Shown: positions 1 through 64,000 of the stretch, piece after piece
Numbering within the stretch: position 1 is the stretch's first letter
Layout of the letters: each line of letters opens with the position of its first letter
Source of the DNA: Gloeobacter violaceus PCC 7421
GTDB lineage: Bacteria; Cyanobacteriota; Cyanobacteriia; Gloeobacterales; Gloeobacteraceae
Reading direction: 5' to 3'
Length of the DNA: 64,000 nt
Assembly (NCBI RefSeq): GCF_000011385.1
Contig: NC_005125.1
Location: forward strand, 3,534,001-3,598,000
The notes under the pieces: model-generated
Database searches by the model: none
Told to the model about the DNA's origin: nothing
Seen by the model: only the letters and a program-made list of their open reading frames with translations
Position numbers and translations under genes: made by a program

Positions 1-1
1 C

Positions 2-448
2 CAACTGGTGGGCGGCAGCCGCCCGGCGGTGCTCATCGCCGACACCACCGGCGAGCGCATCGAGGTGAAGACCCTCCCCGAGGCGGTGCGCCAGGGGGTG
101 ACCAGCCGCCTATTCAATCCCCGCTGGATCGACGGCATGCTCGCCCACGGCCACCAGGGCGCCCAGCAAATCGCCGACCGGGTCGAATATCTGCTCGGGC
201 TCGACGCGACCACCGCCAGCGTCGGCACCGCCACCTGGGGCCAGGTGGCCCGCCGCTTCGTCTTCGACGCCGCGATGCGCGATCGCCTGATCGCCGCCAA
301 CCCCTATGCCGCAGCCGAGATCGCCCGGCAACTGGCCCAGGCCCACGGCCGCGGCTACTGGCAGGCCACCGACGAGGAGCGCACCCACCTCGAGACTCTG
401 TATGGGCAACTGGAGTACCGCCTGGAGGCGGCGCCATGCAGCAATTAG
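2..448 (+). CDS. CobN/ChlH-type metal chelatase large subunit, C-terminal part (5' end outside window)
   Basis: The reading frame is open from the left edge, so only about the last 148 residues are present. They match the C-terminal end of the family of ATP-dependent chelatase large subunits (CobN of cobaltochelatase, ChlH/BchH of magnesium chelatase): the stretch around LFNPRWIDGMLAHGH followed by a helical tail is typical of that end. The protein would bind the tetrapyrrole and insert Co or Mg together with AAA+ partners. The window does not show which metal is used, because the diagnostic N-terminal part is missing. The stop codon lies inside the start of the next gene (13 bp overlap), which suggests cotranscription with the hydrolase. 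Confidence 0.75.
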   Translation, partial: QLVGGSRPAVLIADTTGERIEVKTLPEAVRQGVTSRLFNPRWIDGMLAHGHQGAQQIADRVEYLLGLDATTASVGTATWGQVARRFVFDAAMRDRLIAANPYAAAEIARQLAQAHGRGYWQATDEERTHLETLYGQLEYRLEAAPCSN

Positions 449-1338
449 TTTCTGTCCCGGCGCCCTTTGCCCCGGACGCGGCGGATATCGATCATCCGCA
501 GGCGCGCTGGTTGCTGGAGCGCATCGAGCGCGTCCCCGTCCTCTGCCCTTCCGGTTCCCAGTCCGTCGCCACCAGCTTCGTGCGCGCGGGCCGTGCAGAC
601 GGGCCGCCGGTGCTGCTGCTGCACGGTTTCGACAGTTCGCTGCTCGAATTTTTTCGGCTGGTGCCCTTGCTTGCCGCCCACCGCTCGACCTGGGCGATCG
701 ATCTGCTGGGCTTCGGCTTTACTGAAAGGCGGCCGGATCTTGCCTGCAGCGCCGCCGCCCTCAAGGCGCACCTGTGGTCCTTCTGGCTGGAGCGGATCGG
801 CGAGCCGGTGGTGCTGGTGGGCGCTTCGATGGGCGGGGCTGCCGCTATCGATTTTGCGCTCACCCACCCCGAGGCCGTCGCCGGGCTGGTGCTCATCGAC
901 AGCGTCGGCTTCACCTGCGGCCCGGCGGTCTACCGATGGCTCTCGCCGCCCTTCGACGGCCTGGCGCTCGAACTGTGGCGGGCGTTTAAAAACCGGCCCG
1001 CCTGGGGGGGCGAGGACGACCTGCAGCGCGCCGCCCGGCGCTGCTGCGCCCTGCACACCACCCAGCCCCACTGGCAGGAGGCGCTGTTGCGCTTTTCCCA
1101 CAGCGGCGGGTACGACTTTCTGGCGCCCCGCATCGGCGGGGTCGCCCACCAAACCTTGATTCTCTGGGGCGAAGCGGACGGCGTGCTCGGCACCGCCGAC
1201 GCCGAACGTTTCCGGCGGGCCATCGCCCGCAGTTCCCTGCGCTGGCTTTCCGGGTGCGGACACACGCCCCACCTCGAACAACCCGAGCACACCGCCCGGC
1301 ACATCCTGGACTTTGCCCGCGACGTCCGTCGCCGCTAG
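436..1338 (+). CDS. alpha/beta-fold hydrolase
   Basis: A 300-residue single-domain alpha/beta hydrolase. An HGF oxyanion-type motif is at about residues 63-65, the nucleophile elbow GASMGG has Ser131, and the probable acid Asp248 (WGEAD) and His276 (GCGHTPH) complete a normal catalytic triad. There is no signal peptide, so it is probably cytosolic. The start overlaps the end of the chelatase-like gene by 13 bp. Alpha/beta hydrolases of the BchO type sit next to magnesium chelatase genes in phototrophs, so a tetrapyrrole-related role is possible, but the substrate cannot be read from the sequence. A 15-bp inverted repeat starts directly after the stop codon. Confidence 0.85.
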   Translation: MQQLVSVPAPFAPDAADIDHPQARWLLERIERVPVLCPSGSQSVATSFVRAGRADGPPVLLLHGFDSSLLEFFRLVPLLAAHRSTWAIDLLGFGFTERRPDLACSAAALKAHLWSFWLERIGEPVVLVGASMGGAAAIDFALTHPEAVAGLVLIDSVGFTCGPAVYRWLSPPFDGLALELWRAFKNRPAWGGEDDLQRAARRCCALHTTQPHWQEALLRFSHSGGYDFLAPRIGGVAHQTLILWGEADGVLGTADAERFRRAIARSSLRWLSGCGHTPHLEQPEHTARHILDFARDVRRR

Positions 1339-1339
1339 A

Positions 1340-1409
1340 CCGATGGGCCGCCTTTGAGCCTGTGGTGTTTGTCCGTCCGTCGCCGATAATATCGAAGGCG
1401 GCCCATCGG
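1340..1409. repeat. 15-bp perfect inverted repeat, 40-nt loop
   Basis: The arm ccgatgggccgcctt (1340-1354) is repeated as its exact reverse complement at 1395-1409. It begins right after the stop codon of the hydrolase gene and ends about 40 bp before the cheR start. It could fold as a long-looped terminator or attenuator, or be a small palindromic element. No T-run follows, so a classical terminator is not certain. Confidence 0.7.
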
Positions 1410-1450
1410 ATCGGCCTCCGCGCCGACCTTGTATATTTTCCTCTCCGGTT

Positions 1451-2332
1451 ATGACGGACAATTTCAAGCCTCTTTCTGCTGCGGGCCTGCCGGCGCGTGT
1501 CGCCAAGCTCTCCACCCCCGCCCCACGGGGGGAGGCTGCGGCCGAAGCGATCGATGAAGAGGAGGCGGGGTGGAACGGTTTTTGCCTCTGGCTGGCAACC
1601 GTCTCCAACATCGATATTTTTGCTTACAAATCGCACCAGTTGCACCAGCGGTTGGTGATTCGCCGCCAGTTGGCCGGCGTGGAGAGTTGGGCGGATTACC
1701 GCCGCCATCTGCTCGATTGCCCGCAGGCTTTTGCCCGGTTGCGCGAGAGCCTGGTCACCTCGGTGAGCAGTTTCTTTCGCGATCCCGAGCAGTGGCAGGT
1801 TCTGGAGAGCAGGGTACTGCCGCGGTTGGCCGGAGGCGGGCCGCTGAGCGCCTGGTCGGTGGGCTGTGCGATGGGGCAAGAACCGTACTCGCTGGCCGTG
1901 TGCCTCGATGGGGCCGGGCGGCTTGCGGGCAGCAAGCTGGTGGGCAGCGACTGCAGCGCGGCGGCGATCGAGCAGGCGCGCCGGGGTGTCTACCGGTCGG
2001 CCCTCGAAAAAACGATTCCCGAGCGCCTGCATCCTTACGCGCAAGCGGCGGACGGTGTATATACGCTCTGTGAGCCCCTGCGCCGGGCGGTGGAGTTTCG
2101 CTGCGAGGATGTCTTTAGGCGGTCATTCGATGGCGGCTGGGATCTGATTTTTTGCCGCAACGTGTTGATTTACCTCAACGAGGGCGCCCAACGCCGCCTG
2201 TTGCGCCGGCTCGCCCACGCCCTGCGCCCCGGGGGCGTGCTCTTTGTCGGCCGCTCCGAGCGCGTGACGCAGCCGGAAGTGCTGGGTCTTGCGGTTACGA
2301 CGCCGTATCTGTACCGGCGGGTGGCCCCATGA
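1451..2332 (+). CDS. CheR-type protein-glutamate O-methyltransferase
   Basis: A 293-residue protein with the two-domain layout of CheR: an all-alpha N-terminal domain (about residues 40-115, ending in TSVSSFFRDPEQW) and a SAM-binding domain with motif WSVGCAMGQEPYS (135-147) and DLIFCRNVLIYL (231-242). CheR enzymes methylate glutamates on chemoreceptors with S-adenosylmethionine, and in cyanobacteria they act in phototaxis-type or other Che-like pathways. No CheB, CheA or receptor gene lies in the window, so its partner system is elsewhere. About 40 residues precede the usual CheR start and look low in conservation, so a start further in is possible. Confidence 0.9.
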   Translation: MTDNFKPLSAAGLPARVAKLSTPAPRGEAAAEAIDEEEAGWNGFCLWLATVSNIDIFAYKSHQLHQRLVIRRQLAGVESWADYRRHLLDCPQAFARLRESLVTSVSSFFRDPEQWQVLESRVLPRLAGGGPLSAWSVGCAMGQEPYSLAVCLDGAGRLAGSKLVGSDCSAAAIEQARRGVYRSALEKTIPERLHPYAQAADGVYTLCEPLRRAVEFRCEDVFRRSFDGGWDLIFCRNVLIYLNEGAQRRLLRRLAHALRPGGVLFVGRSERVTQPEVLGLAVTTPYLYRRVAP

Positions 2333-2470
2333 GCACAGCCCTCGCTGCGGCCCGAGCCCGCCTGCCTTGAGAGCCTTGCCGCCCAACACCAGGGTACCGT
2401 AACGTCTGCTGCACCGGCCTTCACGGCGATTTGTCCTGCCCGCGCTCTTGGCAAGATCGAAAGCTTCGGT

Positions 2471-3238
2471 TCAACGCGAAAGGCGCAAGCGCAACAGGTG
2501 GAGCAGGTACTCGCCGTACTGGCGCAGGGTCACTTTGCTCTCGCCCTGGGTGCGCTCCTCAAAGACGTAGCCCACCTCCCGGATGGTGCGGATGTCGCCG
2601 CGGCCCAGGACCTCCAGCAAGATCTTGTAGCCCAGGGGACTGAGGGGCTTGCCCGCCAGACAGGCGCGCCGCACCACAAAAAAGCCGCTCATCGGATCGC
2701 TGAGCCGACCGACCACGCCGGGAAGCAGGACGAGACCGATAAGCTGGGCGCCGCGCGAGACGATCCGCCGCGCGAGACGCCAGGTGCTTACGCCGCCGCC
2801 CTCGGTGTGGCGGCTGGCCACCGCCAGATCCGCCCCCTGCTCGGCGGCGGCCAGCAATTTCAGCAAATTCTCGGGCGGGTGCTGCAGATCGCCGTCGATC
2901 ACCCCCAACAGTTGCCCGCGCGACGCCTGCCAGCCGCGGACCACGGCCGTCGCCAGACCGCGCTCGTCGGTGCGGCGCATCACCCGCAGGTGAGGATAAT
3001 CCGCCGTCAGGCCCTGGGCCAGCTTCCAGGTAAAATCGGGGCTGTCGTCGTCGACGACAATCAGCTCAAAGGTTCCGGGCAAGGCAGCCTTCAGCAACCG
3101 GGTCAACTGCACGAGCAGCGCTTCGATGTTTTGGGCTTCGCGGTAGGTGGGGATCACCAGGGAGAGGCGCACGGCTGTCTCGCCGGTCACGGGGATGGTC
3201 AGGGGGCCTGTGGGCACAGGGAGCAAGTCGGCGAGCAT
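2471..3238 (-). CDS. family 2 glycosyltransferase, polyprenol-phosphate mannose synthase (DPM1)-like
   Basis: A 255-residue GT-A fold enzyme. It has the N-terminal strand LSLVIPTYREAQNIE, the nucleotide-binding VVDDDSPD, and the metal-binding DGDLQHPPE, and ends without the C-terminal membrane helices seen in GtrB-type enzymes. The family moves mannose or glucose from a nucleotide sugar to a polyprenyl phosphate at the cytoplasmic membrane, feeding later periplasmic glycosylation. It lies 8 bp downstream of the polytopic membrane protein gene on the same strand, so the two are likely one operon: donor synthesis next to a candidate membrane transferase. The first 25 residues are outside the conserved domain, so the true start may be slightly internal. 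Confidence 0.85.
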   Translation of the reverse strand: MLADLLPVPTGPLTIPVTGETAVRLSLVIPTYREAQNIEALLVQLTRLLKAALPGTFELIVVDDDSPDFTWKLAQGLTADYPHLRVMRRTDERGLATAVVRGWQASRGQLLGVIDGDLQHPPENLLKLLAAAEQGADLAVASRHTEGGGVSTWRLARRIVSRGAQLIGLVLLPGVVGRLSDPMSGFFVVRRACLAGKPLSPLGYKILLEVLGRGDIRTIREVGYVFEERTQGESKVTLRQYGEYLLHLLRLRLSR

Positions 3239-3246
3239 GCGTGGTC

Positions 3247-5085
3247 CTAAGGTTGCTTTTGTTGTTCGCGCTCGAGGCGCCGACCGTCAAAATCGCCAAG
3301 CGGGGTGGTTTGGTCCTCCGGCCGGGCGCGAAAGCCGCCCTGCAGCGAGCCGTCGCGCAACTCGATCCGTCCGTAGAGATAGGGAGTGCACGGCAGCGGC
3401 GCGTGCCAGCATAACTGACCGGTCAGGGGCCGATAGATCCAGGCATTGCGCATCGGCAACAGCAGCGTTTCGATCTTTGGATAGCCCACCTGATGGTAGA
3501 GCAATCCAATCGGCAGGTAGCCCGTGTAGATCTGCTCGACGGTCTCCAGGTAGTGCTTTGTCCAGGTCAGACCCGTGCCCAGTAGACGTTTTTCACCCTC
3601 GGTGAGCAGCACGAGGGCGGCGAGGGCGGCGGTGGCCACGGCCTGCGGACGCAGGCGGAAGGATAGCCGAGGCAGGCGCGCAGCCAGAGCGTCCGCCGCC
3701 GGGAGCACCAGCACCATGGCAAGTGCGGCCAGAAACCCGTAGCCGAAGCGCAAAAACGGCGCCGCCCAGAACCAGTAGGCCACCCCGGCCACGGCGGTGA
3801 GATAGACGATCCCGTAGTGCCGCAGGATGGTCACGAAGCGCCCCCGCAACAGCACGGCCGAGAGCGCGAACACCCCCGCCGCCGCGAACAGGCACCAGGC
3901 GATCGGGGTGGTGCGGAACTGCTCGAACCAACTCGGAAACCAGAAGCCGATCCCGCCTGCCATCACTTCGGCGGGATCGCGAAACTGCATACGCGCCCAG
4001 CCCTCGATGGAACGCTTTTCGGCCTGGACCACCCCGAGGGGCATCTTCCAGTCGAAACCGAACCAGTCGACGGCCGCAAAGGGATAGACCAGGTACCCCG
4101 AGAGAATGACGCTGCGCACCAGCTTCGGGGTGAATAGGCCCACCGCCAGCAGTGCGTAGCCCAGCAGGGCCGGGGCGCCCTCTTTTTGCCACTGGCGCCA
4201 GGCCAGATAGCCCACCGGCAGCAGCAGCGGCAGCACGCTCCACTTGATGGCGACGGTGAACAGTGCAAGGGTGGCGACGGCCAGTTGGAGCGTGCGGGTG
4301 TCGCGGTTTGCCCCTTGCGCTTCGAGGGTGCGGCAGACCAGGGCGAGCACCACCAAAGTCAAGATCGCGGCGGGTTCGTCGGTGGTCGGCGAGGCGATGT
4401 TGCCCACCAGTTCGAGCAAAGGGACCAGCGACAGTGCCCGAAAGACACTGCTTATCCGGGTGTCCTGCTTGCCGGTAAGCAGTTCGCGCACCCCCCCCAA
4501 GGCGAAGCAGAAACCCCAGAAGGCCGCAAAACCCAACAGAGCGTGCAGGGGATGCTTGTAGAGCCAGGCGAAACTGAACAGGGCGCTCGCCACAAACCAC
4601 TGCGAATCGACCGCCAGCGGCGGCAGCAGATTGCCCAGGCCGGGCACCGCACCGTGGCTTTCGATCCAGCGGATCGAAGGGGCATGGTACAGCCCGGTGT
4701 CGTAGTTAAAAAAGCCCTGGCCAAGCCAGGGCTTGCCGATGGAGGTGAAGGCCAGGACGACCGCCAGAACACCCGCCGCCGGCCAAAACCAGAAATCGGT
4801 CTTGGCCGCCTGCTCGCGCGCCCGGCCCACGGCCGGCCCGACAGCGGCGCGCCGCCGCCACAGCAAAGCAAGGGCGACAAGCCACACCAGCAGGTTGGCC
4901 ACCAGCCCAAGACCGATAAACAGCGAAAGATAACCTGCCGCCGCCGTCACCGCCGCGAGCCCCACCATCGGCACCACCGCCGGGGGCACCGCCTCCGAAG
5001 AACGGTCCGCCCGGTGCAGGAGCAACCAGCCGCAAAGGCTGCCCAGCGCGGTTACGTACAGCCAGCAGAGAATGACCGAGGCCAC
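3247..5085 (-). CDS. polytopic membrane protein, LIC_10190-like (probable envelope glycosylation function)
   Basis: A 612-residue protein with about a dozen hydrophobic segments and a soluble C-terminal tail of about 90 residues. The loop after the early membrane segments contains YDTGLYH, IRWIE and VPGLGNL, which match my memory of the LIC_10190 family of bacterial membrane proteins. These resemble GT-C fold glycosyltransferases, with an acidic residue in the first large periplasmic loop. The function is not established for this family. The pairing with the DPM1-like gene directly downstream suggests transfer of a lipid-linked sugar, but this is inference from context. Confidence 0.65.
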   Translation of the reverse strand: MASVILCWLYVTALGSLCGWLLLHRADRSSEAVPPAVVPMVGLAAVTAAAGYLSLFIGLGLVANLLVWLVALALLWRRRAAVGPAVGRAREQAAKTDFWFWPAAGVLAVVLAFTSIGKPWLGQGFFNYDTGLYHAPSIRWIESHGAVPGLGNLLPPLAVDSQWFVASALFSFAWLYKHPLHALLGFAAFWGFCFALGGVRELLTGKQDTRISSVFRALSLVPLLELVGNIASPTTDEPAAILTLVVLALVCRTLEAQGANRDTRTLQLAVATLALFTVAIKWSVLPLLLPVGYLAWRQWQKEGAPALLGYALLAVGLFTPKLVRSVILSGYLVYPFAAVDWFGFDWKMPLGVVQAEKRSIEGWARMQFRDPAEVMAGGIGFWFPSWFEQFRTTPIAWCLFAAAGVFALSAVLLRGRFVTILRHYGIVYLTAVAGVAYWFWAAPFLRFGYGFLAALAMVLVLPAADALAARLPRLSFRLRPQAVATAALAALVLLTEGEKRLLGTGLTWTKHYLETVEQIYTGYLPIGLLYHQVGYPKIETLLLPMRNAWIYRPLTGQLCWHAPLPCTPYLYGRIELRDGSLQGGFRARPEDQTTPLGDFDGRRLEREQQKQP

Positions 5086-5165
5086 CGTCTATCCCCCTGG
5101 TTCCACGGGACTTTCAAAGCTTGTATCCTACTACGTTTGGCGGCGCACCCGCCGCAAGCGCGCCC

Positions 5166-6320
5166 TCAGCGGGCGGTGCGCCACAGCAGCAGCACCCCGA
5201 GGGCACCGGTCGCGAGATTGGGTGCCCAGGCTCCCAACCAGGGAGCGATCACTCCGGTCTGACCGAGGGCCTGGGCGACGAACATCAGCAAGTAGTAGCC
5301 AAAAATAATCAAGATGCTCAGCCCCAAACCGAGGGCGTTGCTGGTGCGTACCCGCCTGAGGCCCAAAGTCGCGCCTACCAGAGCAAAGACAAAGCAGGTG
5401 ACCGGTATGGCGTACTTCTGCTGGAGGCTGACTTGCAGAGTGCGCACCTGCTGCTGCGAGAGTTCCAGGCGGCGGATGTAATCGCTCAGCTGGGCAATGG
5501 GCAGATCCTCCGGGCGCGCACCGCCCCCGAACTGCTCGGGCCGCTCGCTGAGCTTGACTTGCTGGCGCTTGAAGCGCAGTACATTGCGGTAGGAGCCGTC
5601 CGGGGCGACCACATAGACGGTGCCGTCCTGGAGTGTCCAGGATCCTGAGCGGTTGTCGTAGACCGCGGCGGCGGCGGTGATCACCTGGTTGATGGCATCT
5701 TGCGAATAATCGAGCACCGTCAGTTCGCGCATGATTCCCCCGGCGAACTGACGGGCATAGAACAGCCGCACCAGGGTGTGGTAGGTGGGGCGACCATCGC
5801 GCGGCGTCACAAACCCGTACTCGGGGTAGATGATATTGTCCTTCTGAAAATCGGGCTTGTCGCGGTCGATGGCCTGGAAGAGCAACCGGCTCGCTTCGGC
5901 GTTGCTCGCCGGTACCACCAGTTCGTTGCACATAAAGGTGGCCCCGGTGACCAGCAAACCGACCGCCAGGGCCGGGAGCACCAGCCGGTAGACGCTCATC
6001 CCGCAGGCGCGCATCGCCACCGTCTCGGCGTCGCCGGACAGCCGGGCGTAGGCCAGGAGCGTGGCGAGCAGCATCGCTGTAGGAAAAGTAATGACAATAA
6101 CAGAAGGAAGCCGCAGGGCGAACACCTGGGCTGCCACCGTCACCGACAGGCCGTTGTCGAGCATCGCCCGCACCAGCTCAAAGAGCGAGCCGACAATCAT
6201 GCCCAGGGAGGCAAACGTCGCCACCCCGAACAAAAACGGCAGCAGCAACTCCGAGACCAGATAGAGGTCCACAATCTTCAGGACTCTTGCTGTGGGATCC
6301 CCGCCTACTTTGCCAATCAT
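5166..6320 (-). CDS. LptF/LptG family permease
   Basis: A 384-residue YjgP/YjgQ (LptF/LptG) permease. The N-terminal part has three membrane helices (including the conserved block with SLFELVRAML, then FPTAMLLATLLAYARLSGD), a periplasmic beta-jellyroll of about 190 residues and three C-terminal helices. In Gram-negative bacteria LptF and LptG with the ATPase LptB extract lipopolysaccharide from the inner membrane. Cyanobacteria usually carry a single fused-role copy. It sits in the minus-strand envelope block, downstream of the polysaccharide ABC exporter genes, consistent with outer-membrane glycolipid transport. F cannot be told from G by eye. Confidence 0.88.
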   Translation of the reverse strand: MIGKVGGDPTARVLKIVDLYLVSELLLPFLFGVATFASLGMIVGSLFELVRAMLDNGLSVTVAAQVFALRLPSVIVITFPTAMLLATLLAYARLSGDAETVAMRACGMSVYRLVLPALAVGLLVTGATFMCNELVVPASNAEASRLLFQAIDRDKPDFQKDNIIYPEYGFVTPRDGRPTYHTLVRLFYARQFAGGIMRELTVLDYSQDAINQVITAAAAVYDNRSGSWTLQDGTVYVVAPDGSYRNVLRFKRQQVKLSERPEQFGGGARPEDLPIAQLSDYIRRLELSQQQVRTLQVSLQQKYAIPVTCFVFALVGATLGLRRVRTSNALGLGLSILIIFGYYLLMFVAQALGQTGVIAPWLGAWAPNLATGALGVLLLWRTAR

Positions 6321-6392
6321 GCGCGCTGGGACCGGAGCGAATGGCCAGATAAAAGCATAGCCTGAAACATTTGCGAAGCGCTCGTGGGCACC

Positions 6393-7151
6393 TCAGCCCC
6401 GCTCGGCGCCGGCGGGGATCTGCGTCGAGTGCAAGTAGCTTGCGATCACCTCGGCGGGGGGACCGGAGCGCATCACCCGGCCGCCGTTCATCCACACCAC
6501 CCGCTCGCAGCTTTGCTCGATATAGGGCAAATCGTGGGAAACCACTAGCACCGTCGCATTTTCTCCCCAGTACTGCTCCAGCCGACCGCGGCACTTGCTC
6601 TTAAAGCGCTCGTCACCCACCGAGAGCACCTCGTCGAGGATCAAAATATCCGGCGGCACGTCGGTGGCGATGGCAAAGCCAAGCCGGGCGGTCATCCCCG
6701 AGGAGAGCGTCTTAACCGGTGCATCGGCGTAAGCGGCCAAGTCGGCAAATTCGAGGATAGGCCGCACCCGAGCGCGCATCTCGCGGCGCGAGAACCCGAG
6801 CAGCACACCGTAGAGCACGATGTTGTCGACCAGCGACAGATCCGAGTCGAAGCCCGCCCCCAGTTCAATCAGGGGTGCAATCGCCCCGCGCACGTGCACC
6901 TCGCCGGTGGTCGGCTTGAGGATGCCGCAGATCACCTTGAGCAGGGTCGATTTGCCCGAGCCGTTCGAGCCCACGATCCCGACTTTCTCGCCGCTTTCGA
7001 TCGTCAGATCAACGCCTGCGAGCACCTGCTTGCGGCCGGGCTTGCGGTAGCGGCCGTCCAAAATAGTCAGGACAGTTTTTTTGAGGTCGTAGGAGAATTC
7101 TTCCTGGGTGCGCCGCCAGAGAGAAACGTTGCTGAGTCGAATGGCTTCCAA
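6393..7151 (-). CDS. ABC transporter ATPase, polysaccharide export (Wzt/KpsT/TagH type)
   Basis: A 252-residue ATPase with Walker A GSNGSGKSTLL, signature LSSGMTARLGF and Walker B DILILDEVLSVGD. The DEVLSVGD form and the phrase GAIAPLIELGAGF are typical of the ABCA subfamily that exports O-antigen, capsule or teichoic-acid polymers. It lacks the extra C-terminal carbohydrate-binding domain of long Wzt proteins, so export is probably not coupled to recognition of a modified chain end. The permease partner lies directly upstream on the same strand. Confidence 0.92.
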   Translation of the reverse strand: MEAIRLSNVSLWRRTQEEFSYDLKKTVLTILDGRYRKPGRKQVLAGVDLTIESGEKVGIVGSNGSGKSTLLKVICGILKPTTGEVHVRGAIAPLIELGAGFDSDLSLVDNIVLYGVLLGFSRREMRARVRPILEFADLAAYADAPVKTLSSGMTARLGFAIATDVPPDILILDEVLSVGDERFKSKCRGRLEQYWGENATVLVVSHDLPYIEQSCERVVWMNGGRVMRSGPPAEVIASYLHSTQIPAGAERG

Positions 7152-7199
7152 TGGGATGTTGCGGATGAACCTTTAGGCAGACTAGCGCAGTTGACCAGG

Positions 7200-8006
7200 C
7201 TACAACAAGTCCATGTAGCGATCGGACCAGGCGTGGAACAGCGCCCAACCGAGGCCGCAGACCACCCCACCCGACAGCAGGGCGAAACCCAGTAGACCCC
7301 AGTCGATGGCGGTGCCGCCTAAGATCAATTGGCGCAGGCTTTCGATGATCGGCGTGAGCGGGTTGATTGCAAGAAAAGGCTTGACAGAATCCGGAACGAT
7401 GGCCGCCGGATAGAACACCGGGCTGCTCAAAAACAGCGCAAAAGTGACCAATTCATAGATATAGGGCAAATCGCGAAAAAAGACATAGAGGGCGCTCACC
7501 ATCAGGCTGATGCCGGTCGCCACCAGCGCCAGGGCCAGCGAAGGCAAAAGCAGCAACGGCACGTGGGCGGGCTGCCCGGTGATGAACAAGGTCATCACCA
7601 CCAAAAGCGGCAGCACACCCACCACGTACTGAAAAATATTGGCACCCACCAGCGAAAGGGGGAGAACGCTGAAGGGAATACGGATTTTGTTGAGCATCGC
7701 GCCGCTTGCGACCACGCTCGGCAGGGCCTGGAGGGTGGTGATGTTGAAGAAGTTGATTACCACCAGGCCCGTGAAGGCGGCGAGCAGATAGCTCAGCAGC
7801 GAATCGTTGTAGTAAGAAGCGAACGTGGTGCCGAATATGGCCGTGTAGACCCCGGTCATGATCAGCGGATTGAGCAGCGACCAGTAAATGCCCAGTGCGG
7901 AGCCACGGTAGCGCACCTTGAGGTTGCGCCAGGTGAGCATGAACAGCAACTCCAGGTAGCGCTGAATCGAGGGATAGACTTTTTCGGGCTGAATCGCGCG
8001 CAGCAT
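7200..8006 (-). CDS. ABC-2 type permease for polysaccharide export (Wzm/KpsM/TagG type)
   Basis: A roughly 268-residue membrane protein with six predicted helices. The N-terminal amphipathic segment before the first helix (LLFMLTWRNLKVRYRGSALG) is characteristic of Wzm/KpsM/TagG permeases. I chose the second methionine (MLRAIQPEK, 8006), because the earlier one at 8030 adds eight poorly fitting residues. It is followed after 48 bp by its ATPase gene; together they form a complete exporter for a lipid-linked surface polysaccharide. The upstream region is shared with the divergently transcribed rnpB gene. Confidence 0.9.
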   Translation of the reverse strand: MLRAIQPEKVYPSIQRYLELLFMLTWRNLKVRYRGSALGIYWSLLNPLIMTGVYTAIFGTTFASYYNDSLLSYLLAAFTGLVVINFFNITTLQALPSVVASGAMLNKIRIPFSVLPLSLVGANIFQYVVGVLPLLVVMTLFITGQPAHVPLLLLPSLALALVATGISLMVSALYVFFRDLPYIYELVTFALFLSSPVFYPAAIVPDSVKPFLAINPLTPIIESLRQLILGGTAIDWGLLGFALLSGGVVCGLGWALFHAWSDRYMDLL

Positions 8007-8100
8007 GGCACATTGGGGGATTGGGCACATCCTTTACTATGCACCACCGGCGGGTGGATGCAACGGTCCGCCGGATGCCAAACCGGCCGCACCGCCGCCC

Positions 8101-8106
8101 TAAAAT
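8101..8106 (+). promoter_or_regulatory. putative -10 box of rnpB
   Basis: The hexamer taaaat lies immediately upstream of the first paired base of the RNase P RNA P1 helix, at the distance expected of a sigma-70 -10 element. No convincing -35 box is visible. Confidence 0.45.
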
Positions 8107-8109
8107 AGA

Positions 8110-8489
8110 GGTGGAGGAGTTGGTGCGGTGGTCGCGGGCCGGGCAACCGGCCTGAGGAAAGTCCGGGCTCCCCAACGAGCGGATTGCTGGGTAACGCCCA
8201 GTGCGCGCGAGCGTGAGGATAGTGCCACAGAAACATACCGCCGATGGGGGCGCTTGCGCCCCGCAGGTAAGGGTGCAAAGGTGCGGTAAGAGCGCACCAG
8301 CGGCATCGAGAGGTGCCGGCTCGGTAAACCCCGTCCTGAGCAAGGCGGGGGACACGTGGGTTGCTCGTTGACCGTCCCCCAACACGCCGCTTGAGGCGCC
8401 GGGCAACCGGCGTCCCAGATAGATGACCGCCCCGCCGCGGCTCTGCTGCGGTGGAACAGAACCCGGCTTACGTCCGGCTCCTCCACCTC
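8110..8489 (+). ncRNA. rnpB: RNase P RNA (bacterial class A)
   Basis: The catalytic RNA that trims the 5' leader of tRNA precursors. The diagnostic 5' core gaggaaagtccgggctcc is at 8152-8169, a cacagaaacataccgcc element follows (8225-8241), and the 3' part has the conserved block ending in aacagaacccggcttacgtccg. The P1 stem is formed by gaggtggaggag (8108-8119) pairing with ctcctccacctc (8478-8489). The length of about 380 nt is normal for class A. Ends are set from the P1 helix and may be off by a few bases. It lies divergent to the ABC exporter permease and just upstream of a phasin-like gene. Confidence 0.96.
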
Positions 8490-8512
8490 GACCGATCGGT
8501 GAAACCAAACAC

Positions 8513-8830
8513 ATGGAAAACAACGTTCTCAAACAGCTGCTGTTGATGGGTGTCGGCGCCACCGCCGTAATTACCGAGCGGCTCCAGCAGGCCGTCGACG
8601 AATGGGTGAGCGACGGCCGCCTGCGCCAGGAGGACGCCAAGGAATTTCTCGACGACTTGCTCTTTCGGCTGCGCGAGGAGCAGGGCAATTTCGAAGAGCA
8701 GTTCCGCCGCCAGATCAAAACGGTGCTCAAAGAGTACGACGTGCCGAACCAGGCCGAGATCGAAGCGCTCAAAAGCCGCCTCGACCGTATCGAGTATCAA
8801 CTCAGGCAGTTGCAGGAGCGAGGAGGTTAG
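8513..8830 (+). CDS. phasin-family-like small helical protein
   Basis: A 105-residue, mostly alpha-helical protein. A short hydrophobic patch (LLLMGVGATAVI) is followed by long amphipathic helices ending in a coiled-coil (EALKSRLDRIEYQLRQLQE). This matches the short phasin/PhaF-like family found in cyanobacteria, whose members coat polyhydroxyalkanoate granules or have unknown roles. I chose the ATG at 8513; the open frame continues upstream into rnpB, and those codons are not plausible protein. No PHA synthase gene is in the window, so the granule role is unproven. Confidence 0.7.
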   Translation: MENNVLKQLLLMGVGATAVITERLQQAVDEWVSDGRLRQEDAKEFLDDLLFRLREEQGNFEEQFRRQIKTVLKEYDVPNQAEIEALKSRLDRIEYQLRQLQERGG

Positions 8831-8844
8831 CCCGCCGGGGCCGG

Positions 8845-9309
8845 CTAGCTCAAATTCGAAGGCTCCGGGGCGTGGCCGTCGCGCTCCAGTTCGGCGAGGG
8901 CGGCTTTGCCGACGGCGGTAAGGCGCACGTTGTCCACATCCACCGCCCCGTCGATGGGGGTGACATCGCGGATGTTGGGGGCGGCTTCGGGGGCGGGATA
9001 GTCTTTTTCCTCGAAGACCGACCCGGCGGGCGGCGGCTCGACGATGTTGTCTTCGCTCACCTGCTTGCGCTCGTCGAATACGCCGTGCTCCAGGCGGCGA
9101 TCGCCGTAGGAGCCGGGCTCAAAATCGCCCCGGTACATGCGCTTTTGATAGAGATAATCGATGTGCCCGATAATCTCGGCCGGTGTGGCGTCGAGGTGGC
9201 CGAAGTCGCGCTCGGACATGGCCGGTTTCGGCTGCACTTCCTGCTGCTCAAGGGCCTGGATGTGCGAAAGAATTGCGTACAACAAATCCCGGCGTATCTT
9301 GACTGGCAT
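8845..9309 (-). CDS. hypothetical protein, 154 residues
   Basis: Not recognised. It starts MPVKIRRDLLYAILSHIQ, has a helical N-terminal region with EIIGHIDYLYQKRM, an acidic proline-rich middle and a C-terminal helix LTAVGKAALAELE that resembles the last helix of small winged-helix proteins. I chose the ATG at 9309; the one at 9351 adds residues of poor quality. The N- and C-terminal helices vaguely recall DUF2513-type proteins, but this is weak. Confidence 0.6.
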   Translation of the reverse strand: MPVKIRRDLLYAILSHIQALEQQEVQPKPAMSERDFGHLDATPAEIIGHIDYLYQKRMYRGDFEPGSYGDRRLEHGVFDERKQVSEDNIVEPPPAGSVFEEKDYPAPEAAPNIRDVTPIDGAVDVDNVRLTAVGKAALAELERDGHAPEPSNLS

Positions 9310-9448
9310 GGCTCGCTCCTGACTGTGTCTAGAGTGTACCGGCAATCGCAAAACGGTGATCAGCCCTCGGGTAGAACTTGTCCGGCATCTCCGAGTTCGC
9401 GGCCGCCCTCGCCGAGGATGTAACGAAATCTAAATTTGGAGGTATGCT

Positions 9449-9745
9449 ATGAAAGAACCGGCCATTAGCGGCGCCCGCGCTTTGCAGCGGGGTTCTCTGA
9501 GGGTTCCACTCGTGCCCAACGCCAAACTTTTTTGCACCTCCTTCGGAACGGTCCTCTTTCTTTATCAGGGTGAGCGCTCCATCGATCAGGTTCCCTGCCA
9601 CTGCTGGCAGGTGGCCGTTCAAGATTCCCGCAGCTCCATCCGCATCACCAGCCAGGTGATTCCCTGCGAGGCCCACCGCGAACCGGCTCTCGACGATGCC
9701 GAGACCCTCGCGATGATCTTGACCCGCCGGGCCAACCGCTACTAA
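9449..9745 (+). CDS. hypothetical protein, 98 residues
   Basis: Not recognised. A ggagg ribosome-binding site ends 7 bp before the ATG, which supports translation. The product has three cysteines (FCTSF and PCHCWQ), a central beta-rich stretch and a short C-terminal helix. Its stop codon overlaps the stop of the convergent gloB gene by 4 bp. Confidence 0.5.
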   Translation: MKEPAISGARALQRGSLRVPLVPNAKLFCTSFGTVLFLYQGERSIDQVPCHCWQVAVQDSRSSIRITSQVIPCEAHREPALDDAETLAMILTRRANRY

Positions 9746-10500
9746 AAGCGGTCCTTGAGAGCCCGGAGGTGGGCGAACACCTCCTCCGGCTCGATCGCCC
9801 CCGCCGCCCGTTGTAATTGACGGCTTTCCCAGCGCAAGAAAGGATTGGTCGCCCGCTCCGCGGCCATTGTCGAGGGAACCGTCGCTATTTTTCGAGCCCG
9901 AAGCACTTCGACGGTGCGCAGCCGCTCCGCCAGTTCGGCGTTGTCCGGTTCGAGGGTGTGCGCAAAGCGCAGGTTGCCCAGGGTGTACTCGTGGGCGCAC
10001 CAGACTTGGGTTTCCCCCGGCAGTTCGCGCAGACGGCCCAGCGAGTGCTGCATCTGCCGGGCGGTACCCTCGAACAGACGGCCGCAGCCCCCGGCAAAAA
10101 GCGTATCTCCGCAGAAGAGGTGCCCGCAACCCGCAAAGTGGTAAGCGATATGGCCGTGGGTGTGGCCGGGAACGAAGATCACGCGCGCCCGCTCACAGCC
10201 GAAGGCGACCGTGTCGCCGTCTTCGAGTTCGACGGTCTGGCCGGGGATGCGGCCGCGGTCCCGGCGCGAAGCGTAGACCGCGATGCCGGGATAGGCTTCG
10301 AGCAGTTCGCGGTTGCCCCCGACGTGGTCGTGGTGGTGGTGGGTATTGAAGATGGCGACGAGCTTGAGCCCGAGGCGGACGAGCGCTTCGAGCACCGGCC
10401 GGGCCTCGGCGGGATCGACGACGGCCGCCGTTCTGGCCGCTTCGTCCTCCAGCACGAACACATAGTTGTCCTTCAGGGCGTTGAGGCGGTGGACCAGCAT
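9742..10500 (-). CDS. gloB: hydroxyacylglutathione hydrolase (glyoxalase II)
   Basis: A 252-residue metallo-beta-lactamase fold enzyme that hydrolyses S-D-lactoylglutathione to lactate and glutathione, the second step of methylglyoxal detoxification. It has the binuclear metal motif [10 protein letters not shown] near residue 52, the second histidine block PGHTHGHI, the downstream GDTLF, and the C-terminal substrate-binding helices ending in [11 protein letters not shown]. Length and layout are normal for GloB. The start ([13 protein letters not shown]) fits the family. Confidence 0.94.
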
Positions 10501-10557
10501 CGGACCTCCCGGATTGCTGCGTTAAGATCAAGTATTGATGGCCAGGAGCTTGAAACC

Positions 10558-10896
10558 ATGTCCCAGTCAACACACGAAAAAATCGATTCCCTTGTCAAAA
10601 ATAACAAAGTGCTGATCTTTATGAAGGGTACCCCCCAGTTTCCGCAGTGCGGTTTCTCCGCCGCCTCGGTGCAGATTCTCTCTTCGCTGGGTCACCCGTT
10701 TGAAGCGGTCAACGTGCTCGACGATTTTGAGATCCGCCAGGGCATCAAAGACTACGCCAACTGGCCGACGATTCCCCAGGTGTACGTCGACGGCGAATTT
10801 GTCGGCGGCTGCGACATTTTGATCGAAATGCACAACCGCGGCGAATTGAAACCCCTGCTCGACCAGGCTTTTGAGGGCGAAGGGGCCAAAGCCTAA
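10558..10896 (+). CDS. grxD: monothiol glutaredoxin, CGFS type
   Basis: A 112-residue Grx4/Grx5-type glutaredoxin. The active site PQCGFS is preceded by KGTPQFP, and the protein has [19 protein letters not shown], which forms the glutathione-binding groove. These proteins bind a glutathione-coordinated [2Fe-2S] cluster with or without BolA and deliver iron-sulfur clusters rather than reduce disulfides. The ATG at 10558 follows a gccaggagct ribosome-binding site. No bolA gene is adjacent. It is divergent from gloB with about 57 bp between starts, so the two glutathione-linked genes may share a promoter region. Confidence 0.94.
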
Positions 10897-10945
10897 ATTC
10901 TCCCGCCGATGGCCCCAGATATCAGGGAACAGGCCGACAGGCGAG

Positions 10946-13453
10946 CTAGCGGCGGTCGCGGGTGAACTCCTGCACCACTTCGCGGTACTTGCGCGCCATG
11001 CGCTCGACCGATTCGCGGTTGTGGCCGTTGCTGTAAATATGCACCAGCGGCTCGCCCGCATCCGGCAAGATCAGCACCCAGTCTTCTTTAGAAAAGTGCA
11101 CCTTCACGCCGTCCATCAACTCCAGGCTCTCCTCGGGGTGTGATTCGACCAACTGCCGCATCATCGCCCCTTTGGCGTTCCAGGGGCAGTGGATGACGTG
11201 GTGGCGGTGGTGGATGCGCGGCAGATCCTGGCGGGTCTGGGAGAGCGAGCGCTCCTGCTCGGCCAGCATCTCGATAAGACGCGCCACCGCGAACATCGCA
11301 TCGAAGCCCGGGTGCAGCTGCGGAAAGATAAAACCCATCTCCGCCGAACCCGCCAGCGCGACGTTGTTGGTGGCCGCCGCCGCCTCCATCAGCGCGGTCG
11401 GGCTCGCCTTGGTGCGCACTACGCGGCCGTCGTGGCGGTGGGCAATTTGCTCGACGACGCCGGAGACCTCGGTGGGAACGACCACGACCGCGCGCGGGCT
11501 GTCGGTGAGCACCAGTTCGACCAATAGCGCCGTCAGCTGCTCGTCTTTGATGGCGGCCCCAGCTTCGTCCACCAGCGTGAAGCGCTCGCCGTTGGCGAAA
11601 ATCTGCACCCCGAAGGTGGCCTGCAGCGCTTCGACGACGTTGCCCAACTGGGTGAGCAAACTCTCGCGCTGCTTGCTGGTGGGAGGGGCGTTGGGGGTGA
11701 GGGCGGCGTTGAGGACCACCGCCTCGCAGCCCAGTTTGCCCAGCAAAGTCGGCAGTACCGCCCCGGATACGCCGTAGGCGTAGTCGATCACCACCCGGGC
11801 GGGGCTGTTGCGCAAGGCGACTGCGCTTAAGTGATCGATAAACCCGGCACCGTAGAATTCGAGCGTGCGCGAGGGGTAGGTGATTTCGCCGATTTCGTCG
11901 ATGCGGGCGCGGCGGAAATCCTCTTTAAAGAAGGCCGACTCGATCTTCTTCTCGCGGCTCTTGCCGAGGTTGATCCCCTGGGAATCGAAAAATTCGATCA
12001 GGGTGCGGTCGTTGTGCTCGGGGTGGACGCGCACGTGGATGCCGCCGTTCACTTCGAGCATCGGGGCGACGTAGCGGGCGATCGGGATGGCGGTGGCCTC
12101 CAGGTTCTGGACGTTCACTCCGACGCTCATCAATCCCGAGACCAGCGAGCGCGAGATCATCCGCGAGATGGCGCGCTGGTCTCGGCTCACCTGCACCTGG
12201 GCACCGGGCTTGAGGGTGGCGCCGTAGGCGGCCCCCAGCTTGACGGCGAATTCGGGGGTGATCTCGACGTTCGCCAGGCCGCTTACACCGCGCTGCGAAA
12301 ACAGATTGCGGATCGCCGTGGTGCCCCAGATCAGGTTCATCGTCACATGGGCGCCCACTTCGACCTTCTTCGAAGGCCAGAGGCGCACCTCAGGAGCGAT
12401 CACCGCCTCGTCGCCCACCGTGGTGAGCGCTCCGACCACCGAGCCTTCGAGCAATTGCGCACGCCTGCCGACGCGCGCCCCGCGGGCGATCGTGCAACCC
12501 CTCAGGTGCACTTCCTCGCCGATGATGGCGCCGTTCCAGATCACCGGGCGCTTGAGGTCGGCCGCAGCCCCCACCGTGACGTTGTCGCCGATGATCGTGC
12601 CCGCGGAGAGCCGGGCGCGCGGGCCGATGCGGCAGTTGTGGCCGATGATCAGCGGCGGCTCCAGGTGGACGCTCGGATCGACGAGTGTGTTGTCGCCTAT
12701 CCAGATGCCCTCGGCGTGCTGCCGGTAGCCGTGCTCCAGGCGAATCTTGCCCGCCAGGGCGTCGTACTGGGCTTCGCGGTAGGTGTCGAGGCTGCCCACA
12801 TCGCACCAGTAGCCCTCGGCCACGTAGCCGTACATCGGCTCGCCCTTGGCGAGCAACTTCGGAAAGAGATCTTTGGAAAAATCGACCTCGGTGTCGGCGG
12901 GCAGGTATTCGAGCACCTCCGGCTCCAGGATGTAGGTGCCGGTGTTGACCGTATCTGAGAACACTTCGCTGGTGGAAGGCTTTTCTAAAAAGCGCACGAT
13001 CCGGCCATGGGCGTCGGTGATCACGACGCCGAATTCCATCGGATCGGGTACCCGGGCAAGCACCAGCGTCGCCTTCGAGCCGTGTTCTTTGTGAAAGGCG
13101 ACGGCCGCCGAAAGGTCGATGTCGGTGAGCGAATCGCCCGAGATGACGATGAACGTCTCGTGCAGCAGGTTTTCGATATTTTTGACGCAACCGGCGGTGC
13201 CGAGCGGCTTTTCTTCTTCGACCGCATAGGTCATGCGCAGACCGAAGTCGCTGCCGTCGCGAAAATACTCGCGCATCACATCCGGCAGATAGTATAGCGT
13301 CGCAATCACTTCATCGACGCCGTGGCGCTTGAGCAAGTTGAGAATGTGCTCGGAGATCGGGCGGTTGAGAATCGGAACCATCGGCTTGGGCAAATCGCAC
13401 GTCAGGGGCCTCAGCCGTGTGCCCGAACCGCCCGCCATCAGTACTGCGCGCAT
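10946..13453 (-). CDS. mannose-1-phosphate guanylyltransferase-like protein fused to a degenerate phosphomannomutase domain
   Basis: An 835-residue fusion. Residues 1-235 are a nucleotidyltransferase with GGSGTRLRPLT (8-18) and LPKPMVPI. Residues 250-375 are a left-handed beta-helix of hexapeptide repeats. Residues 385-835 are a phosphohexomutase-like domain. It probably makes a nucleotide sugar (GDP-mannose or a similar product) for surface polysaccharides. In the mutase domain the phosphoserine loop TASHNP is replaced by HVRVHPEHND (473-482) and the metal loop DGDGDR by ANGERF (about 625), so mutase activity is unlikely. I chose the ATG at 13453, which has an aggagg site 8 bp upstream. Confidence 0.88.
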   Translation of the reverse strand: MRAVLMAGGSGTRLRPLTCDLPKPMVPILNRPISEHILNLLKRHGVDEVIATLYYLPDVMREYFRDGSDFGLRMTYAVEEEKPLGTAGCVKNIENLLHETFIVISGDSLTDIDLSAAVAFHKEHGSKATLVLARVPDPMEFGVVITDAHGRIVRFLEKPSTSEVFSDTVNTGTYILEPEVLEYLPADTEVDFSKDLFPKLLAKGEPMYGYVAEGYWCDVGSLDTYREAQYDALAGKIRLEHGYRQHAEGIWIGDNTLVDPSVHLEPPLIIGHNCRIGPRARLSAGTIIGDNVTVGAAADLKRPVIWNGAIIGEEVHLRGCTIARGARVGRRAQLLEGSVVGALTTVGDEAVIAPEVRLWPSKKVEVGAHVTMNLIWGTTAIRNLFSQRGVSGLANVEITPEFAVKLGAAYGATLKPGAQVQVSRDQRAISRMISRSLVSGLMSVGVNVQNLEATAIPIARYVAPMLEVNGGIHVRVHPEHNDRTLIEFFDSQGINLGKSREKKIESAFFKEDFRRARIDEIGEITYPSRTLEFYGAGFIDHLSAVALRNSPARVVIDYAYGVSGAVLPTLLGKLGCEAVVLNAALTPNAPPTSKQRESLLTQLGNVVEALQATFGVQIFANGERFTLVDEAGAAIKDEQLTALLVELVLTDSPRAVVVVPTEVSGVVEQIAHRHDGRVVRTKASPTALMEAAAATNNVALAGSAEMGFIFPQLHPGFDAMFAVARLIEMLAEQERSLSQTRQDLPRIHHRHHVIHCPWNAKGAMMRQLVESHPEESLELMDGVKVHFSKEDWVLILPDAGEPLVHIYSNGHNRESVERMARKYREVVQEFTRDRR

Positions 13454-13619
13454 CAAGATACCTCCTCGCCCACTGCAGGTGGGTAGCCCTCCACCCGTCC
13501 AGTGTATGGGCCGGCCGGGGGATTTGCCAGGAGCCTCGGAGGCTTCCGGCAATCCCTTTCAAGGCGTCCGGGGCGTTCTGGTACACTGAGGACCGCGGAT
13601 GTAGATGAGGTGCGCGGCC

Positions 13620-14660
13620 ATGGAAAAAACCCTTGGCTTGGAAATTATCGAGGTAGTCGAGCAGGCCGCGATCGCGTCGGCCCGCTTGATGGGCAAAGGA
13701 CTCAGAAACGAGGCGGACGGTGTCGCGGTCAAGGCGATGCGCGACCGCATGAACCAAATCTATATGCGCGGGCGGATCGTGATTGGCGAAGGCGAGCGCG
13801 ACGACGCCCCGATGCTCTATATCGGCGAGCAGGTGGGTATCTGCACCCAGCCCAACGCCGCCCAGATGTGCAGTATCGACGAACTGCTCGAAATCGACAT
13901 CGCCGTGGATCCCTGCGAGGGCACCAACCTGGTGGCCGAGGGCCGGCAGGGTTCGATGGCGGTACTGGCCATCTCCGAAAAAGGCGGTCTGTTGGGGGCA
14001 CCTGACCTGTACATGAAAAAGCTTGCCGCTCCGCCCCAGGCCAAAGGCAAGGTCCATATCGACTACCCGGCCACCAAGAATTTGCAGATCATCGCCGAGT
14101 GCCTCGATCGCGCTATCGAAGATTTGGTGGTGATCGTCATGAAGCGCGACCGCCACAAAGACTTGATTAGCGAGATCCGCTCGACGGGGGCGCGGGTGCG
14201 CTTCATCGACGACGGCGATATTTCGGCGGCCCTTTCGGCGGGCATCAACGGCACCGGCGTGCACGCGCTGATGGGCATCGGCGCGGCCCCCGAAGGGGTA
14301 ATTTCCGCCGCTGCCCTGCGCTGTTTAGGATCGCACTTTCAGGGCCAGCTCATCTACGATCCCGATGTGGTCCAGACCGGCCTGCTCAAGGGCACCAAAG
14401 CCGAAATCGAAGAGCAGCTCAAAGCCCAGGGCGTCGAGCAGCCCGACAAAGTCTGGGAGGCCGAAGAACTCGCTTCCGGCAAGAATGTGCTCTTTGCCGC
14501 CTGCGGGATCACCGACGGCGATTTTATCAAGGGCGTGCGCTTTTTCACCGGTTCCGCCCGCACCGAGACGATGGTCATCTCCAGCCAATCCAACACCGTC
14601 CGCTTCGTGGACACCGTCCACATCCTCGACCCGGCCCACCATGCCTCGCTGGTGATCTGA
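13620..14660 (+). CDS. glpX: class II fructose-1,6-bisphosphatase / sedoheptulose-1,7-bisphosphatase
   Basis: A 346-residue GlpX-type phosphatase, the dual F/SBPase of cyanobacteria, which dephosphorylates both bisphosphates in the Calvin cycle. The motif [15 protein letters not shown] (about 57-71) and the metal-binding [12 protein letters not shown] (about 98-109) are intact. The ATG at 13620 gives the usual cyanobacterial length; the in-frame one at 13605 would add five residues. A possible extended -10 (tggtacact, 13579-13587) lies 33 bp upstream. Confidence 0.95.
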
Positions 14661-14746
14661 CGTCTATTGCTGCAATAAGCGCAGGAAGCACGGTCCAGGC
14701 GGCTGTGCCCTTTTGTTTTGTAGAGTTTGCTTGTCTGGACATTTGG

Positions 14747-15499
14747 TTAAAGACTATCCGGATCAATGCCCATCGCCCGCAGCCGTTCAGCAAGCGCCTG
14801 GGCGCGTTTTTCTGCCTCCAGGCGCGCCTGCCGCTCCCGCTGGGCCTGCTGTTCGGCCTCCTGCGCCCGGTAGCGCTGATATTCCTCAGGCACCGGATAG
14901 CGCTCGCCCCCTTCAGCGAACCAGAACAGCCATTCACGCTGCCAGCCATCGATTTGCCCTTGCGATCGACCGATACCCAGACCAATCTCAGGCAGCCAGA
15001 CCGGTTCACCGACCATCCGCACATACGCCCCCCCAACCAGGTGATGCACCTCCAGCCGCTCGTGCTCCGGCTGAAAACCTTCCGGGTCGTAGACCGCGTA
15101 GTACAGCACTTCGAGGTCCTGGTATTCTTTGAGCTTTTTGGTGTACTCCCCGCGGTAGGTTTGCGAGACCACCTCCAGGACAAAGACCGGCACGATGCCC
15201 TCTTCTTCCCAGAGCACATAGCTGGGGCGACCGCGCTTGCCGTACTCAGGTCTGAACCGGGGTACCCCAAGACTTAAAAAGCCGTCGGGGACAATCGCGG
15301 TTCTGGGCGCTTCGGTATTGGCGTAGATGCCCATGTCGATGCCGAAAAACCAGTCCGAACGATTCTGCCAGAGGAGTGCCAGGACGGCTTTGAGCACGGC
15401 GGGAACGGAGTCTTGCAGTTCGTTATCCACGGGCGTCTCATCGGAGTCGGGCAACTCCAGAGCGGTGGGCAGGCGTAGCGAGGCATCGAAGTGCACCAT
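14747..15499 (-). CDS. Uma2 family (DUF820) putative endonuclease
   Basis: A 250-residue Uma2 protein with a PD-(D/E)XK-like core: IVPDGFLSLG supplies the Asp, and FVLEVVSQTYRG supplies the E-x-V-S element with the later KLKEYQDLEVLYYAVYD block. The C-terminal 55 residues are an Arg/Glu/Gln-rich coiled coil ending in LRAMGIDPDSL, a very common tail of cyanobacterial Uma2 proteins. These are present in many copies in cyanobacterial genomes and their function is not established. I chose the ATG at 15499 (MVHFDASLRLP), because the upstream frame to 15883 lies over the next gene and reads as non-coding. Confidence 0.88.
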   Translation of the reverse strand: MVHFDASLRLPTALELPDSDETPVDNELQDSVPAVLKAVLALLWQNRSDWFFGIDMGIYANTEAPRTAIVPDGFLSLGVPRFRPEYGKRGRPSYVLWEEEGIVPVFVLEVVSQTYRGEYTKKLKEYQDLEVLYYAVYDPEGFQPEHERLEVHHLVGGAYVRMVGEPVWLPEIGLGIGRSQGQIDGWQREWLFWFAEGGERYPVPEEYQRYRAQEAEQQAQRERQARLEAEKRAQALAERLRAMGIDPDSL

Positions 15500-15605
15500 G
15501 GCCGTGCTGTGGGGAATGGCTGTCCCAAAGGTAGCAAACCCGGTGTGGGACAATGGGACGACTGCTGTCGAGAGCCAAATTTTGTTTTTTCTCGCGGGTA
15601 TTGCA

Positions 15606-17882
15606 TTACCCCATGGTGCAAAGCCCTTGCGGGGCAGGCTGAGGGGGAGTGGGTGGGCACCAGAACAAGTTCCTGCTCGAGACGTCAAGCGCGTTGAGGA
15701 TGCCGCGCATCGTCTCTGTGCAGAACAACCAGTAACCTGGATCCTCGTACATGCGGTCGGGATTGAACTCCAGATCGTAGTGCCCCACCTTTGGCAGTCC
15801 CGAAAATTCCTGCGAGGACTGTGCGGAGAGAACCAACAGGTGAAACGGCTTGCCCTCGCATGCTTGTTCGAGTTTTTCGACAAGGTCCATCACACCGCCG
15901 CGATCGGCGACGCCCGTGCGCACGAAGAGCACTTCGTCGCAACTGCGCAGGGTGTACCAGAACCGTTCGCAGCGCGCCGTGTACCGGATGCGCATGCGTT
16001 CGTGGACGGGAGACAGATCGTGCAGGGCATCGTCCGTGGCTTCGACTTCGTGGGCGAAGGACAGCCCCGTCCAGCGGGTGTGGTAAATCCTGCCTGCCTC
16101 GGGGCTGTAGCACAGCAAGGCGGGGTCCCACATGCCTTCGAAGCGGCGGGCGACCATGTCTGCCACTTCGGCGATGGAGGCTGTGCGCGTCAGGTCGAAC
16201 GGAAACGCCGGCCCATCGTACCCGATCTTGTACAACAACATCCGGACGGCACACCGGTCGCCGAGCGGCACGATCGCGACGCGGCGGCGCGCGGACAACT
16301 CGCAGGTGTATCGGAAGGACACGGCGGAGCGGGGCGGCGCTTTGACCCGGCTTTCCAGGCCGTTGTGGCCGATCATCGCGGTGCGAAACGGCGCGCGGTG
16401 ATCGAGTGGGTCCTCGTAGACGCCCGGCGGCAGGGCCTTGAAGGCGGCGCGCACCTCCGGCCACATTGGATGGATATTGTACTCGTGGTCCGATTCGTTG
16501 ATCACCCGAAAGCGGTGTTCGTCCTCCCGCACAATCCACAGGTGCCCGTCGTGGAACAGCAGTGCCCGTTCGTCCTGCAGGTACCGCTCGAGGGCGTGTC
16601 TGTATTCCAGTGCGGCGCCGGGCGGAACGACGATCGTCGTCTCGATCGCGCCGTCGTCCCCCACCGCCAGGAAGGCGGGCTCTCCCTGAGCGGCCTCCTC
16701 CGCAACATAGACGCCCGGTGTCAATACCGCCTTGCAGCGCAGGGCCGTTTGCAGTTCCTGCCAGCCGGTGTCGACGGTGTAGACGTGGGGCGACGCATTG
16801 GCGATCCACAGGCGCTGCTGCCCGCTGCTGCCCGAGACGCGAAATCCCAGGCCGTCGAGATAGATGGGGGTTTCGGGCCGCTGTCGAAAGCGCCGCTTCT
16901 GTTCTTCCAGTGCGTCTTTGCCGACGCAAAACAAGCGCAGGTCGATAGCCTCGTACATCAGGCGGTGGCCGATGGTGTTCGGGTGGGCCGGGTCGAAGCT
17001 GATCCCCGGCTTCCAGCACCCCCGTCCGTCGTCCACCGCTGCGAGCCAGTCCAGCACCGGCACACCCCAATGGGCCATGCGCAGGTGCGTCTCCCACAAC
17101 AGCCGGTGGTGTTCGGGGGAATAGTCGCCATGGGGATAGACCCCGCCCAGGATAGCAAGCGCTCCTAGATCCTGCGCCATCTGCACAAGCCGCCGCAACC
17201 CGCTCTCGAAGCGGCGCACCCCCGTCCGCCGTTCGGAGGGGGGACAGTGGGCAAATCCCTCGTTGCCCAACGACAGGGAGATGACAACGACATCGGGTCG
17301 CTCCGGGGCCACCGCCGCGGCGAACCGGGCCGCTGTCGTGCCGACGTTCGCGCCCGCCTCCGACACGTTCACCAACTGGTGCCCGTACTTCTGCAGCAGG
17401 CTCTTCCCCAACAGCGAGGCCCAGCCCTCCAGCAACCAGGCTTTGTAGCCCAGGGCAACCGAACTGCCGATGACGACAATCTTCAATCCTGCGCCCTGTT
17501 CGGAGCGGTGAGCGACGGCGGGCAGCTTGGCGCACCCGAACGGATGGGGCTGCAGGTAACCAAAGGCACCATCGTCCACCGTGACGCAGGAGCGGCGGCC
17601 GGAAGCAACCGGCACCCAACGGTCGGGGCCGATCGCTTCCCACTGCGCGCTGCCATCCGGACCGAGGCGGATGTATTTGTATTCGACCCTCTGGGACTGA
17701 ATCCCCTTCGATGCCGACCGAAACTTGATCGCTGCGTCCGTCCGCCACAGCGGATAGAGTTTGGCGCTCGTGCACAGGCGGATGCATTTCGCGACATCCC
17801 ACCGGCCCAGTTCGGGGGCGGAACCGACGAGGCCGATGCACTCGCCGATCTGGGTGTGGGCGATGAGCTGGAATCGGTACAC
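15606..17882 (-). CDS. CBM20 starch-binding domain - SGNH hydrolase - DUF1796-like cysteine peptidase fusion
   Basis: A multidomain protein of about 758 residues. The first 95 residues match a CBM20 starch-binding domain (GSAPELGRWD, VEYKYIRLGPDGS, WEAIG). An SGNH/GDSL hydrolase follows: block I VVIGSSVALGY with the Ser nucleophile, SLGNEG, and the Asp-His pair DPAHPNTIGH. A middle region may hold two beta-domains. The last 190 residues resemble DUF1796 putative cysteine peptidases (GDRCAVRMLLYKIGYDGPAFPFD, CDEVLFVR). It may deacylate or process a glucan-bound substrate. I chose a GTG at 17882 just before the CBM20; the ATGs at 18035 and 18143 add about 50-87 residues that overlap a cupin fragment on the other strand. 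Confidence 0.72.
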   Translation of the reverse strand: MYRFQLIAHTQIGECIGLVGSAPELGRWDVAKCIRLCTSAKLYPLWRTDAAIKFRSASKGIQSQRVEYKYIRLGPDGSAQWEAIGPDRWVPVASGRRSCVTVDDGAFGYLQPHPFGCAKLPAVAHRSEQGAGLKIVVIGSSVALGYKAWLLEGWASLLGKSLLQKYGHQLVNVSEAGANVGTTAARFAAAVAPERPDVVVISLSLGNEGFAHCPPSERRTGVRRFESGLRRLVQMAQDLGALAILGGVYPHGDYSPEHHRLLWETHLRMAHWGVPVLDWLAAVDDGRGCWKPGISFDPAHPNTIGHRLMYEAIDLRLFCVGKDALEEQKRRFRQRPETPIYLDGLGFRVSGSSGQQRLWIANASPHVYTVDTGWQELQTALRCKAVLTPGVYVAEEAAQGEPAFLAVGDDGAIETTIVVPPGAALEYRHALERYLQDERALLFHDGHLWIVREDEHRFRVINESDHEYNIHPMWPEVRAAFKALPPGVYEDPLDHRAPFRTAMIGHNGLESRVKAPPRSAVSFRYTCELSARRRVAIVPLGDRCAVRMLLYKIGYDGPAFPFDLTRTASIAEVADMVARRFEGMWDPALLCYSPEAGRIYHTRWTGLSFAHEVEATDDALHDLSPVHERMRIRYTARCERFWYTLRSCDEVLFVRTGVADRGGVMDLVEKLEQACEGKPFHLLVLSAQSSQEFSGLPKVGHYDLEFNPDRMYEDPGYWLFCTETMRGILNALDVSSRNLFWCPPTPPQPAPQGLCTMG

Positions 17883-17984
17883 GGGTATGCCTTCGCTTCG
17901 GAGCGCGTTGCCGGGCGCGGCAATCGTAGAAGTGCAAATCGCCTCGACAGTATCACGTCCGGTCTGTGCTGTCGGTACTGCAGC

Positions 17985-18212
17985 ATGCAAAGAACGACAG
18001 GTGCCGACACGACGCCTTTCGGCGGCAAAAGCCATGCCTACCCCGAAGAAGTGTTTATTGTCAGCGGCCGACTGTACGACCGGGCCTTCGATATGTGGCT
18101 GGAGACCGGGCATTATGCCAGCCGACCGCCGGGAGAAGCCCACGGGCCGTTCCTGATCGACACAGGCTGTGTCGTGCTCGAGTGCTCCTTTCCCAACAAA
18201 GCTGCCCGGTAA
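17985..18212 (+). pseudogene. cupin-domain remnant
   Basis: A 75-codon frame whose last 55 residues read as a compact cupin: PEEVFIVSGRLYD, then LETGHYASRPPGEAHGPF and CVVLECSFP. This is the central beta-barrel of ChrR-like or similar small cupins. The first part normally carrying the metal-binding histidines is missing, so it is most likely the 3' end of a truncated gene. It is antisense to, and overlaps the possible upstream extension of, the CBM20-SGNH gene. Confidence 0.5.
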
Positions 18213-18249
18213 GCTTTTCCGACATGGTTCTTTGTGCAGGGGCGGGGAA

Positions 18250-18606
18250 CTAGCGGGCGAGTTTGCGCCCGACGGTGAGCCCTACCAAAAAACCGATACC
18301 CAGAGCCGCTCCCAGGATCTTGTAATCCGCGAATGGAATAAATCGCGTACCCTCGGCGGTAATCTCCAGCGCGCCTGCAGGCACCGCCCCCATCCCACCG
18401 CCACCGCCACCGCCGGGAACGTCGGGCTGTTCGGCTTCGGCCTGCTGGGCACGGCCTCCGGCACCTGCTCCGAAGCCGTATCCAACGCGGGCCACCGGGA
18501 CAACCGTCCGGCCTGCAACAGTAATCGGCGCTCCGTACACGGAGCGCACACTGGCTCCATCCTGCAAGCGTTCGCTGAAGCGGCGAAAAAGTTCCGTCAG
18601 GCTCAT
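18250..18606 (-). CDS. GerW/YtfJ family protein
   Basis: A 118-residue protein with the GerW/YtfJ pattern: an N-terminal helix, the strand pair around VYGAPITVAGRTVVPVARVGYGFGAG, a glycine-rich run, then FIPFADYK and a C-terminal hydrophobic helix (LGAALGIGFLVGLTVG). The family was named for spore germination in Bacillus, but homologues occur widely in non-spore-formers with no known role. The C-terminal helix suggests membrane attachment. The ATG at 18606 follows an aggaa ribosome-binding site. Confidence 0.85.
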   Translation of the reverse strand: MSLTELFRRFSERLQDGASVRSVYGAPITVAGRTVVPVARVGYGFGAGAGGRAQQAEAEQPDVPGGGGGGGMGAVPAGALEITAEGTRFIPFADYKILGAALGIGFLVGLTVGRKLAR

Positions 18607-18790
18607 GATGATTCCTCCCCAAATTTTACTGGTGTGCTTCCCAAAAGCTAGCCCAGGACTCTGGGAGCAGACAGCTTTGCTCGCTGCAAGTCAGCGGGTC
18701 GCAGGCGTGGGCATTCTCTATACTGTGAGACTATCTTGCGCTGTCGGCCTGCTCATGTAGGATTCTAGTGAGCTACAGTTTTCAGACGCC

Positions 18791-19288
18791 ATGGCACCGG
18801 ATCACGACAACGATAAAAATCGTGAAATCGAAAAAGAAATCCTCCAGGGCCAGAAGTCTTCCCTGGCTGCTGCGATCGCCAGAGAAGGTGGCTCCTTCTT
18901 CAAAGGCGAATCCATTGTCCCGAAACTGGTACAGGCAACCATAGAGATAAATCTCTTTATAGACGCCCATGTTTGCGATTCTTCAGGGGCTTTGAAAGCC
19001 GCCTTGCTCAATCTGGTAGAGATGGAGAAAACACAGGTGAGTCGGCATATGGGCTCCCCCCTTACTGCTTTGCAGGAGATGCTGGAGGCGATTATCGGCA
19101 ATCAACAACTTCTCTACGATCTTGTGAGGCAAGTTGATATAAAATGGGGACAAATTTACGGTGAGCGACCTCATTTTCAGCAGCCGGGTCATGCCCCGCA
19201 TCTGGATGACGAATACACCCACGAATCGGTCCGCAAGCAACTTCTTGATCTGCTCGATAAAGTCATTGCTGCCCGTCGGCAAAATTAG
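18791..19288 (+). CDS. hypothetical protein, 165 residues
   Basis: Not recognised. A soluble, largely helical, charged protein starting MAPDHDNDKNREIE. No signal peptide or membrane segment is seen. A tatact hexamer (18719-18724) could be a -10 element 65 bp upstream. Its GC content is clearly lower than that of the neighbours, and it lies at the border of the decayed region to the right, so it may be acquired. Confidence 0.6.
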   Translation: MAPDHDNDKNREIEKEILQGQKSSLAAAIAREGGSFFKGESIVPKLVQATIEINLFIDAHVCDSSGALKAALLNLVEMEKTQVSRHMGSPLTALQEMLEAIIGNQQLLYDLVRQVDIKWGQIYGERPHFQQPGHAPHLDDEYTHESVRKQLLDLLDKVIAARRQN

Positions 19289-19744
19289 ACTTGTGCGCCT
19301 GAGTTCTCAATCAAGCTCAATCCTGGGTGGCGCAGTCCAGTGCGGTTTTGGTGGGAGGTTGTTTGACGGATTTGATTTCGAGCGAAGCGTCTAATCGAGG
19401 AAGAAGGGAACTGCAGTCCGCTAGAGGAAAACATCTCCTGTGTTTCTTTGTGTACAGCGCTTCTTCAACTGTCGCTCTGATCCGGTTACTGAATCTCCTT
19501 GAGAATCCAAAGCTTAGCGGAGCTTTGTTTTTTCTGGCATTTCTTGGTTTTGAGCCGACATTCCGCAGGTTCAAGCGTGATTGCTGGAATTTTCGCTTCT
19601 CACCGGAATGTCAGCCATAGCCCCTACCAGCGACTCATCGCTCCTGCGGCTCCTGCCGCTACAGGCGCAGTCTTTTCTGGCTTTTCAGCCTCTCTGTGCT
19701 CATAATTGTCTCTCGCCTCGCATGTATTTTCGTGCCTCCTCTGC
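19289..19744. other. gene-poor stretch before the broken insertion sequence
   Basis: No convincing gene. Short frames are open but show no recognisable protein. The sequence atgtattttcg near 19722 resembles the reverse complement of the segment beyond the other end of the transposase remnant (ccaaaatacttc, near 21388), so the left end of the element may lie here. Confidence 0.4.
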
Positions 19745-21383
19745 TCAGCCCACCAGGTAGTAGCGCCCACATGCTTCGCCCAAAAGTTGCACCACCCGTC
19801 GCCGCTCCTCGTTGAGGTTCGACACCTGCCCGGCTCCTGCAACCTCCAGCAGATGCACCGCCTGGAAACTTTGGAAGATCCAGCGCAAGGTTGGGGTCGC
19901 TGTTGGCTTTTTCAGTTGGTTCTTCACCGTCGTTTGCGTTTCGGCTAGAGCCTGGCGCAACTGCCGCTGCCCGAGACTGTAGACCAACAGGCACAGCCCC
20001 ATCACCAGGGCCAACGCCTCCACGCGCTCGGGCAACTTCAAGAACACGCTGGAGGTAAAAAACAGCGGGTCTTTGAGGAAGCGAAACCCCCGCTCTACCG
20101 ACTGCTGGGCTTTGTACTGCGACAGCACCTGCGTGCTCGAAAGCCGCTCATGCTCCAGCACGTTGGTGGCCAGCACGAACTTGCTTGCCTGCGGTGTGCT
20201 GCTTCCCCTCGATGGCGCTTGGGTTGCGCAGCAGTTGGGCCGAGAGCAGCCACACCCCAGTCTTTTCGGGTCTGCTGGCTTTGGCTGGTCTACCGCTTTT
20301 GGGGTGACGCACCTGTGCTTGCGCCCGCACTGCCCCCAACAGGTGGTACTTCAACCCACCGGCGAAGCGTTCCGCCGCTGCCAGGGCATCGGCTTAACAG
20401 GCAAACTCCACCTTGCACAATTTGGCCAGTTCCTTGTTGGTCTTGGCGTCCGACTCGCCTAGTATCTTCTCGAGGGCGGCAAGGTCGCTTTTGCGCCGCT
20501 CGTCGCTTTCGACCACCACCCACCGCTGAACGACTTGCCCGTAAGTACTGCCCACCTCCACCACCCGATAGCCCGATTGGGCCGGGGCGAACTGCTCCTC
20601 TTTGAGCGCTGCAAGCACGTGCTTGACTGCGCTGAGAGTGGAGGGGACGCGGGTCAGCCAGTGCATCCCGGCTAACTCGCTGAGGTTCTGGGCACTGTAG
20701 AGAGCTGAGTCCACGACGAATAGGGCTTCCACGTCCCACTGAGCTTTAAAATCTTTGATTATCTGGGCGAAGACGGCCTTGTCGGCCTGATTGCCATCGC
20801 CCACCTGCAGATACAGCGGCACGTCCCCATCGCCGCTTGTGATCATGCTGAGCAAGAACTGCTTGAGGTCCGGGCGGTGATCCCGCAAATAACCGTGCGT
20901 AATCACAATCGGCTACGCTTCGTCTTCGGCGCGAGGTGCCACCCGTCCGTTTGGGGTGTACTCGCCATCGACATGAAAGAATGTTGAGTCCAGATGCACA
21001 CTGTCGGTCTTGACGCCAAACTGCCGGGCCGCCTTGAGGGCCAGATGGACGAAGACTTTGGTGGTGCCCTCGTCGTAAAGCTTAGCGAGCACCCGGCCCA
21101 ACCGGTCATCATTAAAATGCTTGGGCAGCACGCCTGGACCAATCAGGTGCTCAGTGGCTTTACCGACAAAGAACTGCTCGAACAGGTACAGCGGTGCCGA
21201 AACGCAGCCGAGGCCGTTGAGAATGAGGCCCTTGAGCACTTGGCCGCAGCTCACATGCTCCTGCGGATGGGTGCCCAGCAGCCGGTCAACTTCTTCAACC
21301 AGGCCGATAGAGTCGATGATTCCAGCGACGATGCCGAGGTGGTCGAGATTGTGAACCTGGATTTCAGCAGGAGGCTGGCTCAT
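19745..21383 (-). pseudogene. IS1634-family-like transposase, inactivated
   Basis: Read from right to left, the frame opens with a DUF4277-like N-terminal domain (HNLDHLGIVAGIID, GLVEEVD), continues with the DDE core (VDSALYS, HLDSTFFHVDG) and ends with the helical part FRFLKDPLFF. The frame is broken at least three times: an in-frame TAG at 20913-20915, an in-frame TAA at 20394-20396, and a shift near 20180-20220, after which the last 140 codons read in another frame. It cannot make an active transposase as it stands. It lies inside what seems to be a beta-barrel gene whose 3' part follows at 21400. Confidence 0.85.
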
Positions 21384-21399
21384 CCAACCAAAATACTTC

Positions 21400-21820
21400 A
21401 GCCGCTCTATCTACCTGCGGAATCCCGGTTTGAAGGCTTCGATGTCCAGTTCTCCGAAGGAGCGCTCGAACTGAATTTGCAGACCGGTTACAGCGATAGT
21501 CCTTCCCAGGAAGATGAAACGTTCGTGACGACCTTCGGCGCCAAGCTCGATTTGGGCGCGCCGCAGGTGGGGATTTCCCGCTTCGAGGACTGGAACGGTC
21601 CGGACTCGACCACCTACAGCGGCGGGGTGCAACTGGGCGACGTCGAACTGGGGGGTGCAGTACCAAGACAACGACCTTGGACCCGATCCACTCACCTACA
21701 GCGCTCGGTTCCCCGTTGGTGAGGATGCAGACATGCGAATTTACCACACCGACACCCCGGCATCGGAATTCGGGCCGGGCGACCAGACTACGGGTTTTGA
21801 GGTGCAATGGCAGTTTTGAC
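21400..21820 (+). pseudogene. 3' remnant of an outer-membrane beta-barrel-like gene, interrupted by the IS
   Basis: The segment reads as alternating hydrophobic/polar strands (FDVQFSEGALELNLQTG, FGAKLDLG, YSGGVQLGDVELG) up to a run of six G at 21650-21655. Removing one G restores the frame through VQYQDNDLGPDP and RIYHTD to a stop at 21818-21820, ending FEVQWQF. A terminal Phe after alternating residues is the signature of bacterial outer-membrane proteins. The 5' part is missing at the edge of the transposase remnant, so the gene was probably cut by the insertion. The exact family cannot be named. Confidence 0.6.
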
Positions 21821-22335
21821 CCTGCGGACGGCCACGGCGAAACGGTGCACCTTGACGGCAGAAGATAGAGGTCGTACTATCCATATTGGATACATCCAAG
21901 GTAGATATTTCGAGCGGTGTGGGTGGCCATCCGGTGTAGCTGAGAAGCGAGTTTTTTGAACTTCGACCAGGGGTTCGCCTACACCGAAGCTTGGTCCGAG
22001 TACACGCCGGTCTCAGGAGAAACCGACGGGTAAATGCTGCAGCTTGCAGTTTTTGCCAGTTTCTAGAAAGTTTGTCTTGGGATTGCTGTGGCCGATTGTG
22101 GTTCTAGAGATGCCCGATTGAACTTCACACGAACGGTTGCCGTCTTGATTGAAATGTCCATGGGAACAAATTTTTATATTGCCGGTCAGACTTGGAAGAT
22201 CGCGAGCCCAACCTTCTATTCGACCGATTATTTCAATCAGAATCCCATCGGGAGTTACCCCCGGGCTCCCGGCAGCGCAATGGAATGAAGGCAAGGCTCT
22301 AGACCGCAGGCCAAATCCGCAGGGGAGGACCAGCG
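21821..22335. other. gene-poor stretch between beta-barrel remnant and parB-like gene
   Basis: No intact gene. A short frame ending at 22033 (codons from 21944) reads NFDQGFAYTEAWSEY with protein-like composition and may be the tail of another decayed gene. A ggggaggacc ribosome-binding site for the parB-like gene ends the stretch. Confidence 0.35.
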
Positions 22336-23241
22336 ATGATGGGCAGCAAGCGCAGCATACATCCCGAGGAGAAGCTCAAGCTGCTGGAAGGTCCTCATAC
22401 AGAAACCGTTGGTGGGTCGCTTCGCCTCGATGAAATCGTGGTGTGCTGCAGCCAACCCCGCCGCTTCTTCGATTCGGCCGCCATGGGCGAACTGATCGAA
22501 TCGATCCGCCGGGTCGGGATCTTGCAGCCGCTGCTGGTCAGGCCTTTGGCGAACGGCAAATACGAACTGGTAGCCGGCGAACGGCGCTTCCGGGCGGCCC
22601 GGGCAGTGGGCTTGGAGGCGGTGCCGGTCGTGATTCGCCAACTGAGCGACACCGAGGCGGTCGAGCAGGCCCTGGTCGAGAACCTGCAGCGCGAGAGCCT
22701 CAATCCTCTGGAGGAGACCGAGAGCATCCTGCAGCTGTTGGCGCTCAAGCTCGGCAAATCGGAGGAGCAGACGGTCTCGCTGCTCTATCGTCTGCAGAAC
22801 GCCTCGCGCAAGAAAACTACCCATAACGTTATAGGTAGTACCGAGGCCCAGACCGTCGAGGCGGTCTTCGCCTCCGTCGGCAAGATGACCTGCGAGTCCT
22901 TCGTCAACAACCGCTTGCCGCTACGCAACATGCCCCACGATGTTTTCAAGGCGTTGCGCGAGGGGCGGCTCGCTTACACCAAGGCCCGTGTCCTCGCCCA
23001 GGTCAAAGATCGCACCCAGCGGGAAATGCTGCTCAAGGAGTCTCTCCAACGCGACCTCAGCCTCAGCCAGTTGCGCCAGCTCATCAAGACCACCTGCGGC
23101 GCTCCTGAGCCGGAACCGTTGCTCAAGCGCCTGACCACCGTCTACCGCCGCATCAAAAAGCTCAAGTGGGAAGATCCGCTCAAACGCGCCCGCTTCGAAG
23201 CACTGATCACAGAACTCGATTCGCTCATCGGCGATCAATAG
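22336..23241 (+). CDS. ParB/RepB/Spo0J family DNA-binding partition-like protein
   Basis: A 301-residue ParB-type protein. The N-terminal ParB/sulfiredoxin-fold domain carries the CTP-binding GERRFRAARA and ENLQRESLNPLEE motifs, followed by a helical DNA-binding region and a C-terminal charged helix. ParB proteins load on centromere-like parS sites and work with ParA. No parA is adjacent and no classical parS (tgtttcacgtgaaaca) is visible, so this is an orphan, probably of plasmid or mobile-element origin. A ggggagga site precedes the double ATG. It borders decayed IS material on one side and a 1 kb AT-rich stretch on the other. Confidence 0.88.
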   Translation: MMGSKRSIHPEEKLKLLEGPHTETVGGSLRLDEIVVCCSQPRRFFDSAAMGELIESIRRVGILQPLLVRPLANGKYELVAGERRFRAARAVGLEAVPVVIRQLSDTEAVEQALVENLQRESLNPLEETESILQLLALKLGKSEEQTVSLLYRLQNASRKKTTHNVIGSTEAQTVEAVFASVGKMTCESFVNNRLPLRNMPHDVFKALREGRLAYTKARVLAQVKDRTQREMLLKESLQRDLSLSQLRQLIKTTCGAPEPEPLLKRLTTVYRRIKKLKWEDPLKRARFEALITELDSLIGDQ

Positions 23242-23324
23242 CGCTCTGTCGGTCTTCGTCAACGGCCCAATCCGCCCAGGCCGCTGCAGGAAGATGCGCA
23301 TTTTGCCGCGCACGCTTCTGAGGC

Positions 23325-23482
23325 TGTACGCAAGCTCGAACGCAACAATTCGAAAGACGCTGCATGCGGGCTTGACCGGATGTGCCGCTGTCGATCTTCA
23401 AATTTGTTGTACGCAAAAGCAGCCGATTGCGTGATGCAAAAAAATTGTCGTTTTCAGAAAAATTGCTGCATCACTGTACGCA
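23325..23482 (+). repeat. three direct copies of tgtacgca
   Basis: Copies are at 23325-23332, 23408-23415 and 23475-23482, all in the same orientation and starting 83 bp after the end of the parB-like gene. Spacing is 83 and 67 bp. The third copy follows an inverted repeat gtgatgca (23431-23438) / tgcatcac (23467-23474). They may be binding sites for the ParB-like protein or replication iterons; three 8-mers in a short span could also be chance. Confidence 0.45.
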
Positions 23483-23590
23483 GCGAAGCGGTCGTGCGCC
23501 CGCTATTGCTAATCGAATTTGGTGAAATTTGCACGCATATGCCGGATGCATCTTCTCAACAATATTCTTACAATTATTCGCAAAAAAATG

Positions 23591-23613
23591 GGCGGAAAGA
23601 TTACTCTTCCGCC
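23591..23613 (-). terminator. Rho-independent terminator, minus strand, no matching gene
   Basis: On the minus strand ggcggaa pairs with ttccgcc around a 9-nt loop and is followed by seven T (the a-run at 23582-23588 on the plus strand). This is a textbook intrinsic terminator. No confident gene lies upstream of it on the minus strand within 600 bp, so it may end an unannotated transcript. Confidence 0.65.
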
Positions 23614-24251
23614 TCATGGATTTCCACTTGTGGTCTAAAGATCATAGCATGGCTTTAGCAATTGAGCCTTTAATCTGCCCTTAAAATTATTAGAAACCTG
23701 GTGTCATCATAGTTTGTGTGTCTTTGAGAGTACCAAGTTGTTTTGGCCATATTTAACAGTATTCGCGGCTAAATGCTAAAACTTAATCTAGCTCAAATGC
23801 TCGCCAAACAAGCAATATAGGCGTTATCACCTGGATAAATAGTGTCAATAATCAAGTCGACAAACTCATAATCTCTAATCATTTTACAAATAACCAAACA
23901 AAAAATTTCGCCACATTGCTTTATCGCCTGTGCGCACGTCGAAAGCAAGTACTTTGCTGGATCGAGCCATGATTGGTCGTCGTGGATAACACACTAAAAA
24001 GCATTTATGGGCGGAGACGACAGCCAGACCTCGCAGTAAAAAATACAAATTTAAGACAATTGCTGGATTGCCGCAGCCGAAGCTAGTGGTTGTGTCGTTG
24101 TGATTGTTCGGTGAGCTACAAGTTTTTGTCAGCAAGGCTCTACTCTGTGATCAGCCGAAAAAGCTCTGTAGAATCGAACCAAAACATACATAGGATGCTT
24201 CCCGTGCACAACGGGGTAGAGCACCTATGAGCGGCAAGGAGTGGACGGATC

Positions 24252-26930
24252 ATGATTACAAATCAGCGCCGATGGAGCGCGCAGTTTTTCGCTGCGGCTT
24301 TGATTCCTGCGTTGGCGGGAGCGAGTCTGCTGGGAAACGTCGCCCAGGCGAAGCCAGTCGAAACCTCATCCGAATATTCGAAAGATATCTTTGCGCGCGC
24401 GCTACCCACTGCCGGGAGTGTCGGTATCGAGGCGGCGAAAAAATTGCTGGAGAAGACCAGCAACGCAGCAGCCGATCTGCAGTACCGGCCGCCGCTTTGG
24501 GACTGGACCGCACCGGCGACGGTGCCGTCCGTCACCGCCCAGGCCACCCCGCCCGCCCCACCGGCTGCCCCGCCCGAGCCGGCGGCGGACACCCCGGACC
24601 AAGACGACGATGCCGCGGCCGGAGACATTCTCGACGAAGTGTCGGTGACCGCCACCCGCAGGCTCACCCGGGCGCGCGACACCACCGCGACCACCTACAC
24701 CATCAACCGGGAAGACTTCCAGAAGCAGGGGGCCACCACCGTCACCGACGCGCTGCTGTTGGTGCCCGGCTTCGTCGGACAGCCCTCCCTGGGCGGTATC
24801 CGCAACTCCGGGGCCAACTTTTTGCGCGGTTTTGACGACCAACGCTTCCAGGTGCTCAAAGACGGCTTACCCTTGCAGCGTTCCTCCAACAACCGCACCG
24901 ACGTCTCCCGCTTCCAGGTAGCCGACCTCGAACGGATCGAAGTGGTCACCGGCGGGGCGACGCTGCGCTACGGCTCCGGTGCGGTGGGCGGGGTGATCAA
25001 CCTCATTACCGAGACGCCCAAGGGGCCGCCGAAGCTGACGCTCTCTTACGAAGCGGGCAGCTACGGATTTTCGCGCTACCTGGCCAAGTACGGCGGGGGC
25101 GACGACACCTTCAGCTACAACCTGGTCTTCACCAGCACCGTCGCTTTCAATAACTATCCCTTTTCTTACACCCTGCCCAACTCCGCCCAGTTCTATCCGC
25201 AGGGCACGATCGTGCCGAACCCCAACTTCGCCTCCGACCCGGAGAACCAGCCGGAGACGGTCGACCTGTTCGGTTATTTGCAGCCCGAAGTGGGACCGCC
25301 TATCAAAGTCCAGGGGGTGGCCGATGTGGCCTTCAACGCCAGCGACACCTACTCGGGCAAGCTGACCTTCAAGCCCGATCCGAGCAACCGGCTCACCTTC
25401 CGCGTCAGCCAGCAAAACAGCCGCAACGCCCAGAACGGGCCGGGGACCTACAGCTTCAGCAGCTGCTTCGGCGGGCCGAGCACCTTGCCCAACGGCACGT
25501 TGAATTTGGATCGCTTCTTGCCCCTGGACGCCAACGGCAACGAGGTCGCCTGCAGCCCCCAACGCTTTTTGGTCAACACCCGCTCGAACCTGTTGATCTT
25601 GGGGGGCTCCCCCTTTACTTACACCCGCTCGCTCTCGGGGGTGCCTCTGGCCCCCGGGCAGGCCTACCCGACGGCGGAGGGGGCGATTGGCACCATCGAC
25701 TTTTTCGCGGTGACCAGCCAGTCACAAACGGAAGTGGCCCTGCAGTGGGACTACGACATCACCCCGACCACCAGCCTCAACAGCTACATCTACTACTTCA
25801 AGTTCTCCGGCAACGGGAGCGTCCCCCCCCAGTTCGGCGTCAACACCGACATCCTGGGCGGCGCTCCCTCCTTGTCGATCCCTCCGCTTTCCCAGCCTTT
25901 CTTCGAAGGCCAGCTCTTTGCTATAGAGTCGGTGCTCAACCACCGCTTCAGCCCCGGCGGCAACATCCAGTTTGGTGTGAACGTCCGCGAGGACCGTTCC
26001 TACCAGCAAAAAGCGGGCGGCAGCACCTTCTTCGATCGGGCCTTCACCCGCTCCTCGGTCTTCGCCATTGCCGACATCAGCTTCAGCGACCAGTTCAAGG
26101 CCAACCTGGGCGCCCGCTTCACCTATTCGAACCAGTACGGCACGGTGGGCACCCCGGCGGTGGGTCTGCGCTACACGCCCGCCAACTTCATCTCGTTCCG
26201 CACCAACTACTCCTACGTTTTCAATTCGCCCAGCCTGTCGGACCTGTTCGTGGGCAGTCCGCAAGGACCGTTCTTTCAGAACCCGAATCTGCGGCCTGAG
26301 GCGGGCGTCACCTGGGACGCGGGCATCGACCTCACGCCGGCCCCCAACGTCGGCATCCGCGCCACCTACTTCAACACCTACCTCGACGGGGTGATCAGCA
26401 CGGTCGTCTTCCCCAACCCAGACTTCATCAGTTTCATCGCCACCCCCGGGTTTAACCCTTTGCTGCAGCAGCAGCGCAACCTGGCCAGCCGTTACGCCTC
26501 GGGCCTCGAGGTGGACGCCAGGTGGCAGGTGAATCCCGAGGTATCGCTGCGGGCGGTGTGGACGAACCAGGACGCGCGGCCCTACGGATTGAGTGACGAT
26601 CCGACCCAGTCGACCTTTCCGTTCTTCTACGGATTCCAAGATCCGTTTATCCCCTTCAACAATGTGGTCGTCTCGGCCACCTACGCCAACAAGGGGCTGA
26701 CGGCGACACTGCTGGGCCGCTACGACGGCGGCAAGCGGCGCTTCGCTTCGACGGAGTTCGTAGCCAACTGGTTCACGCTGGACTTGAACGTAGAAGTCCC
26801 AATCTCGTCGTTCTTTATCCTGACGGGCAGCGTCTTCAACATCACCGACAGCCAGTACGAGTCGATCGACGGGATCCCGGCGCCGGGGACAACCTTCCGG
26901 GTGGGTGGGCGCTTCGAAATCGGCGGCTAG
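24252..26930 (+). CDS. TonB-dependent outer-membrane receptor
   Basis: An 892-residue receptor. A signal peptide (cleavage near VAQA-KP, residue 33) is followed by a proline/alanine-rich linker of about 60 residues, a probable TonB-box DEVSVTAT, the plug domain (FQKQGATTVTDALLLVPG, IEVVTGGATLRYGSGAVGGVINLIT) and a beta-barrel. It imports a scarce ligand such as a siderophore or cobalamin using energy from TonB-ExbBD; no TonB or Exb gene is in the window. The N-terminal extension before the TonB box is longer than usual. The protein ends FEIGG, lacking the usual terminal aromatic. A caaggag site lies 9 bp before the ATG. Confidence 0.95.
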   Translation: MITNQRRWSAQFFAAALIPALAGASLLGNVAQAKPVETSSEYSKDIFARALPTAGSVGIEAAKKLLEKTSNAAADLQYRPPLWDWTAPATVPSVTAQATPPAPPAAPPEPAADTPDQDDDAAAGDILDEVSVTATRRLTRARDTTATTYTINREDFQKQGATTVTDALLLVPGFVGQPSLGGIRNSGANFLRGFDDQRFQVLKDGLPLQRSSNNRTDVSRFQVADLERIEVVTGGATLRYGSGAVGGVINLITETPKGPPKLTLSYEAGSYGFSRYLAKYGGGDDTFSYNLVFTSTVAFNNYPFSYTLPNSAQFYPQGTIVPNPNFASDPENQPETVDLFGYLQPEVGPPIKVQGVADVAFNASDTYSGKLTFKPDPSNRLTFRVSQQNSRNAQNGPGTYSFSSCFGGPSTLPNGTLNLDRFLPLDANGNEVACSPQRFLVNTRSNLLILGGSPFTYTRSLSGVPLAPGQAYPTAEGAIGTIDFFAVTSQSQTEVALQWDYDITPTTSLNSYIYYFKFSGNGSVPPQFGVNTDILGGAPSLSIPPLSQPFFEGQLFAIESVLNHRFSPGGNIQFGVNVREDRSYQQKAGGSTFFDRAFTRSSVFAIADISFSDQFKANLGARFTYSNQYGTVGTPAVGLRYTPANFISFRTNYSYVFNSPSLSDLFVGSPQGPFFQNPNLRPEAGVTWDAGIDLTPAPNVGIRATYFNTYLDGVISTVVFPNPDFISFIATPGFNPLLQQQRNLASRYASGLEVDARWQVNPEVSLRAVWTNQDARPYGLSDDPTQSTFPFFYGFQDPFIPFNNVVVSATYANKGLTATLLGRYDGGKRRFASTEFVANWFTLDLNVEVPISSFFILTGSVFNITDSQYESIDGIPAPGTTFRVGGRFEIGG

Positions 26931-26951
26931 CACCGCCCGCTATTGCTCCCC

Positions 26952-26984
26952 GACAGACCACGGCACCGACTGCCGTGGTCTGTC
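26952..26984 (+). terminator. 14-bp perfect hairpin after the TonB receptor gene
   Basis: gacagaccacggca (26952-26965) pairs exactly with tgccgtggtctgtc (26971-26984) over a 5-nt loop, starting 21 bp after the stop codon. No long T-run follows, as is common for cyanobacterial terminators. Confidence 0.75.
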
Positions 26985-27061
26985 ATCTTCAAAGCCTTTA
27001 CAACCGGCTGGAAGTTGTTAAAGTGACGCGTAGCGATCCCGGCTCTGCGCGAGGAGGAAAG

Positions 27062-28060
27062 ATGAACCCGGCCTTTTTCGTGTCGGTGGCCCTGGCGGGC
27101 TGGGTGAGCTGGATCGGGGTCGCCCTCGCCCAGGAAGCCCCCCCTGAAGTCAATTTGCGCGTCGAGCGCGACGCGGCGGCGGGCCAGAAGGTGCGTGACG
27201 CGGTGGTGGAGAACTGGCGGCTGCCTGCGAAACTTTATCAGGATGTAACCGCCCGTGTGCAGGCCACGGTGTTGCTCAGCGGTGCGCTGGTCAAACCGCA
27301 AATCAGCCTCGACGGGCTCACGGGCGACGAGCGCGAGCGCACCCGCCGCAGTCTCGAGGAGGCGATTGGCCGCACGGTCGTCTCGCTGCCGCCGGGGGAG
27401 GTCGAATTTACGATCTTGAGCCGGGCCAGTGCTTTTGAGGCAAACTGCTTTCCGCTCAAAGTTTATGTGCCCGCCGCCATGAAGGACAGCCCCGAGCCGG
27501 TGCCCGCCACGACCGTTAGCGGCCTGCGCGAGGGAGCCCTGCGCTGGAACCGGCGCCTGGTCAGACAGTCTGGGGGAGAGCCTATCGACGCTTTTGTGCT
27601 GGTGGACGATCCCGATCAGGCTCATGTGCGCGTCGAGGCGTTCGAGGACTACCCCGAGTACAGCAACTACCTTGTCGATCCCCAGACCCGCCGGGTGACC
27701 GTGCGCGTGCCGATTCGCGAACTGCGCTCGGGGTTGTTCGCGAGCGGCTTTCGCTGGTGGCACCCGGATGTGGTTACTCTGCAGACGATGTTCCAACTCG
27801 GGCGGTTGCTCAACCTGGAACTCTCTGAGGAGCAGGGCAACGCGCTCTTTGCGGGCACCCGGCGCTTCCTGACCTACCGCCCGCCCCTGGGTGTCACCGG
27901 GAACTACGCCGCGCGCGCCCTGCCGCAGAGCGATCACGTCGAGGCGCAGGGCCGCACCGACCGAGTGGCCAGCGACAGCCAGATCGAAGCAGCGATCGAC
28001 ACCGTCCGCAAGCATGCCTGCACCGCCCCGGCTGCCGAACAGATTCCCGACCCCCGCTAG
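27062..28060 (+). CDS. secreted protein with TonB-C-like and degenerate zincin-like regions
   Basis: A 332-residue exported protein with signal peptide MNPAFFVSVALAGWVS...ALA-Q. Residues about 35-125 resemble a TonB/TolA C-terminal domain (VRDAVVENWRLP, ARVQATVLLSG). Residues about 150-260 have the layout of small cyanobacterial zinc metalloproteases: ALRWNRRL, FVLVDDPDQAHVRVE, then the helix TMFQLGRLLNLE where HEXXH would be expected. The zinc ligands are absent, so it is probably not a protease. A gaggagg site precedes the ATG at 27062. The next gene begins 18 bp downstream, so the two are likely one operon. Confidence 0.6.
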   Translation: MNPAFFVSVALAGWVSWIGVALAQEAPPEVNLRVERDAAAGQKVRDAVVENWRLPAKLYQDVTARVQATVLLSGALVKPQISLDGLTGDERERTRRSLEEAIGRTVVSLPPGEVEFTILSRASAFEANCFPLKVYVPAAMKDSPEPVPATTVSGLREGALRWNRRLVRQSGGEPIDAFVLVDDPDQAHVRVEAFEDYPEYSNYLVDPQTRRVTVRVPIRELRSGLFASGFRWWHPDVVTLQTMFQLGRLLNLELSEEQGNALFAGTRRFLTYRPPLGVTGNYAARALPQSDHVEAQGRTDRVASDSQIEAAIDTVRKHACTAPAAEQIPDPR

Positions 28061-28078
28061 CCCCATCTCCCCACCGTC

Positions 28079-30301
28079 ATGCACATTCCACGCATTCCTG
28101 CTTTGATCCCCGCTCTGCTCGCCGCCTGGTTGGGCACAGCCGGGAACGCCGCCGCCGATATCGGCGGTTTTTTGATTGACCCCGCCGACCAGCAGGTTCA
28201 CCGGCTGGATCTCGATACGGGCAGGGTTCTCGGGCAAACGCCGGTGCCGGTGGCGGACATCTACCACAACGCCGTGCGCACCCGCGAAGGACAGTTGCTC
28301 GTAGCCGGTCACAGCACCCTCAGCGTCCTGGACGGTACCACCGGCAAACTTGTGGCGACCGTGCCCCTGCCGGAGGCAATGGTGCCGGACGAGCGGCCGA
28401 ACCGGCCCAAAAACGACGACGGCCTGCCCAGGGAAAAATTGCCGGTGCTCCAGCGCGCCGCTGCCGCTCAGTGGCGTCTATTCGGCCTCGACTACGAGGA
28501 GCGCACGGGGCTTGCCTATCTGGGGGTGCAAGATCCGCACGCGCACACGATTATCTACCGCTTCGAGCCGAAAACACGCCAGTTCGCCGTGCTCTCGACC
28601 TTCGTGGGGGTAGGGCGGCTTGCGGATCTGGCGGTGGCGGGCGACGGCTTACGCTTGTATGTCGCGGCGATAGAACTGCTGCCGGAACCGGCCGGGCGGA
28701 TTTATCCCATCAACCCGCTTTCCGGCGAGCGCGGCGCGGCGCTGCCGATCGCCTTCGATCCGCGCCATACGCAAATGAGCTTGAGCACCGACGGCAATCT
28801 GCTCTACCTCATCGCCGCCGACCAAAGCGTCATCGTCGTCAATACCCGCTCCAACGCCGCCATCCGCCGCCTGCGCGTGGGCACTGAACTGGAAAAAAAT
28901 GCCCGCATCGCCCGGGTGCTGCCCGCCGCCGACAACCGCCACCTGTGGATCCTCTACGACCGCGGGTTGCTCCTGTGGGATCCGTTCAAGGGCAAGGCGG
29001 TGCGCAAACGGACGCTGGCGGCACCGCCGCGCGACGTGTTCATGCACCCCGACTCGATGCACCTGTGGACGCTTCACGGCGGGCTACCGGGCCAGAATAC
29101 CCACCTGCGCCGCTGGGACACCCTGGCTGCAGAGTTGCCGCAGCTCAATAAGTTTGACGGACCGGCGGGGGCGAGCCGGCTGTTGATGCCTATACTTGCT
29201 TCCGCGCTGCCCCCCACCGCCGCGCTGCCGAAGGTGGCCGTCGTCGGCTTCGAGACCGGCCAGGCCCGCGCCGGGGGCCGCTTCCCGAACGTGTCGGAGG
29301 TGGTGGCGGGCAGCCTGCTGCGCACCCGCCGCTTCGAGATCGTGCCGCCGCTGCAGATTAAGACGGTCCTCGATACCCTCGCCCTCAGCCCCGACCAGTT
29401 GCGCACGGGCGATCCGGAGGCGGTGCGTCAGGTCGCCTCGCTGCTCGGTGCCGATTATGTGCTGGTGGGCGAGCCGCTGCGCGTCGGGATGCCCGATCGC
29501 ACCATCGAGCGGTTGGCAGGATTGTGGAATCCCTACATGCCCTTCGTGCTCTCGCAGTTGCAATCGCCCACGGTCGTTGCCCGGGCGGAGGCGTTCGACC
29601 GCGACGGCCATTCGACCTGGAAGGCGGAAGTCGCCAACCGCGACGACCCGTTTTTGAGCGGCAAAGTCGACAGCACCATGCTGGGCAATGCCCTGGTGAT
29701 CACTGCCCAGGACGTCGCTAACCAGTTTTCGAAGGGTGCCCTGGCCGAAAACGGCAAGCCCGGCGCCGACCTGCCGCCTATCGCCCGCCACGAATCGCTC
29801 GCGTCCATCCACCGGGTGGCCCTGTTGGGGCCGGACTCGGCGCTCTACAACGAAAAGGCCAACCGGGCGGAGAGCCTTGGTCAGGTGCTCGCCGAAAAAC
29901 TCGCCCATCTCGGTTGGGAGGTGAGCGACCCGGACGCCTCTTTTGCCCGCCTCGCCGAACTGGGGATCGAGCCTGCCCAACTGCTCACCAGCGACCCGAA
30001 GTTGCTCGCGCGTACCCTCGGGGTGGACGCGGTCATGCTCGGCCTGGTGCGCAGCAGCACCTACGTGAGCGGCGGCTTTTTGGGCCTCAGCCAGGGGGCC
30101 GCCGCCGAAGTGGTCCTGCAGTTCGAACTGATCGATCAACAGGGGCGGCGCCTGTGGAAGGATATCCAGGTGCGCACGCTACCCACCGGCGTTAAAGATA
30201 ATGGTGCGGCCCTGATGCAGGCTACCAGCGCCATCGTCGAGCGGCTTTCGCAGGGGCTTACCGCCGGTACCGGCGGCACCCCGCGCAAGCTCAGCCCGTG
30301 A
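28079..30301 (+). CDS. exported beta-propeller protein with CsgG-like C-terminal domains
   Basis: A 740-residue exported protein. Signal peptide ends near NAAA-D. Residues 25-360 form a YVTN-type beta-propeller with repeated blades (VHRLDLDTGRVLG, LSVLDGTTGKLVATV). Residues 385 to the end contain two regions related to CsgG/GNA1162-type lipoproteins (PKVAVVGFETGQ with LLGADYVLVGEPL, then RVALLGPDSALYN with LGVDAVMLGLVRSS). CsgG forms a secretion pore for curli, but many CsgG-like domains only form envelope assemblies. No lipobox is seen. Its position behind the TonB receptor and a secreted protein suggests an outer-envelope role. Confidence 0.7.
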   Translation: MHIPRIPALIPALLAAWLGTAGNAAADIGGFLIDPADQQVHRLDLDTGRVLGQTPVPVADIYHNAVRTREGQLLVAGHSTLSVLDGTTGKLVATVPLPEAMVPDERPNRPKNDDGLPREKLPVLQRAAAAQWRLFGLDYEERTGLAYLGVQDPHAHTIIYRFEPKTRQFAVLSTFVGVGRLADLAVAGDGLRLYVAAIELLPEPAGRIYPINPLSGERGAALPIAFDPRHTQMSLSTDGNLLYLIAADQSVIVVNTRSNAAIRRLRVGTELEKNARIARVLPAADNRHLWILYDRGLLLWDPFKGKAVRKRTLAAPPRDVFMHPDSMHLWTLHGGLPGQNTHLRRWDTLAAELPQLNKFDGPAGASRLLMPILASALPPTAALPKVAVVGFETGQARAGGRFPNVSEVVAGSLLRTRRFEIVPPLQIKTVLDTLALSPDQLRTGDPEAVRQVASLLGADYVLVGEPLRVGMPDRTIERLAGLWNPYMPFVLSQLQSPTVVARAEAFDRDGHSTWKAEVANRDDPFLSGKVDSTMLGNALVITAQDVANQFSKGALAENGKPGADLPPIARHESLASIHRVALLGPDSALYNEKANRAESLGQVLAEKLAHLGWEVSDPDASFARLAELGIEPAQLLTSDPKLLARTLGVDAVMLGLVRSSTYVSGGFLGLSQGAAAEVVLQFELIDQQGRRLWKDIQVRTLPTGVKDNGAALMQATSAIVERLSQGLTAGTGGTPRKLSP

Positions 30302-30401
30302 GGTATTGGTGTCGAGGCAAAACGCAGGCTCTCCGGTCTGGCGGCGCAATCCGGCTCGGGCCGTTTACCGTGGAGGGGACGGCACGACAGGGGTTTCGGC
30401 G

Positions 30402-31373
30402 ATGAAAAGTTATCTCAAGACCACCGAGCAAGTTTACGAGCAGGCCGCCCTCACCCCCCAACCCGCCCTGTGCTGCGTGCAGCAGGCGCGTCCCCATTTG
30501 CCCGGGCTGGTGATCCCACCGGTCATGGAAGCGATGAACTACGGTTGCGGCAGCACCGTGCACCTGCAGGATTTTGCCGAGGGGCAACGCATGCTTTATA
30601 TCGGGGTTGGCGGCGGCCTGGAGGCTCTGCAATTTGCTTACTTCGCCCGGCACCCGGGCGGGGTGGTCGCAGTCGATCCGGTAGCGGCGATGCGCGAGCA
30701 GGCCCGCCGGAATCTGCAGACCGCCGCAGCCCTCAACGACTGGTTCGAGCCGGATTTTGTCGAGTTGGTGGACGGTAGCGCTCTGGCGCTGCCCCTGCCG
30801 GACGGCGCGATCGACCTGGTGGCCCAGAACTGCCTGTTCAACATCTTCGAGCCCGACGATCTGCTCACCGCCTTGCAGGAGGTGCGCCGGGTGCTGGTTC
30901 CCGGCGGTCGCCTGGTGCTGTCCGACCCGATCGCCTCGCGGCCCATACCGCCGCACCTGCAGGCGGACGAACGCCTGCGCGCGATGTGCCTGAGCGGTTG
31001 CCTGCCTCTGGAGCAGTACCTGGGGTGCATCGTCGAGGCGGGCTTCGGGCAGATCGACATCCGGGCGCGCCGCCCCTACCGGGTGTTGGACAGCGCCCGC
31101 TACGGCCTGGACGCGAATCTGCTGCTGGAGAGTATCGAACTGGCGGCCTACAACGTGCCGGTGCCCGCGGACGGTCCGTGTATTTTCACCGGGCGCACGG
31201 CCATTTACACTGGCCAGGAAGAACACTTTGACGATCGGGCGGGTCACATCCTGCCGGTGGGCCTGCCCGCCGCCGTGTGCGATAAGACCGCCGACAAGCT
31301 CGCCCGCCTACACCACAGCGATCTGGTGATCACCGCCCCGACCTACCACTACCAGGGCGGCGGGTGCTGTTGA
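30402..31373 (+). CDS. arsM: arsenosugar-type arsenite S-adenosylmethionine methyltransferase
   Basis: A 323-residue SAM methyltransferase that matches the cyanobacterial arsenosugar-pathway ArsM: start MKSYLKTTEQVYEQAA, SAM motif LYIGVGGGLEALQ, and the conserved NCLFNIF, RRPYRVL and VCDKTA blocks. It carries cysteines for As(III) binding (LCCVQQ, MCLSGC) and ends in GGGCC. It converts arsenite to methylated arsenicals. In cyanobacteria the radical-SAM gene arsS usually stands beside it; none is present here. I chose the ATG at 30402. Confidence 0.92.
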   Translation: MKSYLKTTEQVYEQAALTPQPALCCVQQARPHLPGLVIPPVMEAMNYGCGSTVHLQDFAEGQRMLYIGVGGGLEALQFAYFARHPGGVVAVDPVAAMREQARRNLQTAAALNDWFEPDFVELVDGSALALPLPDGAIDLVAQNCLFNIFEPDDLLTALQEVRRVLVPGGRLVLSDPIASRPIPPHLQADERLRAMCLSGCLPLEQYLGCIVEAGFGQIDIRARRPYRVLDSARYGLDANLLLESIELAAYNVPVPADGPCIFTGRTAIYTGQEEHFDDRAGHILPVGLPAAVCDKTADKLARLHHSDLVITAPTYHYQGGGCC

Positions 31374-31376
31374 AGA

Positions 31377-32870
31377 CTATTCCCCCGCCTCCGGCCGGAG
31401 GGTCGGAAAGGCGATCACATCGCGGATGCTCGGGCTGTCGGTGAGCAGCATCACCAGCCGGTCGATGCCGATGCCGACGCCGCCGGTGGGAGGCAGGCCG
31501 TGCTCGATGGCGGTCAGAAAATCCTCGTCGAAGGGGTGCGCCTCCAGGTCTCCCGCCGCCTTCGCTTTGGCCTGGGCCTCCAGGCGGGCGCGCTGATCGA
31601 CCGGGTCGTTGAGTTCTGAAAAACCGTCGGCGGTCTCACGACCGTTGATATATAGCTCGAAGCGCTCGACCATGTTCGGCACCGAGCGGTGGGCCTTGGC
31701 AAGCGGCGAAATTTCGACCGGATAGTCGAGCACGAAGGTAGGTTGGGTGAGCTTCGCCTCGCACTTTTCTTCGAATAGCTGGTAGAGAATCTGGCCGACC
31801 GAGGCTCCCGCGGTTACCTCGACACCGACTGCTTCGGCAAGGCGGGCCGCCTTCTCGCCGTCGCGCAATCCGGCCAGGGCCACCCCGGTCATCTGTGCGA
31901 CCAGATCGAACATGGTGATCCGCCGAAACGGGGCGCCCAGGTCGATCGTATTGCCCTCGCAGACCAGTTCGGTGGAGCCGAGGACAATGTGGGCCACCGC
32001 GCGCAGCAGGGTTTCCACCAGATCCATGATGTCGAAGTAATCGCTGTAGGCTTCGTAGATTTCGACGGTGGTAAATTCCGGGTTGTGGCGCGTCGAGATG
32101 CCCTCGTTGCGAAAGATCCGCCCCAGTTCGTAGACCTTTTCGAACCCGCCCACCACCAGCCGCTTCAGGTGCAATTCGGTGGCGATGCGCAAGAACATAT
32201 CGAGGCCCAGGGCGTTGTGGTGGGTGGTAAAGGGCCGCGCCGCCGCGCCCCCGGCCTCGGTCTGCAGCACGGGGGTCTCGATTTCAAGAAAGCCCCGCTC
32301 ATCGAGAAAGCGGCGAATTTCCCGCACAATCAGGGCGCGCTTGCGGAAGGTCTCACGCACGCCGGGGTTGGCGATCAGATCGAGATAGCGCTGACGGTAG
32401 CGCTTCTGGACGTCGGTGAGGCCGTAGTACTCAGAGGGCAAGGGCAAAATCGACTTGCACAACAGCTCGTACTCGTGGACGTAGACCGACAGTTCGCCGC
32501 GCTCGGTGCGGCGGATGGTACCGTGCGCCCCGATAAAATCGCCGGTGTCGGTGAGCTTGTCGAGCCACTTGAAGGCGTCGGCTCCCATGCTCTCGCGGAT
32601 GCGCTTTTTGTCGAAATAAAGCTGGATGGTACCCGAATCGTCCTGGAGGCCAAAAAAGGCGACGCTGCCCAGCACGCGCCGGGCGACGATGCGGCCCGCC
32701 ACCGAGACGGCATCTTCGACTTCCTGGCCGTTTTCGAGATCTTTGTATTTCGCCTGCAAATCCCCTGCCATGTGCGTGCGCTCGTAGCGGTACGGGTAGG
32801 GGTTTTGGTTGTGGACGCGCCACTGCTCGGCCTTCTCCAGGCGCGTGCGGCGCAAATCTTCCTCGGCCAT
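31377..32870 (-). CDS. lysS: lysyl-tRNA synthetase, class II
   Basis: A 497-residue class II LysRS that charges tRNA-Lys. It has the N-terminal OB-fold anticodon-binding domain ([29 protein letters not shown]), motif 2 in [18 protein letters not shown] and motif 3 [14 protein letters not shown] near the C-terminus. Length and domain order are normal. Convergent with arsM, with only 3 bp between stop codons. Confidence 0.97.
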
Positions 32871-33036
32871 GCTTCTCTCCGGCGTTCCCAGAGACTTATC
32901 GTAGCGTCTTCCGCCGGAGCTGCCGGTCGGGCTACGCCCCGAATGTTATGCCGTCGGTCTGTGAGCCAGGCTAACACGCGACTGCAAGCCGAGGATCGCT
33001 GCGGCTACTACTCAGTTCGCAGGCAGGGTCATTGCG

Positions 33037-33222
33037 CTACGAGATCCGATCTGCTCTTCGAGAGCGGATAGTCTCAAAAGGACTGCTCCGTATTTGTGAT
33101 TCGATCTTGTCGATGATCTCGGCCAATTTCCTGGTTGCCGACTCCATTTGAGCGCACGCTTGTTGTGCACGAAGCCGAACTGCTTCTCTCGACTCGGGAT
33201 CGGGCAAGTAGGTGTCACTCAT
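33037..33222 (-). CDS. hypothetical small protein, 61 residues
   Basis: Starts MSDTYLPDPESREAVRLRAQQ, is helical and highly charged, and has no known motif. The ATG at 33222 overlaps the stop of the gene upstream by 8 bp, which supports translational coupling and makes the pair likely real. No function recognised. Confidence 0.5.
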   Translation of the reverse strand: MSDTYLPDPESREAVRLRAQQACAQMESATRKLAEIIDKIESQIRSSPFETIRSRRADRIS

Positions 33223-33553
33223 CGAGCCTCCAGGTAAGCCGAATTTCCTCAACGCTGCGTTCTAGGGCCGCGAGACCGAAGCGCATCTCCATGGTACTTT
33301 GCAGCAACTCCAGCGTAGCGGTAGCAGGTAGAGGCTGCGATTCTGCTATGCGAAGCAACAAGTTTGTCAATCGCCTGTAGGGATCTGCAGCTCTTTGAGT
33401 GATGTTGTCCAGTTGTTCGAGACTAAGTATGAGTTCCGGGATTTCGCCATAGCGCTGGAGCAGGTTGAATTCGAGAGCTTTGGCAGAGTCAACAATGGCA
33501 ATCAACCGCTGCAACAGGTCAAAGATCTCGCTTTCTTCCGGTAATCTCGCCAT
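33215..33553 (-). CDS. hypothetical protein, 112 residues
   Basis: Not recognised. An all-helical acidic protein (EIFDLLQRLIAIVDSAKALE, LILSLEQLDNITQRA). Cotranscribed with small genes on each side: the downstream start overlaps its stop by 8 bp, and the upstream gene ends 9 bp before its start. The helical pattern could suit an antitoxin or adaptor, but nothing specific is visible. Confidence 0.55.
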   Translation of the reverse strand: MARLPEESEIFDLLQRLIAIVDSAKALEFNLLQRYGEIPELILSLEQLDNITQRAADPYRRLTNLLLRIAESQPLPATATLELLQSTMEMRFGLAALERSVEEIRLTWRLDE

Positions 33554-33562
33554 CGGCTCCGT

Positions 33563-33865
33563 TCACTGTTCCCGTTTGAGCCTGGCTTCTATGCGGCCGA
33601 TCTCCAGCAGATCCCGGGGAGTGAGGTGGCTGGTGCGCAGTTCGTCCCCCGCCAACTCCAGGACCAAGCGTCCCTGGGACCAGACTTTGAGCTGATCCTG
33701 CCCTTTCTCGACGCGGTAGGGCTTTCCTTCGTAGACGCGCCGACCCTCGCCGTCCGGCTGCGGTGCCTCCTTGTCCAGCAGTCGCTCGATGATCTCCACA
33801 AATCCTCGGATCTTTAATCCGCACAGCCCACGCCCAGCGTCCGGCCTATCGGCAGAATTTTCCAT
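33563..33865 (-). CDS. hypothetical protein, 100 residues
   Basis: First gene of a three-gene minus-strand cluster. Reads MENSADRPDAGRG, then FVEIIERLLDKE, a beta-hairpin segment (RVYEGKPYRVEKGQDQLKVW) and a C-terminal helical segment LTPRDLLEIGRIEARLKREQ. No family recognised. Its composition is protein-like and its spacing to the next gene (9 bp) supports an operon. Confidence 0.55.
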   Translation of the reverse strand: MENSADRPDAGRGLCGLKIRGFVEIIERLLDKEAPQPDGEGRRVYEGKPYRVEKGQDQLKVWSQGRLVLELAGDELRTSHLTPRDLLEIGRIEARLKREQ

Positions 33866-33903
33866 TGTTTCGATGCAGCTTTACCTCTATTCTCGCTGCA
33901 CTG

Positions 33904-34842
33904 TCACCGCTGCCCAATGAGCAACGCTACCCCACCGAGGGAAACCAGCACCCCCAGGATGGCCCGGTAACCGATTTTCTCGCCCATCCAGGCGGCAAAA
34001 GGCAGCACGAACAGCGGACTGGTGGCGCACAGGGTCTGGGCGATCCCTGCCGCCGTAAATTTGAGAGCCGTCTGCTGCAGCCAGATGCCCAGGAAGGTCG
34101 CTGTGAAAGCGGCAAAGCTGATCGCTCCAAGCAATTGCCCGAGTGACCACCCATCCTCGACCGGCGGCTGCTCAAGCCAGCGGCCGAGGGGTTGTCGTTT
34201 CAATCCCACCCAGACCAGCACGACGGCGAGTCCCCCACCCAGGCGCAACAGCGTGCTCCAGGCCGGGGTGATCTCGGTTTCCACCAGGGCCTGGCGGGCC
34301 AGCACCGCCCCGGCCGCCTGGCCCAAGGCCCCCAACACACCGCAGATCACCCCCCAGCGCCGGAATACAACTGCACTGGGTTCGGTAACCGGCAAACGGG
34401 TGGCCGTGCGCTCGCCAATCACCCAGGCTACCCCGAGCACGGTAAGCACCACGCCGCCCCAGGCCCAAAAGCCCAGCGCTTCTCCCAGGAAAAACAACGC
34501 CAGCAGCGCCGCAAAGGGCGGATCGAGCGTGCGCAACATCAGCGCCCGCCGCGCCCCCAATTGCTTCAGAGCTTCGAGAAAGAACGTATCGGCAAGACCA
34601 ATGCCCACCACCCCACTGGCCAGCAGCAAGACCACAGCCTCAGGCCGATCGACCGCGAGCCCCACGCCCCCCAACCATAGAGTTGGAACCAGTAGCACCA
34701 TGGCGATGGCGATTTTGATCAGGTTCAGCTCCAGGGGCACAATGCGTCTGCCCACCAGGCTCCAGATCACCGAACCGACCGCCCACAAGAAGGCAGCGGC
34801 CAGAGCCGCCAGTTCCCCCCGCAATGCCGGTGCCCCGTCCAC
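33904..34842 (-). CDS. EamA/DMT-superfamily transporter
   Basis: A 312-residue inner-membrane protein with ten predicted helices in two repeated EamA halves (first WAVGSVIWSLVGRRI, second VLARQALVETEITPAWSTLL). Such proteins export amino acids or other metabolites, or import small solutes. The divergent LysR-family gene at 34953 is a natural regulator, and LysR-DMT pairs of this kind are common. Substrate not predictable. Confidence 0.88.
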   Translation of the reverse strand: MDGAPALRGELAALAAAFLWAVGSVIWSLVGRRIVPLELNLIKIAIAMVLLVPTLWLGGVGLAVDRPEAVVLLLASGVVGIGLADTFFLEALKQLGARRALMLRTLDPPFAALLALFFLGEALGFWAWGGVVLTVLGVAWVIGERTATRLPVTEPSAVVFRRWGVICGVLGALGQAAGAVLARQALVETEITPAWSTLLRLGGGLAVVLVWVGLKRQPLGRWLEQPPVEDGWSLGQLLGAISFAAFTATFLGIWLQQTALKFTAAGIAQTLCATSPLFVLPFAAWMGEKIGYRAILGVLVSLGGVALLIGQR

Positions 34843-34952
34843 GTTTGCTCCTGCCTTGCAACGATATCCTCAGCCTAGAAAGCTAGCTTTGATACGTCCA
34901 ATACCTGTTGAATGGCTAATTTATATCTACGACATATCAATTTCTAACTCCC
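34843..34952. promoter_or_regulatory. divergent promoter region with palindromes (LysR/DMT)
   Basis: The 110-bp space between the transporter and LysR starts holds a perfect 12-bp palindrome aaagctagcttt (34879-34890) and an imperfect one, tatatctacgacatatca (34921-34938). LysR-type regulators bind such dyads between divergent genes, so these are candidate operators; no LysR ligand site is proven. Confidence 0.5.
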
Positions 34953-35858
34953 GTGGAACTTCGACACCTGAAATATTTCCTGGCAGTCGCAGAGGAACTG
35001 CATTTCAGCCGGGCCGCCGAGAAGCTGCACATGGCCCAACCGCCCTTGAGTCAGCAAATCCGGGCGCTGGAAACGGAACTGGGGGTGCAGTTGTTCGAGC
35101 GCACCCGCCGCAAGGTGCAGTTGACCGAGGCTGGGCGGGTGTTGCTCGAAGAAGGGCAGCTGGTGATGGCGCAACTGGAGCAGGCGGTGAGATCCACACA
35201 ACGGGCCGCCCGCGGCGAGAGCGGTCGGCTTGCGGTCGGATTCAACAGTTCTGCGGCCTACAGCGTGCTGCCTGCGATATTGCGCGCCTACCGGCAACGC
35301 TTCGCAGCAGTCGAACTGGTGTTGCGCGAATTGACCACCGACCGGCAACTGTCGGAACTGCGCGACGGGCGGATCGACGTCGGTTTTCTCTATCTGCCCG
35401 TCGAGGATCCCGCCCTGCGCTGCGAGGTGCTGTTGAGCGAGCCGCTGGTGGTTGCCGTGGGCGAATTTCATCCGTTTGCGGGCGAGCAGAGCCTGGGACT
35501 GGAAGCTTTGGCGGGCGAGCCGCTGATTATCAACCCGCGCGCGGACGGTCGCCGCTTCTACGACCTGGTGACGGGAATTTTCGAGCAGGCGGGCTTCAAG
35601 CCGCGCGTCGCCCAGGAGGCGGTGCTCACCCAGACGATCGTGAGCCTGGTGGCGGGTGGTGTCGGCATTGCCCTGCTGCCCGCCTCCGCGCGCCAGTTTC
35701 AACGAGCGGGGGTAGTCTACAGACCGCTTCGTGAGCAGACCCCTCATCTGGAAGTGGCCGTCGCCTGGCGGGCGGAGCCCCCGGCGGTGGTGCGCGAGTT
35801 CGTGCGGGTGGCCCGGGAGATTGCCTTTGCCGCTGTCGCCGCCGGACAGTCTGTCTGA
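34953..35858 (+). CDS. LysR-family transcriptional regulator
   Basis: A 301-residue LTTR starting with GTG. The N-terminal winged helix-turn-helix is classic (LRHLKYFLAVAEELHFSRAAE, then PPLSQQIRALETELG), followed by a substrate-binding domain (RLAVGFNSSAAYSVLP, GVGIALLP). The sequence resembles the BenM/CatM-like group by its ELRHLKYF start, but the effector is unknown. It is divergent from a DMT transporter and probably controls it, as well as itself. Confidence 0.94.
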   Translation: MELRHLKYFLAVAEELHFSRAAEKLHMAQPPLSQQIRALETELGVQLFERTRRKVQLTEAGRVLLEEGQLVMAQLEQAVRSTQRAARGESGRLAVGFNSSAAYSVLPAILRAYRQRFAAVELVLRELTTDRQLSELRDGRIDVGFLYLPVEDPALRCEVLLSEPLVVAVGEFHPFAGEQSLGLEALAGEPLIINPRADGRRFYDLVTGIFEQAGFKPRVAQEAVLTQTIVSLVAGGVGIALLPASARQFQRAGVVYRPLREQTPHLEVAVAWRAEPPAVVREFVRVAREIAFAAVAAGQSV

Positions 35859-35957
35859 CGGCAGGACGTTTTTCTGAGGCGGGTTCGGCCTGTGGCGCAC
35901 AATAGGAGGAGCAAGGGAGGCGGCAATCGGAATGTACAGCCCCTTTAGGAGTGCTGC

Positions 35958-36368
35958 ATGAGCGAACCGTGGCAACAGTGGTTGAAAGCTTTGACAGAGC
36001 GCCTGGACAACCAGATCAATTTGATGGCTGAATTGCGGGTTGGGCAGGTGGTCGCCAACCAGCAGATGGCCGTCACCCAGCAACAGATCGGTGAAACCCA
36101 GCGCCAGCTCGGTGAAACCCAACGGCAGGTCGGTGAGACCCAACGGCAGATCGGTGAAACACTGCAGCTAGTCGGTGAGACCCAGCGCCAACTGGCTGCT
36201 ACCAACACGGCCGTGTTACAGCTCACCGACGCCTTTGGCCGGATTTTGCCGGTCATCGAGACCCAGCAGCGGCAACTGCAGTCGCACCAGGAGCGCATCG
36301 AGGATCTCTACCGTGCCCAGGGGCACATCCTGCGCAGGCTGTTCGGCGAAGAAGAACAGCAACCTTAA
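35958..36368 (+). CDS. coiled-coil protein with tandem 7-residue repeats
   Basis: A 136-residue protein dominated by a coiled coil. Residues about 41-80 are built of exact heptads of the type GETQRQ(L/V/I), encoded by a 21-bp tandem repeat. The flanks are non-repeated helices (WQQWLKALTERLDNQINLMAEL and ERIEDLYRAQGHILRRL). No signal peptide. Function unknown; the perfect heptad length suits a parallel coiled-coil scaffold. Confidence 0.75.
   Translation: MSEPWQQWLKALTERLDNQINLMAELRVGQVVANQQMAVTQQQIGETQRQLGETQRQVGETQRQIGETLQLVGETQRQLAATNTAVLQLTDAFGRILPVIETQQRQLQSHQERIEDLYRAQGHILRRLFGEEEQQP
36084..36198 (+). repeat. 21-bp tandem repeat inside the coiled-coil gene
   Basis: About five copies of a 21-bp unit similar to ggtgaaacccagcgccagctc, with a few substitutions, encode the GETQRQ heptads. 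Slipped-strand change in copy number would keep the reading frame and alter coiled-coil length in steps of one heptad. Confidence 0.7.
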
Positions 36369-36384
36369 AGCCCGGCGATCTATG

Positions 36385-38103
36385 CTACAGGCCGTAGAAA
36401 TCCGGGCCGGAGCCTTCGTAGGTCGGGTTGACCCGCAAATTCACCGACGGACAGACAATCTCGCAGGTGCGGCACTGGATGCAGTTTTCGAGGGACATAC
36501 CGTGGACACGCACACCGCCCGCTTCGTCGATGCGGTGCACCTCGGCGGTGCAGTCGGCGATGCAGGGGGTGGGTTTGCCCAGCCGGTCGTAAACGGCGAT
36601 GCAGCGGCGGCAGGTATCGGCATCGAATTCTTCGATGTGGCGGTTGCCCTCGTGGTAGCGAGGGGCCGCAAAGAAGACCGCGTCGGGACGGCTCAAGAGC
36701 GTCTCGGGCCGCGCCTGGGTGCTGACCGCCACAGCAGGCTGGGTGAAGGCCGGTTCGATATTCTCGTGGCAAGGGGTGTAGCGGAAGATCTTGTCGCCGC
36801 TGATGCGCCCCAGGATCAGTCCCAAAGCCTGGAACGTATCGGTGGAGCGCTGGATCGGTTTACCGAGACCGAATTTGAGACTGCCCAGCCAGGGGTGGCC
36901 CTGATCGACGCTCTGGCAGACGGCGGGCAGGTACTCGCCCAAAAGCCGGTCGTTTTCGAGAAAAGCCCGGCGGAAGTGGCGGCTCGCGTAAAGTTCCTGA
37001 CCGATGAAACCGTCCATGACGGCACTTTTGTAGCGTTCGGTCAGACCTTCGAAGTTGCGGTCGACAAACGCGCCGTGCAACAGTTCGGCGGCGACGTAAC
37101 CGGTCTCCATCGATTTGTCGAGACCGGAAAGACTGGCCGCATCGAGGACACCCAACGCATCGCCCAACAGCAACGCCCCTTCGACGCCAAAGCGGGTGGG
37201 CAGGCTGTAGTAGCCCCCCTCGGGGATCACCGCGGCGCCGTACTTGAGCAGCCGCCCGCCTTGGATCAGTTCCTGTATCCAGGGATGGGCCTTGAACTGT
37301 TGCAGGCGCAATTGCGGGTTGAGGTTGGGGTTTTTGCTGTCCAGGCTGATCACCAGGCCGATGGCCAGTTTCTTGTGGCCCAGGCCGTAGACGAAACCGC
37401 CGCTGAAGGTGCCGTCCAGAATCGGATAGCCCAGGGTGTGCCAGACGACGCCCCGACAGTCGAGGTCGACTTCCCAGACTTCTTTGATTCCCACCGACCA
37501 CAATTGGGGATTGGGGCGCAAGGCGAAACGCTCCACCAAGTCTTTGGAGAGGAATCCCTTGTCGCCGAAGCAGGTGAATTCGGCGAAGATGGCATCCTCG
37601 AACACGTCGCCCGAGGCGCTCACCCGCACACCCGCGACCCGCTGGTCCTCGTAGAGGATCTCCTGGGCGGCGAACCCCGGAAAGACGTCCAGCAGAACGT
37701 TCGGAAGCTCTTTGGCTTTGGCCTGCAGTTGCTCCGCCAGCCAGCGGATGGCATGGCTCAGGGTCAAGATGGCGTGGCCCTCTTTGCGAAAACCTTTGGG
37801 TACGATGGCGTGGGGCAGATCCCAGCGCTCCTCGGAGCCCAGCACGCTCAGGTGGCTATGGGTGACATAGCCCTCGATTGGAAAGCCGTTTGTCTTGAAG
37901 TCGGGGAAGACTTTTTCGAGGACGTGGGTCTTGGTGAGCGCACCGCTGACGATGTGGGCGCCGAACTGGGCGCTTTTTTCGACCAGGGCGATGGTGAGGG
38001 GCAGGCCGCTTTTGCCGGCCAGATCCAACAGGCGGTGGGCAAGGATCAGATTCGAAGCGCTGCCCCCGACCAGCAGCAAATCATAGCGAATGGGTGGCGA
38101 CAT
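36385..38103 (-). CDS. electron transfer flavoprotein-ubiquinone oxidoreductase (ETF-QO) homologue
   Basis: A 572-residue flavoprotein with the full ETF-QO layout: N-terminal FAD domain ([17 protein letters not shown]), quinone-binding region ([25 protein letters not shown]) and a C-terminal 4Fe-4S ferredoxin-like domain ([13 protein letters not shown]). It passes electrons from ETF to the quinone pool at the membrane. The dinucleotide-binding loop reads VGGSASN instead of the usual GxGxxG, which may alter FAD binding. I chose the ATG at 38103, which overlaps etfA by 23 bp; the frame upstream is non-coding antisense sequence over etfA. It is the third gene of the etfB-etfA-ETF-QO operon. Confidence 0.88.
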
Positions 38104-39166
38104 GGCTCGTGTCCGGGGTAGAGGTCTTCTGGAGTTTGAGTTGGCGGATGAGTTCCGGGATGACCTGGTGGAGATCGCCCACGATGCCGTGGTGGGCAAA
38201 TTTAAAGATTGGGGCGTTGGAGTCTTTGTTGATGGCCACAATTGTGGCCGATTTGTCCATGCCGACCCGGTGCTGGATGGCCCCCGAGATGCCGCAGGCG
38301 ATATAGAGCTTCGGGCGCACGGTCTTGCCCGTCTGGCCCACCTGGTGGGCGTGGGCGATCCAACCGGCGTCCACCGCCTTGCGCGAGGAACCCACGGCAC
38401 TGTTTTCGAAGCAAGCGGCGAGCTGGTACATCAGGGCAAAACCCTCGGGATTGCCCAGACCGTAGCCCCCCGAGACGATCACCTCGGCGCCCTGCAGTTC
38501 GACCTGCTCGCCCAGCGAACGCAAGGTCTCGGCGACCACCAATTGCAGATCCGCGCTTTCGAGGTGCACCGGGACCGACTGGACCACGCCCGTGCGGGTG
38601 GCGTCGGGAGCGAGCGGCACCATCACCCCGGAGCGCACCGTGGCCATCTGGGGATTTTTCCAGGGACCGAGGATGCGGGCTTTGAGCGATTCGCCGAAGC
38701 TGGGACGAATGGCGTAGAGACAGTCGGGGTAGAGACCCACCTTGCTCGGATCTTGGGCGTTGGTGTGCTCGTAGGGACCGATGTCGAGTTCTGTGCAATC
38801 GGCAGTCAGCCCCGTCTCGAAGTAGGCGGCGATGCGCGGGGCCAAATCCCGGCCGGTGGTGGTGGAACCGAACAGCACGATGTGCGGAGGGGTGTCCATC
38901 GCCGCGATGAGATCGATGAGCACCCGCCGGTAGGGCAGGGTGCGGTAGGTGGCCAGTTCCGGATGCTCCGCCACGTAGACCCGGTCGGCCCCGTGGGCGA
39001 CGAGCGTCTCGGGCAGTTCTCCCACCGAATCGCAGGCTACGAATGCCGCCAGTTCCGCCCCGAGTTTATTGGCCAGCATCCGGCCCGCTCCCAACAGTTC
39101 AAAGGCGACCGGCCGGGCGCAGCCGTCCTCCTGTTCGACAAAGATGAGGACTTGTTTGGTGCTCAT
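38081..39166 (-). CDS. etfA: electron transfer flavoprotein, alpha subunit
   Basis: A 361-residue ETF alpha subunit (FixB family). The C-terminal FAD-binding domain carries [23 protein letters not shown] and the strongly conserved [25 protein letters not shown]. With EtfB it forms the soluble heterodimer that accepts electrons from acyl-CoA or similar dehydrogenases. Its start overlaps the end of etfB by 4 bp (ATGA type), and its end overlaps the ETF-QO start by 23 bp, so the three subunits are tightly coupled. Confidence 0.95.
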
Positions 39167-39987
39167 TGCTTCACAAGCTCCGGTGCAATCACCTGGGCGG
39201 CAAGCAAATCGTCTACCAGTTGCTGGAGAGGCTTGCCCTGGTAGAGGGTACAGTTGCCGCCAATTTCGCCGACTTTTTCGGTGGCGGCCACGATTGTAGG
39301 CGAACCTTTGAGGCCGCAGCGGACCGGGTCGGCGCCAATGTCGTCGAGGTTGACGGTGCGGATAACCCGCGAGCGCTCCGCTTCGTCGCGCTGCAGTTGC
39401 TGGACGCGCCGGGCGCCGCGCAGGGTCTTGTAGGCCAGGCGGGGGGCGGAGTTGGCGACGGTGACGACTGCCGGCAGAGGACAGCGCACCGTCTGGGCGC
39501 CGCCTTCGATGACCCGGCGGGCGACGATCGCACCTTGAGCAATTTCAAATTTTTCGCAGTAGGTAATCTGGGGAACCTGCAGCCGCTCGGCCAGTTGCGG
39601 GCCGACCTGGGCGGTGTCGCCGTCGGTAGTTTGCAACCCGCAGAAGACCAGATCGAACGCTCCGGCGTAGCGGACGGTGCAGTAGAGCGCGTAGGCGGTA
39701 GCCAGGGTGTCCGAGGCGGCCAGACGCCGGTCGCTCAGCAAGATGGCCTGATCCACACCGTGGGCGATGGCCTCGTAGAGCACCTCGACGGCCGGGGGCG
39801 GACCCATGCTGATCGCCGTCACCGTGCCGCCGTAGAGGCGGCGGACAAATAGCGCCGCTTCGAGGGCATAGCGGTCGAAGGGGTTGAGCATGCGCTTGGC
39901 TCTGGCCCGATCGATCGTCCCGTCCGGGTTGATGCCGGCCTTGGCACCCTGGTCAGGAACTTGCTTAATCAGTACAAAAATGTTCAC
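39163..39987 (-). CDS. etfB: electron transfer flavoprotein, beta subunit
   Basis: A 274-residue ETF beta subunit (FixA family). It begins MNIFVLIKQVPDQ and contains NPFDRYALEAAL, VFCGLQTTDGDTAQVGP and a C-terminal region normal for EtfB. First gene of the operon. ETF links dehydrogenases to the respiratory chain. Two terminator hairpins lie upstream and separate it from the cluster at 40181-41434. Confidence 0.95.
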   Translation of the reverse strand: MNIFVLIKQVPDQGAKAGINPDGTIDRARAKRMLNPFDRYALEAALFVRRLYGGTVTAISMGPPPAVEVLYEAIAHGVDQAILLSDRRLAASDTLATAYALYCTVRYAGAFDLVFCGLQTTDGDTAQVGPQLAERLQVPQITYCEKFEIAQGAIVARRVIEGGAQTVRCPLPAVVTVANSAPRLAYKTLRGARRVQQLQRDEAERSRVIRTVNLDDIGADPVRCGLKGSPTIVAATEKVGEIGGNCTLYQGKPLQQLVDDLLAAQVIAPELVKQ

Positions 39988-40088
39988 AAGAATGAATTGG
40001 TATAGAGACTGGCTCTCGCGGCTTGATACTATCTCGATCCCCTTGCGATCGTGGACTTCATCACGATTTTTCTAGAATCTGCAGAAAG

Positions 40089-40120
40089 TACCGCCGGGCT
40101 GGTTCGGTCGCCCGGCGGTA
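40089..40120 (-). terminator. hairpin between the stress-membrane cluster and etfB
   Basis: taccgccggg (40089-40098) pairs perfectly with cccggcggta (40111-40120) over a 12-nt loop. It lies downstream of the terminator at 40136-40162 on the minus strand and about 100 bp before etfB, so it may be a second terminator or part of the etfB leader. Confidence 0.6.
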
Positions 40121-40135
40121 TGGCTCACAAAAACG

Positions 40136-40162
40136 TGCCCGTCCGGACCGTCCGGACGGGCA
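40136..40162 (-). terminator. strong Rho-independent terminator, minus strand
   Basis: tgcccgtccgga (40136-40147) pairs perfectly with tccggacgggca (40151-40162) over a 3-nt loop. On the minus strand it is followed by cgttttt. It ends the minus-strand cluster whose last gene stops at 40181. Confidence 0.85.
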
Positions 40163-40180
40163 GCCCATCGAGTGGTCGGT

Positions 40181-40642
40181 TCAGCGGCGCTCCGGGGCGC
40201 CGTCGAAGAACCGCTGGGCCAAGTAGCGCGATCCCTCGCGCAGAGCCATGGTCGCCAGATTGGTCACCACCGTTGCCACCAGAGTGGTTTGGCCGGTTTC
40301 CTTGATGAGTTGCTCCTCACGGCGGTTCGGCTGCGGACCGTCGGCCTCTGCCTTCGAAGAACGCCCCCCGGAGGCCCGCGCGCCGCCAGGAAGGGCAAAT
40401 CCCGCCACCACCCCGGCTGCCGCCGCAAGGGTCGTCATGGCCAGTGGGTAGCGGTAAACCCATAGACGCCAGCTCATATTGGCGCGCAACTGCTGCTGGA
40501 TGAGCGTGGTGGTCTGAGAAATTTCGGCGCGGGTGCGCCGAATGTCTTCCTCAGCCGGCAGTTCGGGAGTGGAGACGGGCTCTGCTGTCCTCGCGGTCCC
40601 GTTGCCATTCTGCTGGTAGGTTATTGCTTGCGAGTCAGCCAT
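40181..40642 (-). CDS. DUF3618-like membrane-associated protein
   Basis: A 153-residue protein with N-terminal charged helix (EDIRRTRAEISQTTTLIQQQL), a hydrophobic segment (YPLAMTTLAAAAGVVAGFALP), a low-complexity linker and a C-terminal helix. The EIRRTRAEIsqT type start is characteristic of DUF3618 proteins, which often sit with DUF883 (YqjD/ElaB) and YqjE-type holin-like genes. Here the start overlaps the preceding gene by 22 bp. These clusters are linked to envelope stress and ribosome or membrane association, but roles are not established. Confidence 0.7.
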   Translation of the reverse strand: MADSQAITYQQNGNGTARTAEPVSTPELPAEEDIRRTRAEISQTTTLIQQQLRANMSWRLWVYRYPLAMTTLAAAAGVVAGFALPGGARASGGRSSKAEADGPQPNRREEQLIKETGQTTLVATVVTNLATMALREGSRYLAQRFFDGAPERR

Positions 40643-41004
40643 GCGATGGTCTCCTGGGTTTCTTCTCTGGTGCGGCCGAGTTGGTCGATTTTGCCCAGAC
40701 GTTGCACCGATGAAAGGGCAATGAGCGCACCGCCGCCCAGAAACAGCGCGGCGACGATCAAAGCGGCAAGCCAGGGGGCAAGCCAGATTTCAAGCCCGCG
40801 GATCAAGGCCAGGCCGACGAAGGCGACGCCGAGAACGGCAAGGGTGCCGCCGATTACGATACCGCCGGACTGCGTGGCGAATTTTTTGCCGTCGGCCGCC
40901 AGTTCCTGGCGGGCCAGGCGTAGATGGGCCGATAACAGCTGCTCAACCTGCGAGACGAGTTGGCTAAGCAACAGGCCAAGGTTTGCTTCGGATTGCCGCT
41001 GCAT
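40621..41004 (-). CDS. phage holin family (YqjE/DUF1469-like) membrane protein
   Basis: A 127-residue protein with a charged N-terminal helix (LLLSQLVSQVEQLLSAHLRL) and two membrane helices (GGIVIGGTLAVLGVAFVGLALI and LAALIVAALFLGGGALIAL). This matches the YqjE-type Phage_holin_3_6 family. Middle gene of a three-gene operon. Confidence 0.78.
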   Translation of the reverse strand: MQRQSEANLGLLLSQLVSQVEQLLSAHLRLARQELAADGKKFATQSGGIVIGGTLAVLGVAFVGLALIRGLEIWLAPWLAALIVAALFLGGGALIALSSVQRLGKIDQLGRTREETQETIAWLTRKQ

Positions 41005-41011
41005 GTTGCCG

Positions 41012-41434
41012 TTACCTCCGCAACAGGCGGGCGATCACAAAACCAACGCCAAAGGCAATCCCGAGGCTGGCCAGGGGCTGCTTGCGGATCGTCTCCGTCA
41101 ACTGGTTGCCCAGATCGTCGACCTTGGCCTTTTCAAGGTACTCTGCTCCCCGGTGCAGACCACCGGCCACCTTTTCGGTGACTTTGCCGGTTTGAGAGCC
41201 GGACTCGCCGTAGCCTTCGAGCTTTTGAGCGAGATCATGGAGCTTGCCGGCGGTTTGATGGAGGGCATCGTCGATGCGCTCTTTGACCTGAGCCTGGTCG
41301 GTGTGCTCACTCGCGGGCGGTGGCTGGCGATGGCCGGTGTCGGGAATTTCCTTCGCCGACTCGTTGGTGCCCGCACTCGGCTCGTCGTGGGGCAAGTATG
41401 AAGAAAAATCGCCGTAGTTGGGCTTGTTTTCCAT
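41012..41434 (-). CDS. DUF883/ElaB-YqjD-like protein with C-terminal anchor
   Basis: A 140-residue protein with a disordered N-terminal half, an amphipathic helix (RIDDALHQTAGKLHDLAQKLEG) and a C-terminal hydrophobic tail ending in ASLGIAFGVGFVIARLLRR. The final helix with terminal arginines is typical of DUF883 (ElaB/YqjD), tail-anchored stress proteins that can bind ribosomes. I chose the ATG at 41434; the in-frame ones at 41470 and 41569 are possible alternatives. Confidence 0.7.
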   Translation of the reverse strand: MENKPNYGDFSSYLPHDEPSAGTNESAKEIPDTGHRQPPPASEHTDQAQVKERIDDALHQTAGKLHDLAQKLEGYGESGSQTGKVTEKVAGGLHRGAEYLEKAKVDDLGNQLTETIRKQPLASLGIAFGVGFVIARLLRR

Positions 41435-41612
41435 GGGGGTATCCAAACCTTGCTCTAGTATGCCTAGCATAGGAATATGCACCACCAGAAGCACTGACCA
41501 AGAGGGTGAAATCTGCTCAGCCGCAAGGCGGATCTTGGCTGCTGATGCCGAATCCGGTTGAAACGGCATGGTTTAAATCAAATGTATAGCTCACGGAAGG
41601 GGAAAACGGTTC

Positions 41613-41749
41613 CCGGTTCCCGATTGATTTAAAAACTTTATTGGGACACAAGCATAGGGATTGGTCGATATTCCTAAGACAGCATGCACAGTCCTACCCA
41701 AGAATCTCACTTGTGCTCGAAAAATCTTTATTTACCCATCGGGAACCGG
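41613..41749. repeat. 12-bp inverted repeats flanking 113 bp
   Basis: ccggttcccgat (41613-41624) is repeated as its exact reverse complement atcgggaaccgg (41738-41749). A partial duplication (cggttcccggttccc) adjoins the left copy. The 137-bp unit resembles a miniature inverted-repeat element, though no target-site duplication was confirmed. Confidence 0.5.
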
Positions 41750-42150
41750 AAAAAACCTTACATTTTGAGAAATGAATGACCATGGTCGCCACCCGTCGCC
41801 CACCGCCCAAGTTGCACGCCAAAGGTTTCGGCCGCAAGCCGCTCCGTTGCGCTGCGCCTGACCAGAAGCCCGTCAGCCACCAACTGCATGGGGCGCTCCT
41901 TAAAGCGGCCCGACTCGCCGCGCATCCGGCGTAAGGGGGGCAACCCATCACCGCTACGATCACCGGCGCAACCATCGCGGGATGTCTGGTCCGCGCTGAC
42001 CGTGCTCGATGAGGCCGGACACTTCGGCGGGGTGGAAGTGCGCCTCCTACACTCCCCAGACAGCAAGCCGGTGTTGCAGTTCACAGCCGATTCCAAATCT
42101 CCCCCTTCAGGATGCCCAGCAAGACGCCCCAAACCCATCCACGGGAAAAG

Positions 42151-42204
42151 CAGCATCCAGCCCCGTCCGCCCGTGAGGCATTTTAAGGGGCGGACGGGAT
42201 GCTG
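42151..42204. repeat. bulged hairpin, 19 paired bases
   Basis: Left arm cagcatcc-agc-cccgtccgccc (42151-42172) pairs with gggcggacggg-atgctg (42188-42204), the agc being a 3-nt bulge. Loop of 15 nt. It may be a REP-like element or a terminator without T-run. Confidence 0.55.
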
Positions 42205-42347
42205 GAAAGCCCATCAGCGGCGCATCTGCCATCTCGCCCGTGCCCATGGACTCACCGTCAGCGAACTGGCTCGCCTCATCAACGGATTGAAGCTGCCACC
42301 AGCCCCCAGGCGCACACCTGAAGAGCTGGCAGCGACTCGAATCCGCG

Positions 42348-43052
42348 CTACTTAGGGGGAGTTGAGTTGCCGTCGGTCGGCAAAGTCGGCTGTTCCCGCC
42401 TGGCTCTTATCCATGCCTTGAGTTCGAGGTGCTTTGCCTTCTTTTGGGAAGCTGCGCCTGGGCTATGCATAGTTGGAGGTAACCCTGCTTTCATTGTGAG
42501 AACGCCGATCCTTTTCTGGGTCTGCTTGCGGTACTCCTTGTGGCGGCCCAGCCGACTGAGGATCACCCACACGTCGCCCAGCCTCGCACCGGCCCAGATC
42601 AAACCGAATAGCAGTAGAACTACAAAGAATGTGTAAAAAATGACATCAAGGACGCCCGTCTTCACAGGCGGAGCTATAGCGATCGTGAGCGCCTCAACAG
42701 CAAACATGACCCACCAAAAACCTGCAAACATAAAGTCACTCGCCAGCCGGTACCAAATATCCGGCCGGTTGTAGTAACGCTCCGCTTCCTCAAGACCTGT
42801 TTCGAGTGCCTTCAACTCTCTTTGTGCCGCCGCTTCGGTATTCCAAAGACCGCGCAGCCACGGAAGCACCTTTCCCGACCACCAGACTCTAAGGAGCGCA
42901 CCTAAAGACACCGCAATGGGAGCAAGCAACCAGTCCAGTTTCTCTATCAGGTATCCCAAGGTATCGATCAGATCCTTCCAGCCGCCCAACTTGCTCAGAT
43001 CCAAAAACTCAAACAGCCACTGAAGCCCCTTCTCTATCTCATCGCCGGACAT
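42348..43052 (-). CDS. hypothetical membrane protein, 234 residues
   Basis: Not recognised. N-terminal helix, a hydrophobic segment (WLLAPIAVSLGALLRVWW), an internal helical block (AQRELKALETGLEEAERYY), two further membrane helices (FMFAGFWWVMFAVEALTIAI, VIFYTFFVVLLLFGLIWAGA) and a basic C-terminal tail. Lower GC than neighbouring housekeeping genes. First gene of the accessory island and may belong to it functionally. Confidence 0.65.
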   Translation of the reverse strand: MSGDEIEKGLQWLFEFLDLSKLGGWKDLIDTLGYLIEKLDWLLAPIAVSLGALLRVWWSGKVLPWLRGLWNTEAAAQRELKALETGLEEAERYYNRPDIWYRLASDFMFAGFWWVMFAVEALTIAIAPPVKTGVLDVIFYTFFVVLLLFGLIWAGARLGDVWVILSRLGRHKEYRKQTQKRIGVLTMKAGLPPTMHSPGAASQKKAKHLELKAWIRARREQPTLPTDGNSTPPK

Positions 43053-43202
43053 GCCCGATCAAGCCTCAACCCCTGCTTTGAGGTCAAATGTACCAGTCGT
43101 CACGAGCCCCGGCGGTACTCCCCGATACCAGCATCTTGATGGCCGTGTTACTGCTGACAATCTATCGGCGGGTGTTGTACTCGATGCGGCTGAGTAGGTC
43201 GA

Positions 43203-43427
43203 TCACGGCCACGAGTCCCCAGGGGACGAGATGTAAACCAGAAAGGCAATCACCAGCCCAACAACGAGACCTGCCACTGGGCCTGAAGGTTCTCCAGAGT
43301 ATATGCCTACCTCGATCACTGCGATGGCAACGATGTAGCCCAGTGTTTGAAGACCTTTCAGGGTCGAGACGAAACTCTGATACATGTACTTGTCAAATTC
43401 CTGTTCGTCAGGGCGGTTAGCCTTCAT
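43203..43427 (-). CDS. hypothetical small membrane protein, 74 residues
   Basis: Starts MKANRPDEQEFDKYMYQ and has two predicted membrane helices (LQTLGYIVAIAVIEVGIY, PVAGLVVGLVIAFLVYI). A ccaggag ribosome-binding site lies just upstream of 43427, which supports this start over the longer frame to 43583. No family recognised. Confidence 0.6.
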   Translation of the reverse strand: MKANRPDEQEFDKYMYQSFVSTLKGLQTLGYIVAIAVIEVGIYSGEPSGPVAGLVVGLVIAFLVYISSPGDSWP

Positions 43428-43810
43428 GCTTGACTCCTGGGAGTAGAAATGCAGATAGCATGCATACCCCACAGATGGTAATTTGCGAGGTGTCATTGCC
43501 GGGGGTCGCCCTGACCGGTTGGGATGTCTGTGGACTGCCGCCTGCATTGCCCCGTTCGACAATGCGCCTGCTGCGCAGTACACCTATCCAACGCCGCAAG
43601 CGCGCCAAGGGCGCATGTCCTCCCGGCAATTAACCGCAAATTGCTCTGCATCACAATGGAGTAAATTAGACCATCGACTTCCATCATCAAGACAAGTACA
43701 TAGCAGATTACCCCAAGGGTAAGAGACTTGTTCCTGAAAAGCTCAAATAAAATCACTTCCAGGCTTCAATGAGGACTTGAACTCTTCGTCAATCCTGGGG
43801 TGCTGGCACT
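43428..43810. other. gene-poor stretch
   Basis: Nothing recognisable: short frames on both strands but none with a ribosome-binding site or a known domain. It contains the leader of the HEPN-like gene at 43811. Confidence 0.4.
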
Positions 43811-45349
43811 ATGGCGAACAAGGCGCAGGAACATCTGCAAGACGCGGAATTCATCTTCGACGAAATCATGCGCTTCGCTGCGATGTCGCAGGATGAGAAG
43901 TTCGCACTCCTCGGATCGCGCTCTTTGGACCGTCTGGCGCTCATCCCCAATCCCTTCTATACGGGAACCTACCTGGTGTGTGGCGTAGAAGCCATGCGCT
44001 GTTTCGCCAGGATGTCGAAGCGATACTTGGATTCGCGTCCCGTGGACAAGGACGAAGTGGACTTTGACACTTTTCGTAAGGCAGTAATCTCGGATTTCGG
44101 GAGACGGTTCGTGAAAGACCGGAAGGTTGTTGACACAAGACAAATCGACAAGATGTTCACGGCAGCTCTAAGCAGAGCAAAGGCTGAGTATTCCGAACTG
44201 ACCCACTTCATCCCGTGCATCTTGGTGCACGATGAGGAACCCGCCGAAATTACAATTGGCCCCGTTCGTTTCACCCGCAGGGAAAAGTTTCTGGCTGAAA
44301 ACCAAGAAGAGTTCGATGCCGAACGCAACAAGCGTTACGAAGCGAGCTTGAAATCCCAGCTCGACCCGACTCCCAAACCTTGGGATAAGGTGTTCGGCAA
44401 ACCCACCGGAACACCCGAGGAGAGCGCCTCAGAAGCGGCCGACTTCTTTTTCAAGCGATTCGAGGAATACTGTTCCGGGTTTAGTTGGATGGCACAAGTC
44501 TCAGTGCCACGATGCCACCCTAAGGTTTCTGCCGAAAGGGCGCGCTTAGCGGTGGAAGGCGCACTTGACGTTCTGCGATTGCATTTGGGGAGGGGCCGGG
44601 GGGCAAAGCTCCGACAAGGTAACTCGCCCAGTATTGGAACTGACTTTGTGGAATTGAGCCGACATGCTCAGGGCGGCTTCAGCTTTTCGTATTCGTTCGG
44701 GAGCGCTGAGGAGATACTTGGTCCTGGCTGGTTCCCTGTTGTCTTTGAAGGGCCTAAGGGACAAATTCTTCAGGCGGTGGGCGAGATGCTTTGGTCCTAC
44801 CTGGATCCATCCAGGACAGATCAACTCAATCAGCGGATCCTTGATGCCCTCTCGTGGCACGGCCAAGCCGTCCGCGAAATCCTGCCCTCCGCAAAGATCG
44901 TGAAATTCGTGGCAGCACTTGAGCGGCTGACCATCACCAAAAGAACGGAAGATCTACGCAAGACCGTTAGTCGCAGGACGGCTCTTTTATTGTTGGGTAT
45001 GCCGCAGAATGACCCCAGCTACCTAAAAGAATTCGACCATAACTGTGCAGAAGCGCAGTTTGTCTACGATGTCCGCTCCGATTTAATGCATGGCAACCGT
45101 TCACCATTCGATCCGGAACTCGGCGTTGTGGCCGTCAAAGCTGCAAGCGTAGCTCAGTCTGCAATATCTAATTCGGTTAGCCTTTTAAACAAGGTACGCG
45201 AATATGTGAATGAGCGCGAGGGAAGTAACTCACCCAAACCTGCCGATCTCGAAAGTGCCTACACCAAGCTTGAAGCAAAGATCAAGGTGTTCAGGGACTC
45301 CCAGGAGCCGAGTGAGGATAACGCCCATACTGCATCGACGCAAGAGTAA
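43811..45349 (+). CDS. HEPN-like hypothetical protein (candidate defence/nuclease)
   Basis: A 512-residue soluble protein. The last quarter contains DVRSDLMHGN, an R-x4-H motif (Arg422, His427) typical of HEPN RNase domains, set in a helical context (AEAQFVYDVRSDLMHGN, then VAQSAISNSVSLLNKVREYV). The N-terminal 330 residues are not recognised; the arrangement resembles ApeA-like or other abortive-infection HEPN proteins, in which a large sensor region precedes the HEPN domain. GC is lower than the genome background. It lies 1.4 kb upstream of darT/darG. The catalytic role is inferred only from the motif. Confidence 0.6.
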   Translation: MANKAQEHLQDAEFIFDEIMRFAAMSQDEKFALLGSRSLDRLALIPNPFYTGTYLVCGVEAMRCFARMSKRYLDSRPVDKDEVDFDTFRKAVISDFGRRFVKDRKVVDTRQIDKMFTAALSRAKAEYSELTHFIPCILVHDEEPAEITIGPVRFTRREKFLAENQEEFDAERNKRYEASLKSQLDPTPKPWDKVFGKPTGTPEESASEAADFFFKRFEEYCSGFSWMAQVSVPRCHPKVSAERARLAVEGALDVLRLHLGRGRGAKLRQGNSPSIGTDFVELSRHAQGGFSFSYSFGSAEEILGPGWFPVVFEGPKGQILQAVGEMLWSYLDPSRTDQLNQRILDALSWHGQAVREILPSAKIVKFVAALERLTITKRTEDLRKTVSRRTALLLLGMPQNDPSYLKEFDHNCAEAQFVYDVRSDLMHGNRSPFDPELGVVAVKAASVAQSAISNSVSLLNKVREYVNEREGSNSPKPADLESAYTKLEAKIKVFRDSQEPSEDNAHTASTQE

Positions 45350-45424
45350 TTATCGGTTTCAAGAAATGCACAAGACTCACTTCACGGGTGCTTAGCATGG
45401 ACATCCGTCCGCTGTAAGTGAGCA

Positions 45425-46069
45425 ATGACTTCCTCAGCAATCGACATCCGCACCGTCGAAATCCCCTCCTGGTGACCGTACCGGCGGCACTTCGAGGCAC
45501 TGGCTCGGTACCAGATTCCTGACCATTTGAGCGAACAGGGGTATTGCGATCCTGACCGACTGGCGGATCTGCTTACCAGAGGGTGTGCCCTTGCGGTTAG
45601 GGTTTCTGCTGGTGCGGTCTTACCCCAGGATGCTTATCCTTGGGCTTACCTGCGTCCTGTGCTGGGCGGCGCGACCGCCATCGGCATTGACTGCGTCACC
45701 TGCTCCCAGTTGGCCGAATTGGAAAGCAGCGGGTCAGACGTGCTCGAATTCGACAGCGGAGTGTGGCGCTTACTCCCTTATGGCGTCTGCCGTGTCTTCT
45801 TGCTGCCGGATGGGCAAGCCGTCGTCGCGGCTCTGGTCCCTGGTGGTCAGCGCAGAGACAGTACCTTCCCAGCCCCAGCCAAGTGTGTTCTCTGCCTCAT
45901 CTGCGTCGATCTGTCGCATTCCGGCCACAGCGATGTCCGGGAGCCGGTAGGTGGCCCGGTGCGGGCGTCTGGTTTCTGGTGCCCATCCGCTGCGCACCCG
46001 CCCGAGTTGCTTGCCCAATACCCCCATCTCCGCCAAGCGCTCATCGTTGCTCTCACCGCCGCAACATAG
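45425..46069 (+). pseudogene. nonsense-interrupted gene of unknown function
   Basis: A frame starting at ATG 45425 reads MTSSAIDIRTVEIPSW, then a TGA at 45473-45475, then continues in the same frame as PYRRHFEALARYQIP and on to a stop at 46067-46069. The total length would be 214 codons. The downstream half has many cysteines and normal composition. The simplest reading is a CGA-to-TGA mutation of an original 214-codon gene. Not recognised by family. The reverse strand (45770-46087) also has an open frame that reads somewhat like protein, so the coding strand of the second half is not certain. Confidence 0.4.
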
Positions 46070-46781
46070 CAGGAGCTGATACGCCAAAGGGAAAGGGGCA
46101 GGTATCCCTTTCGGGTGCCATTTCCCCCAAGGGGGTTATACCCCGGGGTAAAGCCTGAAGGGAGTGCGAGAGCGGGCGCACGCACTGAGGTCTGTGCACG
46201 TGTACTGGCGAAACGGGTGGGAATGGGTGGCTTAGCGCTCGCCGGTCCTCTTGGCTGCGCCCAGATGCATCGGAGCGCCGGTTAAACGCAGCAAACGCTC
46301 AAAGGCTGCGAACTTCGTCTCCGTCGCTGACACCTGTTCCACCTGTTCCTTGGTTATTCCCTTCGCCCGCCCCGGGGGTGCATGAGCACCTTCCCCGCAA
46401 GCCTCTGCGACAGATCGAACCGCTGTTTACCAGGACGGCAACCATCCAAGAACAGGAGCGCAAAGCGTGAGCGGATTCTGAGTTCCCGCCCCGTGGCGAG
46501 TGCTTGAGGCTGAGCATGTTAGAGATGAAGGTTTGGGAGAAAAGGAGTACACTTGCTCGCAAAGACTCAAACGTCGAGGGGTTGCAACGCGCCGTAGCAA
46601 GCATTGACGGTAGCCAATAACTGAGCATGCCGCCTAATGGCGACGCCGCAAAACGGTGCTCGCAGTCGAGCTCTTTCGCAAAGCAAAGCGCGTACCGAAC
46701 GCAATTTACCGCTCCGTGAAGGTCCAGCAGCAAACTCTGCCCTTCTTGCTGATAACCATGTTCAACCGTTGAGAGCCACCT
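46070..46781. other. gene-poor stretch upstream of darT
   Basis: No confident gene. A cluster of hairpins lies at about 46089-46150, including the perfect palindrome taccccggggta (46139-46150) and cccccaaggggg (46124-46135). The 537-bp minus-strand frame at 46299-46835 overlaps darT and is not protein-like. The darT promoter should lie in the last part. Confidence 0.4.
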
Positions 46782-47432
46782 TTGACTGCCCCGCCCCCAA
46801 TCGAGCCAAAGATATACCACATTACCCCAGTCCAAAGCCTAGCTTCGATGATTGATTGCGGTTGCATTTGGTCGGACGTTCAAATGATTGCCCGGGGCTT
46901 GGCCAATCTGAACATTGGCATAAGCGATATCAAGGAGCGTCGTAGAAAACTACAGGTGCACTGCAATCCAGGGACCAAGGTTGGAGAGTACGTTCCATTC
47001 TACTTCTGTCCTCGCTCTATCATGCTATACATCTTGCACTGCAAAAACCACAAAGATCTAAAATACACAGGTGGACAGCAGCCCATATTGCACCTCGAAT
47101 CGAAATTAAAAGTAGTAGTCCAATGGGCAGAAGCAAATCAAAAGCCTTGGGCTTTTTCTACCAGAAATGCTGGTACGCACTACGCTGATTTCTACAATGA
47201 TTTGAGGGATTTATATCGGATTAATTGGTCAGCAGTGAGCGCTACCGATTTTCGAGATGCCACAATCAAAGAGGGCAAGCAAGCAGAGTTTTTGCTGTTT
47301 GAGTCGTTTCCATTGACCTTCGTGGATCGCGTCGGCGTCTTTGATTCGCAAGTAGAGCAACAAATCGAATCACTCTTTGAGGGAACGAAGTACAATCCCG
47401 TGGTGGTAGTGCAACGCAACTGGTACTATTGA
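46782..47432 (+). CDS. darT: DarT ssDNA thymidine ADP-ribosyltransferase toxin
   Basis: A 216-residue DarT (DUF4433) toxin that adds ADP-ribose to thymidine in single-stranded DNA, using NAD+, and so blocks replication. Diagnostic pieces: KIYHITPVQSLASM, the DIKERR element, VPFYFCPRSIMLY, and the catalytic-glutamate region KEGKQAEFLLFESFP. The best start is the TTG at 46782, since it gives the family-typical N-terminus and no ATG or GTG is suitably placed. A weak start and weak ribosome-binding site would keep toxin expression low. The antitoxin gene begins 19 bp downstream. Confidence 0.93.
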   Translation: MTAPPPIEPKIYHITPVQSLASMIDCGCIWSDVQMIARGLANLNIGISDIKERRRKLQVHCNPGTKVGEYVPFYFCPRSIMLYILHCKNHKDLKYTGGQQPILHLESKLKVVVQWAEANQKPWAFSTRNAGTHYADFYNDLRDLYRINWSAVSATDFRDATIKEGKQAEFLLFESFPLTFVDRVGVFDSQVEQQIESLFEGTKYNPVVVVQRNWYY

Positions 47433-47451
47433 GAAAGGAGGAGATGCTGTA

Positions 47452-48489
47452 GTGGTCGAACTTACAAAGGGTGATATTCTGTCGGCGGATGCGGAGGCCC
47501 TCATCAATACGGTCAACTGTGTCGGCGTGATGGGGCGTGGGGTGGCCTTACAATTCCGCAAGGCATACCCGGAAAATTTCAAGGCGTATGAGTCGGCCTG
47601 CAAGCGCAAAGAAGTGAGACTGGGCGAGGTGTTTGTGCACGATTTGCACAGTTTCATCAATCCCCGCTACATCATCAACTTCCCCACCAAAGATCATTGG
47701 AAAGGATCAAGTAGGCTGTCCTATATCGAATCGGGTCTCCGTTCCTTGATCGGGGAAGTAGAAAAGCTTGGGATTCGTTCGCTTGCCCTGCCCCCGCTAG
47801 GTTGCGGGTTGGGCGGATTGGATTGGCGGGAGGTGCGTCCCCTTATAGAAGCAGCTTTCGCTCAGGTGCCCTGGGTGCACGTCCTACTTTTCGAACCGGT
47901 GGGTGCGCCCTCTCCTGCCACAATGCCCAAGTCGAATAAAAAGCCTTCCATGTCCCCGGGCAAGGCGGTTTTGCTCGGATTGATGGATCGGTACCTAGCC
48001 GCGTTGATGGACCCGTTTGTCACGCTACTGGAACTCCACAAACTTATGTACTTTATGCAGGAAGCGGGAGAAGCGCTCAGATTGAATTACACCAAAGGGA
48101 CTTACGGGCCTTATGCGGAGAACCTACGCCATGTGCTCAACGCAATAGACGGGCATTACATCAGTGGCTATGGAGACGGCGAAGACTCCCCCACAAAGCA
48201 AATAGAGCCGAACGCGGAGGCGGTCGGGATGGCTTTGGCGTTTCTTGAGGAGTGCCCGCAAACTCGCGAGCGCTTCGAGCGGGTGATTGATCTCATTGAG
48301 GGTTTTGAGACCTCCTACGGCATGGAGTTGCTGTCCACGGTCCACTGGGTTGCTAAGACGGAAGGGGCAGGTACTCCGGAAAAAGCCGTACAATTTACCC
48401 ATGCGTGGAATGACCGCAAAAGGACTTTCGAGCCCAGGCATATCCGAGTGGCTTGGGATATTTTGGATGATAAAGGGTGGCTGTTTTGA
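47452..48489 (+). CDS. darG: DarG macrodomain antitoxin
   Basis: A 345-residue DarG. The N-terminal macrodomain (about 1-155) has GDILSADAEALINTVNCVGVMGRGVALQF and the phosphate-loop PPLGCGLGGLDW, and removes ADP-ribose from DNA. The C-terminal half (about 175-345; LLELHKLMYFMQEAG, NYTKGTYGPYAENLRHVLN) is the DarT-binding/neutralising region. It starts with GTG behind a strong aaaggaggag site, favouring antitoxin over toxin translation. The pair is an antiphage toxin-antitoxin system in other bacteria. Confidence 0.95.
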   Translation: MVELTKGDILSADAEALINTVNCVGVMGRGVALQFRKAYPENFKAYESACKRKEVRLGEVFVHDLHSFINPRYIINFPTKDHWKGSSRLSYIESGLRSLIGEVEKLGIRSLALPPLGCGLGGLDWREVRPLIEAAFAQVPWVHVLLFEPVGAPSPATMPKSNKKPSMSPGKAVLLGLMDRYLAALMDPFVTLLELHKLMYFMQEAGEALRLNYTKGTYGPYAENLRHVLNAIDGHYISGYGDGEDSPTKQIEPNAEAVGMALAFLEECPQTRERFERVIDLIEGFETSYGMELLSTVHWVAKTEGAGTPEKAVQFTHAWNDRKRTFEPRHIRVAWDILDDKGWLF

Positions 48490-48723
48490 TGCTTGGATCG
48501 AGGTGCTGCAATCTCTGTAGATTCGCTAGCCCCTTTGTGCACTCCAGAAAGGCCAACGACATTATCGTTGGTTGCAGGAACTGCCACTTTGCCGGACAGC
48601 GGCCGTCCAGGCGCAAACGAAGGGCGAGAGGTATTGGCGGCTTCGCCTTCCCTTGGCAGCCCCCATTAGGCTGCAGCAGCGCCATCTGCAAGTCGCTTAC
48701 GGCAAGCCGAACACCTCCCCAAA

Positions 48724-48925
48724 CTAGACAATAACCCCGGCGAGCACCACCAGCCAGAGCATCGAATTCAGCACCAGTTGGCGGCGGTCATCAAAAAGAT
48801 CGGGTACAAAGTGGCGGTAGCAAGCAGTTGAAGATGAACGCGACCGGCAGCAGGACCGCCAGAAACAGGCCCACGGCGGTGGCCTAGGCTATGTCCGTCA
48901 ACCACTTGGCACACCGCTCACTCAT
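48724..48925 (-). pseudogene. decayed small membrane-protein gene
   Basis: Read on the minus strand from ATG 48925: MSERCAKWLTDIA, then an in-frame TAG, then ATAVGLFLAVLLPVAFIFNCLL, then a shift of one frame and VPDLFDDRRQLVLNSMLWLVVLAGVIV to a stop at 48724. Two hydrophobic helices are recognisable. One nonsense codon and one frameshift show that the gene is broken. Confidence 0.5.
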
Positions 48926-48962
48926 TGGCGGCAGATCTCGCGCATCAGTCGCAAAGGTTACG

Positions 48963-49145
48963 TCAGAGCACTGCGTTCAGCCCGGCTAGTCCCAGGCCGA
49001 TCAGAGCACTGCACAGGGCTGGTTGAATGGACTCCAGAACTTCTGGGCCGAACAGCCTGAACCATCCCGCCACCAGGTAGCCGCCGACCATCATGGCAAG
49101 GGTGGAGGAGACGATCAGGCCGGTGAGCATACCTGGCAGGAGCAT
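48963..49145 (-). CDS. small membrane protein, 60 residues
   Basis: Two hydrophobic segments (TGLIVSSTLAMMVGGYLVAGW and ALCSALIGLGLAGLNAVL). Not recognised; it may itself be a fragment, as it lies beside a decayed membrane gene in similar sequence. Confidence 0.4.
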   Translation of the reverse strand: MLLPGMLTGLIVSSTLAMMVGGYLVAGWFRLFGPEVLESIQPALCSALIGLGLAGLNAVL

Positions 49146-49398
49146 CCCCAGTGCGAGGGTCGCACTTTAGTCCAGCGATCATTCCCCAGATGAGACCGGG
49201 GTCGCCCAGAGTAGCGGTGCCAAGATTCGGCGATAACTGAGGCCGAAATGATCAGAGCTGAGAGTGTCCGGAACAGGCACCCAGCATAAGCGCAGTAGCC
49301 CGGAGTCGGTGAGCAGATGGCTGATACATCAGGGGAGGACGACGGCGATTAAGCACAGCGGAACCTTTGTGTACACAGCATTATACAGGAAGGCTTGG
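49146..49398. other. gene-poor stretch
   Basis: No open frame of convincing composition. It separates the decayed membrane genes from the SLH-like small gene. Confidence 0.4.
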
Positions 49399-49644
49399 CT
49401 AGGAGGCTGAAATGGTCTTCCTGACCGACCTTGCCGCTCCACAATAATGCAGGTTGAGGACCGCCTTGTAGGCCCAGTGCTCCGGGCGGACATCGCGAAA
49501 CGGGTTGGGCAGGGTGTCGGCGGCTCCAGTGGCGCAGGCTCTATCGATTTGCTCTTCGGTGGGAATGCGGGGCGGTTGCTGGGCGGCAGCCCCGGGCGGC
49601 AATGCGGCTAGGGCGAGAAGAAGGGCGGCGGAGGGCATGGGCAT
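49399..49644 (-). CDS. exported small S-layer-homology-like protein
   Basis: An 81-residue protein with a signal peptide (MPMPSAALLLALAALPPGAAA-Q) and a single SLH-like motif, NPFRDVRPEHWAYKAVLNL. SLH domains bind peptidoglycan-linked polymers and occur at the N-terminus of cyanobacterial porins. A single copy without a barrel is unusual, so this could be a free peptidoglycan-binding protein or the truncated start of a porin gene. Confidence 0.6.
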   Translation of the reverse strand: MPMPSAALLLALAALPPGAAAQQPPRIPTEEQIDRACATGAADTLPNPFRDVRPEHWAYKAVLNLHYCGAARSVRKTISAS

Positions 49645-49787
49645 AGCAGCGTCGAGAGTATCGAAATATCTACCCAGGTTAAACTCCCGCAGCCGGTTTG
49701 CTGCTTGGCGACATCTGTCCGGTGGTCTGTGCCAACTTGCTGCACGGGATCCGACAATGGGCGCGTAAGGGTTCCCAAGGAGGACAC

Positions 49788-50753
49788 ATGCCGCTTGGAA
49801 GGTTGATGGAAGGGCGCTGGGTCATCGAAGAGAAAGACCGCGATGCGGAAGGCAAATTCAACCGCACTGCGACTACGTTTCGCCACAAAATTACCCGCGA
49901 CGGTAGTAGCGGTTTCATGGCCGAGCCGGACCGCTACCATCTGTATGTCTCTCTGGCTTGCCCTTGGGCGCACCGCACGCTCATCTTGCGTAAACTCAAA
50001 GGCCTGGCGGCAGTGATCGGCGTATCCATTGTCGATGCCGAGATCCGCGACAACGGCTGGAGCTTCGGCCAGGAGCCAGGATCGCTGCCTGACAGCGTCA
50101 ATGGGGCGCGCTACCTCTGGGAAGTCTACTGCAAGGCGGATTCCCAGTACACCGGAAAAGTGACGGTGCCGGTGCTGTGGGACAAATTCACCCACACCAT
50201 CGTCAACAACGAATCGCGCGAGATTATCCGCATGTTCGACACCGAATTTGCCGCCCTCGCCGCGACCGACGCCGATTTTTATCCCGAGGACCGACGCGGG
50301 CAGATCGACGAAACCATCGATGCGATCTACCAGCCCATCAACAACGGTGTCTACCGCTCCGGTTTCGCCACCAGCCAGCGCGCCTATGAAGAAGCCGTGG
50401 GCGAACTGTTCGCTGCCCTCGACCACTGGGAGCAGGTGCTCTCGACCCGGCGCTACCTGTGCGGCGAGCGCATTACCGAGGCCGACTGGTGCTTCTTTAC
50501 GACCCTGCTGCGCTTCGACGCGGTCTACCACGGCCACTTCAAATGCAACCTGCGGCGCATCGTCGATTACCCGAACCTCTGGAACTACCTCAAAGACCTC
50601 TACCAGCAGCCGGGGGTGGCCGAAACGTGCAACCTCGACCACATCAAGCGCCACTACTACCGCAGCCACACCAACATCAACCCCACCGCCATCGTGCCCG
50701 CCGGACCGCTCGTCGACTTTGCCGCTCCCCACGGCCGCGAGCGCCTCGGTTAG
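49788..50753 (+). CDS. yqjG: glutathionyl-hydroquinone reductase (Xi-class GST)
   Basis: A 321-residue YqjG/ECM4-type enzyme that reduces glutathionyl-hydroquinones using a catalytic cysteine and glutathione. CPWAHR with the catalytic Cys58 is present, followed by IVNNESREIIRM for glutathione binding and the C-terminal helical domain (YLCGERITEADWCFFTTLLRFD). I chose the ATG at 49788, which follows an aggagg site; the open frame extends upstream to 49698 without a family-like N-terminus. Confidence 0.94.
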   Translation: MPLGRLMEGRWVIEEKDRDAEGKFNRTATTFRHKITRDGSSGFMAEPDRYHLYVSLACPWAHRTLILRKLKGLAAVIGVSIVDAEIRDNGWSFGQEPGSLPDSVNGARYLWEVYCKADSQYTGKVTVPVLWDKFTHTIVNNESREIIRMFDTEFAALAATDADFYPEDRRGQIDETIDAIYQPINNGVYRSGFATSQRAYEEAVGELFAALDHWEQVLSTRRYLCGERITEADWCFFTTLLRFDAVYHGHFKCNLRRIVDYPNLWNYLKDLYQQPGVAETCNLDHIKRHYYRSHTNINPTAIVPAGPLVDFAAPHGRERLG

Positions 50754-52357
50754 TGCTCCATAGCGGCGATGCCCTCGTCCTCCGGTTCGGCCCATTGCCC
50801 TGCCGGCAGGGAAACCGCCAGGGCCGCTCTCCCCTGCCAGAGGTTGGATGTCAAGTTGCCGCCGGTGTAGTGCAACTGGGTTCCGGTGTTGCCCGCCACG
50901 CCCGAGTGGCGCTGGGCAGGCAGCGGGGTGAGAACCGACCAGGCGTTGCCGAGCGGGTCGTAGGCGTACACATCGGCCTCGGAGGAGCCGTTGAATTGCT
51001 GTCCGCCGATGACGAGGAGCCGGTTGCCGACCACGAGCGTCGAGGAAGAGATATGGCCGCGCGGCTCGGGTAGACCCGCCACCCGCGTCCACGCCCCAGG
51101 GGAAGCGGGATCCCACACATCCACAAAATTCTGGGCCACCAGATTGGCATCGAAGCCGTACTGGCCGCCCACAGCGTAAATTTTGCCTCCCAAGGCCGCA
51201 TAACCCATATGCGAGCGCGGATTGGGCAAAGAGGCGGCGCTTGTCCAGCCGGTGCCGCCGTTGAGCGGCAAATACCAGTGCTCGCCCTTGTCCTTGCGAT
51301 TGATGTCGGCCCCGCCGAAGAAGTGCAGCCGAGCGCCCAACACGACCAACGCCCCGGAACCGCGCGCCTGCGGCAGAGGCGGCAGAGCGCTCCAGGTGTT
51401 CGAGTTGACGTTGTACTTCCAGACGTTGGTGGTGGCAAAGGTCTGGCCGCCGTTTTCTTTGCCGATGTAACCGCCCGCCAGATACACATCGGTGCCGACC
51501 ACAGCCGTACCGGCGTGGGTGGTGGAGATGGGCAGGTTGGCAATCTGCTTCCAGGTGTTGTCGGCCGGATCGTAGAGGTCCGAGCGGACCGAGGGTTTAA
51601 AGGTGGTGTCGGTATACCCGCCGAAGACGTAGAGCTTGCCTGCGACCATCGCCCCTTGTGCCTCGGCGCGGTTGATCGGACCTGCGGCTTTTTTCTCCCA
51701 GGCAACCGCATCAAAACCGGGGCGGCTCGCGATCTCGACGCTGTTGATTTTGGTGTTGGTGCCCCCGATCGAATCGAGGGTCAAAGTGCCGTCCACGACC
51801 TCCGCTTGCACGAGCACCTGCTTAAAGGGCAGTGCGGCGGTGGGCTGGTAGCGGTTGATCGCCGGAATGCCTTCGATGTTGACAGTGTGTTGACTACTGG
51901 TATACGAAGGGTCGCCGACGCTCATCTGGACGCTATAGGAACCGTTCGGCAAAGCATACTGCCAGGCGGCCGGAACCTTGATCGCCGTCGGCTCGGTGCC
52001 GCCCGACGGGTATTCCATGTGCTGCAAGGTATTGAGACGCGGGTCGATGCCGCCCACCTTTCGATCGCGGGCGTTGGGCGAAATATCGATCGGTGTCGGT
52101 GTCGCGGACGCCAGACTGTCTTCGCGCACCCAACCGAACTTGCGGCTTTGGTCGTAGGCTGCGCCTGTATCTTCGATGTAACCGCTTGGCAGGGTGGAGG
52201 ATTTCGGTTGGAAATTGATTTGAGCGGTCAACAGCCCCGTGCTGCTTTGGGCAGCAAGCGACCCCTCATAGCCGATCACCACCGGCAGGTACAAAATTGC
52301 GAACGGCAGCAAAACGATACCACCGGTCAGAAGCAGGCTTGAGTGTCTTGAAAGCAC
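50750..52357 (-). CDS. exported Kelch-repeat protein with N-terminal carbohydrate-binding-like domain
   Basis: A 535-residue protein. An N-terminal hydrophobic segment (LLLTGGIVLLPFAILYLPVVI) acts as signal peptide or anchor. Residues about 40-215 read like a malectin/CBM-type beta-sandwich (INFQPKSS, VQMSVGDPSY, TLTLDSIGG). Residues about 225-520 contain Kelch repeats (KLYVFGGYTD, VYLAGGYIG, IYAVGGQYG, RLLVIGGQQ), forming a beta-propeller. Its stop overlaps that of yqjG by 4 bp. Probably an extracytoplasmic sugar- or protein-binding protein; no catalytic motif is evident. Confidence 0.82.
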   Translation of the reverse strand: MLSRHSSLLLTGGIVLLPFAILYLPVVIGYEGSLAAQSSTGLLTAQINFQPKSSTLPSGYIEDTGAAYDQSRKFGWVREDSLASATPTPIDISPNARDRKVGGIDPRLNTLQHMEYPSGGTEPTAIKVPAAWQYALPNGSYSVQMSVGDPSYTSSQHTVNIEGIPAINRYQPTAALPFKQVLVQAEVVDGTLTLDSIGGTNTKINSVEIASRPGFDAVAWEKKAAGPINRAEAQGAMVAGKLYVFGGYTDTTFKPSVRSDLYDPADNTWKQIANLPISTTHAGTAVVGTDVYLAGGYIGKENGGQTFATTNVWKYNVNSNTWSALPPLPQARGSGALVVLGARLHFFGGADINRKDKGEHWYLPLNGGTGWTSAASLPNPRSHMGYAALGGKIYAVGGQYGFDANLVAQNFVDVWDPASPGAWTRVAGLPEPRGHISSSTLVVGNRLLVIGGQQFNGSSEADVYAYDPLGNAWSVLTPLPAQRHSGVAGNTGTQLHYTGGNLTSNLWQGRAALAVSLPAGQWAEPEDEGIAAMEH

Positions 52358-52761
52358 GACTGAAACACCTCAGAACGTCTGCAGAAGGGAGTTTGAGGGG
52401 CACACCGCTCGCAAACCGTTCAGCCGGAGATTCCCCGGCCGCGTGTCGTTTCCTTTGGGAAGTTCGCGGCTGCCGTGTAGGTCGCAAAGTTTGGCAAGGA
52501 TTATAGCAAAGGAGAAACCGGGTTGCAATACGTACTAACCAATGCACACTCACTATTTGCATGAAGTTGTCCAGCGAAGCGTATTCTGGCGTATTTATGA
52601 TCGCGCCATCCGTATTTCAGTCTAAAGGTAGATGCCCGGACATCCCGGGGCAATCATTGACCCAAGAAGGAGAGACTTGCTTGATGTGGACGCAAATGGC
52701 TTGCCGTCTCTATCATGAAAATATCTGAAAGAAAGACCGAGGTGTCTTCCAGGAGAGCGCA
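52358..52761. other. intergenic region between divergent genes
   Basis: Contains the promoter regions of the Kelch gene (leftward) and the exported protein gene at 52762 (rightward). AT-rich around 52500-52620. No gene or known RNA was recognised. Confidence 0.4.
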
Positions 52762-53463
52762 ATGACAGCCTTCAAAACTTGGGTGTTGGCCGCTCTGACC
52801 GCGGTGCTGCTGCCGGGGACGGTTCTGGCTTCCGACGAGAACCGTCTGCTGCTCAACGGCAGCGTCGAGGGCAACGAGACCTACAGTCGGCTTTACCTGT
52901 CCTCGTCGGCCTACGTCGTCAAAGATCGCGACTTCGCCCCGGAGCAGCCGCGGCTCGGGTTTTTCAGCACCTGGATTTTCGACCCGGCCCAGGACAATTT
53001 GTTCGAGGTGCGGGCGCGCTACTGTGTTCCTGATCCCGGCATCGATACCGACCGGGCGGTGCTGCGCCAACTCGACTTGCTCGATGGCGATCAGGTCTTG
53101 ATCTCGCTGAATGAGGGGGTACGGGCGTTGCCCGCCCAGCGCGAGACGGTGCGCCCCGCCTACTACTCCCAGCCGTTCGCGCGGCCGGTCCACGGCTACC
53201 GCCCCACGCGCCATGGGCTGGTGCCCTACGTGAGCTATATGCCCTCGGCACCGGTCTTCAATCCGGCGGTGACCTGCGCCTCGGGTACAACCGGCTTTGA
53301 GCTGTCCCCGGCGGCCGATCAACTGGCCGCCTTGCCCGACAGGACGCTCAAGGTGCGTCTGCACTTCAGCAACGGTGAACAAAGCGGTTGGCAACTGGGC
53401 GTGGCGACCGTGCGCGAACTGAAGCGCCTCGTCGCCGTGCGCGCCGAACTAAGCGGCCGCTAG
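52762..53463 (+). CDS. exported hypothetical protein, 233 residues
   Basis: Signal peptide MTAFKTWVLAALTAVLLPGTVLA-S, then an unrecognised domain with two cysteines (RYCVPD and VTCASG) that may form a disulfide. The sequence is beta-rich. A ccaggagag ribosome-binding site precedes the ATG. Probably periplasmic. Confidence 0.65.
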   Translation: MTAFKTWVLAALTAVLLPGTVLASDENRLLLNGSVEGNETYSRLYLSSSAYVVKDRDFAPEQPRLGFFSTWIFDPAQDNLFEVRARYCVPDPGIDTDRAVLRQLDLLDGDQVLISLNEGVRALPAQRETVRPAYYSQPFARPVHGYRPTRHGLVPYVSYMPSAPVFNPAVTCASGTTGFELSPAADQLAALPDRTLKVRLHFSNGEQSGWQLGVATVRELKRLVAVRAELSGR

Positions 53464-53544
53464 CTTCGGATTTCTTGCTTAAGGCGTGGGGGCTGCCGGG
53501 GACGGTTGGCTAAGATCGGCCCGAAGCCAATCTTAGGGACAACC

Positions 53545-54666
53545 ATGGCTGACAATCCTCTTGTTCATCTGCACGATTTTGGCCAGAGCGTCTGGATAGA
53601 CGATCTGCGCCGCGACATGATCACTACCGGCGAATTGCAGCGGCTGATCGAGGCGGAAGGCGTGCGCGGCCTCACCTCCAACCCCGCCATCTTCGAAAAA
53701 GCGATCGTGGGCAGCGCCGCCTACGACGAACAGATCCGCGGCGAGCGCGGTCAATCGGTGGACGCCGTTTACGAAAACCTGGTCGTCAAAGACATTCAAG
53801 ATGCCGCCGATCTGTTCCGGCCCCTGTACGAATCTTCCGAGGGGGCGGACGGGTACGTCAGTCTTGAAGTCTCGCCCTACCTGGCCCGCGACACCGAGGG
53901 CACGATCCGCGAGGCCCATCACCTCTGGGAGCGCGTCGGGCGGCCCAATTTGATGATCAAGGTGCCGGGAACCGCCGAGGGTATCCCGGCCATCGAGGCG
54001 TTGATCGCTGCGGGCATCAACGTCAATGTGACGCTGCTGTTTGCGCGCGCGGCCTACGCGGAGGCTGCCGAAGCCTACCTGCGCGGCCTGGAGCGCCGCG
54101 CAGGTCCGCTCGATCGGATGGCCTCGGTGGCCAGCTTCTTTTTGAGCCGCATCGATACTGCCGTCGACGATCTGCTGCAGGCCGAGATTGCCGCTACCGA
54201 CGCCGCCGGACAGCTCGAACGTCTGAAGTCGCTGCAGGGCAGTGTGGCGATCGCCAACGCCAAACTGGCCTACCGCCAATTCCAGCAACTCTTTGGGGGC
54301 GAGCGCTTCGCAAAGCTTGCCACCCGGGGCGCCAAACCCCAGCGCCTGCTGTGGGCGAGCACCGGCACCAAGAACCCCGACTACCGCGACGTGCGCTACG
54401 TCGAGGAATTGGTGGGACCGGCGACCGTCAACACGATGCCCCCGGCGACGCTCAAAGCCTGCGCCGATCACTGCGAACTGCGCCCCAGTCTGGAGGCGGG
54501 CCTCGAAGACGCCGAGCGGACGCTGGCTGAACTGGCGGCGGTGGGCATTGACCTTGACAAGGTCACAGGCGAGCTACTCGCCGACGGCCTGGCCAAGTTC
54601 ACCGCCCCCTTCGACAAGCTGCTTGCCAGTCTGCGGGCCAAAACCGAGGCGGTGGCCGCCGGTTAG
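53545..54666 (+). CDS. tal: transaldolase
   Basis: A 373-residue transaldolase of the pentose phosphate pathway, which transfers a dihydroxyacetone unit between sedoheptulose 7-phosphate and glyceraldehyde 3-phosphate. It has GLTSNPAIF, the Schiff-base Lys139 in [15 protein letters not shown] and [10 protein letters not shown]. Length fits the longer TalB/mycobacterial-type class seen in cyanobacteria. I chose the ATG at 53545. Its stop overlaps that of moaC by 4 bp. Confidence 0.95.
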
Positions 54667-55187
54667 GGTTCAGGCTCGCGCACGTAATCGCCGGAGCGGC
54701 CCCCGGATTTGCGCATCAGCCGCACCCCTTCGATGGTCATGTCCTTTTGTAGAGCCTTGGCCATGTCGTAGAGGGTGAGGGCCGCGACGGCAGCGGCGGT
54801 GAGCGCCTCCATCTCGACGCCGGTCGAAGCCCGGGTCTTGACGGTCGCCTGCAGGCAGAATCCGGGCGGCTCGCTCTGGGGGGTGATCTCGATGTGCACC
54901 GCGCCGATGGGCAGTGGGTGGCACAGCGGAATCAAATCGCCCGTGCGCTTGGCGGCCATGATCCCGGCGATGCGGGCGGTGGCAAGCACATCCCCCTTGG
55001 GGGTGTTGCCCGCCAAAATCGCCTCGAGCGTGCCTGCCGCCATGCACACCCTCGCCTCAGCGACGGCGACGCGCTCACTGGCTTGCTTGGCCGTGACGTC
55101 TACCATACGGGCCTCGCCGGTGCCATCGATGTGGGAAAGCGGCTGCAAACGAAAACTCCGCCAAATCGCCTCCATCCTAACGGCCAT
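54663..55187 (-). CDS. moaC: cyclic pyranopterin monophosphate synthase
   Basis: MoaC completes the first stage of molybdenum-cofactor synthesis, making cyclic pyranopterin monophosphate with MoaA. Visible motifs are [49 protein letters not shown] and [10 protein letters not shown] give the ATG at 55187; 55175 and 55214 are also in frame, and the short N-terminal piece is not conserved. No other moa gene is present in the window. Confidence 0.94.
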
Positions 55188-55261
55188 CCCTAGTGCAGCC
55201 TTACACCTGAGCATAAATACTTAGTAATATAAGAAGTGACCACTTTTGGAGAAGTGCGCCC

Positions 55262-55606
55262 GTGTTCTACAGATTGTCCGAGCAGTACCGCTATTTTGTT
55301 CGCGACCTGATCGTCAATTTGCAGGCACTTTCGATCGTCATGGAGCGCCGGGGTTATCTGGTCTCCTGCTACACCTGCGGCGAGGAGGCCGACAGTGCCT
55401 GCTTCATGGTGAGCATGGGCAATGAGATGATCCGCTTTTTGGTGTCCGATCAGGGCATCGTCTGGACCGAAATTTGCGACGACGCGGAACTGGTGCGCCT
55501 GGAGGGGGCCGAGGCGATTGCCAGGTTGCAGGAGTTGGCGGATCTGATCAAACAGGGATTGATGGAGCCCGCTCAGCCGCTTTCGGCGCCCCTGCCTTCC
55601 CTATAA
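55262..55606 (+). CDS. DUF1815 family protein
   Basis: A 114-residue protein of a family restricted mainly to cyanobacteria. It reads MFYRLSEQYRYFVRDLIVNLQAL, then SCYTCG, FMVSMGN and IRFLVSDQGIVWTE. Starts with GTG. The function of DUF1815 is unknown. It supports the cyanobacterial origin of the segment. Confidence 0.85.
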   Translation: MFYRLSEQYRYFVRDLIVNLQALSIVMERRGYLVSCYTCGEEADSACFMVSMGNEMIRFLVSDQGIVWTEICDDAELVRLEGAEAIARLQELADLIKQGLMEPAQPLSAPLPSL

Positions 55607-55644
55607 TTGAGGGGACGCCCCCATTTACGGAAGGTTTTCTGACC

Positions 55645-55749
55645 ATGAGCGGCAACGGCTGGTTGTTCCTTGCTTTTCTCGGCTTGCTGGTAGTCTTTGT
55701 CCCCACGGTCGTTTTTTTGCTCTACAGAAGCGGCCAACGCCTGTTCTAG
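55645..55749 (+). CDS. psbM: photosystem II protein PsbM, divergent
   Basis: A 34-residue one-helix membrane peptide, WLFLAFLGLLVVFVPTVVFLLYR, with an aaggtt ribosome-binding site. Its pattern L-x-F-(I/L)-A...V-(L/F)-V-P-(S/T)-V-F-L-(I/L)-x-Y matches PsbM, the small subunit at the photosystem II dimer interface. The N-terminus (MSGNG) and the C-terminus (RSGQRLF) differ from typical PsbM, so it is either divergent or another small PSII-like peptide. A strong terminator follows 19 bp after the stop. Confidence 0.6.
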   Translation: MSGNGWLFLAFLGLLVVFVPTVVFLLYRSGQRLF

Positions 55750-55767
55750 GCGCTTCCGGCACCCAGA

Positions 55768-55797
55768 CCGCACCCCCCGCACGGGGGTGCGGTTTTT
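55768..55797 (+). terminator. Rho-independent terminator after psbM-like gene
   Basis: ccgcaccccc (55768-55777) pairs with gggggtgcgg (55783-55792) and is followed directly by five T. It separates psbM from the 6S RNA gene. Confidence 0.92.
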
Positions 55798-55840
55798 GCG
55801 AGATTGGCCGCGGCAGTGGCCTTCTGGGAACAGGCTTTGT

Positions 55841-55846
55841 TAAGAT
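55841..55846 (+). promoter_or_regulatory. putative -10 box of 6S RNA
   Basis: The hexamer taagat, preceded by tttgt, lies about 7 nt before the probable 5' end of the RNA. Confidence 0.4.
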
Positions 55847-55850
55847 GCTC

Positions 55851-56025
55851 TTGGCCTGCGACGTTGGTGAATGCCAATAAAGTTATCGATCTATACTTTG
55901 TGCGATAGGGAGCCAAACGCGGTCGGCGGTGAGCAAGCCGGGCATCTTCGGATGAATCTCGGAGTCTCTAAAGCCGATTCACCGGTTCCCACCTGGGTTA
56001 CCAGAGGTCGCATACTGAGGTAAAA
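55851..56025 (+). ncRNA. ssrS: 6S RNA (RNA polymerase-binding regulator), probable
   Basis: The stretch resembles 6S RNA in layout. The outer stem tgcgac (55857-55862) pairs with gtcgca (56007-56012). The central part gcggtcggcggtgagcaagc is close to the E. coli gcggttggtgagcatgc, and attcaccggttcccacctgggttacc is close to cattcacc..aaccaaggg..gttac. 6S RNA mimics an open promoter and binds RNA polymerase holoenzyme. The match was made from memory, not by covariance search, and ends are approximate. Confidence 0.65.
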
Positions 56026-56123
56026 CGGCGTTGCGGGTCTTCAAGCTTTTGCGTGGTTCGTCCGGTGTCGGCTTTCCCTGCGGGTAAGCTCGGGAACACA
56101 CGGGCTTGCGGTGGAAGATCTCG

Positions 56124-56888
56124 ATGAGCAGGTCAGGTCCAAAGGGCTTTGTCTACTGGTTGTTCGGGGAGCGCGCCGGCCGGGTCATCGTCGGCTTCTG
56201 GAACTGGCTGTGGGGCCGGCCGGTCGAGCAGGGCGGAGACATGTCGGTCAAAGTGGCCGAGCAGGCTTACCGCGACATCCAGCTTTCAGTCAAGCGGCTG
56301 ACCGAGGCGGTGGCCACCCAGGTGAGTGCCTACCGCCGCGCCCAGCAGCTCTACCAGCAAAAAGTGCGCGAGTATCAAACCCTTGAGCAGCAGGCACTGA
56401 TGGCCAAGCGCCAGGGGCAGATGGATCTGGCACGCCAGGCGCTCAGCAAAGCGCTCGCTGTCGAGCAGATCCTCCCGGAGTTGCAAGATCGAGTCCAAAA
56501 AGCCGAGCAGTACGCCGAGGCGGCCCGCGCCCGCCTTGCCAAAGAGCAGCTGCAGCTTGAGGAATATAAGTCGCGCCTGCAGAACCTCAAAGACCTCAAC
56601 GAGATCAATAACGCCCTCGCCACGATGGCCCGGGTGAGTGACCAGTACAATATCGACTCGGCCCGCTCGCAGTTCGAGCAGGCGAGCTCCGCCGTGCAGC
56701 GCAAAAAATTTCAGGTCGAAGCCCTAAACGAACTGGCCGAGAACCCGGCTCAAAAAGTCGAAGACGACCTCAAGCAACTCTCCCTCGATGCCGAACTCGA
56801 CCGCCGCCTCGGTTCCTTGGGCGAGCCGTCCAACCCGCCTTTGAGGCTGCCCGAGCGCGAAAACGAATCCGACCGCCGCCAGGACTGA
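56124..56888 (+). CDS. PspA/IM30 (Vipp1-related) family protein
   Basis: A 254-residue protein dominated by long amphipathic helices (SVKVAEQAYRDIQLSVKRLT, EQQALMAKRQGQMDLARQAL, LQLEEYKSRLQNLKDL), the hallmark of the ESCRT-III-like PspA/IM30 family. A short hydrophobic segment (GRVIVGFWNWLWG) precedes it, which may bind membrane. In cyanobacteria Vipp1 is tied to thylakoid biogenesis and PspA to membrane stress. The lineage thought to lack thylakoids makes this copy interesting. I chose the ATG at 56124; a TTG at 56106 is in frame. Confidence 0.85.
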   Translation: MSRSGPKGFVYWLFGERAGRVIVGFWNWLWGRPVEQGGDMSVKVAEQAYRDIQLSVKRLTEAVATQVSAYRRAQQLYQQKVREYQTLEQQALMAKRQGQMDLARQALSKALAVEQILPELQDRVQKAEQYAEAARARLAKEQLQLEEYKSRLQNLKDLNEINNALATMARVSDQYNIDSARSQFEQASSAVQRKKFQVEALNELAENPAQKVEDDLKQLSLDAELDRRLGSLGEPSNPPLRLPERENESDRRQD

Positions 56889-57014
56889 GCACAGCGAGGG
56901 CACCGCCGCAAACCGTCGCCTATCTCCTCCCCAGGGGTGATCCCAAAACCCTTGACAGAATATTACGTATTGTTAACATCGAATTTAAGAAAAGCTTCCG
57001 CTTGGGAGGGAGTC

Positions 57015-57206
57015 GTGGGCAGCGAGCAAAAAGAGTTAGAGCGATACTTGCTCAACAACGGCATCGTCAACCGGCGGGAGCTGGAGCTGGCCAAGAAGGT
57101 GCAGCGTGCCCAGCAGGGACCGCTGCCGATCTTGCTTTGGCAGTTGAGCTTTATCACGCTGGTCCAGTTGGGCGCCCTGCTCGACTGGAGCGGTCAACTT
57201 TCATAA
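57015..57206 (+). CDS. DUF2949 family protein
   Basis: A 63-residue helical protein with the DUF2949 pattern: LERYLLNNGIVNRRELELAKK, then QGPLPILLWQLSFITLVQLGALLDW. A gggaggg site lies 4 bp before the GTG at 57015, so I prefer this start over the GTG at 56937. Known mainly from cyanobacteria; function unknown. Confidence 0.8.
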   Translation: MGSEQKELERYLLNNGIVNRRELELAKKVQRAQQGPLPILLWQLSFITLVQLGALLDWSGQLS

Positions 57207-57282
57207 AATCCGCCCCGCCCCCAGGCGGTTAGGATGGATACGCGCCGGCGGCTTTGCGGCCATCAACCATTGGGACGCCTCC

Positions 57283-58410
57283 ATGCTCATCCGCCCCGTT
57301 CACTACCGCGACCTCGACTCGGTTCGCAGGCTTTACGACCAGACCAGCGGCGGTGCGGCCTTTGCCAGTCAGGATGTGCTTCAGCCCTTGCGGGGCATCC
57401 ACCGCCTGTACGGCCCGGTGAAACTTTTGAGTCTGTTCCGCAACCCGATGCAGCATGTCTTCTGCCTGCACGTCGCTCAGCTCGAAGGGCAGATTGTCGG
57501 GTTAGTGCAGGTGCGTCCGGTCAACGTCGGCTACACCACCTGGCAGGTCGAGCACATTGCCGTGGCGGATGATGTGCGCGGCCAGGGCATCGACACGCAG
57601 CTGCTCAGCCATGTTTTTGAGTACTACCGGCCCGAGGCGCGCAATTGGATGGCCGAAGTCGACATCCACAACCGCCAGGCCCTGGCTCTCTATCGCCAGA
57701 ACGGTTTTCAGTCGCTGGCACAGCTGTGTTACTGGCAGATTTCGCCCGCGGTGCTGGCGGATCTGGCCCGCTGCGAGAAGCCGCCGCTCAATTTCTTCAA
57801 GCCGGTGAGCAACGCCGATGCGGCCTTGATGTGCCAGCTCGATACCGCCACCATGCCGCCCATCGTCCGCCAAATTTTTGATCGCCACCCGAGCGATTTT
57901 CACCGCAGTGTCGTCACCCGCACCTTCGAGGCGGCGGTGCGCTCGTTCAACCAGACCCTGCGCGTCGCCCAGTTCGTCTATGAGCCCCAGCGCAAGGCGG
58001 CCATCGGCAGCTTCGAACTGATTCTCTCGACGACCGGGCTGCTGCCGCACCGTGCCCATTTGCTGGTGCACCCCGCCTACACCTGGCTCTATCCGCAGCT
58101 GGCCGTCCACATTGCGGGCATCTTGCAAAATTACCCGGCCCAGGCGCTGCAGGTGGTCTCGACCGACTACCAGCCGGAGCGCGAAGAATTTCTCAATTCG
58201 ATCGCGGCGGAAGATATCGAGCGCCGTTTGCTGATGTCGCGCTCGACCTGGCCCAAGGTGCGCGAGACGCGCAATCTGCTCGAAGGACTGCAGCTCAAGG
58301 ACATGCTGCCGGGCTTCTCGCTGGGCAACAAGCAGCCTTTGCCCGAGCCTTTTCAGCGCTCCGAAAACAACCGCGACCAGGAGCCCCCTTCGACGACGGG
58401 CTGGCGATGA
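57283..58410 (+). CDS. GNAT family N-acetyltransferase with C-terminal extension
   Basis: A 375-residue protein. The first 150 residues are a GNAT domain ([19 protein letters not shown], then [20 protein letters not shown], where the acetyl-CoA pyrophosphate loop R/Q-x-x-G-x-G/A is present as VRGQGID, and YRQNGFQ). The 225-residue C-terminal region is not recognised. Its stop overlaps the hisG start by 4 bp (ATGA), so the two are cotranscribed. Such GNAT-hisG pairs may be a cyanobacterial arrangement; substrate unknown. Confidence 0.78.
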
Positions 58411-59051
58411 ATATCACTATCGCCTTACCCAAAGGGGCCTTGCTCAAGGGTACGATCGCCCGCCTGCAGGCTATCGGCATCGACTTTGGCGAATTTCTCG
58501 AAGGCTCCAACCGGTTGTTGCGCCTTGAAGATCGTTCGGGCCGCTACGAGGGTCTGCTGGTGCGCGCCCAGGATGTGCCGGTGTACGTCGCCTACGGCCA
58601 GGCCCAGGTGGGGATAGTGGGTTTTGACGTCCTCAAAGAAAAGCAACTGCCCGTCGCCCAGGTGGCGGATCTCGGGTTTGGCTACTGCCGCATGTCGGTG
58701 GCAGTCAAAAGTGACAGCCCCTACCGCAGTGTGCAGGATCTGCCCGCCCACTGCCGGGTGGCCTCCAAATTCACCACCTGCGCCAGGAGCTACTTCGAGG
58801 AGCGGGAACTGCCCGTGGAGCTGATTCCCCTCTACGGCTCGGTGGAACTTGCCCCGCTCACCGGCATGGCCGAGGCGATCGTGGACCTGGTGTCCACGGG
58901 CCGCACCCTCAAGGACAACGGCCTAGTCGAACTCGAAAAAATCTTCGACAGCACCGCCCGGCTGATTGCCCATCCGCTCAGCTACCGGCTGGGACGGGTG
59001 GGCCTGCACGAACTATTGGGGCAGATCCGGACGGCGGCGGTCCCGGCCTAG
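58407..59051 (+). CDS. hisG: ATP phosphoribosyltransferase, short (HisG-S) form
   Basis: A 214-residue catalytic subunit that starts histidine synthesis by coupling ATP to PRPP. It has [11 protein letters not shown], the PRPP-binding-type loop [14 protein letters not shown] and [11 protein letters not shown]. Its length lacks the regulatory C-terminal domain, so it should work with HisZ; no hisZ is in the window. Confidence 0.95.
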
Positions 59052-59260
59052 CGCTGTAGCTGCATGAAGAACATCATCACTACGCCGGGCAGGCTTGCCA
59101 GGCCAAACAGCAGCAGGCCCAGACAGATAAGCTTGTCGATCATTCCGGCCATCACGCCCGTGTGCTGCTCGACAACCGCCCCGTAGCGCTCGTTGTCCCA
59201 GGAAAAACTTTCGTCGGAAGCCGGGTTGGAATTGGAGTTGGATCTTGGACCAGAAGTCAT
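59048..59260 (-). CDS. small membrane protein, 70 residues
   Basis: One clear hydrophobic segment ([23 protein letters not shown]) after a polar N-terminus. Convergent with hisG and overlapping its stop by 4 bp. Not recognised. Confidence 0.5.
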
Positions 59261-59347
59261 TGCCGGTGCGCCCTTCGACTCTCACGTAACTTATAAAATC
59301 GACGAGCAATTACGGCGCACAAACTTGACAAATGTTTATAAGCCGAG

Positions 59348-60037
59348 TTATGAGGCTGTGGCTTTGAAGATCAAAAAGTAGTCCTGCTCGTCGGCTTTGA
59401 CAAAGTCGAAGCTGCGCACCAGTTCGAATCCGGCGATCTTGGCTTCTTTGATCACGACGCTGCGATCGAGGCCGTGGTCGCCGCCGGTGCCGTTGCGGTC
59501 GATAATCCCGACCAGGCCGCCGGGTTTGAGGGCAAGGCGGGTGTTCTTGAGCAGGGCCACCGGGTCGGCCACCTCGTGGTAGGTCTTGAGGAGCAGCACG
59601 GCATCGACGCTCGCCTTGGGCAGTTTCGGGTCGCCGGGTTCGCCGAGCACCGTCTCGATATTGTCGTAGCCCTCGCGCCGGGCGCGCGTCGCGATCGTTT
59701 CGAGAAATTGGTCATTGATTTCGACGGCGTAGACCCTGCCCCCCGGACGGACGCGCCGGGCGGCGCGCACGGCAAACCAGCCGCCCCCCGCGCCGATGTC
59801 GGCGACGGTCTTGCCCGCTTGGATCTGCAGCTCGTCCATGACGCGATCAATCTGCAGGCGCTGGTCGCGACCCGGGTACTCAAAAATGTTCGTGCTGCCG
59901 GTGTAAGGTTCGCTCACGGGACGCTCGGTCTGGGCGGTCACCAGGCGCGGACCGCAAGAAACAAGCAGCAACGCCCCAAAGGCGGCGGCGAACCAACGGT
60001 AAGCAGGCACAGGCAAACTCCCAGACAACGCCTCCAT
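59348..60037 (-). CDS. SAM-dependent methyltransferase with lipoprotein-type signal
   Basis: A 229-residue class I SAM methyltransferase (VADIGAGGGWFAVRAARR, YAVEINDQFLETI, LKPGGLVGIIDR). Unusually, it begins with a signal-like segment ending in LLVSCG, a lipobox, which suggests export and lipid attachment. A methyltransferase would then act outside the cytosol, where SAM is not normally available. Alternatively the hydrophobic segment is a membrane anchor with the catalytic domain on the cytoplasmic side. I chose the ATG at 60037; the one at 60079 also fits. Confidence 0.7.
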   Translation of the reverse strand: MEALSGSLPVPAYRWFAAAFGALLLVSCGPRLVTAQTERPVSEPYTGSTNIFEYPGRDQRLQIDRVMDELQIQAGKTVADIGAGGGWFAVRAARRVRPGGRVYAVEINDQFLETIATRARREGYDNIETVLGEPGDPKLPKASVDAVLLLKTYHEVADPVALLKNTRLALKPGGLVGIIDRNGTGGDHGLDRSVVIKEAKIAGFELVRSFDFVKADEQDYFLIFKATAS

Positions 60038-60099
60038 GATAAGAAACAGACCGGCAGCCGCCGCGCCGCGTGCTAACACAGAAAAAACAACCGATCACC

Positions 60100-60591
60100 A
60101 TGGCTGCCCAAACCTATTCATTCGATGTGGTCTCCGATTTTGACCGCCAGGAGCTGGTCAACGCCGTCGACCAAGCCCTGCGCGAGATCAACAGCCGCTA
60201 CGACCTCAAAGACACCAAGTCCGAAATCGCCCTCGAAGAGGAGCAGATCGTCATCAACACCGCGAGCGAACTGAGCCTCAACGCCATCTACGACGTGCTT
60301 TGCACCAAGGCCGCCAAGCGCAACCTGTCGCTGAAGATTTTTGCGCCGGGCAAGGTGGAGAGCGCCTCGGGCAACCGGGTACGCCAGAGCGTCGCGTTGC
60401 AGCGCGGCCTCAGCCAGGAGTTGGCCAAGCAGATCACCAAGCTCATCCGCGACAACACCAAGACCACCCCGCAGATACAGGGGGACGCCGTCCGGGTGAG
60501 CAGCAAGAGCCGCGACGATCTGCAGACGGTCATCCAGCTGCTCAAAAGCCAGGACTATCCGGTGCCGCTGCAGTTTACCAACTACCGTTGA
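60100..60591 (+). CDS. YajQ family nucleotide-binding protein
   Basis: A 163-residue YajQ protein with two ferredoxin-like domains ([34 protein letters not shown], then [22 protein letters not shown]). YajQ proteins bind nucleic acids or cyclic di-GMP. Starts at the ATG 60100. Its stop overlaps the 3' end of the convergent gene by 17 bp. Confidence 0.93.
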
Positions 60592-61228
60592 GGTCGGCTG
60601 GACCGTTCGGCAGTTGGGCTATCGGGCTGTCGAAATCCACCTCGCCCAAAAACTGCACGCCCAAGGTCTGCATCGGCTCCAGGCTCGCCGCCAGGGTGCC
60701 CGTCGACCGCTCGGGTGCGGGCGGTGCGGCGGCCCCAAAGAGCGCCCCCAGCAAGCTAGTGGCGGCCCGGGCCTGGCGGGAGTGGACCGGGATACCCAGC
60801 AAGTCGCCCCCGGCTTCGAAGAGCGTGCCGCTTGCCTCGCGCCCCGGATAGCGGGGGGTCGCGGTGCCTGTACGGCGCAGCAAGCCGGGAATGGGAGTGC
60901 TGGTCGCCCGCACGGCGTAGACGTTTTGCCCGATCACGAGCGATTCGATGTTGAGCGCACCGCTCGCTTCACCGGTGCGCTCGAAGCGGCCCACCAGCAG
61001 CGCACCGCCGGGGATCGTCAGGCCGCCCGCCCGCGCGGCCACCGGCACGGTGACGGTGCGATTTTCTTCAAGCGATAGCGGAGCACCCGAGTTGGACAGG
61101 ACCAGAAACTGGACGCGGGTGCCGGCGGCGATGCGCGCAAGACTCACCTCGAAGCGCGGCACGGGCGTCTGGGCAAGCGCGGCGGTCGGCAACAGCAAAA
61201 GAGACACCAAGGCAAAACGGAAATTCAT
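60575..61228 (-). CDS. exported protein with TrbI/VirB10-like beta-sandwich
   Basis: A 217-residue protein with signal peptide ([20 protein letters not shown]). The core phrase [13 protein letters not shown] and the beta-rich layout recall the C-terminal domain of VirB10/TrbI-type proteins, though no other conjugation gene is near. Could be a free periplasmic protein with this fold. I chose the ATG at 61228. Confidence 0.55.
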
Positions 61229-61386
61229 GGCACCTGATGGGACATCGACAGGGCCATTAGAAGCGACGGCTGCGCGCACGGGCAAAATTTGCGGCGCTTC
61301 TCCGCCTGCGGCGGGCGGCGCCGCACGGGACGGCTGGGCATTGGGTCCGGCGCAATGTATCGTAAAAAACGGGGGGACCGTTTCGG

Positions 61387-61740
61387 ATGGTGACGATGAA
61401 ACGCAGAGCGCTGGCGGGGGCTTTGGCGGCGGCGGTGGCGGGGTGGCCCGTGACGGCCAGTACCGGCAAGCCGCAACTGCTCGAATTTTGGGCTTCGTGG
61501 TGCGGCGTATGCCGGGCCATGGAGCCGACGATGGCGGCTCTGAAGGAGCGCTGGGGCAAGCAGGTGGATATCCGCATCGTCGATGTGGACGAACCCGAGA
61601 ATGCCGCCCTGGTGCGCCGGTACAAGATTTTCGGAACGGCGACTTTTGTGTTGCTCGACGGTCGGGGCAAAGAAGCCTACCGCGGCAGCGGTCAGATTCC
61701 CCAGACGGTTTTCGAGTCCGAGTTCAAAAAAGTGCTTTGA
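61387..61740 (+). CDS. exported thioredoxin-like protein (WCGVC)
   Basis: A 117-residue thioredoxin-fold protein with an N-terminal signal or anchor (RALAGALAAAVAGWPVTA) and the redox motif WCGVC. The remaining thioredoxin features (DIRIVDVDEPENAAL, FGTATFVLLDGRG) are present; the cis-proline loop is TATF, where TPT(F) would be usual. It starts at 61387 or at the ATG 9 bp later. It lies 22 bp before a peroxiredoxin gene, its likely partner outside the cytosol. Confidence 0.82.
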   Translation: MVTMKRRALAGALAAAVAGWPVTASTGKPQLLEFWASWCGVCRAMEPTMAALKERWGKQVDIRIVDVDEPENAALVRRYKIFGTATFVLLDGRGKEAYRGSGQIPQTVFESEFKKVL

Positions 61741-61761
61741 AGCTAAAAAAGGCGTGCACCC

Positions 61762-62304
61762 ATGCGTAAATTGCTGCTGAAATCCTCTTTGCTCTTTGCT
61801 CTCCTGCTCGCAGGTCCACAGGCGGCCCTGCTGGCTGCTCCCCGGGTGGGCGAGGCCGCTCCCGCCTTCGAGCTGCCGGTGGCGGCGGGTAAAAAAATCT
61901 CGCTCAAAGACTTCCAGGGCAAGTGGCTGGTGCTCTACTTCTACCCCAAGGACATGACCAGCGGCTGCACCATCGAGGCGCAGCGCTTTCAAAAAGACTT
62001 GGCCCAGTACAAGCAGCTGGGCGCCGAGATTGTCGGAGTGAGCGCCGACGCCCTCGACTCCCACAGCATGTTCAGCAAAAAAGAGGGTCTCACCTTCTTG
62101 CTCGCCTCCGACGTGGGAGGAAAGGTGGCCCAGGCCTACGACTCCTGGTACGGCCTGGGCGATATGGGCATGGCGGCCCGCAACACCTACCTCATCGACC
62201 CCCAGGGGCGGGTGGCGAAGGTCTTCTCCAATGTCGACCCGACCGGCCATAGCCGGGAGGTGCTCTCCACCCTCAAGCAAATCCAAGCCAAGGCACAGCG
62301 CTGA
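61762..62304 (+). CDS. exported PrxQ/Bcp-type peroxiredoxin, one-cysteine
   Basis: A 180-residue peroxiredoxin with signal peptide (cleavage near LLAA-PR). The peroxidatic cysteine lies in YPKDMTSGCTIEAQRF, with the family-typical VGVSADALDSHSMF. The usual resolving cysteine five residues after the first (C-x4-C) is absent, and no other cysteine occurs, so it must work as a 1-Cys enzyme. The neighbouring WCGVC thioredoxin-like protein is a natural reductant. Its stop overlaps the next start by one base. Confidence 0.88.
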   Translation: MRKLLLKSSLLFALLLAGPQAALLAAPRVGEAAPAFELPVAAGKKISLKDFQGKWLVLYFYPKDMTSGCTIEAQRFQKDLAQYKQLGAEIVGVSADALDSHSMFSKKEGLTFLLASDVGGKVAQAYDSWYGLGDMGMAARNTYLIDPQGRVAKVFSNVDPTGHSREVLSTLKQIQAKAQR

Positions 62305-62723
62305 TGAACGCGGTTCAGGAACTATTCGACCAGAGCATCCAGCGCTACGAGGCGGGCGAAGCGGCCGACGTGCTGCTGCCGGTATTCCGCGAGATTGCCG
62401 AGAAGCAGCCCAAGAACGGCCCGGCCCTCACCTGCCTCGCCTGGCTGTATCTGCTGAACTCCGAAGCGCCCAAAGCCCTCAAAGTCGCCAAGCAGGCGAC
62501 CAAACTCGCCCCCGCCGACGCCCAGGCTTACGTCAATCTTTCCCTCGCCATGCTGGAGACAGGCCAAAAGGGTGTGCGCGAACCGATCGAGCGTGCCCAG
62601 CAAGTCTGCCAGCTCGACCCGAAGCAGGCCGAAGAAGTGCGCAAGAACTTCGAAGAAGGTCTCAAGCGCCGCCCCGAGTGGAAGGAACTGACCAAGGTGC
62701 GTAACTGGCTTTTTGAGAGTTAG
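62304..62723 (+). CDS. TPR-repeat protein
   Basis: A 139-residue helical protein with two to three tetratricopeptide-type helix pairs (ALTCLAWLYLLNSEAPKALKVAKQATKLAPADAQ in part). Translationally coupled to the peroxiredoxin gene (TGATG). No signal peptide. Likely a protein-protein interaction scaffold; partner unknown. Confidence 0.78.
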   Translation: MNAVQELFDQSIQRYEAGEAADVLLPVFREIAEKQPKNGPALTCLAWLYLLNSEAPKALKVAKQATKLAPADAQAYVNLSLAMLETGQKGVREPIERAQQVCQLDPKQAEEVRKNFEEGLKRRPEWKELTKVRNWLFES

Positions 62724-62966
62724 AACATCCGTCTGCGTCACCTCAACTAACTCCAACGCGCCTTGATCTTTCGCCGCTCCCCGATGTACAGCACAGGTGC
62801 GCCAGCGACACTGAACTGGAAGCGACGGATATTTCTCAGCATGGCGAGGAAGAGGTTCTCCTGAGGAAGCCGTACATCTACTGATGAGCATACAACCTTG
62901 GGACAGGCTATACTTATATGAGTTTTTGTCAATCGTTGCGATTAAGCACCTGGCAAGGAGATTTAT

Positions 62967-63992
62967 ATGAATACGTACGTTCAAAGATGGTTTCAGATAT
63001 GCTCGACCGCTTTGTTCGGTCTTTGTTCGGCATTGACGTTTGCTTCGGTCGGTTCTGCACAGCCTTTCAACGGCTCGCCTGCATTCTACGAACCCCAACC
63101 AGCAGTGGTTAAAAGGTTAGATTCGCTTAAAAGTATGGTGATTGATAAAGATCCGAAAGTGCGCGCACAAGCCGTGGAAGAGCTTGGAAGAATTTACCCT
63201 ATAAGCCTTGCTATTCCAGCCTTGCTGATTGCAGTCAAGGACCATAACGCAGAAATTCGCTCGGCAGCGACATGCACCTTGGCGGGTACGGCTAAAGAGT
63301 CCGAATACGTACAAAGTGCTTTGATCGAAGCCTTGCAAGATAAAGCATTTAAAGTCCGTTATTGTGCCATTCAAGTTCTCGATCAAGCAGAACTTACCTC
63401 TTCGGCCGTTGTTGCCGCTTTGGTAGAAACACTGAATGACAAAGATTCCCAAATCAGTGCAGGCGCCGCCGGTGCTCTTGGAAAAATAGGTGTATCGGCA
63501 CAAGCTGCCATCCCTTCCCTTGAAGCTTTAAAGGCCAAAGGCGGTTACAGTGGCAGAGCGGCCGGAAGGGCTTTGGCGTCGATACGCCCCGAGAAACCGG
63601 AAGATGAGTTGAGCCCAACACTCGAACTCGATGTTGCATCTGGACAGCAGATCCGCGGCAAAGACGTCGGGTTGGGGCTGCAATTCGATGCCCGAGTTTT
63701 GGGAGTAGAGCGTAACAGGATCGATATCTACTTTGGAAGCGGCAAGCAGGTTATATTCGACAACAATTTGAAGCAAAATACCCTTACAGCGAGCAGTTTT
63801 TATTCAGAAACTCGAGAGCCTGCCGAGTTCTCAGAAGCAGATATCAAAGCTTTTCAAAAACTGTATCGAACGATTTCTCGTAGGACCACTTTGGAACACA
63901 ATTCTCTGACGAGAACCTTTATCGGCTCGCTCATGTTTTTGAGCGATGCATTTCCTGGATATGTTCTTGACTACAAAGGAAAAGCCAGGTGA
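62967..63992 (+). CDS. exported HEAT-repeat protein
   Basis: A 341-residue protein with a signal peptide (cleavage near VGSA-QP) and at least four HEAT-type repeats in residues 45-205 (KDPKVRAQAVEELGRI, NAEIRSAATCTLAG, DKAFKVRYCAIQVLDQA, DSQISAGAAGALGKIG). The last 130 residues are unrecognised. aaggag precedes the ATG, and a tatact -10-like box lies at 62909-62914. GC is clearly lower than in the genes to the left, so it may be more recently acquired. Confidence 0.82.
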   Translation: MNTYVQRWFQICSTALFGLCSALTFASVGSAQPFNGSPAFYEPQPAVVKRLDSLKSMVIDKDPKVRAQAVEELGRIYPISLAIPALLIAVKDHNAEIRSAATCTLAGTAKESEYVQSALIEALQDKAFKVRYCAIQVLDQAELTSSAVVAALVETLNDKDSQISAGAAGALGKIGVSAQAAIPSLEALKAKGGYSGRAAGRALASIRPEKPEDELSPTLELDVASGQQIRGKDVGLGLQFDARVLGVERNRIDIYFGSGKQVIFDNNLKQNTLTASSFYSETREPAEFSEADIKAFQKLYRTISRRTTLEHNSLTRTFIGSLMFLSDAFPGYVLDYKGKAR

Positions 63993-64000
63993 AACTCTGC

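Follow-up and report, generated by a model that had tools for sequence, protein, structure and literature searches.

What might a cyanobacterium do with a single protein that joins a starch-binding domain, an SGNH esterase domain and a DUF1796 domain? Such a protein is encoded in Gloeobacter violaceus PCC 7421, the genome of which consists of a single contig of 4,659,019 bases, within a stretch of 64,000 nucleotides that was analysed as a whole and is here called the window. A first-pass annotation made from the sequence had described the protein as a fusion of CBM20, an SGNH hydrolase and a DUF1796-like putative cysteine peptidase. The features on which our analysis builds are the following, in window positions:

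15606..17882, minus strand: whole gene, 758 amino acids, GTG start at 17880-17882 and stop at 15606; start kept in 33 homologs
17890..17894, minus strand: GAAGG, resembling a ribosome-binding site, about 8 bases before the GTG; read from the sequence alone
17586..17876, minus strand: CBM20 starch-binding domain, residues 3-99; Pfam CBM_20, E 4.7e-19
17640..17801, minus strand: CBM20 site-1 codons, W28 at 17799-17801, K69 at 17676-17678 and W81 at 17640-17642; aligned to site 1 of glucoamylase
16959..17474, minus strand: SGNH/GDSL hydrolase domain, residues 137-308; Pfam Lipase_GDSL_2, E 3.1e-15, and fold match to PbeAcXE
17460..17462, minus strand: S141, predicted catalytic serine in the GSSVALG block; invariant in 33 homologs and aligned with the TesA serine
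16983..16994, minus strand: DxxH block, D297 at 16992-16994 and H300 at 16983-16985; invariant in 33 homologs
16575..16877, minus strand: repeat 1, covering residues 336-436, a beta-sandwich resembling domain C of GH13 enzymes; predicted fold, pLDDT 91
16293..16571, minus strand: repeat 2, residues 438-530, domain-C-like beta-sandwich; predicted fold, homologous to repeat 1
15648..16274, minus strand: DUF1796 domain, Pfam match over residues 537-674, E 4.1e-9; conserved to about residue 745
16050..16253, minus strand: candidate DUF1796 active-site codons, C544 at 16251-16253, D563 at 16194-16196 and H611 at 16050-16052

The open frame is longer than the gene and extends to 18143 (845 amino acids). 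The GTG at 17880-17882 was taken as the start because it is preceded by GAAGG and because the N-terminus that it yields, MYRFQ..., is common to all 33 aligned homologs; position, strand and start had thus been correctly given in the first-pass annotation. Immediately downstream, at 14747-15883 on the minus strand, lies a Uma2-type putative restriction endonuclease (PF05685), the frame of which overlaps the 3' end of our gene, so that its true start is probably downstream of 15883. Upstream, at 18250-18606 on the minus strand, a small protein with a Spore_YtfJ match (PF09579) is encoded in this non-spore-forming host. An operon with either gene was considered and rejected, as neither is among the commonest neighbour families of the homologous loci. 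Elsewhere in the window, fragments resembling an interrupted transposase in at least two frames (19659-21383, minus strand; two fragments tested, no Pfam match) adjoin a complete ParB-like gene (22336-23241, plus strand), and a consecutive ABC-2 permease, ABC ATPase and LptF/LptG-type permease (5166-8030, minus strand) form a polysaccharide or lipopolysaccharide export cluster.

The three-domain fusion is confirmed, with CBM20 (68.4 bits, cut-off 23.3; PF00686), SGNH (57.6 bits, cut-off 32.9; PF13472) and DUF1796 (36.9 bits, cut-off 23; PF08795) all exceeding their Pfam cut-offs. Including the part between SGNH and DUF1796, the order is CBM20, SGNH, a pair of domain-C-like modules and DUF1796, and there is no GH13 catalytic barrel; the predicted model of the whole protein has a mean pLDDT of 86. 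The CBM20 profile matches the starch-binding domain of Aspergillus niger glucoamylase (1ac0, E 1.2e-13), and in the alignment of 33 homologs neither W28 nor W81 varies, while K69 is kept in at least 90%. Their counterparts in glucoamylase are residues that we take to be the glucan-binding residues of site 1. A second CBM20 protein of the genome (G000:C1:389224-389475, locus L002) belongs to an 835-residue frame whose sequence resembles a GH13 amylase.

The SGNH domain retains S141, G177, N207, D297 and H300 in all 33 sequences, down to 48% identity, with GSS rather than GDS in block I. In the predicted model it superposes on many SGNH enzymes with Z-scores of 17-23, the best match being the acetylxylan esterase PbeAcXE (Z 23.3, rmsd 2.2 over 200 residues). 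The intact Ser/Asp/His elements noted in the first-pass annotation are therefore present, and the CBM20 and SGNH assignments both hold up. With the carbohydrate esterases PbeAcXE (7tog), Axe2 (3w7v) and CEX (6hfz) the protein shares the SGNH fold and the set of Ser, Gly, Asn, Asp and His. Those enzymes act on plant hemicellulose, whereas the Gloeobacter protein carries a CBM20, two domain-C-like modules and a DUF1796 domain and has no visible signal peptide. Another parallel is offered by laforin (4rkk) and GPCPD1 (2z0b), both encountered as CBM20 matches, in which a CBM20 is joined to an intracellular hydrolase, so that within the cell a starch-binding domain targets a catalytic part other than a glycosidase; unlike the cyanobacterial protein, both are from animals, and catalysis is by a phosphatase in the former and by a phosphodiesterase in the latter. 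Esterase fold and glucan targeting are thus well supported, the activity itself being predicted.

Residues 336-530, left without assignment in the first-pass annotation, are in the predicted model two repeats that resemble amylase domain C. Modelled as residues 336-748 (mean pLDDT 91, pTM 0.86), the C-terminal half shows two beta-sandwiches between SGNH and DUF1796, the first matching domain C of cyclodextrin glucanotransferase (CGTase; Z 9.9, rmsd 3.2, 87 residues) and the second that of 2z1k (Z 8.9, rmsd 2.2, 77 residues). Comparison by hhalign shows the repeats to be homologs of one another (E 1.6e-13; z of 16 against shuffled sequences for the Gloeobacter protein), and their likeness to domain C is one of predicted fold, a Pfam search of this region at E up to 1 giving no match. 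CGTase and other GH13 amylases likewise have a CBM20 and a domain-C beta-sandwich; the Gloeobacter protein differs from them in lacking the GH13 catalytic barrel and in having domain C duplicated. With the CBM20 and the two domain-C-like repeats, three of the five domains indicate an alpha-glucan.

In the DUF1796 domain, C544 (G-x-x-C), D563 (PFD) and H611 are invariant in the 33 homologs; among stand-alone DUF1796 proteins the Cys and Asp are kept in nearly all and the His in most. With the putative cysteine peptidases of PF08795, including giant-virus proteins, the domain has Cys, His, Asp and two Arg in common as well as the fold, Foldseek matching it to the giant-virus DUF1796-type proteins with E 5.9e-8 and a TM-score of 0.68 on the target. 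When the region was compared with solved structures in view of a possible papain-like peptidase fold, no match stood out, only the giant-virus members of the same family matching; this does not by itself make the fold a novel one. A plasmid search with the region gave no match, and a literature search on DUF1796 retrieved no publication and no tested function. Elsewhere in the phylum DUF1796 is mostly a stand-alone protein of about 260 amino acids encoded beside glycan-synthesis genes, as opposed to the fused form in Gloeobacter, and these stand-alone proteins are found mostly in one family of small-genome cyanobacterial relatives. Their genes (loci L131-L159, e.g. L142:393-2262 and L145:149-3025) lie between DegT/DnrJ/EryC1 aminotransferases and GT2 glycosyltransferases. 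This proximity to sugar aminotransferases and glycosyltransferases in other bacteria of the phylum suggests that DUF1796 acts in glycan chemistry or synthesis and not in proteolysis. The first-pass annotation had considered a processing role for the domain; it is a peptidase by family name only. We set aside a peptidase as the main role, for which the glycan-synthesis context gives no support and the solved structures no clear match.

As to where the protein acts, the N-termini of all 33 aligned homologs begin within the first strand of the CBM20, which leaves no space for a signal peptide. The protein is therefore probably cytosolic, as far as its N-terminus can tell; a secreted or surface enzyme is disfavoured, and the surface glucan that had been proposed as one possible target becomes less likely.

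The combination is not an isolated case. Full-length homologs with the same domain order occur outside Gloeobacter in many cyanobacterial families at 48-66% identity, as the first-pass annotation had suggested be looked for, and their presence in many genera rules out a chance fusion or assembly artefact. In a sample of 386 genomes of the phylum, 28 had a match, of which 26 were real and 2 were fragments, and a scan of 84,980 species gave 142 loci; all 80 loci among the matches listed are cyanobacterial, with Aphanocapsa lilacina and Gloeobacterales as near relatives. The middle and DUF1796 module is present in 62 of 319 genomes of the class, the frames that hold it almost always measuring about 735-890 amino acids, and within the class this C-terminal module is almost confined to proteins of the present type. 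Judged from these sequences, the architecture does not change between cyanobacteria that lie far apart in the phylum, and among the matches listed it occurs in no other group. In three genomes the protein is split over two frames, which in one (G186) are contiguous and may reflect a frameshift. Relics of the gene were seen at G210:C3:6269084-6269314 and G163:C100:24173-24493, in two genomes that also have no synthetase ortholog of the kind described below. The literature searched for a starch-binding domain together with an SGNH/GDSL hydrolase contained no earlier description or characterisation of this architecture, in agreement with the first-pass annotation, to which it was unfamiliar; each domain is known, and the combination is new to that literature.

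To find a functional context, all neighbours at the 80 listed loci (of 142) were clustered into families. An AMP-forming acyl-CoA synthetase was by far the commonest, present within 8 kb at 54 of the 80 listed loci, the next family reaching 11. Where the flank was at least 7 kb on both sides, it was linked in 36 of 47 loci. It lies 0.1-7 kb from the gene in either orientation, and in G186 it is immediately upstream. Genes of glycogen metabolism were absent from the recurrent neighbours of the 80 listed loci, which counts against an esterase acting on glycogen. About ten Nostocales loci besides L062 have heme oxygenase and HemN-like genes nearby (identified by eye), probably as local synteny.

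The two genes are also inherited together. A search of the 386 genomes, scoring four candidates per genome, gave 19 synthetase orthologs with 62-79% identity, all 19 of them in genomes that carry the CBM20-SGNH-DUF1796 protein and none in the approximately 360 genomes without it; further genomes beyond this search carry both. In view of the limit of four candidates, 18 negative genomes were searched again with all candidates scored, and nothing closer than a distant relative (34%) appeared. The probability of such a pattern by chance is about 1e-26 when phylogeny is ignored, a value that overstates the case since the genomes are related and hence not independent. Seven contrasts within genera or families (g1, g50, g46, g56, f26, f31 and f35) agree, each comprising genomes with both genes and one with neither (in g56 the negative genome, so counted, retains only a C-terminal relic of the protein), and for the synthetase none runs the opposite way. 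In Gloeobacter itself both genes are present, the synthetase gene at G000:C1:1202678-1204159, at a distance of 2.35 Mb, a pattern that simple linkage fails to explain, and its relative G002 has neither. The protein does occur without a close synthetase ortholog in at least six clades (G005, f5, f7, f8, f25 and f41). Since the protein occurs without the synthetase and the reverse was never seen, the synthetase would represent a downstream, optional recycling step. With a co-inherited partner, what was an oddity becomes a hypothesis of a two-gene pathway that can be tested.

The solved structures closest to the synthetase are those of the (methyl)malonyl-CoA synthetase MatB (4fuq and 3nyq, which the Gloeobacter protein matches with E 1e-78 to 1e-79). 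It misses the NCBIfam cut-off for malonyl-CoA synthase (393 versus 558 bits), hence we call it MatB-like and not MatB. Eleven residues are reported as specific for the methylmalonyl-CoA synthetase group, and His209, Ser277, Arg299 and Met486 line the substrate pocket (PMC6122825). The partner synthetase has these pocket residues in common with MatB, His209, Ser277 and Arg299 being kept in 55 of 55 sequences and Met486 in 54, and Met247 is likewise kept in 54 or 55 of the 55. Six of the eleven group-specific residues differ, among them Arg255, which is replaced by Lys (alignment read by eye), and this leaves room for a different small carboxylate as the acid. From the residues kept, a small dicarboxylate is the likely substrate, and malonate itself is plausible.

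Taken together, we favour a reading that we consider about evenly poised between right and wrong: a cytosolic acyl-esterase acting on stored alpha-glucan, the freed acid being re-activated by the MatB-like synthetase and DUF1796 contributing a second activity. The CBM20, probably with the two domain-C-like modules, would hold the protein on glycogen or malto-oligosaccharides, where the SGNH domain would cut a short acyl ester off the glucan. In genomes that have it, the synthetase would turn the released acid, for which malonate or a comparable small dicarboxylate is the likeliest candidate, into a CoA ester; DUF1796 might act on that glucan substrate too, by thiol-based acyl transfer or an amidase-type reaction. 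The polysaccharide-targeted deacylase of the first-pass annotation, perhaps acting on glycogen, survives here without its surface variant, fitting the conserved CBM20 and SGNH residues and the carbohydrate-esterase matches. Against this reading counts that we know of no acylated glycogen in cyanobacteria, and so do the clades that have the protein but no close synthetase ortholog; glycogen acylation in these organisms was not found in the literature searched.

The main rival reverses the direction: the synthetase would make an acyl-CoA from which the DUF1796 Cys, the SGNH Ser or both acylate glycogen or malto-oligosaccharides, giving a possibly anionic glucan. That the partner enzyme produces acyl-CoA, that DUF1796 elsewhere sits in glycan-biosynthesis gene groups beside DegT-type sugar aminotransferases and GT2 glycosyltransferases, and that SGNH folds include acyltransferases (one, 8zbc, among the structural matches) all speak for such a writer. 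We nevertheless think it rather less probable than removal of the acyl group, as the closest SGNH structural matches are hydrolases and a dedicated synthetase would be needless for a malonyl donor, malonyl-CoA being, to our knowledge, already made by every cyanobacterium for fatty acids. Somewhat less probable again, and in our view unlikely, is that the CBM20 and domain-C-like parts serve purely as anchor or regulator, the substrate being a small molecule, lipid or protein at the glycogen particle, in a manner comparable to GPCPD1, which couples a CBM20 to a glycerophosphodiesterase. In its favour are the likeness of the SGNH domain to the thioesterase/lysophospholipase TesA and the pairing of CBM20 with unrelated catalytic domains in laforin 4rkk and the putative GPCPD1 entry 2z0b; against it are the closest fold matches, which are to esterases of polysaccharides and polymers, and the three glucan-type modules of the protein. 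Finally, it is quite improbable that the association with the synthetase reflects historical linkage, co-transfer or co-loss of neighbours without shared function: many linked loci come from closely related Nostocales and distances and intervening genes vary, yet the far-separated Gloeobacter genes are both present or both absent in the relatives examined (except the fragmented G005, with the protein only), orientation differs between lineages, and no other neighbour exceeds 11 of the 80 listed loci.

A bolder proposal, to which we attach little probability, is that many cyanobacteria reversibly acylate their stored glycogen with a short acid, probably in the form of malonyl groups, the protein serving as a glucan-bound writer and/or eraser and the synthetase recycling or supplying the acid. 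If true, reversible glycogen acylation would be the acyl counterpart of glycogen phosphorylation and laforin. Returning to the esterase that we favour, the fixed combination of domains and its predicted metabolic partner probably mark an undescribed step in alpha-glucan metabolism. They place DUF1796 in a functional setting for the first time, point to a probable class of substrate for a MatB-like enzyme that otherwise has no explained source of its acid, and yield a directly testable two-gene hypothesis that asks whether cyanobacterial glycogen is acylated.
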